Under the pieces are notes generated by a model. That model ran no database searches, was not told where the DNA came from, and was given only the letters and a program-made list of their open reading frames with translations. From positions 1-39,203 of the IMG/VR virus record IMGVR_UViG_3300020021_000027: DNA of 39,203 bases. One strand, written 5' to 3'. A program made the translations under genes and the position numbers. Origin of the DNA: a virus. Of this stretch, positions 1-39,203 are shown piece by piece (the first letter of the stretch is position 1; each line of letters begins with the position of its first letter).

Positions 1-116
1 CCGAGCTGGTCCCGGAGCTGGCCCCAGAGCTGGTCCCCGAGCTGGCCCCAGAGCTGGTCCCGGAGCTGGTCCCGGAGCTGGTCCCCGAGCTGGTCCCGGA
101 GCTGGTCCCCGAGCTG
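1..116. repeat. 12-bp tandem repeat array, left contig end
   Basis: Ten copies of gagctggNcccN spaced exactly 12 bp (copy starts at 3, 15, 27 and so on to 111). On the minus strand each unit encodes Gln-Leu plus two variable residues (Arg-Asp, Gly-Asp or Trp-Gly). The array continues at 39092-39203. Unit length is a multiple of three, so copy-number change would keep the reading frame. Confidence 0.95.
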
Positions 117-386
117 GACTTCGCCGCCTGTCGGCGCCTGCTCTCTCCCGTGCGCGAGCAAGCGGACAGCCCAATACATGAGCAGTCCCTGTAACGGAGA
201 CCGCGCCCACAGTACGAGTGGCGGATGGGGCTCGCCAATCGCCTGATAGGCATCATTGATTGCGGAGCGCCCGGTCGACTCGCACTCGGCGTCATGGCCG
301 GTGCGAATGCCAATCGCCCGCCATGTCTCGCGCCACGCAACGAGCTGTAGCCCCTGCGCCGGCGTGAGCTCGGTGATCTTCGCCAT
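1..386 (-). CDS. DUF6745-like protein, N-terminal part (runs off the contig start)
   Basis: ATG at 386-384 follows the upstream stop by two bases. The frame stays open to base 1 and joins in frame with the gene ending at 38357 if the contig is circular, giving about 410 residues. The N-terminal 80 residues (starting MAKITELTPAQ, with WRAIGIRTG and YQAIGEPHPP segments) are followed from about residue 90 by tetrapeptide repeats of the form QLRD, QLGD or QLWG, encoded by the 12-bp array. This arrangement, a short helical start, then QLxx repeats, then a WGQ..YW..FYR-type domain, is what I recall of proteins annotated DUF6745 in cyanobacteria, actinobacteria and myxobacteria. Function is unknown. 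It is translationally coupled to the GEVTGHxH gene upstream. Confidence 0.75.
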   Translation of the reverse strand, partial: MAKITELTPAQGLQLVAWRETWRAIGIRTGHDAECESTGRSAINDAYQAIGEPHPPLVLWARSPLQGLLMYWAVRLLAHGREQAPTGGEVQLGDQLRDQLGDQLRDQLRDQLWGQLGDQLWGQLRDQL

Positions 387-388
387 GG

Positions 389-802
389 TCAATCCACCAC
401 CTGACGCACGATCTTGCCCGGCTCGTACTCGGCGTGGATCGTGACGTGGTGCCAGCCGAGCGCGAACGCGATGGTGTCGTGCTCCTCGTGCTCGAGCGCG
501 ACACCGCCCGGGGCCGCCTCGAGCACGGTTACCTCACCCGCCGGCGTCGCGACCGTCTTGGCGACCGGCGCGGGCCCCATCACGCGCAGGTAGCGCGCGT
601 CGGTCTCGGACCGGTAGAGGTGCGCGTGGCGCGATGTGATCCGGTGCGCGTGCCCGGTGACCTCGCCCTCCTGCAGGACGACGCCGCGGTCGGTGCGCGG
701 GATCAGCGTGAGGTTGGCTGGCACGTCGCGATCGGCGATGCGCTCGAGGAGGACGTCGCCTTGGCGGTACAGCTTCGGGATCTTGGTCTTGGTCTTGGTC
801 AT
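389..802 (-). CDS. GEVTGHxH-family protein, partner of the DUF6745-like gene
   Basis: A 137-residue soluble protein. ATG at 802-800 has GGAG six bases upstream. It starts with a Thr-Lys repeat, then KLYRQGDVLLERI (residues about 10-23), GEVTGHAH (about 46-53), a YLRV segment (about 70) and HEEHDTIAF (about 104-112). It ends with an EYEPGKIVRQVVD segment. I recognise this as a small family, found in cyanobacteria and actinobacteria beside DUF6745 genes, with a conserved RQGDVLL, GEVTGHxH and HEEHxxI pattern. The conserved histidines could bind a metal, but no activity is known to me. Its stop is separated by two bases from the DUF6745-like start, so the two are almost certainly co-translated. 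Confidence 0.7.
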   Translation of the reverse strand: MTKTKTKIPKLYRQGDVLLERIADRDVPANLTLIPRTDRGVVLQEGEVTGHAHRITSRHAHLYRSETDARYLRVMGPAPVAKTVATPAGEVTVLEAAPGGVALEHEEHDTIAFALGWHHVTIHAEYEPGKIVRQVVD

Positions 803-882
803 GTAATCTCCGTGGGGTCATGCCGCGGAATGCGGCGGGTTGCGGGGAGGGGGCGACGGGGTTAGCGTCGGGGGATGACGAG

Positions 883-902
883 GATGCGATGGGTAGCGCA
901 TC
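883..902 (-). terminator. Hairpin between repressor and GEVTGHxH gene
   Basis: A perfect 6-bp stem (gatgcg / cgcatc) with an 8-base loop lies just downstream of the repressor stop. There is no U-tract, so it may be an attenuator, RNA-processing site or weak terminator rather than an intrinsic terminator. A second short hairpin (ccgc ggaat gcgg) lies near 822-834. Confidence 0.3.
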
Positions 903-913
903 GGGGCCAACGG

Positions 914-1144
914 TCACGATGCCTTGGCCTGCCGCGCCTTCGGGATCGCCCCCCAGAATACTGGGAGCGATACGCCTACCGCTTCCGCGATCTTTTCCAC
1001 GTTGGCATGCGTCGGCAACGTCGCGCCGGCCTCCCACTGCTGCCATGCCTGACGTGTCACGCCCACAGATCGAGCGAGGTCGGCTTTGCTGAGATCCTCG
1101 CGATTCTCGCGCCACCTCCGGATTCGTTCTGCGATCGAGATCAT
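914..1144 (-). CDS. XRE/Cro-CI family repressor
   Basis: A 76-residue single-domain helix-turn-helix protein. The motif is LSKADLARSVGVTRQAWQQWEAG (about residues 18-40), typical of lambda-repressor-like XRE domains, followed by ANVEKIAEAVGVSLPVFWG, the usual final helix. An upstream GTG (1192) would put the N-terminus inside the operator. The ATG at 1144 gives a standard XRE start (ISIAERIRRWREN). There is no Shine-Dalgarno upstream; the minus-strand sequence there is in fact ccTCC-like. This fits a leaderless mRNA. The protein faces the rightward early operon across two dyads and probably represses one or both promoters. There is no protease-like or dimerisation domain as in long CI proteins. 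Confidence 0.85.
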   Translation of the reverse strand: MISIAERIRRWRENREDLSKADLARSVGVTRQAWQQWEAGATLPTHANVEKIAEAVGVSLPVFWGAIPKARQAKAS

Positions 1145-1239
1145 GTCGGAGGTTAAGTTACACTTGTCAGGAATGTCAAGAGCAGTCCACATGTAAAGTC
1201 CCTATTGACATAACAAGTCAGACTTGTCATGTTGTGGTA
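1145..1239. promoter_or_regulatory. Divergent leaderless promoters with two operator dyads
   Basis: Rightward: TTGACA at 1205-1210, a 17-bp spacer, CATGTT at 1228-1233, and an expected start at 1240, the A of the early gene's ATG. Leftward: TTGACA (minus strand, 1179-1174) with a poor -10 (TAACCT, 1155-1150) and an expected start at about 1144-1143, the repressor ATG. The dyad at 1163-1180 is CTTGTCA-GGAA-TGTCAAG and overlaps the leftward -35. The dyad centred at 1220 (1210-1230) is TAACAAG-TCAGA-CTTGTCA and fills the rightward spacer. Both use a CTTGTYA half-site, placed inward in the first and outward in the second. Confidence 0.65.
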
Positions 1240-1809
1240 ATGCCCGACGCACTCACCTCGCCATCCGACCCCCATCCCACCGTCACCTCCGCCCTCGCGG
1301 CCTACACCGCCGCGTGCGAGCCCAATCTCCGCACGCCGATGTCTCGCCTCGAGTGGCGCGCTCTCGGCATCCGGCTGTGGGTCGCCTCGCACGAGCTGAC
1401 CGGCATCCCGCGGGCCGACATCCGCGCGATGGCCGACGACGCGCACCGACGCGCCGACCTGACCGAGCGCGCGACCTTCCGGACCGTCGAGGTCCCGGCC
1501 TATGCCCACTTCGGCGCGGAGCGCCTGATCGAGGCCCGCCTAGGCGAGTTGACCTCGGGCCTGTGCCGCGAGGTCGAGGAGGCACAGGAGCGCATCGAGC
1601 TGCTGGGCGATGGCCGTCCGCTGCGGACCACCGCGCCCGACTACCAGGCGAGCCTCGTGGAGATGGAGGCGGCATGGGCCAAGCTCCAGACGATCGCCCT
1701 GCGCGATTGCGGCCTCTGCCGGGCGGCGGTCGAGTCCGCGCGCACCGCCGGCATCCACACGGTCCCCTGGGCGATCGCCAGCCGCTACCTCGTCGCCGGG
1801 TGGCTGTAG
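1240..1809 (+). CDS. Early protein of unknown function (first gene of rightward operon)
   Basis: 189 residues, in the position Cro occupies in lambda-like phages, but I see no helix-turn-helix. ATG at 1240 coincides with the predicted transcription start, so the mRNA looks leaderless. A GTG two codons upstream lies inside the promoter. The protein is Ala/Arg-rich and predicted helical. It carries one CxxC-like pair in RDCGLCRAAVESA (about residue 152) and an amphipathic stretch around CREVEEAQERIELLGDG. I do not recognise the family. Confidence 0.7.
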   Translation: MPDALTSPSDPHPTVTSALAAYTAACEPNLRTPMSRLEWRALGIRLWVASHELTGIPRADIRAMADDAHRRADLTERATFRTVEVPAYAHFGAERLIEARLGELTSGLCREVEEAQERIELLGDGRPLRTTAPDYQASLVEMEAAWAKLQTIALRDCGLCRAAVESARTAGIHTVPWAIASRYLVAGWL

Positions 1810-1811
1810 CC

Positions 1812-1967
1812 ATGGCCACGCGCCCCTACACGCGCCCGGTTCGCCCGGCGCGCATCATCCGCTTCGGCGCGCCCGACAAGGCGCCCACGCAGCCGATCGA
1901 CTTCGATCGCGAGGCCGCGGCGAGCGCGTGGATCGCCGAGATGCGCACCGCACAGGCGGGTAGCTGA
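1812..1967 (+). CDS. Small basic protein
   Basis: 51 residues starting MATRPYTRPVRPARIIRFG, two bases after the preceding stop. Its TGA overlaps the next ATG by one base. The Arg/Pro-rich N-terminus is followed by an acidic/Ala-rich C-terminus (DREAAASAWIAEMRTA). No family recognised. Kept because it fits the unbroken chain of coupled genes. Confidence 0.6.
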   Translation: MATRPYTRPVRPARIIRFGAPDKAPTQPIDFDREAAASAWIAEMRTAQAGS

Positions 1968-2164
1968 TGCGGGCGCTCCTGCTCGCGCTGTGCCTGTGTG
2001 CCTGCGCCGACGCCGCGCCCACCCCATCCTGCGCCGAGCTCGGCTGCTCCACCGCCCCGAGTGGCTCGCCGGCGATCTGGACCCCGTGCGACACCAGCGT
2101 CTGCTGGTGTCGCGATCCGAGCGACGCCGACGCGATCGCCTGCACGCCCGAGGGAGCCCGCTGA
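1967..2164 (+). CDS. Small cysteine-rich predicted lipoprotein
   Basis: 65 residues. The N-terminus MRALLLALCLCACADA is a short signal peptide with possible lipobox cysteines (LALC or LCAC). The mature part is short and Cys-rich (PSCAELGCS, CDTSVCWC, IACTPEG), suggesting disulfides in the envelope. It overlaps both neighbours by one base in TGATG junctions. It could be an outer-spanin-like or superinfection-exclusion lipoprotein, but nothing in the sequence decides this. Confidence 0.65.
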   Translation: MRALLLALCLCACADAAPTPSCAELGCSTAPSGSPAIWTPCDTSVCWCRDPSDADAIACTPEGAR

Positions 2165-2448
2165 TGCCGGTCACGCTCGAGGACTTCACCCGCCGGGTCA
2201 ACAGCCACTCGCAGCGCAGCGTGCGCGACGCGGTCACGGTCGCCGAGGGCGCGATCCGCGCCTGCAAGCAGGATGAGGGCGATGCGGTCGTCGCGACGCT
2301 CGGCGCCTCGATGATCTTGATCGCGGCCTCGCCGGACGCTGATGAGATCTTCGCGGCGGCGATCTACGCCATCCAGCTGGCGCGGGATTCCGTCGCTGCC
2401 CGGCGCGCCGCCGCCCCCGCGATCCCGGTCCGGGGAGAGCCGTCATGA
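2164..2448 (+). CDS. Small helical protein, unknown
   Basis: 94 residues, MPVTLEDFTRRVNSHSQRS onwards. A TGATG junction upstream, and AGGGAG about 8 bases before the ATG, set the start. It is predicted all-helical with an Ala-rich middle (VVATLGASMILIAA) that is too short and mixed for a confident membrane segment. No family recognised. It ends in an ATGA overlap with the next gene. Confidence 0.65.
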   Translation: MPVTLEDFTRRVNSHSQRSVRDAVTVAEGAIRACKQDEGDAVVATLGASMILIAASPDADEIFAAAIYAIQLARDSVAARRAAAPAIPVRGEPS

Positions 2449-2717
2449 CGAGTCCGGTCGGATTCCGCATCGTGATGGACCGCGTCGATGGCCCGGACGG
2501 CTGGACGCTTAGGCGTGAGGTCGGGGTGGGCGTCGGATCGGTCGACGTCGACCTCAGCAGCATCGATACCAGCGACGCCATCCCCGAGGCCATCTGCGAC
2601 GACCCGGTCACCACGCCGATGCCGTTTGCGGCGCTGGCGACGCTCGGCCGCACCCCCACCAAACCGCTCGACGAGGTCGCGCTCGATGCGCTCCTCGAGA
2701 CCACGAGGACCGCATGA
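2445..2717 (+). CDS. Small acidic protein, unknown
   Basis: 90 residues, starting in an ATGA overlap. The N-terminal half (VGFRIVMDRVDGPDGWTLRREVGVGVG) looks like beta-hairpins. The C-terminal half is acidic and Thr/Pro-rich (SSIDTSDAIPEAICDDPVTTPMPF). No motif or family recognised. It is coupled on both sides. Confidence 0.6.
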   Translation: MTSPVGFRIVMDRVDGPDGWTLRREVGVGVGSVDVDLSSIDTSDAIPEAICDDPVTTPMPFAALATLGRTPTKPLDEVALDALLETTRTA

Positions 2718-3136
2718 GCCGCTATATTCCCGACGAGCACGAGAGATTCCGCGACGAGCAGGCCGCCGAGCGGCGCCGGCGCGATGCCGAGCGCGAGCCT
2801 GACGCGTTGCCCGTACCCGATCTGGCCATCGGCCCCAGCCCGCGCCGCGCCGCGCAGGGCTACACGATGCGTTGCCAATGCCCGCGCTGCCGGGGCCCGG
2901 TCTACGTCCCGACCGACAGCGATGCCGAGCTCGTGGATTGCTCCGATCCGGACTGCCACGGCAAGCTCGTCACCCGGCGCGGCATTGACGGTGTCTCGGT
3001 GATCCAGGTCATGCAGATGTCCGACGACGAGATGATCGCGCTGATCGACAAGCTGCCCGATTACGAGCCCCCAGCCGGCTGGCAGGAGCGCATCCTCGCC
3101 GCCATCGCCAAGGATCGCGGGGCCGGCCATGAATGA
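2714..3136 (+). CDS. Zinc-ribbon protein
   Basis: 140 residues. The N-terminal 40 residues are charged and helical (HERFRDEQAAERRRRDAERE). The middle holds two paired cysteine knuckles, CQCPRCRGPVYV (about 54-65) and CSDPDCHGK (about 75-83), the layout of a zinc ribbon. The C-terminal helix carries MSDDEMIALIDKLPDYEPPAGWQERI. It is likely a small nucleic-acid- or protein-binding factor of the early region. Starts by ATGA; its end overlaps the next gene by 8 bases. Confidence 0.65.
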   Translation: MSRYIPDEHERFRDEQAAERRRRDAEREPDALPVPDLAIGPSPRRAAQGYTMRCQCPRCRGPVYVPTDSDAELVDCSDPDCHGKLVTRRGIDGVSVIQVMQMSDDEMIALIDKLPDYEPPAGWQERILAAIAKDRGAGHE

Positions 3137-3290
3137 CCGACGCCTATCACCGCGCGCGGTGATGGGATTCCTGGCGACGTGGCTGCTCGCGGCGGGCGAG
3201 ACGCAGCGCCTCGCGGCCCAGCTACAGGCTCTGCAGACCCTGCTCGCGATCCAGGGCGCCCGGGTCCCACTCGGCGAGGCTCTCTCGTGA
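3129..3290 (+). CDS. Small helical protein, unknown
   Basis: 53 residues: MNDRRLSPRAVMGFLATWLL, then a Gln/Leu-rich amphipathic helix (TQRLAAQLQALQTLLAIQG). The hydrophobic VMGFLATWLLAA segment is borderline for membrane insertion. It starts 8 bases before the previous stop and ends in a GTGA overlap with the next gene. That fit to the coupling pattern is the main support. Confidence 0.55.
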   Translation: MNDRRLSPRAVMGFLATWLLAAGETQRLAAQLQALQTLLAIQGARVPLGEALS

Positions 3291-3529
3291 CGCTCGCCGA
3301 GTGGGAGCTCACCGCGGGCGTTGGCCCGGGCGAGGTCGTCACCGAGCGCCAATGCCGCGGGCTGACCGAGGTCTACTGGCCTGGGCGGCTCCGCGATTGC
3401 GACGGATGGTGGTGGTGCGTCGCGCGCGGGCAGGTCGTGCTCGCCGGCGGATGGACGACCGGCAACAAGCGCGATCGGGACATGGAGCTCGCGCGCGCGA
3501 TCATGGCGCGCCCCGAAGAGGCACTATGA
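3287..3529 (+). CDS. Small Trp-rich protein, unknown
   Basis: 80 residues from a GTG that overlaps the previous stop (GTGA). It contains RDCDGWWWCVARGQVVLAGG (about 40-60), suggesting a compact beta fold with a buried Trp cluster and a possible Cys pair (RDC, WWWC). The C-terminal helix is KRDRDMELARAIMARPEEA. Not recognised. Confidence 0.6.
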   Translation: MTLAEWELTAGVGPGEVVTERQCRGLTEVYWPGRLRDCDGWWWCVARGQVVLAGGWTTGNKRDRDMELARAIMARPEEAL

Positions 3530-3759
3530 TCGACGGCGTCTGGACCAAGATGAGTGGCGCGCGCCAGAATCATGCGCGCAACCTGCGAGGGGCCGCGATC
3601 CGGCGCGCGGCGATCGCGCGCAAGGAGACCGGCACCGCCCAGGATGCGCCGTGCGAGCTATGCTATGCGGTGCCGGGCAAGCCCTGTACGTCGCCAGCGG
3701 GCCGATCCTGTCGCCCGCATGCCGTCCGGCTCGTCGCCGCCGCCTCGAGGACTCGCTGA
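3526..3759 (+). CDS. Small phage zinc-binding protein (CxxCxxxPGxPC type)
   Basis: 77 residues beginning in an ATGA overlap. The basic helical N-terminus (RQNHARNLRGAAIRRAAIARKE) is followed by CELCYAVPGKPCTSPAGR..CRPHAVRL. The CxxC, PGxPC, (S)PAGR and Hxx(V/A)R spacing is the short zinc-binding motif found in many phage small proteins of high-GC hosts. Role unknown, probably nucleic-acid binding. Confidence 0.65.
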   Translation: MIDGVWTKMSGARQNHARNLRGAAIRRAAIARKETGTAQDAPCELCYAVPGKPCTSPAGRSCRPHAVRLVAAASRTR

Positions 3760-3950
3760 TGTGGGGCATTGCCGCTTTCCTGTTCGGTATGGGATTCGGG
3801 ATCGCCACGGCCGCGATCTACATGGCGGAGGTGCTCTCAGTCCGACGATCTCGCCCCGCCAAGCTGCCACCCGCCACAGCATGGAGGATCGCGCGCGCGC
3901 GCCGAGCTACCCGGCTTCACATTCCCGCCCCGGAGGCCGATCGTGGCTGA
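3759..3950 (+). CDS. Small single-pass membrane protein
   Basis: 63 residues starting in TGATG. Residues 2-26 (WGIAAFLFGMGFGIATAAIYMAEVL) form a clear transmembrane helix, followed by a strongly basic cytoplasmic-type tail (RRSRPAK, RIARARRATR). The positive-inside rule predicts N-out/C-in. Not a recognised holin; early position argues for an envelope or exclusion role, which is inference. Confidence 0.65.
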   Translation: MWGIAAFLFGMGFGIATAAIYMAEVLSVRRSRPAKLPPATAWRIARARRATRLHIPAPEADRG

Positions 3951-4422
3951 CCCGAGGGGAGAGCCACGCCATTGGCGCCATGTGATCCGGCGCCAGAACC
4001 CCGACTACCTGTATGCGGAGGACCTCGGCTCACCGGGGACCAAGATCGATGTCGAGATCGTCGACAGCGGCCCCGGCAAAGTAAAAAACCCTGGAGAGAG
4101 CAAGGACGTCATCTGGCTCGCCTTCGACCGCGCCAAGAAGAGGCTCGGCATCGGCGCGACCGGCTGCAAAACGCTGCGCGAGATCACCGGATCCGACGAT
4201 TGGCGGGACTGGCGCGGCTGGATCACGCTGGTCGTGATCCGCACGAAATATTTCGATAAAATAACCGGATCGGACGAAGAGACCGACGCGATCAGGATCG
4301 CGCGGCAGCGCCCCCCCGCTCCTCGCAGCCCCGCGCCGGCGCCGGCGCCGGCGAAGTCCGCCACCCCGACAGCAGAAGAGCAGGCCGAGATCCTGCGCCT
4401 CGAGCGCGAGGGAAAAGCGTGA
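3943..4422 (+). CDS. Phage protein paired with exonuclease; possible ssDNA-binding/recombination accessory
   Basis: 159 residues from a GTG overlapping the previous stop by 8 bases. It has the conserved pattern RQNPDYLYAEDL (residues about 17-28), a VIWLAF strand, GATGCKTLREITGSDD (about 72-87), W.GWITLVVI and an ending close to DAIRIARQ. I know this as a common phage protein encoded just upstream of recombination exonucleases, with an OB-like set of strands. It has a Pro/Ala linker and an acidic C-terminal tail (AEEQAEILRLEREGKA), a feature shared with SSB proteins. Start by GTG and coupling to the exonuclease (GTGA) suggest joint action. Exact activity unproven. Confidence 0.6.
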   Translation: MADPRGEPRHWRHVIRRQNPDYLYAEDLGSPGTKIDVEIVDSGPGKVKNPGESKDVIWLAFDRAKKRLGIGATGCKTLREITGSDDWRDWRGWITLVVIRTKYFDKITGSDEETDAIRIARQRPPAPRSPAPAPAPAKSATPTAEEQAEILRLEREGKA

Positions 4423-5330
4423 CCGACGTGATACCTCCCGAGCTCCGCGCCGAGCTCGCGGCCCCCAACGCGATCAAGCTCATCAACCCGCGCGCGTTGC
4501 CCGCGCGCATCCATCATCTCAAGGCCGCCGGCGCATCCGGCGCGCACTGCCTCTATGCCTTTCAGGGCGACGGATCCGAGACATTGGCTCGCCGATTGGG
4601 GAGCGGCACTCACGCGATGCTACTCGGCAAGCCCGTCGCGCTATGGGACCAGCCGAGCAAGGCGAGCAGCACCCGCAAGAGCAAGGCCCCGGCGAAGGAG
4701 AGCAAGGCCCCGCGGTCCGGCGAGGCCTGGAAGGCATTCCAGGCGCAGCACCCCGCCGCCGTGATCCTCAACCTGAAGGAGATGGACGCGGCCAAGCGAA
4801 TGGTCGATGCGATCAAGTCCTGTGGGACGGCCGATCGGCTGCTGACGGCGCCGAATGCCATCTACGAGCGGTCGATTATCTGGGCGCAGTGCGGGCGCGC
4901 GCGTCAGTCGACACCGGACCTGAGGCGCGGCGCCGACGGGCTCGGCCCGAGCTACAACTGCGAGATCAAGACGGCGCGATCGGCGCACCGGATCGCGTTC
5001 GGTCGTGACGCCAAGAGGCTCGCCTACCACGCCCAGCTCGCCGACCAGGCCGCCGCGATCGCCTACGAGACCGGCAAGCCGCCGACGTCGAGCTATATCA
5101 TCGCGGTTGAGAGCTCGCGACCCCACGTCGTCCAGGTCTACGAGGTCCCCAGGACGATCCTCGAGGATGGCGCGAGGCTCTGTATGCAGTGGCTCGAGCG
5201 CCTGCAGCTCTATGAGACCACCGATCAGTGGGGCGGGTACTCGCAGCGGATTGAGACCTTGGAGTTCGTGGAGTACGGCGCCACCGACACCCCAATCGAC
5301 TTCGGCGAAGAGGCGCCGACAGGCGAGTAG
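4419..5330 (+). CDS. RecE-like / DUF3799 PD-(D/E)XK exonuclease
   Basis: 303 residues, GTG start in a GTGA overlap with GAGGGA upstream. The GTHAMLLGKP segment (residues about 64-72) is the N-terminal motif of exodeoxyribonuclease-VIII-like phage nucleases. The catalytic core is D167 (STPDLRRGAD) followed by E182-I-K184 in NCEIKTA, a PD-(D/E)XK arrangement. Downstream is a conserved YHAQLADQAAAIAYETG helix and a YIIAVE strand. These enzymes resect dsDNA 5' to 3' for single-strand-annealing recombination. A Lys/Ser/Ala-rich insertion (about 80-101) separates the N-terminal motif from the core. I see no RecT, Erf or Redbeta next to it; the small upstream protein is the only candidate partner. 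Confidence 0.75.
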   Translation: MTDVIPPELRAELAAPNAIKLINPRALPARIHHLKAAGASGAHCLYAFQGDGSETLARRLGSGTHAMLLGKPVALWDQPSKASSTRKSKAPAKESKAPRSGEAWKAFQAQHPAAVILNLKEMDAAKRMVDAIKSCGTADRLLTAPNAIYERSIIWAQCGRARQSTPDLRRGADGLGPSYNCEIKTARSAHRIAFGRDAKRLAYHAQLADQAAAIAYETGKPPTSSYIIAVESSRPHVVQVYEVPRTILEDGARLCMQWLERLQLYETTDQWGGYSQRIETLEFVEYGATDTPIDFGEEAPTGE

Positions 5331-5540
5331 TTTTCGTTCCGGGTGCGCGCATCCCGAGTGCGTCTCGTGCGCGTATGAGGTGATCGCCGGTTGGTGGCAA
5401 GCCGGTCCCGGGCAACCACCCGCCGTCATACCGACGGCGTCTGTCAGCGATGGAAGGCACGACGGTCGACGGGGTTCATTCCTTCCCCTGCGCGCCGTCC
5501 GCAGGTTCGACGCCTGCCACTGACGCGGAGGACCAACATT
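5331..5540. other. 210-bp noncoding, structure-rich gap
   Basis: The only long gap inside the early operon. It contains a perfect 7-bp hairpin cgccgtc-atacc-gacggcg (about 5421-5439), a ggaagg/ccttcc 6-bp pairing (5452-5457 with 5481-5486), and a tRNA-like T-arm (5502-5517) with a matching 7-bp (one mismatch) acceptor-like pairing 5443-5449/5518-5524. It ends with a ribosome-binding site (ggagg at about 5527-5531) for the next gene. It may hold a terminator/antiterminator, a processed RNA or a degenerate tRNA. Confidence 0.4.
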
Positions 5541-5870
5541 ATGGCCGATCCTTTCCAGCTACGCCGACCGGACAGTCATGCATTCTCGGATGTCAAGGCG
5601 ATCACTGCCGAGCGAGACGCCATGCGCGGCGAGCTGCAGGCGCTCTCGCTGACCAATGGCCAGCTGATCGCTAATCGCGCGGCCGCGCGTCACGAGTTGG
5701 CCGAGTTACGTCGCTCCCTCAGCGAGGAGGCACACGCCGAGGGTGCCGACGAGCGCAAGGCCAGCGCGTTCTGGTTCACGATGTGGAAGGAGGCCAATCG
5801 CCGGATCGCCGTGCTCGAGCTCAAGCTGGCTGAGCTGCGGAAGGCGAGTGGCCTGTCGGTGGCGTCATGA
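5541..5870 (+). CDS. Coiled-coil protein
   Basis: 109 residues. The ATG at 5541 has ggagg 9 bases upstream; the frame is open further upstream but that part is Arg-rich noise. Almost the whole chain is predicted coiled coil (AITAERDAMRGELQALSLTNGQ, then AARHELAELRRSLSEEAHAE, then NRRIAVLELKLAELRK), broken near AFWFTMWKEA. No enzyme motif. It ends in ATGA. Confidence 0.65.
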   Translation: MADPFQLRRPDSHAFSDVKAITAERDAMRGELQALSLTNGQLIANRAAARHELAELRRSLSEEAHAEGADERKASAFWFTMWKEANRRIAVLELKLAELRKASGLSVAS

Positions 5871-6055
5871 ACCGGCGCAGGCTCGCGATCGATCCGGATC
5901 CGACCTCGTTCGTGTACGAGCTGCAGGCGCCAGCTCGCGCGAGGCTCTGGCGCGACTGCTGTGCATCCAGCGACCAGCATCGCTTCGACTGCCCCGAGGC
6001 CCCGCGTGAGCGGCGCGGCCGGGGCCCATTTCTGCCGACGACAGGCTCGCCATGA
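5867..6055 (+). CDS. Small protein, unknown
   Basis: 62 residues beginning MNRRRLAIDPDPTSFVYELQ, with ATGA overlaps at both ends. It contains a DCCASSDQHRFDC cluster (three Cys and one His within 14 residues, about 30-43) that could bind zinc, and a basic C-terminus (PRERRGRGPF). Not recognised. Confidence 0.55.
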   Translation: MNRRRLAIDPDPTSFVYELQAPARARLWRDCCASSDQHRFDCPEAPRERRGRGPFLPTTGSP

Positions 6056-6315
6056 CCACCGAGATGTGGGCATCGTTCTTCGTCGGCGCGCTGTCGGTGT
6101 GCGTTGCTGTGATCGCGCTCATGCTGATCGAGCGCGTGCGCCGCGCGCTGCATCGGCGTCGCAAGGCCCAGGCGCTTGCGATCGCGCTGGCCGAGGTACG
6201 CAGCGCGACAAACGCGCGGGTGCTCGCCGAGATCCATCGGCAGGACGTACGCGATCGCCTGGAGATATGGTGCGATCCAGGGCGGACGCCCAAGCGGACG
6301 CCGCCGGTGCCATGA
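6052..6315 (+). CDS. Small single-pass membrane protein
   Basis: 87 residues. Residues 6-26 (WASFFVGALSVCVAVIALMLI) form one transmembrane helix, followed by ERVRRALHRRRKAQ, a strong positive-inside anchor, and a cytoplasmic helix up to the C-terminus. Topology N-out/C-in like the 3759 gene. Coupled by ATGA on both sides. Function unknown. Confidence 0.65.
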   Translation: MTTEMWASFFVGALSVCVAVIALMLIERVRRALHRRRKAQALAIALAEVRSATNARVLAEIHRQDVRDRLEIWCDPGRTPKRTPPVP

Positions 6316-6473
6316 GGCGCCTGCACCCCGCCGACATCGAGGCGCTGGCCGAGGCCTTTGCGCGGCGGTTGCAATCCGGAGGATCACCGGCGTCATGCGC
6401 GGATGCAGCACCCCCGAGCGAGCTGGTGGCGGCGCAGGGCTGGTCGGCGTGGTGCTGTGCGCGGGCCGCGTGA
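6312..6473 (+). CDS. Small protein, unknown
   Basis: 53 residues, MRRLHPADIEALAEAFARRL then a Ser/Ala/Pro linker and a short Trp-rich end (VAAQGWSAWCCARAA). The first helix resembles the N-terminal helix of small phage DNA-binding proteins, but no complete helix-turn-helix is visible. Starts by ATGA and ends in GTGA. Confidence 0.5.
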   Translation: MRRLHPADIEALAEAFARRLQSGGSPASCADAAPPSELVAAQGWSAWCCARAA

Positions 6474-6505
6474 AGCTGGAGCTCGCGAAGCGGAGGACGG
6501 CGTGA
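6470..6505 (+). CDS. Possible 11-residue coupling mini-cistron
   Basis: GTG at 6470 overlaps the previous stop (GTGA). The peptide is VKLELAKRRTA, and its TGA (6503-6505) overlaps the next GTG. The same frame is also open from an ATG at 6395 (36 residues, ggagg upstream). Either way this frame bridges two genes by GTGA junctions and may serve only to pass ribosomes along. Confidence 0.3.
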   Translation: MKLELAKRRTA

Positions 6506-6780
6506 AGCCGCCGATGGTCTGGGTCGTGCTGTGGATCGACGAGCGCGGCCACGGCGTCGGCACGTGTGGACACGGTCACCTGACCGCCGACGAGGCGACG
6601 ATGTGCCCGTGGGAGCCCGCCCCTGTGCCGCCGATCGGTGCCGGGCTCGTGCGCGAGGTCCGCGATTCCGCGTACCAGCCGGCGCACCTCTCGGATCCGG
6701 CGTACATCGCGCGCCGCGACGCGCGTGATGGCCGACCGGCGGCGACCGCGCAGCTCGAACTCGCCCTGGGGGCGCTATGA
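6502..6780 (+). CDS. Small protein, unknown
   Basis: 92 residues from GTG at 6502, with cggagg (6491-6496) at a good distance and a GTGA overlap. It begins VKPPMVWVVLWIDERGHGVG. The pattern GTCGHGHLTADEATMCPW (about 24-41) has two Cys and two His and could be a small metal site. The C-terminal half is helical (YIARRDARDGRPAATAQLELAL). Ends in ATGA. Confidence 0.55.
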   Translation: MKPPMVWVVLWIDERGHGVGTCGHGHLTADEATMCPWEPAPVPPIGAGLVREVRDSAYQPAHLSDPAYIARRDARDGRPAATAQLELALGAL

Positions 6781-6893
6781 TCACCGTCTCCTGCACGTGC
6801 GGCCTCTGGCAGGTCGACGCCGACAACGTTCCGCGCCCGGTGCCCAGCGCAGCAGAGGGGCCGAGGAGCGAGGGCGTGGGCGGGCGGCGATGA
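6777..6893 (+). CDS. Micro-protein with CxC motif
   Basis: 38 residues: MITVSCTCGLWQVDADNVPR, then a Gly/Arg/Glu-rich tail. It starts in an ATGA overlap. CTCG at residues 6-9 resembles one knuckle of a zinc ribbon, but no second pair follows. Last gene of the first early transcription block. Confidence 0.4.
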   Translation: MITVSCTCGLWQVDADNVPRPVPSAAEGPRSEGVGGRR

Positions 6894-7028
6894 CCGGCTG
6901 GTAATATACATACAATTCGCATTGTTACACGTAAAATCCGTACCCAGACCGCTGGGGACAGGCAGGTCTCACCATGATTCGTCGAACAAATCTCTTGCAT
7001 TCGTCTGACGAATGAGTAGAGTAAGGAC
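6894..7028 (+). promoter_or_regulatory. AT-rich control region with palindromic operator and leaderless promoter
   Basis: Unusually AT-rich for this genome. The promoter is TTGCAT (6995-7000), a 16-bp spacer, TAGAGT (7017-7022), with an expected start at 7029, the A of the next ATG. The spacer contains a perfect 15-bp dyad ATTCGTC-T-GACGAAT (6999-7013). A related site ATTCGTC-G-AACAAAT lies at 6977-6991, centre to centre 22 bp, about two helical turns. A third, different dyad ACAAT-TCGC-ATTGT is at 6912-6925. The operator sequence differs from that of the XRE switch, so another regulator is expected. Confidence 0.6.
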
Positions 7029-7316
7029 ATGACCAACATGATCGCGACCGCATCCAACTCTCGCCCCTCGACCCACCTAGATCTCGCCGGAGCCGTGGAC
7101 GTCGATGTGGCGGTCACAATCGCCGGTAGCATCCTCGCTGGCGAGGTGACTCTCGCGCCGCAGCAACACGATGGTCGCCTGGCGGCGTACGGGGCTCAGC
7201 CCGATCAGTGGGTGAGCGGCGCGCTGCTCGGTGCCTTGCGCGGCCTCGACGCTGCGGCATTCCGCCCGGCGCTCGACGCGATCGAATCGGCGGCGGTCGA
7301 GGCTGCCGCGCGGTGA
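7029..7316 (+). CDS. Unknown protein under the second early promoter
   Basis: 95 residues, MTNMIATASNSRPSTHLDL onwards. ATG at 7029 coincides with the predicted transcription start. It is Ala-rich and helical with DVDVAVTIAGSILAGEVTLAPQ (about 24-45) and ALLGALRGLDAAAFRPALDAI. I do not recognise it. It ends in a GTGA overlap with the ribbon-helix-helix-like gene, so the two are co-translated. Confidence 0.65.
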   Translation: MTNMIATASNSRPSTHLDLAGAVDVDVAVTIAGSILAGEVTLAPQQHDGRLAAYGAQPDQWVSGALLGALRGLDAAAFRPALDAIESAAVEAAAR

Positions 7317-7897
7317 GCGACCTCATCGACACCACCGACCTCGGCACGCGCACCATCGCCGGCACCGAGCGCCCTGTAGTCGACCAGCTGCTCCGCGCGA
7401 GCGACGGCTCGTGGCAGGTCGTCCGCGAGCTGTGCGACGGGGGCTGGCGATCGGTGGAGACCTACGGCACCGAAGCCGACGCGCGCGAGGCGTTCCGCCG
7501 GCGCTCGGACGGCAAGCACCGTCAGGCCGGCGCCCAACCCCGGGCCGGCGTCGCCGCGGAGCACCGCGTGTCGCTCCGGCTCACCGCCGCCGAGAGCGCC
7601 GCGATAGCCGAGCACCTCCATGGCCGCTCGGTCTCCGACTGGGTGCGCGGCGCGATCCGCCGCGAGCTCGGCGTGATCCGCTGGGTCCTGGCCGAGCGCG
7701 CGGAGGCCGTCGAGGATGGCGACAGCACGATCGTCGTGCTCTGCGATGTCGCGCTTGGCCGCACGCCGGAGCAGCTGTACCTCAACCGCCTGCCCGAGCC
7801 GACGGACGGCCCGACGTGGGACATGGCGCCCGATAGCGCGCTGGACGTGCTGAGCTCGAGTCGCCGATCGGGCGCCCGACCACCACGTACCGGCTGA
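7313..7897 (+). CDS. Protein with ribbon-helix-helix-like segment
   Basis: 194 residues from GTG (GTGA overlap). The N-terminal part (about 15-65) looks beta-rich (WQVVRELCDGGWRSVETYGTEADAREAF), like a small Arc-partner or DUF2188-type fold. Residues about 83-116 read HRVSLRLTAAESAAIAEHLHGRSVSDWVRGAIRREL: a short strand with alternating polar residues followed by two helices, the layout of a ribbon-helix-helix DNA-binding domain. The C-terminus (about 120-194) has GDSTIVVLCDVALGRTPEQLYLNRLPEP. It is a plausible autoregulator binding the ATTCGTC palindrome upstream; this is inference from position. Confidence 0.55.
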   Translation: MSDLIDTTDLGTRTIAGTERPVVDQLLRASDGSWQVVRELCDGGWRSVETYGTEADAREAFRRRSDGKHRQAGAQPRAGVAAEHRVSLRLTAAESAAIAEHLHGRSVSDWVRGAIRRELGVIRWVLAERAEAVEDGDSTIVVLCDVALGRTPEQLYLNRLPEPTDGPTWDMAPDSALDVLSSSRRSGARPPRTG

Positions 7898-7909
7898 CCG
7901 TGGAGGGAC

Positions 7910-7972
7910 ATGGCTCGCTCGCTAGACCATCACCACCAATCACCCACCAATCACCCACCAGGAGTCACATGA
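7910..7972 (+). CDS. Possible 20-residue His/Pro-rich leader peptide
   Basis: ATG at 7910 follows ggagg (7902-7906) closely. The peptide contains DHHHQSPTNHPPG and its TGA (7970-7972) overlaps the ATG of the next gene in ATGA. The His/Pro codons come from an 11-bp tandem repeat (caccaatcacc, about 7931-7958). It may be a translational-coupling leader. The next gene also has its own aggag at 7960-7964, so this call is tentative. Confidence 0.35.
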   Translation: MARSLDHHHQSPTNHPPGVT

Positions 7973-8451
7973 CCACACCTCTTGATTCGCAATTTTGTTA
8001 CGCCACCGAGCACGGCGCCAACGGCCCTTACCTCGTCGGTATCGAGTACGCCGTGGTCGACGGCGTCCACCACGTGATTCGCCGCCCGGTGCGGCGCCGC
8101 CGGTGGGTCGCATACGCGGTGATCGACGGCGTCGAGACTACCGTGTCGGCATGGTCGCACGTCGGCGCCATGAGCGAGTGGCGGTGCGCCGACCATGACG
8201 GCACCGCCCGGGTCGTCGTCGATCCGCCCATGTCCTCGGGGTGTCTCAATCTGCCCGACGAGGAGCACGGCAACACCTGGGGCGATCCGATCGACGTCCC
8301 GTCGACCGAGTCGATCCGGTACATGGGCGGCGGCGGCGACCTCGACGAGGCCACGGTGCGCGCCGGGATCGCTGCGTACGTCGCGAGCGTCCCCGAGGCG
8401 TGGCAGCGGGAGATCCTGCTGCGCGAGACGACCGCGCTCGGGATGAGCTAG
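7969..8451 (+). CDS. Unknown protein, last gene of the early rightward operon
   Basis: 160 residues. ATG at 7969 has aggag five bases upstream. The N-terminal half is beta-rich with a repeated unit: GIEYAVVDGVHHVIRRPV (about 23-40) and RWVAYAVIDGVETTVSAW (about 45-62) share a (Y)AV(I/V)DGV core. The C-terminal half is acidic with a MGGGGDLDEATVRAGIAAYVASVPEAWQREI helix. No family recognised. It meets the leftward late operon tail to tail with a 28-bp gap. Confidence 0.65.
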   Translation: MTTPLDSQFCYATEHGANGPYLVGIEYAVVDGVHHVIRRPVRRRRWVAYAVIDGVETTVSAWSHVGAMSEWRCADHDGTARVVVDPPMSSGCLNLPDEEHGNTWGDPIDVPSTESIRYMGGGGDLDEATVRAGIAAYVASVPEAWQREILLRETTALGMS

Positions 8452-8479
8452 GTCCGCGCCGCAAGCACCGCGGCCGAGG

Positions 8480-8899
8480 TCAGAGGTCGCCGCTCGGCGT
8501 CCGGATCGTCGTGACGCCGGCCCACGCGCGCAGTCGCTCGACCTGCGTGTACGCCTCACCCCAGTCGAGCGGTCCGACGCTGGCCTTGGCGCTCGGCTTG
8601 GGCGCGCCAGCCGTAGAACTGGCGAGCTCGGTGTACGCGCAGGTGCCGATCGCCTTGCCGCTGGCCTCCGCGGTCGTGGCGAGCGCGGCCCAGTCGATCT
8701 CGGCGCCGGTCGCGAGCTCCATCACCGCGGCGGCGGCGAGCTGGAGGACCGCGGCGGCGAGCTGGCCGGCGTCGACTTTGGTGCAGTCGAGGATCGCGGC
8801 GGCGGCGGCCCTGACGTCCTTCGTCGTACTCGCGCAGCTCGAGGTCGAGGTCAGGATCGTGAGCAGGAACAGGATCGAGATTCGCTTCGGAGACTTCAT
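8480..8899 (-). CDS. Predicted lipoprotein; possible lysis/envelope protein
   Basis: 139 residues. The N-terminus MKSPKRISILFLLTILTSTSSC is a signal peptide with a lipobox-like end, lipidation expected at Cys22. The mature domain is an Ala-rich helix (VRAAAAAILDCTKVDAGQLAAAVLQLAAAAVMELATG). Last gene of the late operon, directly after a small membrane-anchored protein. An o-spanin/i-spanin pair is the natural guess from order, but length and the missing Pro-rich region argue against a classic Rz1. Confidence 0.55.
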   Translation of the reverse strand: MKSPKRISILFLLTILTSTSSCASTTKDVRAAAAAILDCTKVDAGQLAAAVLQLAAAAVMELATGAEIDWAALATTAEASGKAIGTCAYTELASSTAGAPKPSAKASVGPLDWGEAYTQVERLRAWAGVTTIRTPSGDL

Positions 8900-8923
8900 G
8901 GTGGGGCTCGTTTCGGGTGGAGG

Positions 8924-9265
8924 TTACTCGTCGCGCTCGCCTGGACGGGGCGGGCGATATCCGCGGGGGTAGGTTGGCGCTCGGTGGCGCTCGGATGCCG
9001 GCCGATCGGTCGCGTACGGATCGACGGCCGCCATCTCGACGGGGGTGTGGTTGTGGACCCAGTCGGCGACGTGATCCAGCTTGGCGGCCATCCCGGCCAT
9101 GCTTCCAGCGTAGGCGATCTGGGCGTCGGAGAGCTTCACGTTGCTCGCGGTGTTGTCGTCGATCGCCTTGGTTAGTCGCGAGGCCGCCCAGCGGATCGCT
9201 AGCGCAACCCCGCCGAGCCCAGTGACGACCGCGCTTAGGAGCGCGCCGAACTGGACGTCGGTCAC
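8924..9265 (-). CDS. Membrane-anchored helical protein; holin or spanin candidate
   Basis: 113 residues from GTG in a GTGA overlap with the gene upstream. Residues about 5-28 (QFGALLSAVVTGLGGVALAIRWAA) form a membrane helix. A helical domain follows (SRLTKAIDDNTASNVKLSDAQ, then MAAKLDHVADWVHNH), and the C-terminus is Pro/Arg-rich and hydrophilic. One N-terminal membrane segment plus a coiled region at the end of a late operon suits a holin-like or inner-spanin-like protein. No homology call possible by eye. Confidence 0.5.
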   Translation of the reverse strand: MTDVQFGALLSAVVTGLGGVALAIRWAASRLTKAIDDNTASNVKLSDAQIAYAGSMAGMAAKLDHVADWVHNHTPVEMAAVDPYATDRPASERHRAPTYPRGYRPPRPGERDE

Positions 9266-10584
9266 GGGCAGGCCTCGATCGGCGCGACGAAGCTGAACAT
9301 CGCCCCGGCGTCGAACGTGGCCCCGTAGACCGCGCCGTTGCTCGCGGTAATCAGCCCGCCGTACGGGTAGCTCGGGCCCGCGGGATCGAACGAGTAGAGC
9401 AGCCGGAACCGCGTGCCGTCGCGCGCCAGCTCGTAGATGGAGCCGGCCCCGTACGCGCCGCCGTACTCGGTCGTGCCGACGATCAGACCGCTGGGCGCCT
9501 CGGTGACGCGCCCGTTGGGCATGCCGCCGGTGAGGTTCGCGAATCGCGGCGTCGCGGCGAGCGGGATATCGTCGAACGCCTGCATCGGCGTGATGCCGGT
9601 GCGCGGGCTCAGGCCGACGACGACGCCGGTGCCGAACGCGCCCGCGTACTGCCGCGCCATGACGATCGCGCCGTTGCTCAACTGGGTCGGCGCCTGGATC
9701 GACGTGTTGTCGCTGCCGTGGTCGTTGTAAACGAACGCGTCGAACGCCTGCACCACGGTGAGCGCGAGCGTGGCCGTGGCCGGGTCAGCGACGACGTAGG
9801 CCCCTGCACCATTCGCCGCGCCGTCGCTGGTCGTGAAGTGCAGGAGCCCGCCGCTGTAGAGCGCGCCGCCGTAGGAATCGGCGCCGGTCGCGTCGGTGAG
9901 CGGGGCGAACGCGAACGCACCGCCCGGCGACCAGCACCAGACCGTGCCCATGCTGAGCGCACCGCCGCCCTTGCTGGTCCCGCAGATCCGACCGTCGGGC
10001 AGCACCGCGGGCGAGCCCATCGGGTATTCACCGTCGAGAGCGCGGGCGAGCGCGAAGAACATGTGGAGCACCGTGAAGGTGCTGCTCGCCGGGCAGTACC
10101 GCCACAGCGTGCCGAACCCCGGCGCGACCTCGCCCGGATCGCCGAGCGGCGTACCGCCGGCCTGCGCGACGCCGACGAGGCATCCGGTGGTATCCGCGAC
10201 CGGCGAGCCATACGGGTGGTAGCCGTCCATGTTCTGGCTCGTCACGTCGTCGAGCCGCGAGAACGCGTAGTCGACGCGGAAGGCCGAGCCGTCGAGCGCG
10301 ATCGAGACCAGCGCGCCGGGGCAGTGGTGCGTGTGCTCGAGGTCGTTCCAGTGCGCGCTCGAGCTGCACGCCGGGGTGCCGTTCGGGCCGCGCTCGCCCG
10401 CGGTCCAGTAGATGCGGCCGGCCAGCTCGGCGCCGGCGCCGCGGATCCCGAGCCCGTCGGCATCGGCGAGCACGCGGAGCACGGTGAGCCCGGGCGGCTG
10501 CGCGACGGCCTGCAGGCGCGCGGAGACGTCGGGGGCGCGCGATGAGGCGCAGGCGAGCAGCGTGGCGATTGCGAGATGTTTCAT
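9262..10584 (-). CDS. Secreted GloVer-repeat beta-propeller lipoprotein
   Basis: 440 residues. The N-terminus MKHLAIATLLACASS gives lipobox LLAC with Cys12. The rest is built from repeats of the form G(S/T)(V/I)(Y/W).(L/W)...G..F..L..F....(A)....YP.G.L....G..(Y/C)G(T)(T/S)..GG, for example YPYGGLITASNGAVYGATF near the C-terminus and EYPMGSPAVLPDGRICGTS in the middle. This matches tandem GloVer repeats (TIGR03803-type), predicted beta-propellers on bacterial cell surfaces. It starts in an ATGA overlap with the SGNH esterase. In a phage late operon it could be a receptor-binding virion component or an envelope decoration of the infected cell. The lipoprotein signal favours the latter. Confidence 0.7.
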   Translation of the reverse strand: MKHLAIATLLACASSRAPDVSARLQAVAQPPGLTVLRVLADADGLGIRGAGAELAGRIYWTAGERGPNGTPACSSSAHWNDLEHTHHCPGALVSIALDGSAFRVDYAFSRLDDVTSQNMDGYHPYGSPVADTTGCLVGVAQAGGTPLGDPGEVAPGFGTLWRYCPASSTFTVLHMFFALARALDGEYPMGSPAVLPDGRICGTSKGGGALSMGTVWCWSPGGAFAFAPLTDATGADSYGGALYSGGLLHFTTSDGAANGAGAYVVADPATATLALTVVQAFDAFVYNDHGSDNTSIQAPTQLSNGAIVMARQYAGAFGTGVVVGLSPRTGITPMQAFDDIPLAATPRFANLTGGMPNGRVTEAPSGLIVGTTEYGGAYGAGSIYELARDGTRFRLLYSFDPAGPSYPYGGLITASNGAVYGATFDAGAMFSFVAPIEACP

Positions 10585-12146
10585 GGCTTGAATCCGATCA
10601 CGGCCCCGCACGCGAGCGTGCCCAGGCCGAAGGTGACGTTGATGTCTCCGGACGATCCGGATGCGGCGAGCGCCGCCTGAAATGCCGCGTGCGTGACGAA
10701 GTCGCTCACCACGGTGCGATTGGACTGCACCATGCTGGTCAGTCCGGTGATCACGCCGAGTGGCGCCATCGTCACCGGGTTTGGGTTGACGTTGGTCCGG
10801 TAGCCGCCGGCGATGGCGACGATGCCCTCGTTGGCGAATCCAGCGGTGACGCCGGTGAGGGTGAGTGCGGTGCCGAATGCCGCGTTGTTGCTGTACTGGA
10901 TCACATCGACCGCGGAGGCGCCGCGCACGACGACGATGCGCGCGCCGTTCACCGCGTTTACCGTCGGCGTCGTCACCGGGATCGTGGTCGGCGGCATCGC
11001 GCCGTTGCCGGTCACCAGGTCGGCCGTGGTGACCGGGCGGGTGAACATCGCCATGCGCATCGTCGAGCCGCCGGCCGTTGCGCTCGCGCCGGCGCCCTGC
11101 AGCGTCCAGGGCTGCGCGCCCGTGGTCGTCGGCGTCACGATCGGGCTGTTGGTTCCGCCCGCGGTGCCGCTCCACACCGAGCACACCTCGATGTCGCCGT
11201 TGATCGCGCAGCCGGGCCCGACCACGTTGTAGCCGACGCCGGCCGCGGTGTAGAGCGGCCCCCATCCGACGATCTGCGGCGTGGTCGGACGGAAGCGCGC
11301 GGTGCCGAGCTTGTCGAGCAGCGCGTAGGCGATGCGCTGGCCGAGGACCACGAGCGAGTTGCCGTTGAAGTGGAGGTTGTCGCTGTGGAGCTTGAGGTCG
11401 TCGGTCCAGATCTCGACGATGTTGGATGGGAACGCCGCGGCTACCGCATCCTGCGCCGCCTGGATCGTCGTCAGGAACGTGACCGCCGCGGCCTGGTTAG
11501 CGCTGTTCCGAACCATCGCGAGCGCGAGCGCCGCCCCCCACTTCGCGATCGAGGCATTCACGATCGCGGTCAGGTTCGCCTGGCAGTTTCCGGCGTCTGT
11601 CGTGTTGTTGCCGTCGTTGCCACCGATGACGAGGATCTGACCACGGACCTTCCCGCCGAGCGTGTCCATACGCGTCGTGGTCTGCGTCCAGAGGTTCGGG
11701 CCGCCGCCGGGCAACGTCGGAAAGTTCGCGAGCGGCGTCCACTGCTTCGCCGCGATTCCGGAGATGTCGTGCTCCCACAGCGAGAACGGGAATCCGGCGC
11801 GCAGCATCTCCTGCGAGAACGGGACTTGGAATCCGCTGTTCTGGACGCCCGCGACATCGTACGGCCCGACGCCGCCGGTGATGTCGGTCAGGTATGGGAC
11901 CGGGTCATTGCTCGACTGAGCAAAGTGCTTGTTGTAGGGGGCCGTGGTGAGCGGCACCATGATCGCGAACGCCGGATCGAACTCGCTATCGAGGGTCGCC
12001 GGTTGGCCGATGCCCTGCCCGACGCCATTGGAATCGGCGGGACCCAGCACGATCACGTTACCCGCGGCGCCGAGCGGATCGGTCCCGATGCCGATGCGCG
12101 GTCCGATGGACGGCCCGATTCTGATGCCGATGCGCGGTCCGATCAT
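10581..12146 (-). CDS. SGNH/GDSL-type hydrolase, probable tail-associated esterase
   Basis: 521 residues. Residues 1-21 are an Ile-Gly-Pro repeat (IGPRIGIRIGPSIGPRIGIG). Block I is VIVLGPADSNGVG with the nucleophile candidate Ser39. Block III is IGGNDGNN with Asn177. Block V is SDNLHFNGNS with Asp256 and His259 two residues apart. These are the SGNH catalytic positions, closest to sialate-O-acetylesterase-like enzymes. The C-terminal half (about 300-521) is Thr/Ala/Gly-rich beta structure typical of tail fibre or carbohydrate-binding domains. A deacetylase acting on surface polysaccharide during adsorption fits its place after the tail genes. Ends in ATGA with the GloVer gene. Confidence 0.7.
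   Translation of the reverse strand: MIGPRIGIRIGPSIGPRIGIGTDPLGAAGNVIVLGPADSNGVGQGIGQPATLDSEFDPAFAIMVPLTTAPYNKHFAQSSNDPVPYLTDITGGVGPYDVAGVQNSGFQVPFSQEMLRAGFPFSLWEHDISGIAAKQWTPLANFPTLPGGGPNLWTQTTTRMDTLGGKVRGQILVIGGNDGNNTTDAGNCQANLTAIVNASIAKWGAALALAMVRNSANQAAAVTFLTTIQAAQDAVAAAFPSNIVEIWTDDLKLHSDNLHFNGNSLVVLGQRIAYALLDKLGTARFRPTTPQIVGWGPLYTAAGVGYNVVGPGCAINGDIEVCSVWSGTAGGTNSPIVTPTTTGAQPWTLQGAGASATAGGSTMRMAMFTRPVTTADLVTGNGAMPPTTIPVTTPTVNAVNGARIVVVRGASAVDVIQYSNNAAFGTALTLTGVTAGFANEGIVAIAGGYRTNVNPNPVTMAPLGVITGLTSMVQSNRTVVSDFVTHAAFQAALAASGSSGDINVTFGLGTLACGAVIGFKP
12087..12143. repeat. Direct repeat in the esterase N-terminus
   Basis: Two identical 21-bp copies (12087-12107 and 12123-12143, spaced 36 bp) encode the repeated IGPRIGI segment at the protein start. 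They are in frame, so recombination would change repeat number without breaking the gene. Confidence 0.85.
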
Positions 12147-12147
12147 A

Positions 12148-12504
12148 TCAACTCCAGATCAGCGTGACGCCAATGATCTGCGAGGCCGCGGTGAGCACGA
12201 AGGTCGTCGCGGTGGAGTCGAGCGAGATACTGTCCGGATCGGTCTTGTGGAGCGGCACGCCGGTATCTCCGGTCACGCCCTTGAGCGTGACCAGCACCGT
12301 GTTGCCCGCCGGCTTCACGATCGTCACGCATACCGGCGTTGCGCCGCCGGTCGGGATGGCGATGGTGTTGGCTCCGGACGCGAGCGTGATCGGCGCGGCG
12401 ATCGCGGCTGGGCTCGCGGCGTTCGCGGCCGCGGCGATCACCGGCGACGCTACGTGGTCGCCGGTGAACGTGAAGTTGATGGTGCGGTTCGACGTCGAGC
12501 TCAT
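12148..12504 (-). CDS. Tail/virion beta-sandwich protein
   Basis: 118 residues. Predicted almost wholly beta: NRTINFTFTGDHVASPVI at the start, then GANTIAIPTG, GNTVLVTLKGVTGDTGVPLHKTDPDSISL and FVLTAASQIIGVTLIWS at the end. The TVLVTLKG..GDTG..LH.TDP.S..L pattern is one I associate with small phage tail or decoration proteins in similar gene orders. It overlaps the upstream stop by one base (TGATG) and precedes the esterase by one base. Confidence 0.6.
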   Translation of the reverse strand: MSSTSNRTINFTFTGDHVASPVIAAAANAASPAAIAAPITLASGANTIAIPTGGATPVCVTIVKPAGNTVLVTLKGVTGDTGVPLHKTDPDSISLDSTATTFVLTAASQIIGVTLIWS

Positions 12505-13043
12505 CAGGACCCCAACTTTCCGCAGGCGTTGCAGCGCATGATCCCGCCGGCCGTCGTGGTGACGGTGAATCCGAGCCGGCGGTCCCCGAGGTTGCCGAGC
12601 TCATAGACGCAGGTGCCGGCTGCGGTGCCGCCGGCGGTTACCGTCGCGTTGGTGACCGAGTTGCCCGCGCCGGTGACCGGGATGTAGACGTTCGAGCTCG
12701 GATCGAGCTGCGTCCAGAAGATGGTATCGAAGTCGGACACGTCGACCGTGCCGCGGCCAAACTTGTCGAGCGTGCCAGGAAAGTTGCAGACGACGAGCTT
12801 GATCGTGCCGGCCAAGCTGGCCTGCCATGCGAATTGGACGCCCACGAGCGAGGTCTGCGCCGGCGTCTCGGAGTCGCCGCTCGGCGAGCTAACAACAAAT
12901 CGGTACGTGCCGATGCCCAGGTTCACGCCGGCGACGCTGCCGTTCTGCGACGCTGCCAGGAACGGCAGCGTATCGCCGGCGACATGGCCACCGGCCGAGA
13001 TCACGATTGCACCGAGATCGGTTGTCGAGCGGTTGTAATCCAT
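12504..13043 (-). CDS. Virion beta-rich protein with C-terminal Cys pair
   Basis: 179 residues. ATG has ggag about 8 bases upstream. Mostly beta strands (AIVISAGGHVAGDTLPF, GTYRFVVSSPSGDSETP, GTIKLVVCNFPGTL). The C-terminus ends RCNACGKLGS, a CxxC knuckle. A CxxC at the end of a phage structural protein could bind zinc or form a disulfide. Unknown family, probably a tail accessory protein given its position between ejection proteins and esterase. Confidence 0.6.
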   Translation of the reverse strand: MDYNRSTTDLGAIVISAGGHVAGDTLPFLAASQNGSVAGVNLGIGTYRFVVSSPSGDSETPAQTSLVGVQFAWQASLAGTIKLVVCNFPGTLDKFGRGTVDVSDFDTIFWTQLDPSSNVYIPVTGAGNSVTNATVTAGGTAAGTCVYELGNLGDRRLGFTVTTTAGGIMRCNACGKLGS

Positions 13044-13052
13044 CGAGGTCTC

Positions 13053-15311
13053 CTATGCTCCGCGCTTCTGCGCGGGGGTTGCGTCGTCCGTGGCCTTGGT
13101 CGATCCGAGCGCGCCGAACGATGGCATCGGCCTGGGTGCCTGCGTGCCGCCTGCGGTCCCGGGCTCGACAGCAAACGTGCTCTGCAGGACCTGCAGTACG
13201 TTCGGCTGCAGCGCGGCCATCGTCGGCACGCCGGTGAATACGTAGAGGGCGATCTTCTTGCGCGTCGGCAGCGTCTTTGCGAGCTGCGGTGCGGCCTGGA
13301 AGATCGCGCCCTGCAGCGCCTGGAATCGCGCCGGGTAGCACGTCCGATACGCGTCCGACTCCTCCGGTGTCACGATTCCCTGCGCGAGCCGCACCTCGAC
13401 CCCGTGTGGGTCCTCGCAGGCGCGCACCGTGCGCGCCCACGATCTCATCTGCAGATCGCTCGGGCGCCAATTGTCGGGCCCGACCTGCAGGCCGCCGACC
13501 TCGGGCCGCTTGGGGAGCTTGCTCGACATGTACGCGGTGCGCGCGGCGAGCGCGGTCTCCAGGCGATCGGCCGACAGGGGATCCGACGCGGCGACCGGCC
13601 GCAGCGCCGCCGTGATCTGCGCGCGCGCCTCGGGGCGCATCTGGATCGACCCATCGGGCGCGACCATCGTCTGTTGCCGGAGCTCGGCCGAGCGCGCCGC
13701 GAAGATGTCGTGCAGCTCGGCCGATTTCGGCTCGGGCCCGGCGCCAAATCGCACGCGCGAGAGCACCTGCGTCGCCGTGGGCGTGACGACCGGCGCGACC
13801 TTATCCGCGGCGCCCAGGAACGTCGTGATCGCCTTGCCGGTCTGCTCGGCCACCGTGGCGGAGGCCTTGCGCAGACCGCCCACCGCCTTGCTGCCGAGCC
13901 CGGCGAGCTCGCTGACCAGGCCGCCGCCGGGGACGTGGCTCAGCAGGCGCTCGCTGACCGACTTCTCTCGCGGCAGGCTCAGCGCTTCGCGCGCGGCATC
14001 GATCGCCTTGAGCCGGTCCGACGTAACTGGCGATGCGAACGACTTGAACTGCTCCTGGAGCTGGCGATTGCGCTCGGCGATCCGCTGGAATTGCTCGGCG
14101 TGCGCGACGAACGGGGGCGGCTTGAGGCCGTCCTTGATGGCCGCGCTCGGCCCCCATGCGAGCTTGGATCGATCGGCGAGCTCGCGCTGCACCGCGGCGT
14201 CGAGGCCGGCGGGGGTGAATGGTCCGATCTCGCCCGGGACCTCTTTCGCGACGATCTGCGCGCGGATCTTCGTCGGCGCGGCCTCCACGTCGGCGGCCCA
14301 TGCCTTCGCTTGGGCCTGCCCCCACGGGATGATCTCGTCGAGCGCCTGCTGCTGCTGCGTGAGGAGCCTGAGCGCGGCCTTGGGGTTGTCGGCGAGGTAG
14401 GCGCGGTTGTCCAAGAGCTTGCGGAGGCCGAAGTCGGCCGAAACGAAGCTGGCGCCCGCCTCCTTGAGGTCGCGCTCGCCCGACGCGTCGCTGATAGCGC
14501 GCATCCAATGCGAGTCGCGGTTCGCGTTGCGGTACTCATCGAGCTCCTCGACAGCATTCGTTTTGACCGGCTCGCGGGCGGTCTCGAGCTGCGTCACCTC
14601 GGCTTCGCGCGCGGCCTTGAGCGCGGGCGCGTCGAGCGTCAGGAGATCGGGCGACACCGCGGCGATCTGGCCGTCGGTCGCAGCGCCGGTCAGCCGCGCG
14701 TCGATCGCCTTGCGCGCGCCGACCAGGCCGCGCTCCACTGCCGCGCCGGCGAGCCCAAGTCCGCCGCCGATCGCGCCGCCGAACAGCATGCTGCTGCTGA
14801 GCGTGCTCGCCGCATTTTCCCAGGTCACCGGATCTTGCGACAGCGCGAGCTCGCTGACACCGCCGCCCGCGCCGAACAGGGCGCCCTCTGCGGCGCCGCC
14901 CGCCGCCCGCGCCAGGATGCCGCCACCCAGTCCCTCCGCAATACCGCTGCCCGCGCGGGCGGCGAGGCCGCCGAATCCGCCCGGGATGAGCCCGCCGGCT
15001 ACCGAGCCGAGCGTCGACGCGATCGGATTCTCCTCCTTGAGCGCGCGCAGCGTATGGCCGCCGCCGAGTCCGGCGATCGCGACGTCCGAGAGCCCGCCGG
15101 TAGCAGTCGAGAGCGCGCCAGCCCCCGCGGCCGCGATCGTCCCTGCGGCCCCGCCGTACTCGGCGGTCTGATGCTCGGCGGCCGTGCGCGCGGCCTGCTC
15201 GTCCGGAGTCTCGGCATGGAAGCCGCCCGCCGTGCTCGTGTACTGGCCGAGCTGCTCCTCCGGGATGTCGTAGGCCCGCCCGGACGCGTCGCGTACGGTG
15301 ATGCTGCCCAT
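13053..15311 (-). CDS. Large internal virion (DNA-ejection) protein
   Basis: 752 residues. The ATG at 15311 overlaps the upstream TGA by one base, chosen over a GTG five codons earlier. Residues about 55-190 are an extended Gly/Ala-rich hydrophobic region (AGTIAAAGAGALSTATGGL, then SVAGGLIPGGFGGLAARAG, then SSSMLFGGAIGGGLGLAGAA) of the kind that inserts into membranes. The remainder is long helices. Together with the next two genes upstream it matches the three-protein ejectosome of podoviruses (T7 gp14-16, P22 gp7/16/20) in position and character. No lytic transglycosylase motif seen. Confidence 0.65.
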   Translation of the reverse strand: MGSITVRDASGRAYDIPEEQLGQYTSTAGGFHAETPDEQAARTAAEHQTAEYGGAAGTIAAAGAGALSTATGGLSDVAIAGLGGGHTLRALKEENPIASTLGSVAGGLIPGGFGGLAARAGSGIAEGLGGGILARAAGGAAEGALFGAGGGVSELALSQDPVTWENAASTLSSSMLFGGAIGGGLGLAGAAVERGLVGARKAIDARLTGAATDGQIAAVSPDLLTLDAPALKAAREAEVTQLETAREPVKTNAVEELDEYRNANRDSHWMRAISDASGERDLKEAGASFVSADFGLRKLLDNRAYLADNPKAALRLLTQQQQALDEIIPWGQAQAKAWAADVEAAPTKIRAQIVAKEVPGEIGPFTPAGLDAAVQRELADRSKLAWGPSAAIKDGLKPPPFVAHAEQFQRIAERNRQLQEQFKSFASPVTSDRLKAIDAAREALSLPREKSVSERLLSHVPGGGLVSELAGLGSKAVGGLRKASATVAEQTGKAITTFLGAADKVAPVVTPTATQVLSRVRFGAGPEPKSAELHDIFAARSAELRQQTMVAPDGSIQMRPEARAQITAALRPVAASDPLSADRLETALAARTAYMSSKLPKRPEVGGLQVGPDNWRPSDLQMRSWARTVRACEDPHGVEVRLAQGIVTPEESDAYRTCYPARFQALQGAIFQAAPQLAKTLPTRKKIALYVFTGVPTMAALQPNVLQVLQSTFAVEPGTAGGTQAPRPMPSFGALGSTKATDDATPAQKRGA

Positions 15312-17596
15312 CAGCGCATCGTCCACGGCAACTGCTCACGGGCGGTCGCCTGGTCGTTGGTGGGCGTCGAGGATTGCGACTCCTTCGGCTCGGCGACGCC
15401 CGGCGCAATCACGCCGGTCAGCGCATCGCGGGCGTAGATGCGGACGGCCGGTACTTCGGCGTCGCGCGCGGTATTCGTCAGGTTCGCGAGCGCTGCGGCG
15501 CGCTTCCTTTCGTCGGCGCCGGTCGCATCGGCAAGCCACGCGTCGATCGTGTTTTTCTGCGACGGCATGACGCCGCCGATCTGGTGCAACTTGTCCTGTG
15601 CGGCGCGCAGGGCCGCGGAGGTGCCCTTGCCGATCTCATCCTCGACGCCCATCTCGCGGATGACGCGAGCGCCGTCCCATTCCTTCTGGGGATTTTGCAG
15701 GACCTCCTTCGCGGCGCGCTCGTCCGGCGTCTCGACATGCTTCGCCGGCCGCGAGGTATCGCGGATGATGCTCGGATCGTCGGGCTTCGCGAGCCCGCGC
15801 TGCACCAGGTCGGTCTGCGTGCTCTGCTTCGCGTGATCGATCACCGCGTCAATGCTCGCGATCGATTTTTTCGCTTCGCGGCTGGTCACGCGCGACGTGA
15901 AATGATCGAAGTCGTCCCCAAAAATGTCGGCGACGGCGTCCATCTCGCGCGAGCTGACCTTCGATCCGAGGCTCTGAATAAAGTCCGTCTTGCCGAGAGA
16001 GAGCTGCGTCCGGTAGCCGGCCCATTTTGCGTAGTCCCACGTGCCGATGCCAGCATCGAGGTCGCGGCGCAAGCCCGCGAGCGTGTCGACGGCGCTCTGC
16101 CGCTTCCCGATCTCGTCGGTCAGCTTCGCGGCGTCCTCCGGGCGCAGTCGGCCCTTCTCCCCCGGCGTCGCGCCGAGCGTCGCCCCGGTCACCGGGTTGC
16201 GCACGACCGTCGCGGCTTCCTGCACCGCGGTCTCGCGCGTCTTGGCGTTGACCTCGAGGCCGGCGTTGTACGTGTCGAAGTGCTGCTTGACGTCCTTCGC
16301 CGTCATCGGCGTCGTGGGGAGCGCCTCGACCGGCACGAGCGGATTCGCGGCCCTGATCTGCTCCGGCGTCAGGAGGACGCGCTTCTCTTTCTCGTCGGCC
16401 AGCTTCGCCCAGCCCAGCGAGCTCTCGTTGCGATTCTTGTCGATCGTCGACTGCGCAAGCGCGCTCTCGCGCTGCTCCTTCGTCGCATCGAGGTGATTCT
16501 TGAATTGCTGCTGCGCGAACGCATTGACTGCTTGCGCCTGCGCCCCATGGAACTGGTCCATCTGGCCGCGGATGTACGAGGCCGTGCCGCCGGCGGGGTC
16601 GTACTGCTGCAGCTCGCTTTGCATATTGCCGAGCGCTGCCTGGTACGCCGCCACGCGATAGGTCTCCTGTGCCTTGTACAGATCGCCGTGGCGCTCGTAC
16701 TGCTGCGCGATCGCGCTCCTCTTCGTCTCGACGCCCTTCCACTGATTCGCGAGGTCGGCGTGCTGCGCCGCGATGTCGTTGTTGATCTTCGAATTGAAGG
16801 CCTCGAGCGCGCCGTTGTGCCCTCCCGTGGCCCCCGCCGTGGCCCCGCCGAGTGCGGACAGCGCTACCGCCGCGATCGATCCGCCCACGCCGAGATGCCT
16901 GACGAATCGATCATTGTCGATCTTCGTGTTGGCGAGCACGTTCGCGCTCGCCATCAGATCCTTGGTGTCCGCGTCCGCCTTCGCGACGGACGCGCGCTGG
17001 TCCTGTAGATCATCACGCGCGCGCCGCTCGCTCTCTGCGTTGGCGCTGTGCTCGAGCTCGGCCTGCTTGAGCACCATCGCCCGATTCCGCGTCGCCTGAT
17101 AGCGCTGGAATTCGTCCGGCGACATCGAATCGACGGCCGCGGCCTGCTGGGCCGGCGACATCTGCGTGATCGCTTTCGCGCGATCCGACGGATCGACGTT
17201 GCCGCCGAATGCGTCGCTGCCACCGCTCGCATTTGGTGGACCGCCGGGCGATATCTCGGCTGGGCTGGTGATGGGCCCCGCGAGCTCGGCGGGCCCGCCC
17301 GCGGGGCCCTGGCCCGGCGTCGTGACCGGGCCGGCCGCCCATCCCGGATAGCCGTCGACCATCGCCTGCGGGACGCCGAGCCCGGGCGCGAGACCCGGAG
17401 ATGCCGCGGCGGGCGCCGCGGGGACATCGGGCATCGCCGCCGGGACGGACATCGCTGGCATTGGATCGGCGGCATGCGGGTACATCTGCTCGAGCGTCGG
17501 CGGGGATGCGGAGTCCGCGCCCTGGCTCGGCGAGATCACGGGTCCGGACGCCCACGCGAGGTAGGGATCCGGCGCTGGAGCAGCGTCGTCGGCCAT
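15311..17596 (-). CDS. Large internal virion (DNA-ejection) protein
   Basis: 761 residues. The Pro/Ala/Gly-rich N-terminus (about 1-125, including SPGLAPGLGVPQAMVDGYPG) is followed by helices (SPAQQAAAVDSMSPDEFQRYQ, then KQAELEHSANAESERRARD). One hydrophobic Gly/Ala segment, VGGSIAAVALSALGGATAGA (about 228-247), is followed by a long coiled-coil/helical body to the end. This single amphipathic insertion segment in a helical rod fits an ejection protein. Stop overlaps the next ATG. Confidence 0.65.
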   Translation of the reverse strand: MADDAAPAPDPYLAWASGPVISPSQGADSASPPTLEQMYPHAADPMPAMSVPAAMPDVPAAPAAASPGLAPGLGVPQAMVDGYPGWAAGPVTTPGQGPAGGPAELAGPITSPAEISPGGPPNASGGSDAFGGNVDPSDRAKAITQMSPAQQAAAVDSMSPDEFQRYQATRNRAMVLKQAELEHSANAESERRARDDLQDQRASVAKADADTKDLMASANVLANTKIDNDRFVRHLGVGGSIAAVALSALGGATAGATGGHNGALEAFNSKINNDIAAQHADLANQWKGVETKRSAIAQQYERHGDLYKAQETYRVAAYQAALGNMQSELQQYDPAGGTASYIRGQMDQFHGAQAQAVNAFAQQQFKNHLDATKEQRESALAQSTIDKNRNESSLGWAKLADEKEKRVLLTPEQIRAANPLVPVEALPTTPMTAKDVKQHFDTYNAGLEVNAKTRETAVQEAATVVRNPVTGATLGATPGEKGRLRPEDAAKLTDEIGKRQSAVDTLAGLRRDLDAGIGTWDYAKWAGYRTQLSLGKTDFIQSLGSKVSSREMDAVADIFGDDFDHFTSRVTSREAKKSIASIDAVIDHAKQSTQTDLVQRGLAKPDDPSIIRDTSRPAKHVETPDERAAKEVLQNPQKEWDGARVIREMGVEDEIGKGTSAALRAAQDKLHQIGGVMPSQKNTIDAWLADATGADERKRAAALANLTNTARDAEVPAVRIYARDALTGVIAPGVAEPKESQSSTPTNDQATAREQLPWTMR

Positions 17597-17599
17597 GGC

Positions 17600-18205
17600 T
17601 TACAGCGCCGCCGCCATCGCCGCGGATGACGCGCCCTGGAGCGCGCCCTGCAGCATGCCGCCCCAGCCCTTTTGCGGGTTCGCGACCGCGTTGCCGTACG
17701 CGAACCCGCCAAAGGGGTAGCCGCCGAGCCCAGCCTGGATATCCTGACCGCTCTGCCCGAGCTGCATCTGCCCGAGCTGCGAGGCCGCGGCGTTGCGCTC
17801 CTGCTGGCCGGCGAGCGCCTGCTGGCCCGAGAGCCCGTAGCTGAGCCGCCCCATGTTCATTGCCGCGTTGCGCGCGGCCATCGCAGCGTTTTGCGGATTG
17901 GCGCTCGCCGCCATGCTCTGCTGCGCGCCCAGGCCCTGCTGCAGTCCCTGCTGCAGCTGCGTCGCGCTCACGCTGTTCTGCCCCTGCATCTGCCCCTGCA
18001 GGTACTGCTGCGTCCCCGCCATGCCGGCGCGATCGGTGCTGTAGTTGGCCGCGCCCGCGGCGCCGAGCCCCTGCGCGCCGGTTCCCGCGTTGCGCAGGGC
18101 ATCGCGATCCGCGTTCGCCGGATCGCCGCTGCCGACGCCGAGCGCGCTCGAGATCCCCGAGCCGACGTCCGAGAGTCCGTTGCCGATGCTATCCCAGAAG
18201 CCCAT
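17600..18205 (-). CDS. Small internal virion / ejection protein
   Basis: 201 residues, Gln/Gly/Ala-rich. Starts MGFWDSIGNGLSDVGSGISSALG, a typical amphipathic start of small podoviral internal proteins. The middle has QSMAASANPQNAAMAARNAAM and GRLSYGLSGQQALAGQQERNAA, a pattern seen in many podovirus and F116-like ejection proteins. The C-terminus is hydrophobic (GGMLQGALQGASSAAMAAA). Encoded between nozzle and the two large ejection proteins, as expected. Confidence 0.65.
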   Translation of the reverse strand: MGFWDSIGNGLSDVGSGISSALGVGSGDPANADRDALRNAGTGAQGLGAAGAANYSTDRAGMAGTQQYLQGQMQGQNSVSATQLQQGLQQGLGAQQSMAASANPQNAAMAARNAAMNMGRLSYGLSGQQALAGQQERNAAASQLGQMQLGQSGQDIQAGLGGYPFGGFAYGNAVANPQKGWGGMLQGALQGASSAAMAAAL

Positions 18206-18212
18206 GGTGTCC

Positions 18213-21200
18213 TCAGGTTTTCTGCCCCGCCGGGAGGCGCTGATACGTGGACTTGCGCACGCCGACCTTGAGCGTGAGCGCGGTGAGCTTGATCGCCTCG
18301 GTCGTCGGCGGCGTCCCGTCGGCCGCCGACGAACATGCGGTGATGCGGATCTTGATCGCCTGGCAGCGGCTACGCGTCGTGCCGCGCCGGACCTGCTCGA
18401 CGCTACCGATCACCGTCGGTGTCGGCGTCCAGTAAACGTCGTCGGTGTAGACCCAGTTGCCGGCGCCGTCCTGCTCGTAATCGAACGCGGTGCGCAGCCG
18501 CAGCTTGTGGGCGCCGCGGTACTCGGCGAGCACGAGGTACTCGGCAATCCGCACGAACCCCTGCACGTCGGCGGGCTTGATCCATCCGGTTTCGACGTCG
18601 AGCCCGTAGTTGACGCCGGCGGCGAACGTCGTCTGTTCGGCCATCGGCGCGTTGCTCATGCTCGAGAGATAGTAGTAGGTGCCATTCCACAAGCATCCAC
18701 TGACGGCGTCCGGGATCGACCAGCTCGACCATTCCTCGGTGAGATAGTCGAACACGAGGATGTGCCCGCTCGTGACGCAGCGGATCTGGTGGTTGGTCGC
18801 GAGGACGATCATCGAGAGTACCGTCTCGGCGTCAAATTTCGCGACGTCCGCGCCGATGTAGTGGGTGTTCCACTGCGGCGTGAGCAGGTACCACCCCTTG
18901 GACGACTTGAAGATGACGCCGCGGGGGGCGAGGACGACCGCTTCTGCCGAGATCACGCCGACGTCGGCCGAGATCCGGCTCGACGGTCCGAAGTTCTGGC
19001 CACCACCCGTGTTGTCGAATCCAACGCCGGGCAGCGCGTAGATCGCGTCCTCGCGAAATACGATCAGCGTCTCGTTGAACGTGATCACGGCGGTGATGTC
19101 GCCGCCGCCGGGGGGCACAAGGACGACCAAGGCGTCGTTGAACGACGCGATCTCGCCCTGATCGCGAAGGCGCGAATACCAGACCGCGTCGGGTTGCCCG
19201 GCGATGCCTGCGAGGAAGATGCGCGTGTCGGTGGCGAAGATGACCGATGCCGGCGGTGGCGCGAGCGATTCGAGCACGCCGCCATTTTCGGGGTTGTCCT
19301 CGTGTGTCCCAAGCACGGCGTCGGCGAGCGTGTCGTTGAATATCGCCGCGCTTCCGGCATTTGGCGTATTCGGGATATATCGATTAGGGTTGGTGAGCGC
19401 CGTCGGGTCGTTGCTCGAGGCGAGATAGAACGGGCTATCAGCCGTCGGGTTTGATAGCGTGCTCCAGATCTCGACCGCGGGGATTGTGATGAGCTTGTGC
19501 GTCGGCGTGAGCGAGTTGAGCGTTGCGACCACTACCTCATTGCCCGTCGTGAGTGTGATGGCGGCAACGGTGGTCGTGGTCGAGCGCTCGAGCTCGCCCT
19601 GGCCGTTCTCGTAGCGGTATGTCGACTTGTACGCGTAGGTTGTGCCGGCGATCTTGCTTCCGCCCGACGTCTCGATGAGACCGATGTTCCACGGATCGAC
19701 ATGAAAGCCGACCTCGACGAGCTGCACACCGTCGTATTGGAGTAGCTCACCGGCCGCGATATACAGCGTCGATCCGATAGTGGCCGCCCTTCGGGCAGCG
19801 GGCGAATCGAACGTGAACTGCACATCTACCGGCTCGCGGGCCGCGAAGCTCGTTCCGCCGGCTCCGGTGTCGAACCGCCGCCGCCGCGTCCCACACCACG
19901 CGAACGATGTCGCGGTCAGCACCGTCACGCCGGGGAGCCGGCCCGTCGTGGCAGCGAATCCACCACCCACATTGTCGAGGCACTTCGCGGCAAGAAACCC
20001 GTCGTCGCGATAGAGAAAATAAGTGTTCTGCAGCGACGGGCCCGAGAACTGCGCTCCAGTCCCAGCCGTCACCGTGGTCGCGCTCGCGAATGTCGTCCAG
20101 ACAAAGACCGATCCGTTGCAGGCGAAGGCGCGAGACGCGACGCCAAGTTGCACCGCGACGTGTGCGCTTGTACCGATCACTCCGGAGTTATCGACCCAAT
20201 TGACGGAGCTGGCGTATGTCAGCGACGTCGGCGATTCCTGCGCTGACCAGAACGCATAACAGCGGAACGCGCCGCCGGTCGTGACCTGTCTATGGCACGC
20301 GGCGATTTGATTGACGGGCGTAGCGACGGCGCTGATCGCCTGCCCGGTAATGACGTCGGCGAGTGTGTTCGTTGTGATCAGGTCGCCCTGGATGTTGTTG
20401 CCATTCGCTCGGATCACCTGCGTCTGTGTACCGCCTGGGATCGTCGAGACCGCGAGCGGGCCATCAGCGGTACGTGCCTTCGTGATCGGTGTGACGATGC
20501 CGCTCGGGTCGACCCTGAACACCAAATAGCTCGTGTTGGGCGTGAGCTGCGCGGCGCCAATGGCCAGGTCCTGACCGTCTATGCGCACGACGTCATAGGG
20601 GCCGGCCAGCGTCGTGGTGACCATGGTCCCCGCCGACAGGATGCCGGGTGCGGGGTTGGCCGGATCGAGGAATCGGGCGATGAGATTGTTCGGGTTGCTC
20701 GCGACGAACAGCAGTATCTTGGACGCGAGCGCCACGACGCGCGGGCGACCCATGCCGCCGGCGACCGCGGTCGGAGAGACCAGCACCGCGCCGGTCGTCT
20801 TGTCCAGCGCGGCCGCGAACACCTGCGTGCCCTCCGTCCACATGAACACCACGGTGCCGTTGAGCTCGGCGCGATCGCCGTCGAACTGGTCACCCGTCGT
20901 CGAGAATCGGGGCGTCTCGGCCACGTTCACCGCGAGGTGCGTGCCGCGAAATACCCACGCGGACAACTGCGCATTCCAACTGTACATCGAATCGGCGGTG
21001 AACAGCACGAGCTCGCCGTTGACGGTGTCGATGCGGCGGACGCTCGTGAGCGTGCCACCGCCGAAGATGCTGTTGCCCGGGCCGCCGCCGATCGGCACCG
21101 ACGGGAACCGCGTCTGGATGCCGCCCAGGTCGTCGAAGCGCGCATCGGAGCAGATCGACAGCCCCGGGGGCTGCATCGCGCGCTGATCGTCCTTGGTCTT

Positions 21201-21257
21201 GAGGCCCGCGGTCAGCGGGATATTGACCAGGCGGTAGTCGAGGCCCTCGATCCCCAT
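18213..21257 (-). CDS. Tail nozzle / tail tube protein (gp12- or gp10-like)
   Basis: 1014 residues, the largest gene. The N-terminus GLDYRLVNIPLTAGLKTKDDQRAMQPPGL is the usual beginning of podoviral nozzle or stabilisation proteins. The body is repeated strands, suggesting beta-propellers (GGIQTRFPSVPIGGG, VNGELVLFTADSMYSWNAQL, ITAVITFNETLIVFREDAIYALPG, APRGVIFKSSKGWYLLTPQW). The segment VVLAPRGVIFKSSKGWYLL followed by ILVFDYLTEEWSSWSI resembles propeller blades near the distal end. Position between the connector and ejection genes matches. It would seal the tail and form the DNA channel. Confidence 0.75.
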   Translation of the reverse strand: MGIEGLDYRLVNIPLTAGLKTKDDQRAMQPPGLSICSDARFDDLGGIQTRFPSVPIGGGPGNSIFGGGTLTSVRRIDTVNGELVLFTADSMYSWNAQLSAWVFRGTHLAVNVAETPRFSTTGDQFDGDRAELNGTVVFMWTEGTQVFAAALDKTTGAVLVSPTAVAGGMGRPRVVALASKILLFVASNPNNLIARFLDPANPAPGILSAGTMVTTTLAGPYDVVRIDGQDLAIGAAQLTPNTSYLVFRVDPSGIVTPITKARTADGPLAVSTIPGGTQTQVIRANGNNIQGDLITTNTLADVITGQAISAVATPVNQIAACHRQVTTGGAFRCYAFWSAQESPTSLTYASSVNWVDNSGVIGTSAHVAVQLGVASRAFACNGSVFVWTTFASATTVTAGTGAQFSGPSLQNTYFLYRDDGFLAAKCLDNVGGGFAATTGRLPGVTVLTATSFAWCGTRRRRFDTGAGGTSFAAREPVDVQFTFDSPAARRAATIGSTLYIAAGELLQYDGVQLVEVGFHVDPWNIGLIETSGGSKIAGTTYAYKSTYRYENGQGELERSTTTTVAAITLTTGNEVVVATLNSLTPTHKLITIPAVEIWSTLSNPTADSPFYLASSNDPTALTNPNRYIPNTPNAGSAAIFNDTLADAVLGTHEDNPENGGVLESLAPPPASVIFATDTRIFLAGIAGQPDAVWYSRLRDQGEIASFNDALVVLVPPGGGDITAVITFNETLIVFREDAIYALPGVGFDNTGGGQNFGPSSRISADVGVISAEAVVLAPRGVIFKSSKGWYLLTPQWNTHYIGADVAKFDAETVLSMIVLATNHQIRCVTSGHILVFDYLTEEWSSWSIPDAVSGCLWNGTYYYLSSMSNAPMAEQTTFAAGVNYGLDVETGWIKPADVQGFVRIAEYLVLAEYRGAHKLRLRTAFDYEQDGAGNWVYTDDVYWTPTPTVIGSVEQVRRGTTRSRCQAIKIRITACSSAADGTPPTTEAIKLTALTLKVGVRKSTYQRLPAGQKT

Positions 21258-21616
21258 CAGAACACCGCCACATCGACGGTGATCGTGTTGGTCGCGATGT
21301 CGGCGCGCAGGCAGATCGACTTCGTGGCATCGACTGGCGAGCCGGCATTGGTGACCCCGCGGAACTCGCGGATCAGCACCCCGCCGCCGCTGAGCGGCCC
21401 GATAACGGGCGATACGAGCACGAGCTGCGGCGCGCGGCCGAGCCCGTGCGAGATTACGACATCGGTGGATGGCGGCAGCTGGATGCCCTTGAGCACGCGC
21501 ATCCCCGCGGCCGGAAGCGCCTGCAGCTCGCTGATCCGCTGCTCGTGGTTACGGCGCACGCGCTCGGCATCCTCGTCGGACAGCCGAGTCGAGATCGGGG
21601 GCGTCAGGCGGCTCAC
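21257..21616 (-). CDS. Small tail/connector-region protein
   Basis: 119 residues from GTG at 21616, in a GTGA overlap with the upstream stop; an ATG at 21637 would overlap 25 bases and is less consistent with the other junctions. The N-terminal helix (STRLSDEDAERVRRNHEQRISELQAL) is followed by a beta domain: RVLKGIQLPPSTDVVISHGLGRAP, then a VVSPVIGP strand and an NTITVDVAVF ending. The VLKG..L......V.HGLGR.P pattern is common in small phage tail proteins that attach fibres. Confidence 0.6.
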   Translation of the reverse strand: MSRLTPPISTRLSDEDAERVRRNHEQRISELQALPAAGMRVLKGIQLPPSTDVVISHGLGRAPQLVLVSPVIGPLSGGGVLIREFRGVTNAGSPVDATKSICLRADIATNTITVDVAVF

Positions 21617-22305
21617 CAGCGCAGCCGATCCGCCCATTCGCCGTCACCGACATCGGTCTCGATGTCGAGGATGCGGCGCCGGGGGGCGTTCAAGGCGCGC
21701 AGGCCGACCGACTCGGTGAAGCGATCGCGCGCGGCCTCTAGCCGCTGCAGCGCGAGCGTGGCATCGACCTCGGTCTTGGCCGAGGCCATGACCGCGACGT
21801 TCCAGATGAGGAAGGAGAGGCCGTCCGGCGTGACCACGTCGACGTTGGCGGGCTCGTTGAGATCCGGCGGCTGGGGCACGTACCGGATCTCGTAGATCTG
21901 GCCGGGTGGCGGCGTCGGGTAGAGGAAGATCTGGCGGTCGACGAGCGCGAACGCGCGCGCGAAGTTGCCGCTCGCGATGGTCGCCCCAGAGATGATCGTG
22001 CGCTCCTGGGCCATCAGCTCGCGGAGCGCGATGTAGCGCCGGTTGGCGACGTCGACCAGGTACGCCACCTGGACGGTCGACAGGTGATCGACCGGCTCGC
22101 CGATCGTCTGCGCGCCCGTCGTCGTGATCTGCAGCGCGCGCTCGAAGTACTGCAGGCCCGACTCGAAGACGATCGTGTAGAGCTCGCCGTATGCCTCGCT
22201 GATGAGGTCCGCCCATTCGTCCGGTGCGATGGACGGATCATTTTCCATGTCGCAGCGACGCTTGCTGCGCTGGATCAGATCGGTGAGCGTGTAGACGCGG
22301 GGCAT
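21613..22305 (-). CDS. Head-to-tail connector (adaptor) protein
   Basis: 230 residues. The start TLTDLIQRSKRRCDMENDPSIAPDEWADLISEAYGELYTIV is characteristic of podoviral adaptor proteins that bind the portal ring. The helical N-terminal half is followed by strands (RQIFLYPTPPPGQIYEIRYVPQPPDL) and a long C-terminal helix (ASAKTEVDATLALQRLEAARDRF). It would form the ring between portal and nozzle. Confidence 0.65.
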   Translation of the reverse strand: MPRVYTLTDLIQRSKRRCDMENDPSIAPDEWADLISEAYGELYTIVFESGLQYFERALQITTTGAQTIGEPVDHLSTVQVAYLVDVANRRYIALRELMAQERTIISGATIASGNFARAFALVDRQIFLYPTPPPGQIYEIRYVPQPPDLNEPANVDVVTPDGLSFLIWNVAVMASAKTEVDATLALQRLEAARDRFTESVGLRALNAPRRRILDIETDVGDGEWADRLRW

Positions 22306-22314
22306 CGGCGATGC

Positions 22315-22695
22315 TCAGACCCCGGAGCCGGCCTGCTTGACGCAGACCTCGAGCGCGATCCGCTGGGCCGTCTGTAGATCGACCGCGGAGCCGGCCGAAT
22401 TGAAGATGTTCACCGACACGATCTTGCCGGTCGAATCAGGATCGCCGAACACCACCGAGTAGCCCTTGAGCGCCGAGGGGGTCGTCGCGCGGAGCCCGAG
22501 GATGCCGCCGCCGACGAACTTGCCGGGGTAGTCGGTGAACGTCAGCGTGAGCACGCCGGTGGACACATACGCGAACGTCATGTTTCGGCCGAACGTCACC
22601 GTCGGCACTGTCCCGTTTCCGGTGCCCAGCAGCTCGACGAAGTAGCTCGTCATCTCGGGCTCGTTGGCCCACTGTCGCTCGCGTTCGTAGCTCAT
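22315..22695 (-). CDS. Minor virion protein, unknown
   Basis: 126 residues. ATG at 22695 with AAGGAG seven bases upstream. Beta-rich (TVPTVTFGRNMTFAYVSTGVLTLTF, KGYSVVFGDPDS, GKIVSVNIFNSAGSAVDL) and ends with a helix-free TAQRIALEVCVKQAG. Sits between the connector and a second minor protein, so a capsid decoration or stabilising protein is likely. Family not recognised. Confidence 0.6.
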   Translation of the reverse strand: MSYERERQWANEPEMTSYFVELLGTGNGTVPTVTFGRNMTFAYVSTGVLTLTFTDYPGKFVGGGILGLRATTPSALKGYSVVFGDPDSTGKIVSVNIFNSAGSAVDLQTAQRIALEVCVKQAGSGV

Positions 22696-22705
22696 GATCG
22701 GCTCC

Positions 22706-23476
22706 TTATCGCTCGATGTATTCCAGTGCAATGTTGTCGAACGTGGCTGCGGTGCCCTGCGAGGCCGCGTACTCGTACCAGAGCAGCGAGCATTGCGGCG
22801 GCAGCGCGACGGCCGGGACGTGGAAGAGGCGCTGCAGCTGCAGCGTGCCGTCCGACGGCATCCCGGTCGCCGGCGCCGGCGTCGAGGCGCCGAACTCGAA
22901 CACGTACTCATCGCCGATCACCTTGAGCACGGTGCGGCCTTGGTGCGGCGAGATGATCCGCGATGCCGTCGCTGCCGTCGCGGTGATCGCGCCGAACGTC
23001 ACGGTCGCACCGGACGTGCCCGTGTTGTTCATGTTCGTGTTCGCCTTGGTCAGCGCCGTGCCGCCAGAGGTCACACGATTGCCACTGTCGATCAGCCACT
23101 GCGAAAGCCAGTTCGTTCCGCTCGTGCCGGCTGCGGCGACCGAAAAGCGGAACCGAACCGGGTAGATATACTTGCCGCTCGCCAGCGAGTTGCCATTGAA
23201 CAGCACCATCGTCGGCGTGGTCGCGGCGAACGCGGTCAGCGCCGCGGTGTCGGCGATCGCGGTCTGCGGGACGTTGCAGGCGACCCAGTACGATCCCTCG
23301 TCGGCGAGCCCGAGCGGGCGCGCGCCATAGGCGCTCTGCACGACCTGCTCACCAAATGGGTTGCCGCGGGGGGTAACGAGGCCGTTCTCGGCGGACGCCG
23401 ATCGACCCTGGGTGAAGTACTGCGCGAGCTGCCGGTTGACTGTCAGCAGCGGATTGACGGTATCGGAGGTAGACAT
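22706..23476 (-). CDS. Minor virion protein, possible head fibre or decoration protein
   Basis: 256 residues. The helical N-terminus (NPLLTVNRQLAQYFTQGRSA) is followed by a jelly-roll-like beta domain (YIYPVRFRFSVAAAGTSGTNWL, RTVLKVIGDEYVFEFGAS, LQLQRLFHVPAVALPPQCSLLWYEYAA). It ends FDNIALEYIER, a strand typical of single-domain capsid-surface proteins. Directly downstream of the capsid gene, which is the usual place for decoration proteins. Confidence 0.6.
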   Translation of the reverse strand: MSTSDTVNPLLTVNRQLAQYFTQGRSASAENGLVTPRGNPFGEQVVQSAYGARPLGLADEGSYWVACNVPQTAIADTAALTAFAATTPTMVLFNGNSLASGKYIYPVRFRFSVAAAGTSGTNWLSQWLIDSGNRVTSGGTALTKANTNMNNTGTSGATVTFGAITATAATASRIISPHQGRTVLKVIGDEYVFEFGASTPAPATGMPSDGTLQLQRLFHVPAVALPPQCSLLWYEYAASQGTAATFDNIALEYIER

Positions 23477-23491
23477 GGTGGTAGTCGCCTT

Positions 23492-24694
23492 TCAGATCGC
23501 GAACACGCCGTGGTTCCGCGGCTCGGTTTGCTGGTAGTTGGACATCGAGCGCACGCGCGTCTCGATCGCGTCGTCGGTGGCGAGACGCAGGTTGTAGAGG
23601 CCGTCCTCGTTCGCGATGTGCACGAAGTCCTCGAGCGTGCGCATGCGGTGCGACGAATTGAGGAACACCCGGCCTCGCGATACCGGGCAGTCCGGATCGG
23701 AGATGACCTCGAGCACGCCGGCGGGCGAATTGATGAGGGCTTTCTCGAAGCCGTATTCCGCCTCCCCGCCCCCGCCCGAGTACATGATCTTGGCGCCGAG
23801 CCGGCGGATCATCTCCCAGTAGCGCTGCGGATTGAGCGTGAGCCGATCGGAGCGACCGCCGGCCTGGCGGATCTTCACCGCGACCTTGCCGGCGTTCTCT
23901 TCGATCATCGTGCCCGTGTCGTTGATCCGCGAGCCCGCGAGCAGCGATGCGTTCTGCGATCGGTCGACGCCGCGGAACGAATCACCGGGGAGCGGCGCCG
24001 CGAGCGGCACGCACATCTCCATGCCCTCGAGGTTCGACCCGATCTCGGGCGCGGCAAACAGGAAGTCATTGCTCCCGAGGCTGATGATCGATGCCGCCGA
24101 GAGCAGCGTGACGGTGCCGCCATCCCAGTCGAGGTTGGTGACCACCGAATTGCCGGTGCGCGGGGAGGTGCCGTTTGCGTTCTGCGTCGCGGCGACCTGC
24201 ATCCCGACCTTGAAGTTTCGGGCGTCGTCGGGCGTGACGAGCGTGAGCGTGTTGCCGCTGATCGACGAGATCTGGCCGCGGTTTCCGGTCGAGTCACGGA
24301 AAATGTCGAATCCGAGCCGATCCATGAACTCGTCCACGAAGCCGTCGACCTCGTTGGTGACGAGCGTCGCGAATGCGCCATCGGGCTGGCGCTTCGCGGC
24401 CATCAGTGCCTCGACGTCGAGCGAGATGGTGCCGCGCTTGATCACACGCTTCATCGCGAACTGAACGCCCTTGCTGGCCGATCCCACGGCCTGGGCGAGA
24501 GAGAGCGCACCGGAAGTGATGTTCTGCGCGTTGTTGATCTTGACGGAGTAGTTGATCTGGTCACCGCCGAAGTCGTCGGTCTTGGGAATGCCCTCGATCG
24601 TCGGGTGTAGGCGAATCGCTTCGTCCGCAACCGCCTTGTCGTACATGTGCTTGAACACATACGCGATCGACGAGATAGTTGAATTGGCTGTCAT
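23492..24694 (-). CDS. Major capsid protein (HK97-fold type)
   Basis: 400 residues, placed directly after the scaffold. The start TANSTISSIAYVFKHMYDKAVADEAIRLHPTI and the pattern FGGDQINYSVKINNAQN are typical of podoviral capsid proteins of the N4/P22-distant kind. FVDEFMDRLGFDIFRDSTG (about 115-133) resembles the spine helix, and VSRGRVFLNSSHRMRTLEDFVHIANEDGLYNLRLATDDAIETRV the C-terminal P-domain. A beta insertion lies at about 140-190 (GNTLTLVTPDDARNFKVGMQV). GGAG lies 8 bases before the start. Confidence 0.75.
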   Translation of the reverse strand: MTANSTISSIAYVFKHMYDKAVADEAIRLHPTIEGIPKTDDFGGDQINYSVKINNAQNITSGALSLAQAVGSASKGVQFAMKRVIKRGTISLDVEALMAAKRQPDGAFATLVTNEVDGFVDEFMDRLGFDIFRDSTGNRGQISSISGNTLTLVTPDDARNFKVGMQVAATQNANGTSPRTGNSVVTNLDWDGGTVTLLSAASIISLGSNDFLFAAPEIGSNLEGMEMCVPLAAPLPGDSFRGVDRSQNASLLAGSRINDTGTMIEENAGKVAVKIRQAGGRSDRLTLNPQRYWEMIRRLGAKIMYSGGGGEAEYGFEKALINSPAGVLEVISDPDCPVSRGRVFLNSSHRMRTLEDFVHIANEDGLYNLRLATDDAIETRVRSMSNYQQTEPRNHGVFAI

Positions 24695-24709
24695 GACGGA
24701 CTGGCTCCA

Positions 24710-24729
24710 TCCCGGGTTTCTCGCCGGGA
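24710..24729 (-). promoter_or_regulatory. Hairpin upstream of the capsid gene
   Basis: A perfect 6-bp stem (tcccgg / ccggga) with an 8-base loop lies in the 91-bp scaffold-capsid gap (24695-24785), just before the capsid ribosome-binding site. The gap also holds a repeated accgacg. It could protect or process the capsid mRNA and help set capsid over scaffold output. No U-tract, so not a standard terminator. Confidence 0.35.
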
Positions 24730-24785
24730 CGCTGAGTGATTCAGGGGGTGTTAGCCGTCGGTCTTTTCGGCGTTCTTCGTCGGTC

Positions 24786-25952
24786 TTAGTTCTGCTCGGC
24801 CTCGAACTTCTTGAGTCCGAGGTTCACCGCCGCGAGCTTTTCGGCGCGCGTCGGCTTGTCGTTGACTGGTCGGGTGCCGGTGGTCGACGTCGGGTCAAGC
24901 GTCACCTTGGGCTTGGCCGCGGGAGGGGGCGTCGGCTTGACGGCCGTGGGGGCGAGGAGCGCATCGACGTCGACGCCCTGCTCCTCGAGCTCGGCGCGGC
25001 GGTCCTTCTCGTAGCGCGTGATCAGCTCGGCGTGCGATGGCGTATGCGCGGGGTCATACTTCGTGGCGCCGTCCGCGCGCATCGCCTCGCGCTCCATCGT
25101 GGTGCCGAGCTCGAGCAGCGTCTGTCGCGCCTTCTCGGGCGACTTCGCGTGGAGCTTGCCGATCAAGGTCGGCGTGATCGGGATGGCCTTCACGGCGCTG
25201 TCGAGGTAGTCGCGCACGTAGGCCTGCTGCTGCGCCTGGGCATCGCGGGTGCGCAGCGAGGCGGTGAGCTCCTCGTGGCCCTTCTTGAGCGACGCGAGCT
25301 CGTCGGCGAGCTGGCGTTCGCGTTCGGTCTGCGCCACGGCGGGCGCCGCGCGCGGGTCGGACTTGCCGGCCTTGGTGCGCGGGTACGCGCCGCGGCCGAC
25401 GGTCTCCCATTCGTCCTCGCTCTCGAGTCCGAGCTTGGCAAGCGCGGCGATCGGGTCGCGCTTGGCGAGCTTGCGTAGCTCGTCGAGGCCCGCGCCGCGA
25501 CCCTCGACGTCGGCCTTGATCCGCGCGAGCTCGACGCGCTCGAGATCGAGCTTGGCCTTTTCGGCGGCCTGCTCGTCGCGGAATGCCTTGGCGCGCCGAT
25601 CGATCGCCGCGAGCCCCTTTGCCGTCTTGTCGTCGACCGGCTCATCCGCCGCCGGTTTGGCCGGATCCTTCGGCGCGGCGGCATCTTTCGCCGCCGGGGT
25701 TTGGCTCAACTTCGGATCGTGAGCCGAATCCCCCGCCGGCTTGTCCGCCGCAGTCGCCGCAGTCGCGACCTCCGTTGCCGCGGAGCCGTCGAGCTTGGCG
25801 AGCCCGGCATTGACCGCGGCGAGCTTGTCGGCCCGCACGACCGCCGTCGGGCGTCGCACGACCGCCGTCGGTGATCCCGCGGGCGTGCCAGCCGCCGATG
25901 CGGGCGGCGCGGCCGGGGCCACCGGTGCAGCACCTACGGGGACGTCGGCCAT
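24786..25952 (-). CDS. Capsid scaffolding protein
   Basis: 388 residues, ATG at 25952; longer in-frame starts run into the intergenic control region. Low-complexity Ala/Pro/Lys N-terminus (about 1-140) and a highly charged helical centre (RRAKAFRDEQAAEKAKLDLERVELARIK and ERERQLADELASLKKGHEELTASL), typical of scaffolds. Immediately upstream of the capsid gene. The motif (D/E)KLAAVN.GL.K(L/F) occurs twice, near residue 43 and again in the last 20 residues. Terminal helices of scaffolds often bind coat, so the duplication is notable. First gene of the late leftward unit. Confidence 0.75.
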   Translation of the reverse strand: MADVPVGAAPVAPAAPPASAAGTPAGSPTAVVRRPTAVVRADKLAAVNAGLAKLDGSAATEVATAATAADKPAGDSAHDPKLSQTPAAKDAAAPKDPAKPAADEPVDDKTAKGLAAIDRRAKAFRDEQAAEKAKLDLERVELARIKADVEGRGAGLDELRKLAKRDPIAALAKLGLESEDEWETVGRGAYPRTKAGKSDPRAAPAVAQTERERQLADELASLKKGHEELTASLRTRDAQAQQQAYVRDYLDSAVKAIPITPTLIGKLHAKSPEKARQTLLELGTTMEREAMRADGATKYDPAHTPSHAELITRYEKDRRAELEEQGVDVDALLAPTAVKPTPPPAAKPKVTLDPTSTTGTRPVNDKPTRAEKLAAVNLGLKKFEAEQN

Positions 25953-26039
25953 CAGCCGGACGCTATCATGACTGGGGTCTGTGACACCCAAATTATGGGG
26001 TCCGCAGACCACAATTGTGCTAGCTTGGCCAGCACCGGG
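25953..26039. promoter_or_regulatory. Divergent late control region
   Basis: An 87-bp gap between the scaffold (leftward) and packaging (rightward) units. It holds two related dyads, GGTC-CGCA-GACC (about 26000-26011) and GGTC-TGT-GACacc (about 25976-25988), plus an ACAATTGT palindrome (about 26011-26018). AT-rich boxes (ATAATT and TATCAT) could be -10 elements, but I cannot assign -35 boxes confidently. The repeated GGTC half-sites suggest a late-gene activator or repressor site. Confidence 0.45.
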
Positions 26040-26306
26040 ATGGCCCAAATCGATATCCTCACGGGATGGATCGCTCTGGTGCTGGGCGAATCCGCACGGT
26101 TACGGGCCGCGGGGGTGCTCTCGATCGGTGGGGGCGGGTACACGGTCACCTTCGCGCCTGACATGGCCCCGGTCCCGGCCGGCGAGATCGACCGGCCCGA
26201 CGCCACGGTGTCGACCGAGGGACTCGATCCTCTCCACGACCCGCACAGCTACCCGTCCGGCATCGTGCCCGGCTACACGATCGAGCGGCTCGATCCCGAG
26301 GACTAG
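26040..26306 (+). CDS. Small protein before portal, unknown
   Basis: 88 residues, MAQIDILTGWIALVLGESAR onwards. ATG at 26040 chosen because the in-frame ATGs at 25968 and 25994 lie in the control region. It has a hydrophobic N-terminal helix, then GGGGYTVTFAPDMAPVPAGE and a Pro/Asp-rich tail. It lies 5 bp before the portal. Position would suit a small terminase or portal cofactor, but there is no helix-turn-helix and I do not assign a function. Confidence 0.55.
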   Translation: MAQIDILTGWIALVLGESARLRAAGVLSIGGGGYTVTFAPDMAPVPAGEIDRPDATVSTEGLDPLHDPHSYPSGIVPGYTIERLDPED

Positions 26307-26311
26307 CCGCG

Positions 26312-28243
26312 ATGGCTCGCGCGCTGCCCAACCTGACGATGTCCCGCAGCTGGTGGCGGGCCGATGCGGGCGAGGTGCACCGCGTGGTGCTGCCGTACGT
26401 CCGGACGATAGAGAACTACCAGGCCGAGCTGTTCGACAAATTTTGCAAGCTCGAGAGCACGTACGACACCAACCCACGGACGAATCGGCACACGGCCGGC
26501 GCGTCCATGACGTCGCGGCTCGGGCGGGCCAAATCGATCGTCACCGAGAATCTGATCGCCTGCAACGTCGACACGGTCGCATCGAATGTCGCCGACACCG
26601 ATATCCGCGCGCGGATCCAGACCGATGGCGCGGACTGGGAACATCAACGCACGGCGAAGCGGCTCGAGCTCTACATCAACGGGCTCTCGAAGCTCTTCGA
26701 CGTCGGCGTGAAGTGCCGCACGGCCTTCAAGGCCGGCGCCGCGCTCAAGGGCACCGGGCTCATCAAGGTGTGGATCGACCGCTTCGACGAGATCCGCGTG
26801 ACGCCTGTGCCGATCGACAACATCGTGGTCGACGAGGTCGAGTGCCGCGACGGGAAGCCGCGGCAACTCCACTACCGCGACTTCTACGATCGCGAGGATC
26901 TGCAGGCGCAGTTTCCCGACCACGCGGAGGCGATCGCGCGCGCGCAGACCTCGGGCAACTGGCGCCTGTGGGCCGGCTATCGGCCGATGCAGAGTAATGA
27001 GGTCATCTGCGTCGAGTCGTGGAGACTGCCGATCGGCCCGAAGGATCACCCGAACCACATCCCCGGGCGACATACGGTCATCGTCGACGGCTGCGATCTT
27101 CTCGATGAGCCGTACGAGAAGCCGCACTACCCATTTTCTACGATGGTATGGAACGCGCCAATCTGGGGCTTCTACGGCATCTCGCTCGCCGAGCGGATCC
27201 TGCCGCACCAAAACCTGCTCAACCGGCGCAACTACCAGATCAATCGCTCGCTCGATCTGAAAGCTGACCCGACGACGTACGTCCATCAGGGCGACCAGAA
27301 CCTCGCGGTCAAGACGGTCAATCAGATCGGATCGATCGCGGTCTACAAGGTCGCGCTGCCGCAGACCGTTGACCACCAGGCGGTGGGCAAGGAGACCTAC
27401 GACTCGCGCGAGCAGATCAAGAACGACGCCTACAACGAGAGCGGCGTCTCGAGGATGGCCGCGCAGGCGGTGAAGCCGAGCGGCATCGATTCGGCCGTCG
27501 GGCTCCGCGAGTACCGCGACCAGACCACGCAGCGTTTTTCGATCCAAGAGAAGGCGTTCGAGCGCATCTGGCTCGACACGCTGTGGTTGATCCTCGACTG
27601 CTGCAGGGATCTCGGTGGCACGAAGGCGCCGGACATCATCAAGGTCAGCAAGTACGGCAACCGGCGTATCAAGTGGTCTCAGGTCGACATGGACGACCTC
27701 AAGATCGAGCTCGTCGCCGCCTCGACGATCTCCGACACGCCGGCGGGGCGCCAGCAGCGCCTGGTCGAGCTCGCGCAGGCCGGCGTTATCACGCTCGACG
27801 AGAGCCGCGAGCTCATGGAGCACCCGGACATCAGCCGGATCCTCTCGCTGTACAACGCGATGCTCGAGGACATCGAGAATACGATCTACCGGATCGAGGA
27901 GGGCGAGGCCGTGGTGCCCGAGCCATTCCAAAATCTGGACGTCGGGATCAAGCTGATCCAGAAGGAATACCTGCTGATCAAAGACAACGGCGCGCCCGAG
28001 ACAGTGCTCGAGGCGCTCACCGATTGGATCTCGATCGCGGCGAACATCCTCAATCCGCCGGCGCCGCCGATGCCACCGGGCGCCCCCGGGCCCGGCGCCG
28101 CGCCTCCCGGCATGGGCGGGCCGCCGGCACCCGGCGGGATGATGCCACCGCCCGGGCCCGGACTTCCCCAGGGGCCCGCCGCGCAGCTCGCCGCAGGCGC
28201 GCCGACGTTCGCTCCAAATACCTACGCGCCGATGCGAGGGTGA
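26312..28243 (+). CDS. Portal protein
   Basis: 643 residues. The pattern VVLPYVRTIENYQAELFDKFCKLESTYDTNP near the start, TENLIACNVDTVASNVADTDIRARI, GTGLIKVWIDRFDEIRVTPVPIDNIVVDE (about 140-170) and the clip/stem region PFSTMVWNAPIWGFYGISLAERILPHQNLLNRRNYQINRSLDL match podoviral portals. A long helix (YNESGVSRMAAQAVKPSGIDSAVGLREYRDQTTQRF) follows. The C-terminus is a Pro/Gly/Met-rich tail (about 590-640), likely disordered. It forms the dodecameric DNA gate and lies just before the terminase. Confidence 0.8.
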   Translation: MARALPNLTMSRSWWRADAGEVHRVVLPYVRTIENYQAELFDKFCKLESTYDTNPRTNRHTAGASMTSRLGRAKSIVTENLIACNVDTVASNVADTDIRARIQTDGADWEHQRTAKRLELYINGLSKLFDVGVKCRTAFKAGAALKGTGLIKVWIDRFDEIRVTPVPIDNIVVDEVECRDGKPRQLHYRDFYDREDLQAQFPDHAEAIARAQTSGNWRLWAGYRPMQSNEVICVESWRLPIGPKDHPNHIPGRHTVIVDGCDLLDEPYEKPHYPFSTMVWNAPIWGFYGISLAERILPHQNLLNRRNYQINRSLDLKADPTTYVHQGDQNLAVKTVNQIGSIAVYKVALPQTVDHQAVGKETYDSREQIKNDAYNESGVSRMAAQAVKPSGIDSAVGLREYRDQTTQRFSIQEKAFERIWLDTLWLILDCCRDLGGTKAPDIIKVSKYGNRRIKWSQVDMDDLKIELVAASTISDTPAGRQQRLVELAQAGVITLDESRELMEHPDISRILSLYNAMLEDIENTIYRIEEGEAVVPEPFQNLDVGIKLIQKEYLLIKDNGAPETVLEALTDWISIAANILNPPAPPMPPGAPGPGAAPPGMGGPPAPGGMMPPPGPGLPQGPAAQLAAGAPTFAPNTYAPMRG

Positions 28244-28246
28244 TCG

Positions 28247-29791
28247 GTGCGCGCCTATACGGCCGCGCAGATCGAGACCGCGAAGGCGCGGATCAGGCAG
28301 CAGAGCCATCCGAAGCAGCGAGACTTCGTCTTCGATCTGGCGCTTCGGATCTCGCTGCTCGTGGGGCGCGGTGGCGGCAAGACGATGGCCGCGGTGTTCC
28401 GACTGATCATCTGCATGATCGGCGGCTGCGACCGCAACACGCTGTTCATTGCAGCGACCCGCGAGAGCGCCGAGCGGCTCGTGTGGCGCGACCTGAAACG
28501 GCTCGTACTCGCGCTGCGGCTGACCGACGTCCGGTTCAACGAGTCGGACTTGACGTGCACGTTCACCAATGGCTCGACGCTGCTGCTCTATGGCGCAGAC
28601 GATCGCGGCGATATTCAGAAGCTCCGCGGCGTGACGTGGCACCAGGTCGTGATCGACGAGACCGCGTCGATCAAGCTCGCGCTCCTGGTCGAGCTCCTGC
28701 TCGAGGTCATCGGCCCGCGCGCCGTCGGACCAGTTGTGCTGATGGGGACGCCCGGCAAGCGCCTCGAGGGCCTCTTCTACGACGCGACCCGGCCGGGATC
28801 GTCCGAACATCGCGCGTACGTCGATCGCGCGCTGCCCGAACACGACGGCTGGACGAAGTGGTCATCGCACGCGTGGAATATCACCGACGGCTGCGAGGCC
28901 GGCATCCCGGCGATGATCGATCTCCACGCCAAGCAGCTCGAGGAGAAGGCACGCAACGGGTGGAGCGACACCAACCCGTACTGGCTCCGCGAATACATGG
29001 GAAAATGGGCGAGCGACGACAGCCAGAACGTCTACGCGTACCACGCGCATCAGGACGACGGCCGCGAGTGGAACCAGTGGTCGCCGGCGATCTCGGCGAC
29101 GGGGTTCGCGGCGCTGCCGGCCGGGCTCAAGGATATCGGCTACGGCATCGGGATCGATGTCGGCTTCAAAGATGCGTTCGCCCTCGAGGTATTCGCATTT
29201 TCCTACACCGACCCCGGACGCGTGCTCTATCAGGTCCACGAGATCTACCGCACGCGGCTCTACGCGCAGGCGATCGCGAAGCTGCTGATTGGCGAGGAGC
29301 TGAATCACGAGCGCTACGGCGGCATCGTCGGCGAGATCGGGTGGCCTGACGCGCTCGTGGGCGACTTTGCCGGCTCCGGCGGGGCGCTGCTGGCCGAGCT
29401 TCAGACGGTCTATGGGATCACGATCGAGGCCGCGGACAAGCCCTACCGTTACAAGGACAACGCGATCGAGCTCGTGAACTCCGACTTGCACGACGGCCGG
29501 ATCAAGATCCTCAAGGGCTCGGCGCTCGCCGGCGAGATGACGTCGCTCCAATGGGACGTCGGCGCCGACGGGAAGCGCGTCGAGAACAAGGGCCAGGCGA
29601 ACCACGCGTGCGACGCGACGCTGTACCTCCGCAACAAGCTACAGGCGTTCTTACCGAACGCGTGCGCCGCGGCCTCCGGTACCGAACAACAGCAGGCAGC
29701 GGCGAAGGCGCAGACCACCCAAGATGAGCCGGCCCCGCGGGAGCCCGAGTACGGCGACGCCGACTCGATGTATCAGTCCGGCAACTGGTGA
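28247..29791 (+). CDS. Terminase large subunit
   Basis: 514 residues, GTG start 3 bases after the portal stop. ATPase: Walker A GRGGGKT at 40-46, Walker B VVIDE at 134-138, and a coupling motif near LMGTPGK (165-171). Nuclease (RNase H fold): Asp304 in GIGIDVGF, Asp373 in GDFAGSGG and Asp456 in NHACDATLY. All catalytic acids present, so the packaging motor and DNA cleavage activity are expected to be intact. The C-terminal tail is Gln/Pro-rich. Its last 19 bases overlap the convergent gene at 29773. Confidence 0.9.
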   Translation: MRAYTAAQIETAKARIRQQSHPKQRDFVFDLALRISLLVGRGGGKTMAAVFRLIICMIGGCDRNTLFIAATRESAERLVWRDLKRLVLALRLTDVRFNESDLTCTFTNGSTLLLYGADDRGDIQKLRGVTWHQVVIDETASIKLALLVELLLEVIGPRAVGPVVLMGTPGKRLEGLFYDATRPGSSEHRAYVDRALPEHDGWTKWSSHAWNITDGCEAGIPAMIDLHAKQLEEKARNGWSDTNPYWLREYMGKWASDDSQNVYAYHAHQDDGREWNQWSPAISATGFAALPAGLKDIGYGIGIDVGFKDAFALEVFAFSYTDPGRVLYQVHEIYRTRLYAQAIAKLLIGEELNHERYGGIVGEIGWPDALVGDFAGSGGALLAELQTVYGITIEAADKPYRYKDNAIELVNSDLHDGRIKILKGSALAGEMTSLQWDVGADGKRVENKGQANHACDATLYLRNKLQAFLPNACAAASGTEQQQAAAKAQTTQDEPAPREPEYGDADSMYQSGNW

Positions 29792-30075
29792 GCCCGCGGA
29801 TTGTCGCGCGTGAGCGTCGCCTCTATCCTGTCGGCCCATCTGGTGAGCCGGAGTGCCGCCACGCGGACCGCCGCCGCCCATTCGGTCGCAGCGCCGGCGC
29901 CGGCCTCGTCGATCGTCGCTCCGGTCCGCACGATGTACTGCGCGCGTCCATCGAGCGAAACGATCTCATCCACCATGTCATATCGGATCGCCACCGTCGG
30001 GCCGTCGGGCCCGGTGCCATGCAGCACGCGGTGACGTCCGCATTCCGCGAGCGCGTCCTCAACGGACGACTTCAC
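29773..30075 (-). CDS. Small protein, unknown (end of leftward unit)
   Basis: 100 residues from GTG at 30075 (GTGA overlap with the gene upstream). Contains AIRYDMVDEIVSLDGRAQYIVRTG (about 30-53), looking beta-rich, and an Ala/Arg-rich C-terminal helix (TEWAAAVRVAALRLTRWADRI). Its 3' end lies inside the 3' end of the terminase on the other strand (19-bp overlap). Not recognised. Confidence 0.55.
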   Translation of the reverse strand: MKSSVEDALAECGRHRVLHGTGPDGPTVAIRYDMVDEIVSLDGRAQYIVRTGATIDEAGAGAATEWAAAVRVAALRLTRWADRIEATLTRDNPRAHQLPD

Positions 30076-30371
30076 GGCTCCTCGCCCTCCCATTGCGAGA
30101 TCCGCGCGGCCGAGACCCGGCGCGTGCGCACGGCATCCTTGCCCTCATGCATCGCGTGAAACTGGAACTCGAACACCTGCCATGCAGGGACAAAGCTGCA
30201 CGTGACATAGCGATTCTCGTTACCAGACTTTACGCACGACACGTTCGAGATCGTGGAGTACCGCGAGTCGAGCCCCGCGAATGTGATGCTGTCGTAAAAC
30301 CACACGTGGCGGATCGGAATCCGAGTGAGCTTATCGATGCTGGGCGGGCGCTTGTCGATATCACTGGTCAT
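30072..30371 (-). CDS. Beta-rich protein, unknown
   Basis: 99 residues, ATGA start. Sequence such as RIPIRHVWFYDSITFAGLDSRY, SNVSCVKSGNENRYVTCSFV and AWQVFEFQFH shows alternating strands of a small barrel or ferredoxin-like fold. Contains two Cys in the central strands. No family recognised; it ends in a GTGA overlap with the 29773 gene. Confidence 0.55.
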   Translation of the reverse strand: MTSDIDKRPPSIDKLTRIPIRHVWFYDSITFAGLDSRYSTISNVSCVKSGNENRYVTCSFVPAWQVFEFQFHAMHEGKDAVRTRRVSAARISQWEGEEP

Positions 30372-30811
30372 TCTGGGCTCCATTCGCTGTTGTCGAATCG
30401 CACGTGAAACGGATCGTAGGCCGCGAGCGGCGCCTTGCGGTGCACCTGCAGCAGCTGCCAGCTCGCGCGCGTGCGGCAGGCGTAACCGAAGCGCTGCGCC
30501 GGATCGATGCCGGCCGCGGCGAGCAGCGCCCGGGCAATGCCGAGCCGGCGGAACGGCTGCGCGACGTAGAGGTAGAGCACGTAGTTCGGCTCGACGCAGA
30601 TGAAGCCCTGCAGTACCTCGCCGTGCGCGACGAGCGTGCCGGCTGTGGTGCGGTCGAGCATGTGCTCGAGCACCGGCCGCATCACCGAGGCCCACATCGA
30701 CATCGGGATCAGGGGGACGTCGCGGGACGATCGCAGCGAGCTCGACCAGGCGCTGAGCACGAATGCGCGATCGTCGGGGAGCATCAGGCGGATTGCGGTG
30801 GTCACGTCCAT
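30368..30811 (-). CDS. GNAT-family N-acetyltransferase
   Basis: 147 residues. IRLMLPDDRAFVLSAWSSSLR at the start matches the first helix-strand of GNAT enzymes. VLYLYVAQPFRRLGIARALLAAAG (about 78-101) contains acetyl-CoA binding motif A with R88-R-L-G-I-A93 (R/Q-x-x-G-x-A). Followed by a strand and SWQLLQVH. Phages carry such enzymes near terminase or small late genes; targets are unknown. Overlaps the upstream gene by 10 bases and the next by ATGA. Confidence 0.75.
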   Translation of the reverse strand: MDVTTAIRLMLPDDRAFVLSAWSSSLRSSRDVPLIPMSMWASVMRPVLEHMLDRTTAGTLVAHGEVLQGFICVEPNYVLYLYVAQPFRRLGIARALLAAAGIDPAQRFGYACRTRASWQLLQVHRKAPLAAYDPFHVRFDNSEWSPE

Positions 30812-30984
30812 CGCCCCATCGCACGTAGGATCTCGGAGATCTCGCGCATCCTATGCCTCGCCTTGGCGTTCGCCTCGGGTGTCGTCATCGACATGACCGA
30901 GATGCAGTCATATTCAAACCGCAGCCGGTTGATCTTCTCGGCGTCGGTCTCGACTTGGCCTGGGGTTCGATATGGCGCGCTCAC
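30802..30984 (-). CDS. Small helical protein, unknown
   Basis: 60 residues from GTG at 30984 (GTGA overlap). VETDAEKINRLRFEYDCISVMSMTTPEANAKARHRMREISEILR: two charged helices. No motif recognised. Coupled to neighbours on both sides. Confidence 0.55.
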   Translation of the reverse strand: MSAPYRTPGQVETDAEKINRLRFEYDCISVMSMTTPEANAKARHRMREISEILRAMGRWT

Positions 30985-31427
30985 ACCTGCACGCGTCTCG
31001 TTTTGAGCCCGCGCTTGATCAGCGTCTGATGCCGACGCTCCTGCCGAGCCGCCGTCTGCTTGGCCTTCCAGTCCCTGTGCGACATGCCCTCGGCGAGCGG
31101 GCGGGTATCGAGCATGCCGGGCCGGCGAGCGGTGTCGCCCCCGCGCTCGGCGGCGTAGCAGGGCACCGAGTCCCGCTTGAGCGCCGGCGCCGAGATGCGC
31201 CAGGGCGAAGGGTGATGGCACAGCAGATCGTATCCCAGGTCGATCGGGCGGCTGCTGCTGACCCGGTACTCGGCATCGATGCTTGCCGGGCACTCGGCAT
31301 CAGCCGGGGGATCGCCCACCGCATCGCGCTCGACCAGCGCCTCGAAGCGTCCATGCGTCGGGCATTCGTAGTCGGCGGTCATCGGCGCGCCGGCGACGTG
31401 CGGGCGTTGCTTGAGCGTCCAGGTCAT
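30981..31427 (-). CDS. FmdB-like zinc-ribbon phage protein
   Basis: 148 residues, ATGA start. YECPTHGRFEALVERDAVGDPPADAECPASIDAEYRV (about 20-56) follows the FmdB/zinc-ribbon pattern (YxCxxHGxF ... P..xxCP) with one Cys of each pair replaced. The C-terminal part is basic (WKAKQTAARQERRHQTLIKRGLKTRR). Such proteins are common in phage genomes near terminase genes and of unknown role. Confidence 0.6.
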   Translation of the reverse strand: MTWTLKQRPHVAGAPMTADYECPTHGRFEALVERDAVGDPPADAECPASIDAEYRVSSSRPIDLGYDLLCHHPSPWRISAPALKRDSVPCYAAERGGDTARRPGMLDTRPLAEGMSHRDWKAKQTAARQERRHQTLIKRGLKTRRVQV

Positions 31428-31777
31428 AGCAGCGGCTCGCTTGCATCGGCGTCGAACGCCGCGGTGAAGGCTTGGTCACGCTGGGCCTTGGGCAGCGCGC
31501 GAAGGTAGGCCACGATCTCATCCACTGAGAACTCACCCAATGCCCGAGCCCGAGCCTTATCCTGCTGTCGCAGTTCCGACATTACAGCGGTTACTCGCTC
31601 GGTGAGCCACGCCAAGTGTGAGACGAGATCCTTATCGTAGTCCGGTTCCTTCGCGATCGCCGTCGTTATCTGATCGACGCAGGATCCGAGCGTCGACAGC
31701 GATTGATCGCACAACGCTCGGGCCCGAGCCATCATCGATGGCCCCGGGCCGGGCTCCATCTCGTCAACTGCCGCCAC
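31424..31777 (-). CDS. Small helical protein; small-terminase candidate
   Basis: 117 residues. Helical throughout: ARARALCDQSLSTLGSCVDQITTAIAKEPDYDKDLVSHLAWLTERVTAVMSELRQQDKARARALGEFSVDEIVAYLRALPKAQRD. The VDEIVAYLRALP..QRD.AF ending resembles the C-terminal oligomerisation part of some small terminases. No clear DNA-binding helix-turn-helix at the N-terminus. No other small-terminase candidate is stronger. The start is uncertain: an ATG 6 codons downstream is possible. Confidence 0.5.
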   Translation of the reverse strand: MAAVDEMEPGPGPSMMARARALCDQSLSTLGSCVDQITTAIAKEPDYDKDLVSHLAWLTERVTAVMSELRQQDKARARALGEFSVDEIVAYLRALPKAQRDQAFTAAFDADASEPLL

Positions 31778-31883
31778 TGGATCCCGCGGATGCCGATGCT
31801 GCCGACTTGCTGGGATTGCTTGCTGTCATGCTTGCCTTCGTGGCGGCCGACTTCACGCCGGCTGATGCCTTTGCCTTTGCCAT
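31764..31883 (-). CDS. 39-residue Lys/Ala/Ser micro-protein
   Basis: Starts MAKAKASAGVKSAATKASM and ends in a Ser/Gly run; five Lys and no acidic residues, so net charge about +5. It is preceded by a 13-base perfect match to the 16S anti-Shine-Dalgarno, 8 bases from the ATG, which argues strongly that it is translated and abundant. Similar Lys/Ala peptides occur as histone-H1-like tails. A DNA-compacting or internal-head peptide is one idea. Its stop overlaps the next gene by 14 bases. Confidence 0.6.
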   Translation of the reverse strand: MAKAKASAGVKSAATKASMTASNPSKSAASASAGSSGGS

Positions 31884-31886
31884 ATT

Positions 31887-31899
31887 GATCACCTCCTTT
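31887..31899 (-). promoter_or_regulatory. Full-length Shine-Dalgarno
   Basis: On the minus strand the sequence is AAAGGAGGTGATC, complementary to the last 13 bases of typical bacterial 16S rRNA (GATCACCTCCTTT). The TGA stop of the upstream gene is embedded in it. Most other genes here have 4-6 matching bases, so this site is exceptional. It decides the start of the micro-protein at 31883. Confidence 0.9.
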
Positions 31900-32182
31900 G
31901 GTTTTTTAGTCTCTCATCAACGGCGGCGCCGTCGATGTATTTATCGCCGAGATCGGCAATCCCATGGCCGCGGAGGAATTGCTCCTTCGCGGCACGCGAC
32001 TGAAAACACAACGCGACCCAGAACTCGGAATCCGTCGCGTCGATATAGCGCTGCCGCTCCACCTTTGCGCGCTCCTTAAATGCCGCGAGCGTCGCGCTCA
32101 CAGTCTCCGCATTTGCTGTCGGTGACCGCGCTGCCTCGCGTTCCGCCTTGTGGCGCTCCGCCTTGCGATCAAGAAATCCCAT
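31889..32182 (-). CDS. Phage protein with FWVALCFQ..GDKYIDG signature
   Basis: 97 residues. ATG at 32182 overlaps the upstream gene by 14 bases. Helical basic N-terminus (GFLDRKAERHKAEREAARS), then DSEFWVALCFQSRAAKEQFLRGHGIADLGDKYIDGAAVDERL. I know this C-terminal pattern from small phage proteins encoded close to terminase/packaging genes. Function unknown. Confidence 0.6.
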   Translation of the reverse strand: MGFLDRKAERHKAEREAARSPTANAETVSATLAAFKERAKVERQRYIDATDSEFWVALCFQSRAAKEQFLRGHGIADLGDKYIDGAAVDERLKNQRR

Positions 32183-32879
32183 GACGGAACACCTCCAGCT
32201 CGGCGAGTGGAAATACCTCGAGCACCCGCCGGTAGTCGGCTGGGCGATGTCGCGCAAGCGGCACGAGGAAACGAGCATCGATCCCATCGAAGCTACGCCC
32301 AAACAATTCATAGTCCACGGGGAGGCTGATCCCGTGCGCCGCGATGATGGCTCGGGTCATCGCGATGTTGTAGTTCCATACGGGATAGAAGGTCTCCGTC
32401 TTCGGGCGGATGTGTCCGAAGCGCTTGAAGCCCAGCCGTCGCACGATCGAATCGCACGCCCGCACGCCCGACGCGACCAAGCACCCCGCGGGTGCGCTGG
32501 TGAGCTTGCGCGCGTCGGCGTAGCAGGCGGCAAAGGTCGGGACGTGGATCCGCTGGGCATCGACCAGCTCCACATGCTGAGGGGGCTGGAACACGCAGTA
32601 CTTGAGCATCCGGAGCAAGCTAGGATGTGGGATGTCAAGGATCTTGCAGTCGAAAACCCGCTCGAAATAGGCCAGCGATTCCGCTACGAATTCCAGACCG
32701 GGGACAAGATGCATATGGAAAGGGATCACATGTAACCCAGATTCCCGACACGCGATCAAGGAGGCGATCGCGTCCTTGCCGCGACTGAATGCGATCAGAT
32801 GGGATCCTCCATAATCTCGCGCAAAATCGTGCAACCATGCATGGTTACCATCGATCTTGAGTCCTTTATCATCCATCAT
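32169..32879 (-). CDS. PAPS-reductase-like (adenine-nucleotide alpha hydrolase) protein
   Basis: 236 residues from ATG at 32879; a TTG six bases further up would lie in the -10 box. GSHLIAFSRGKDAIASLIACRESG (about 26-49) contains the modified P-loop SxGKD(S/A), here S32-R-G-K-D-A. Then LHVIPFHMHLVPGLEFVAESLAYFERVFDCKILDIPHPSL fits the PAPS reductase/ATP-pyrophosphatase fold. The last motif residue is Ala instead of Ser. Phage members are frequent and of unknown substrate; sulfur-based DNA or tRNA modification is possible. The C-terminal half has GHIRPKTETFYPVWNY. Confidence 0.7.
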   Translation of the reverse strand: MMDDKGLKIDGNHAWLHDFARDYGGSHLIAFSRGKDAIASLIACRESGLHVIPFHMHLVPGLEFVAESLAYFERVFDCKILDIPHPSLLRMLKYCVFQPPQHVELVDAQRIHVPTFAACYADARKLTSAPAGCLVASGVRACDSIVRRLGFKRFGHIRPKTETFYPVWNYNIAMTRAIIAAHGISLPVDYELFGRSFDGIDARFLVPLARHRPADYRRVLEVFPLAELEVFRHGIS

Positions 32880-32925
32880 CGGCAATTATGGTGCCCTTTT
32901 TTGGAGAATTTCCGTCCAGAACTAT
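32880..32925 (-). promoter_or_regulatory. Possible internal promoter before the PAPS-like gene
   Basis: The only AT-rich gap in the right-hand leftward unit. On the minus strand CATAAT (32890-32885) sits so that transcription would start at about 32879, the ATG. An A-run lies in the spacer. No good -35 is visible (GGAAAT at a 17-bp spacing). Weak evidence, but again consistent with a leaderless mRNA. Confidence 0.35.
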
Positions 32926-33438
32926 CTATCGCCTGCGCTCGCGTCCGGTGAGGGGAGTGCCGAGGGCATACCCCGCCGGGATGGGGGTGGTCACACCAGC
33001 GATTTCGGCGGGCGCGCTCGACACCTGACGACCATACCCGTGCTCGTCGCGATTGAACAGATCAGCGACCGCTCGCGCGAGCCTGCACGTCCTGCACAGC
33101 CGACCCATCTCCGGCGTGACCATCGCGTCGCCGAGATCGTGCCCGGCCGAGCATCGCCTGCGCTTGCACCGATACGCCCAGCTCTTGCGCCGTTCGTTCT
33201 CGGCCTGCGTCACCGGCTCGAGGTGCCAAGGGTTGACGCAGAGCTCACGACGGCACAGATGGTCGAGCACCTGGTCGGCGGCAATCGCGAGCCCGGCCTG
33301 CTCGTATGCGATCCGATATGCGCTGCTCGGCCGCTTGCCACGCCATATGATCGGCCGACCGTTGTCGCCACGTTTGCCAGTCCAGAGATGGCATCCGTAC
33401 GTCGGGTCGACGTCGTAGGCGAGCTTGACGGTGGTCAT
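32926..33438 (-). CDS. HNH endonuclease with extra zinc knuckles
   Basis: 170 residues, ATGA start. GCHLWTGKRGDNGRPIIWRGKRPSSAYRIAYEQAG (about 15-49), VLDHLCRRELCVNPWHLEPVTQAEN (about 57-81): the DH pair (59-60), N69 and H72, then N81 form the beta-beta-alpha-metal active site of HNH_3 proteins. CSAGH (96-100) and CRTC (115-118) form a downstream zinc site, as in CxxxH..CxxC nucleases. It could be a homing-type nuclease or a packaging/anti-host nuclease. Confidence 0.75.
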   Translation of the reverse strand: MTTVKLAYDVDPTYGCHLWTGKRGDNGRPIIWRGKRPSSAYRIAYEQAGLAIAADQVLDHLCRRELCVNPWHLEPVTQAENERRKSWAYRCKRRRCSAGHDLGDAMVTPEMGRLCRTCRLARAVADLFNRDEHGYGRQVSSAPAEIAGVTTPIPAGYALGTPLTGRERRR

Positions 33439-33878
33439 TTGCCAGCCACCATCTCTCCGTATGTCTCCACGCGCAGCGTCCAGAGTTTGCGCTTGCCGCT
33501 GGCGCCGCGCTGTGACCATGACCAGAGCTCAAGCCGGCAGGAGGCCTCGACGAACATCCGCGCGCGTTCCTCCGCGAGGATCTTGTCGCGTCGGGTCGCA
33601 TGTGAGGCGCCCGCGCAAGCCTGGATGCCGATGAGCTGCGGATGCCTACTTCCGTCCCGAGGCGTGATCGCTATCACGTCGATCACGCCGAATAGGTCGA
33701 CGCGAACCTTCGCATACGGATTCCATCGCTCGACGACCTGAGCTGTCCATCCACGCTCGCGGCATTCCGCTAACGTGCGCTGCGTGGGCGATGTCGACTT
33801 GGCGCGGCGCTTGGACTTGGCGGCGGCATCGATCTCAGCGACACCAACCGACGCCGCGATGAGCGCGTCAATGCTCAC
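33435..33878 (-). CDS. Restriction-endonuclease-fold (PD-(D/E)XK-like) protein
   Basis: 147 residues from GTG at 33878, whose GTGA overlaps a stop in the neighbouring frame. Contains RTLAECRERGWTAQVVERWNPYAKVRVDLFGVIDVIAITP (about 43-82) followed by PQLIGIQACAGASHATRRDKILAEERARMFVEASCRLELWSW. The pattern DLFG.(I)D(V/I)(I/L)A ... (I/L)GIQ matches phage proteins with a PD-(D/E)XK-like core where the E-x-K is replaced by I-Q. Resolvase or inactive nuclease both possible. Confidence 0.6.
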   Translation of the reverse strand: MSIDALIAASVGVAEIDAAAKSKRRAKSTSPTQRTLAECRERGWTAQVVERWNPYAKVRVDLFGVIDVIAITPRDGSRHPQLIGIQACAGASHATRRDKILAEERARMFVEASCRLELWSWSQRGASGKRKLWTLRVETYGEMVAGK

Positions 33879-34097
33879 TCGTCGTCTCCACTGCCCGCCT
33901 TCTCCTTCTTGATCTTCGACGTCTTGATCGACTCGCTGATGAACACCTTTGGCCTCGACGATGACCTGGCCTGCCTTGATCGCCTTGCCCTTGGCCTTCT
34001 CGAGCGTCTCGCACGCGTCGTCGAGCGCGGGAATGGACTTCGGCTGGGGCTCGTCGTCGCGACGGGTGCCGGGTAGTTCGGCTTGCTTCTTTGCCAT
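33875..34097 (-). pseudogene. Small lysine-rich protein, frameshifted
   Basis: ATG at 34097 with AGAGGA upstream. Reads MAKKQAELPGTRRDDEPQPK ... KGKAIKAGQVIVEAK, then the frame runs on into the nuclease-like gene. Removing one G at about 33949-33950 gives VFISESIKTSKIKKEKAGSGDDE and a TGA (33877-33875) overlapping the GTG of the next gene, exactly the junction type used elsewhere. I read this as a 73-residue gene with a one-base insertion (error, mutation or +1 shift). Otherwise the two are fused into 220 residues. Confidence 0.5.
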
Positions 34098-34112
34098 TGG
34101 TGGTCCTCTTGG

Positions 34113-35174
34113 TCAGGATCGGTTTGTCGTATGATCGACGCGCCAGACGATGCACAGCGCGCGCACTTCCTGGGTCACGTCGCGTTCATCTGCGTAATAA
34201 AGCGCATGCGGATACGGATTGCTGCTCGCCTCGATGCCCTCGGGCGGCTCGAACTCCAGACGTGCGCCGATCGGGAATGCGACCGCATGCACGAGCGGCC
34301 ACAGGCGCGCGAACCACTCGGTATCCGGTGCCCAGCGCAGCAGCGCGCCGAACCGCGTGTGGCCATAGTGCTGGATCGCATCGAGCACGAGCTCGTAGGG
34401 TGGCTGGATCCAGACGCGTGTGTGGGCCTCGGCCTCCTCGATTTCCCTGCTGCGCTCGCGCCATCGCCCATAGCCTCCACCATCGCCGAATCCGTCGCCG
34501 CCGTCCTCGAGCATGCAGCGGTGCACCGCTGCGACGTGAGAGCGCGGCGAGCTGAAGGGGTCGAGATCCCATGGGCCCACCGCCTCCGCAAGCGCCTTGG
34601 GCGTGCACCACTTGCCTCGTGAGACATCGCCGCTGCCGCCGGTGACATTGGCCTTGCCGGCGCGCAGGATGCGCTTCTGCACGTCCGCAGGCAGTCGGGC
34701 GAGCGCCTGGACGATGTCGCTCTCGGTCAGCGCGCGGAACGGCGCCAAGTCTCCGGGCTGCTCGAGCGGCGTGATCCGTGGTCCGGTGTCGTCGTCCGAG
34801 TCCCGGTCGAGATTCGGCTCACGGGGTGGCCGGTGAGCCGAATCTCTATCGGGCTGCTCGCCGTGAACCTTGCCGGTCCGCGCCTCATGTATGTACCGGA
34901 CGGCCGTGGAATCATCGAGCTTGACGCGCGCCAAGAACTCGCTCCACCCCTTCGCCTTAGGGCCGCTGATCGGCCAGGCGCCCCGGGCCTTAAGCAGCGC
35001 GGCGCCGATCTCGAGCCGGCGCATGTGCTGCGTCGCTCGCGCGGCCTTGCCAAGCTGCTCATGGCGTGCGGCCGACCGGTCTGCGTCACGCTCGACGGCC
35101 AGGGCGACGATGATCTGCTCGGCGCAGAGGTCGACGTCGATTGCGGCCTCGATGATTGCCGCTGCAGACCTCAC
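34113..35174 (-). CDS. Dam-like N6-adenine DNA methyltransferase with N-terminal DUF3102-like region
   Basis: 353 residues, GTG start in GTGA. The N-terminal half has an IGAALLKARGAWPISGPKAKGWSEFLARVKLDDSTAVRYIHEA region (about 56-98) like DUF3102. The C-terminal half has KWCTPKALAEAVGPWDLDPFSSP (188-210) and TRVWIQPPYE (252-261), the layout of phage Dam methyltransferases (PF05869) with QPPY in place of NPPY/DPPY. Ends with FPIGARLEFEPPEGIEASSNPYPHALYY. It could protect phage DNA from restriction. Confidence 0.75.
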   Translation of the reverse strand: MRSAAAIIEAAIDVDLCAEQIIVALAVERDADRSAARHEQLGKAARATQHMRRLEIGAALLKARGAWPISGPKAKGWSEFLARVKLDDSTAVRYIHEARTGKVHGEQPDRDSAHRPPREPNLDRDSDDDTGPRITPLEQPGDLAPFRALTESDIVQALARLPADVQKRILRAGKANVTGGSGDVSRGKWCTPKALAEAVGPWDLDPFSSPRSHVAAVHRCMLEDGGDGFGDGGGYGRWRERSREIEEAEAHTRVWIQPPYELVLDAIQHYGHTRFGALLRWAPDTEWFARLWPLVHAVAFPIGARLEFEPPEGIEASSNPYPHALYYADERDVTQEVRALCIVWRVDHTTNRS

Positions 35175-35664
35175 AGCGCCCGCTTTCTCGCGACCGCTCG
35201 CGCAGCAGCCGCAGCGCGTTGGTGGGATCGGGCGTCCGCTATCACATGCGCGATGTCAGGCTGGCCGAGCTCGCGCAGGCGATCGACCAGCTCGCGCTCG
35301 CGCAGGTCGTTATCCACGAGCGACCGCAGCTCGCGGATCACAGCTGCGGTCGCCTCGCGAACCTTGCGGTGCCGCTCCTCGCGTTGCGCCTTCGCGATAG
35401 GGGTGCATCGATCGCAGAATACGATCTGGCTCTTCGCGATATTGGGCTCGCGCCTCGAGGTCAGGATTTGGTTCGCGTGATCGCGCGCGTCGATGGCCTC
35501 TGCCGTAACCCCGACCATCGCGACGCCGCACATGCGGCAGGGCCAATGCTCGACAATCGCGGGCGGCGTCCAGCTGTACTTCGCGGGCTTGGGGTCGCGG
35601 TGGCGCTCGGTGTCGGCGCGTAGCCGCATGTCGGCAGCAATCTCGGGGTCGAGCGTCTCGTGGG

Positions 35665-35668
<4 letters not shown>
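35171..35668 (-). CDS. Zinc-knuckle protein, replication-linked
   Basis: 165 residues, ATGA start. CRMCGVAMVGV (about 44-54) and CDRCTPIAKAQREERHRK (about 83-100) form two CxxC knuckles flanking a helical insertion. The long charged C-terminal helix (REATAAVIRELRSLVDNDLRERELVDRLREL) could be a dimerisation coil. Coupled to the replication protein upstream and to the methyltransferase downstream, so DNA binding is likely. Not a recognised family. Confidence 0.6.
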
Positions 35669-36509
<841 letters not shown>

Positions 36510-36513
<4 letters not shown>

Positions 36514-36709
36514 TTGGTCTCCGCGCCGCTCACCACGGCCTCCACCGAATCGGAGGCCGCGTCGCGCACCACGCGATCGCCGATGGCGATCGCGAGGATC
36601 GCGCCGACCGCCACGGGCCGAGGAGCAGCCAGATCGCGCCCAGGCTGGCGCCGCCGATCGCCAGGGTCACGGCGCAGCGCACGCCGGCGGCGAGCTCGTC
36701 GCGGTTCAC
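36510..36709 (-). pseudogene. Two-helix membrane protein split by a frameshift
   Basis: GTG at 36709 overlaps the upstream stop (GTGA). Reads VNRDELAAGVRCAVTLAIGG then ASLGAIWLLLGP, one hydrophobic helix. At about 36615 the frame must change by one base, after which it reads PVAVGAILAIAIGDRVVRDAASD to a TGA at 36512-36510 that overlaps the next ATG (ATGA). The span is 200 nt, one short of 67 codons, and the GGCCCG run there is where one C seems missing. If restored it gives a 66-residue protein with two membrane segments. Alternatives: a real mutation, or two tiny overlapping genes (the second from GTG at 36614). Confidence 0.5.
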
Positions 36710-37095
36710 GCTCGCTCCCACAGCGCGAGCGTGTCGTGGCCCTCGCTCATCAGCCGATCTGGTGGCTCATCGCCGAGATGCGTCAGGTCGATCGCCGACC
36801 TCGACGCATGCCACTCGATGCGCATCCATCTCGACACGCGACCACCGACGAGGATCACGCCGGCGCACAACTGCACGACAGCCTTCGCGTCCTCGATCCC
36901 CGCCGCGCGCTGCGCCGGATCCGCATCGTCATCACCGGCCAGGACCGACGCGATCCACGGCGCGATGATCGTGACGATCGGGAACGACTTGCGCAGGCAG
37001 GTCAGCCAACGCATCGCGCGGCGCAGGTTCGCTCGCGTCGCCTCGGGCGTGGCGGCGCCGAGCGGATGGCACATGTAGTAGACGGGGCGGATCAC
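36706..37095 (-). CDS. DUF4406 / nucleoside-2-deoxyribosyltransferase-like protein
   Basis: 129 residues, GTG start in GTGA. VYYMCHPLGAATPEATRANLRRAMRWLTCLRKSFPIVTIIAPWI (about 5-48) and AGIEDAKAVVQLCAGVILVGGRVSRWM (about 65-91): the (Y)xx.HPLG ... R.NL..A ... D....V..C.GVILVGGR..S motifs are typical of DUF4406-type phage proteins related to nucleoside deoxyribosyltransferases (TIR/MazG-adjacent fold). Substrate unknown. Coupled to the C5 methyltransferase upstream. Confidence 0.65.
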   Translation of the reverse strand: MIRPVYYMCHPLGAATPEATRANLRRAMRWLTCLRKSFPIVTIIAPWIASVLAGDDDADPAQRAAGIEDAKAVVQLCAGVILVGGRVSRWMRIEWHASRSAIDLTHLGDEPPDRLMSEGHDTLALWERA

Positions 37096-37958
37096 GCGGA
37101 CCTCATCCCGGCACGGATGAACGCCGCCGCGACTTGCGGGACGATTGCATTGCCGTAGCCCCGCAACAGCGCCACACGTCCGGATAGCCCATACACCAGC
37201 GGGTGTGTTCCGGGTTCAACTGGCCGCGAGACGCCGTCGGAGCATGGGATCCACTCGCAGTCCGACCAGCCGCAGTGGGCAAGTCCTCGCCTTCCGTCCT
37301 CTCCGGTTTGTCCGCCGTCGGCCCCTTCGCGCCGTCCACCGCTCGAGGCGTCGGCCAAGTCGAGAGCTTCGCAACGCCGCTCAGCTTGAGGAGCTTCGCT
37401 CGCTCGCCATCCGCGCCCGTCCGATCGTACTGGTAATCTCCCGTGCTGACCGTCGGCGTGGGCCACGAAGAACAACCGCTGTCGACGGTGCGGAGCGCCG
37501 ACGCTGCAAGCCGGCAGATCCGCCGCTGCGCAGGCGTAACCTGCTCCTTCCAGGTCAGCGAATACAAGATCGAGCCACGCCCAGCCAAGTCGGCTCGCAA
37601 CCTGCTCGCCAAAGATAACTGAAGGGCGGCACTCGCGGATGAGCTCGAACCAGGTGGGCCAGAGATGGCGGGGATCGTCGAAGCCGCGCCGTCTTCCTGC
37701 CGACGAGAATCCTTGGCACGGACAGGATCCGGTCCAGATATCAGCTTCGTCGGGCACGCCGGCGAGTCGACAGGCAAGACCCCAACCGGAGATGCCGGCG
37801 AAGAAGTGGCGCTGACCAGGTCCAGCAACGTCAGCTGGTACCAGATCTGAGATCGATCGCTCATCGACGGCTCCAGGTGCGACGTGGCCAGCCGAGATCA
37901 GGTTGCGTGTCCATTGCGCTGCCTTCGGATCGATCTCGTTGTAGATCGTGGTGGTCAC
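37092..37958 (-). CDS. C5-cytosine DNA methyltransferase
   Basis: 288 residues, GTG start at 37958 in a GTGA overlap with the tiny upstream gene. Motif I HFFAGISGWGLACRLAG (51-67), motif IV GSCPCQGFSSAGRRRG with catalytic Cys81, motif VI FGEQVASR (116-123, GEQV in place of the usual ENV), motif VIII HRRQRLFFVAHA (157-168) and motif X LRGYGNAIVPQVAAAFI (265-281). The target-recognition region between VIII and X is only about 95 residues. About 88 percent of the gene is also open in the +1 frame (37864-37103), see that entry. Probably modifies phage DNA to evade restriction. Confidence 0.85.
   Translation of the reverse strand: MTTTIYNEIDPKAAQWTRNLISAGHVAPGAVDERSISDLVPADVAGPGQRHFFAGISGWGLACRLAGVPDEADIWTGSCPCQGFSSAGRRRGFDDPRHLWPTWFELIRECRPSVIFGEQVASRLGWAWLDLVFADLEGAGYACAAADLPACSVGAPHRRQRLFFVAHADGQHGRLPVRSDGRGWRASEAPQAERRCEALDLADASSGGRREGADGGQTGEDGRRGLAHCGWSDCEWIPCSDGVSRPVEPGTHPLVYGLSGRVALLRGYGNAIVPQVAAAFIRAGMRSA
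37103..37864 (-). CDS. Nested +1-frame protein inside the C5 methyltransferase
   Basis: 253 residues, same strand as the methyltransferase and wholly inside it. ATG at 37864. Contains ASRLRADLAGRGSILYSLTWKEQVTPAQRRICRLAASALRTVDSGCSSWPTPTVS, a second WPTP at about residue 170 (STWPTPRAVDGAKGP) and GQLNPEHTRWCMGYPDVW near the end. I have seen this pattern (S.LTWK...TP....C.L.AS.RRT...G...WPTP ... LNP....WLMG(F/Y)P..W) repeatedly in phage and metagenome proteins, so this frame is under selection somewhere. Whether it is translated here is not shown; no strong ribosome-binding site seen. Confidence 0.45.
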   Translation of the reverse strand: MSDRSQIWYQLTLLDLVSATSSPASPVGVLPVDSPACPTKLISGPDPVRAKDSRRQEDGAASTIPAISGPPGSSSSASAALQLSLASRLRADLAGRGSILYSLTWKEQVTPAQRRICRLAASALRTVDSGCSSWPTPTVSTGDYQYDRTGADGERAKLLKLSGVAKLSTWPTPRAVDGAKGPTADKPERTEGEDLPTAAGRTASGSHAPTASRGQLNPEHTRWCMGYPDVWRCCGATAMQSSRKSRRRSSVPG

Positions 37959-38062
37959 AGCGCCGTCTCGCTCGCGGTCTGCTCGCGCGCCACGACCAGC
38001 ACCCACGGCCCCAGCGGCAGCGGCAACAACACACGATAGTCGAGCGGGCCGCTCGGGCTCAA
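37955..38062 (-). CDS. 35-residue hydrophobic micro-protein
   Basis: TTG start at 38062 overlapping the upstream stop (TTGA), stop overlapping the methyltransferase GTG (GTGA). Residues about 9-27 (YRVLLPLPLGPWVLVVARE) are hydrophobic with several Pro and may lie in or on the membrane. The double coupling is the main evidence; it could also serve just to relay ribosomes. Confidence 0.45.
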   Translation of the reverse strand: MSPSGPLDYRVLLPLPLGPWVLVVAREQTASETAL

Positions 38063-38349
38063 GTCTCACCCTCGATCTCCACCCGTGCGGCCTCATGTAG
38101 CCCGGCCCGCATCCGATCCTCCTCCGCGAGTTCGCCAGCGACGTCGTATACGAGCGCGTCGACGCGCTCGTCGAATCGCTCCGCACGCCAGTCGCGATCC
38201 TTGGCGAGCTCGAGCTCGCCGTACCGCTCGCGGCCGAGCTCGAGGCGTTGTTGGACCCGATCGATCACGCGCAGCTCATCGAGCCCGAGGAGCTGCTGCC
38301 GTCGGGCGAGATCGCGGCGGAATGCCTGGCGTCGGAGCTCGTTGCCCAT
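38059..38349 (-). CDS. Arg/Glu-rich coiled-coil protein
   Basis: 96 residues, ATG at 38349 with gagg upstream, 7 bases after the DUF6745-like stop. Sequence MGNELRRQAFRRDLARRQQLLGLDELRVIDRVQQRLELGRERYGELELAKDRDWRAERFDERVDAL: continuous charged helix, likely dimeric coil. No motif recognised. Confidence 0.6.
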   Translation of the reverse strand: MGNELRRQAFRRDLARRQQLLGLDELRVIDRVQQRLELGRERYGELELAKDRDWRAERFDERVDALVYDVAGELAEEDRMRAGLHEAARVEIEGET

Positions 38350-38356
38350 CTTGGCC

Positions 38357-39203
38357 TCAGGTCTCGATCGCGAGCAAATATTCGGGCCCGGTGCGGCCGT
38401 AGGTGGACGCGATCGCATTGAGACACGTCAGCATCTGGGGTTCGCCGAGCCCCTTGCCGGATCGCGGCCCGATCGGCAATGGTCTGAGCTCCGGGTGGCA
38501 GCGAAATGTGTAGATCTTGCGCGTGCCATCCGGCTCGGGCGTCGAGTTCGTGACCTCGATCGCCAGAGCCGGCTCGTCATCGTGCTGCTCGAGCCGCAGC
38601 AGCCGGCGTGGGTTGCCGAGGTTGTCGACGTCGGTGTGGATGACCGCCGCCCCAACGTCGCGCATATAACGGCCGGTGTCGCCGGCACAGTACTGCGCGA
38701 TCATCACGCGGCGGACCTCCGCGTTCGGCTCGTTTCGGATCTGCGCGGCCGTGAGCTTGCCTGCCGCCATCTCGGCGCCACGCTCAGGCGATAGCCGAAT
38801 ACCATTGATCGCGTAGAGGGCGTATCCGTCGGACCACGCGAGCGCCGGGCCGTCGACGCAATGCAGGCGATGCTCGGCATCGAACTTTGCGATCGAGGGG
38901 TGCTCGACCAGGACGGTGATCCCGCGCCAGGATGACGCGGTGAATGCCGACTGCACCAGGCGTTCCCAGATCGTTAGTCTGCGATCCTGTTCCTCTGTGA
39001 CCTTTACGCCGATCTGGATCGCGAATCGATACCACGCGGTCCAGTAGCCCTCGCACTGCCCCCATGACCACACCTGGCCATACGCCTCTTTGAGCTGGTC
39101 CCGGATCTGGCCCCAGAGCTGGTCCCGGATCTGGCCCCCGAGCTGGTCCCGGAGCTGGCCCCCGAGCTGGTCCCCGAGCTGGCCCCCGAGCTGGTCCCGG
39201 AGC
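38357..39203 (-). CDS. DUF6745-like protein, C-terminal part (runs off the contig end)
   Basis: 281 complete codons before the contig end. After the QLxx repeats comes YGQVWSWGQCEGYWTAWYRFAI, the conserved entry to the DUF6745 domain. Then ITVLVEHPSIAKFDAEHRLHCVDGPALAWSDGYALYAINGIRL (about 50-92 of this part), LTAAQIRNEPNAEVRRVMIAQY, and a final GNPRRLLRLEQHDDEPALAIEVTNSTPEPDGTRKIYTFRCHPEL. The order (DGPA...W.DG...Y..(N/H)G, then R.E.N.EVRR, then VxNSTPEPDG..(K)xYxxxxHP) matches my memory of DUF6745 proteins from actinobacteria and myxobacteria. A GTG at 39073 is inside the gene, not its start. Function unknown. Confidence 0.8.
   Translation of the reverse strand, partial: LRDQLGGQLGDQLGGQLRDQLGGQIRDQLWGQIRDQLKEAYGQVWSWGQCEGYWTAWYRFAIQIGVKVTEEQDRRLTIWERLVQSAFTASSWRGITVLVEHPSIAKFDAEHRLHCVDGPALAWSDGYALYAINGIRLSPERGAEMAAGKLTAAQIRNEPNAEVRRVMIAQYCAGDTGRYMRDVGAAVIHTDVDNLGNPRRLLRLEQHDDEPALAIEVTNSTPEPDGTRKIYTFRCHPELRPLPIGPRSGKGLGEPQMLTCLNAIASTYGRTGPEYLLAIET
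39092..39203. repeat. 12-bp tandem repeat array, right contig end
   Basis: Copies of gagctggNcccN (two read gatctgg) at 12-bp spacing, starts 39092 to 39200, the last cut by the contig end. Continuous in sequence and frame with 1-116 apart from six bases missing at the join. Encodes the QLxx repeats of the DUF6745-like protein. Confidence 0.95.

Follow-up and report, generated by a model that had tools for sequence, protein, structure and literature searches.

Short tandem repeats in proteins offer two points of comparison for the locus described here. In HsdS of type I restriction enzymes, a 12-bp repeat encodes a spacer of four-residue units, present as two to three identical copies. The array in gene D of the present locus is alike in that a 12-bp repeat encodes four residues and in that it is length-variable and helical, but it comprises 10–59 non-identical units and lies in an unrelated protein. 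TALE-type repeats resemble the D array in another respect, as both combine a constant unit with two hypervariable residues and a diverse order of units, and two variable positions per repeat are indeed present in the D array. The D unit, however, has four residues rather than about 34 and shows no sequence similarity to TALE repeats, and the comparison concerns how the two might work. A TALE-inspired screen of 47 million proteins covered only units of 30–43 residues (PMC5472282).

The DNA analysed here, hereafter the window, is a viral stretch of 39,203 nucleotides (IMG/VR record IMGVR_UViG_3300020021_000027, positions 1 to 39,203), which carries gene X, of the GEVTGHxH family, next to gene D, which contains DUF6745 (PF20530). 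To our knowledge, DUF6745 has no known function. A search of literature outside subscription journals found no paper that names DUF6745, describes the X–D module or reports hypervariable tetrapeptide repeats in phages, and found the STM4011–STM4015 locus, which accompanies the pair in some bacteria, mentioned only in passing.

Gene X encodes a member of the GEVTGHxH family

Gene X is an intact open reading frame (Table 1), and its protein bears the motif LQEGEVTGHAHRI. In profile searches, its sole match is phrog_27831, with none in Pfam, NCBIfam or PADLOC. The match is near end-to-end, covering profile positions 8–124 of 124, and phrog_27831 is a name only, with no function attached. With both the profile match and the conserved residues, X belongs to the GEVTGHxH family. 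Specifically, residues G15, D16, E45, G46, T49, G50, H51, H53, H105, E107 and H108 are invariant among 30 relatives, while E47, H51, H53, H105, E107, H108, E125 and a C-terminal V-x-D are invariant or nearly invariant among 30–32 relatives. The conserved His/Glu cluster may constitute a metal-binding or catalytic site.

The structural model of X predicted by AlphaFold2 is all-beta (pLDDT 87.9). A fold search of the PDB with this model returned no match at E<0.001, and a search of a viral fold library returned a single significant match, an uncharacterised phage protein that names no function (E 5.9e-5). Assignment of X as a cupin or another known metal-binding beta-barrel was rejected, as only one of 30 members matched Cupin_3 (E 0.097) and the PDB gave no fold match. 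A metal-enzyme identity was likewise rejected at the level of the family, since the Pfam matches of its members do not exceed chance and are accompanied by no PDB fold match.

X or X-like sequences occur in other arrangements at several loci. Six loci of the cyanobacterial phylum (L081–L085 and L087) encode proteins of about 280 residues with a weakly X-like C-terminal domain (QQGDFVLLP...HPEHATL.IPAGTYEV; E about 1e-3 to 1e-8), which may be distantly related. One X gene (L034:2025-2600) runs, short of its last residues, in frame into sequence that by eye resembles a Phd/YefM antitoxin. One virus carries two copies of X (L019:1091-3300), the second of which adjoins a protein that combines a GYGNG-type repeat with the C-terminal tail of D.

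Gene D is divided between the two ends of the record

Gene D starts at an ATG located 2 nt past the stop codon of X, leaves the left end of the window within a 12-bp repeat, and continues on the minus strand from the right end of the window in the same repeat. The two ends of the window overlap exactly by 18 bp (1–18 and 39186–39203), and the reading frame of D is kept across the join. In the C-terminal half, DUF6745 is matched with an E-value of 1.7e-33 (116.1 bits, against a gathering cut-off of 27); the Pfam model covers only this C-terminal part and says nothing about the N-terminal module, the array or X. The portion of D within positions 1–802, searched alone, gives no profile match, because the left end of the window cuts D in the 12-bp repeat. 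The earlier note on this DNA had recognised a DUF6745-like and GEVTGHxH pair at positions 1–802 and had called for profile searches of both proteins; these searches bear out both identities, although the interval proves to hold only half of D.

Unbroken D genes are present in two viral contigs (L003 and L004), whose products share 63% and 57% identity with the joined protein over residues 1–404; the N-terminal half of the window D aligns to residues 1–128 of both. The architecture of an N-module, a repeat region and DUF6745 is thereby seen both in frame across the contig ends and in these two relatives. From the join and the unbroken relatives, we conclude that the record is circular or circularly permuted and that the assembly was broken inside D. 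The same break, with the halves of D at opposite ends, is found in five IMG/VR records classed as linear (G278, G282, G283, G292 and G298). Many further X-bearing contigs end just within D.

A PDB fold search with the model of D returned no significant match. In a profile search, the N-module of D weakly resembled a clostridial binary-toxin component in its N-terminal domain (E 0.068), which was treated as chance.

Setting of the pair in the window

Table 1. Coordinates of the X–D pair and surrounding features in the window
Feature	Position	Strand	Basis and remarks
X	389..802	(-)	intact ORF, 137 aa; phrog_27831 match, E 3e-10
D, N-terminal half	1..386	(-)	helical N-module plus initial stretch of the tetrapeptide array; start codon ATG 386
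D, C-terminal half	38357..39203	(-)	rest of array, DUF6745 and C-terminal tail ending AIET
DUF6745 stretch	38486..38977	(-)	profile search; PF20530 profile positions 29-182 of 206
12-bp/4-aa repeat array (QL-R/W/G-D/G), left part	3..117		Tandem Repeats Finder and unit analysis
12-bp/4-aa repeat array, right part	39092..39203		contig break point; Tandem Repeats Finder and unit analysis
HTH regulator (repressor-like)	914..1192	(-)	first gene of leftward operon with X and D; PF13560 E 4.9e-11; phrog_8 E 1.6e-13
Perfect 7-1-7 palindrome ACAAGTC-A-GACTTGT	1213..1227		between HTH gene and divergent rightward gene
C-5 cytosine DNA methylase	37092..38186	(-)	PF00145 E 2.8e-18; downstream of D, same direction
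PDDEXK exonuclease (DUF3799)	4419..5330	(+)	PF12684 E 2.3e-12; replication/recombination neighbourhood

Read leftward across the join, the genes are the HTH regulator, X, D, a small open reading frame, the C-5 cytosine methylase and a gene weakly like DUF7768. The methylase is probably part of the same operon as D, and the palindrome upstream of the HTH gene is consistent with a putative operator. The placement of the pair behind a repressor, which the earlier note had emphasised, is real in the window, but a related HTH gene was found in only three of the other loci compared in this respect. Profile searches of the whole record detected no member of the tyrosine (PF00589) or serine (PF00239) recombinase families, PADLOC returned no family for X or either half of D, and no STM4011–STM4015 cassette was seen in the window. 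Elsewhere in the window, positions 36059–36111 hold a perfect hexamer repeat (GGAGCA, 8.8 copies), a slippage-prone tract.

X and D form a near-obligate pair

Of 52 viral loci fetched with X, 49 have D next to it. The three exceptions comprise one locus in which D lies 1.8 kb away and two that are cut by contig ends, in which the start of a repeat-bearing D is visible. For the reciprocal count, 55 viral D loci were fetched by alignment of the D C-terminal tail alone, and the 36 with room on both sides were counted; X adjoins D in 33 of these, in the order XD in 23 and DX in 10. The C-tail alignment served as the scan query, whereas the full alignment of D was too diverse and a single-protein scan with the C-terminal half of D found no viral relatives. 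Linkage of X and D in viruses is near-obligate.

The association extends to cellular genomes. Among 117 cyanobacterial genomes, 9 carry D and 10 carry a strong X, with 8 carrying both (Fisher P 5.8e-10); extra copies of D without X also occur in cyanobacterial genomes. Across several phyla, DUF6745 is found in 13 of 17 X-bearing genomes, compared with none of 14 controls. These viral and cyanobacterial counts exclude co-occurrence at chance level and uphold the earlier proposal that the two genes are neighbours in cells and travel into phages as a unit.

By parsimony, gene order switches 19 times in the tree of X; on supported branches it switches at least three times. As the order flips recurrently yet adjacency is kept, this constitutes strong evidence of joint function. 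Furthermore, X distances correlate with D-tail distances (r 0.48, with none of 2000 permutations as high), the correlation falling to r 0.22 in distant pairs. X and D almost certainly work together, as had been suggested before: the adjacency, the occurrence of both orders and the division of the X domain between the two genes in three loci (below) all point the same way.

In Nocardia farcinica NCTC11134, two replicons share a 4.4-kb stretch that differs only by five single-base indels (L209 and L212); the annotated X and D are broken in one of the copies because of these indels, which are likely sequencing errors.

The X domain is split over both genes in three loci

In three loci (L024, which is on the same contig as L147, L044 and L146), the C-terminus of D holds the first strand of X (QQGDV..P, for example WHQQGDVLMFP), and X begins at its own ATG just ahead of LAEGEVTGH. 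A ribosome-binding-type sequence precedes the split X gene in the two loci in which the DNA was read (L024 and L044). The simplest explanation of a domain divided between two proteins is that the X and D chains associate, and these loci suggest that the two form one complex. Association of X with D is well supported, and from it we infer the physical complex itself.

D combines constant ends with an exchangeable middle

Both ends of D are constant. The N-module follows the pattern LTPEQ...GLSTEPADR...Y...PP..I.W..SP, and the C-terminal tail follows NAEVRR...GA..I......EP...V..PST...LRVPP...A.AWTF....Y.P..ET. The middle differs by locus, consisting of QLxx, QVxx, SVxx, SLxx, AATx or NEVx arrays, of leucine-rich repeats (LRRs; Verrucomicrobia and Deinococcus), or of a MORN-like region (L039), or being absent. 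D lacks the array in L011, L012, the Microcystis phage LMM01 and Streptomyces; the array is therefore dispensable for whatever the core does. AlphaFold2 predicts the N- and C-terminal parts of D with confidence and renders the array as low-confidence helices. In one cyanobacterial D (L037:709-1890), a stretch that by eye is GGDEF-like replaces the repeat region, which may be real or a binning or assembly chimera.

Array variation was quantified over 54 non-redundant tracts comprising 1284 12-bp units. Mean entropies at nucleotides 1–12 of the unit are 0, 0, 0.12, 0.12, 0.01, 0.12, 1.41, 0.60, 0.28, 0.27, 0.92 and 0.24 bits, so variation is concentrated in codon 3 at its first base (nt 7) and in codon 4 at its second (nt 11). 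Codons 1 and 2 hardly vary at their silent third positions (0.12 bits at both nt 3 and nt 6), and in 53 of 54 tracts nt 7 has a higher entropy than nt 6 (P 2e-10). About 60% of units have NGG as codon 3, encoding W, R or G, in genomes that range from 31 to 73% GC. In loci below 50% GC, glycine in the array is encoded by GGG in 63 of 66 units; outside the array, GGA is the commonest glycine codon. The same two-site pattern is present in isolates, in the 46 units of the Mycobacterium abscessus prophage prophiGD102-1 and the 38 units of Nocardia farcinica NCTC11134. Diversity at two positions beside frozen silent positions is a strong and unusual evolutionary signature, and points to selection on the identity of the units.

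The order of units is random, in that identical units adjoin one another no more often than in shuffled arrays (z 0.02), and block duplication was rejected on the same statistic. Most tracts have A or C at nt 7, rarely both, even though both encode Arg, and the units thus look reshuffled from few founders. DGR-like random mutagenesis at nt 7 was considered and thought unlikely, as most tracts contain only three letters there, with either A or C. A likelier route than random targeted mutagenesis is the shuffling of a small set of unit types, with selection favouring diversity. Near-identical contigs with identical or 97% identical flanks differ in the length and content of the array, and nearly all mismatches fall at the variable positions; these contigs are short-read metagenome assemblies, which are unreliable in repeats. 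A 94% DNA match between the array and a Mycobacterium prophage was set aside as repeat similarity only, the rest of D being 33% identical.

Genomic contexts of the pair

Around the viral pairs, 120 neighbouring genes from 40 loci include exonucleases, helicases, DNA polymerase, ERF/Rad52, SSB, RusA, HNH proteins and methylases. Among the loci of one alignment (A6), pentapeptide-repeat proteins and HNH endonucleases recur beside the viral pairs. The lytic Microcystis phage LMM01 carries the pair (MAP_175 and MAP_174) between the uracil-DNA glycosylase gp173 and the DNA polymerase gp178, which are middle genes in a published transcriptome (PMC5780444). By position, gp174 and gp175 would share this middle timing. 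The X of LMM01 falls inside the cyanobacterial clade of the X tree, making exchange between phage and host likely. The pair is also carried by a Mycobacterium abscessus prophage, and many bacterial copies have no visible prophage around them.

In some bacteria, the pair accompanies STM4011–STM4015, a cassette of two radical SAM proteins, a hydrolase, a weakly RimK-like/ATP-grasp protein and an LRR-type protein (NCBIfam profiles NF038073, NF006067, NF038075, NF038074 and NF038076). In Verrucomicrobia (L029, L030 and L032), the pair lies within an STM4013-STM4012-STM4011 / STM4014-STM4015 locus, all NCBIfam matches being over the cut-off, and on plasmids of two Deinococcus species, two Streptomyces and Methylobacterium (L090–L093 and L095) it lies beside the cassette. 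The cassette is itself uncharacterised, and the pair is also found without it in phages and most cyanobacteria: STM4013 is lacking from most cyanobacteria that carry the pair, and the cassette was not seen among the viral neighbours, with one radical SAM match in 120.

Discussion

Of the known kinds of system that could be tested here, none matches the X–D module, whose parts have names (PF20530 and phrog_27831) to which no function is attached. The reading that we tentatively prefer, and hold as possible rather than probable, is that the products of X and D are partners in a single protein complex, encoded by a mobile module of two genes. In D, a constant helical N-module and a constant DUF6745/C-tail flank an exchangeable repeat region, which in the window phage is an array of four-residue units that differ from one another only at residues 3 and 4. 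X would pack against the C-terminal tail of D and contribute its conserved His/Glu cluster. The diversified array would most likely act as a recognition surface that steers the complex to a target molecule, on which X and the C-tail core would do the work. In phages, we infer that the complex is made together with replication-stage genes, where it would probably act on a host or competitor factor. A recognition role for the middle region of D is moderately supported.

The strongest rival concerns the array alone, which could be no more than a helical spacer of variable length, or a neutral minisatellite, comparable to the HsdS spacer repeats, with the two-site variation a relic of its founders. 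The low-confidence helices predicted for the array, its differing length between near-identical contigs, and the restriction of most tracts to one of the two letters A and C at nt 7, which indicates few founders rather than random mutagenesis, all accord with such a spacer. A neutral array would, however, be expected to drift to one unit type or to gather silent changes, yet the same two positions are polymorphic in nearly all tracts, isolates included, from 31 to 73% GC and mostly with an NGG codon, and we regard a spacer as unlikely. Considerably less likely is a toxin–antitoxin pair, in which adjacency would reflect the neutralisation of one product by the other. Strict adjacency, the combination of a small and a larger gene and a patchy distribution over plasmids and phages speak for such a pair, but both gene orders occur, extra copies of D exist without X while X is rarely without D, and family searches matched no toxin or antitoxin. 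A domain of X split over both genes, moreover, is more readily explained by a composite enzyme or scaffold than by an inhibitor.

The earlier note had favoured lysogenic conversion, exclusion or defence, with the pair expressed from a prophage repressor operon. The window itself lends this some colour, with X and D downstream of a same-strand HTH gene and upstream of a DNA methylase, as does the Mycobacterium abscessus prophage. That role nevertheless fares poorly against the replication and recombination genes that surround the viral pairs, the replication cluster of lytic Microcystis phages such as LMM01 in which the pair lies (PMC5780444), the window without an integrase, the empty PADLOC result and the many bacterial copies outside visible prophages, and we judge it improbable. 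Slightly more doubtful still is peptide or protein maturation, whereby the STM4011–STM4015 cassette would modify or handle D and the repeats would be substrate segments. The pair does lie inside the cassette in Verrucomicrobia and beside it on Deinococcus, Streptomyces and Methylobacterium plasmids; against this, the cassette is wanting among viral neighbours and in most pair-bearing cyanobacteria, and the D proteins associated with it have LRRs or no array rather than a tetrapeptide array.

Returning to the two-subunit complex with a diversified array, four-residue repeats that vary at two fixed positions suggest a molecular recognition system not described before. A bolder and rather improbable extension is that the array is a programmable code, in which each unit presents R, W or G (sometimes E, S or Y) and then D or G/A/S, and in which reshuffling of the units by phages and bacteria changes what the X–D complex binds. 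If true, this would represent a novel class of recognition proteins built from modular repeats, with a unit far below the size of those of TALE or PPR proteins.

The repeat in D explains why many phage contigs break at this point and are classed as linear fragments. The split X domain gives the X–D module a testable physical link, and the module is tied in turn to the equally uncharacterised STM4011–STM4015 locus. Two uncharacterised families prove to be one near-obligate module across phages of very different hosts and many bacterial phyla, and the array of D could reveal a new kind of recognition protein.
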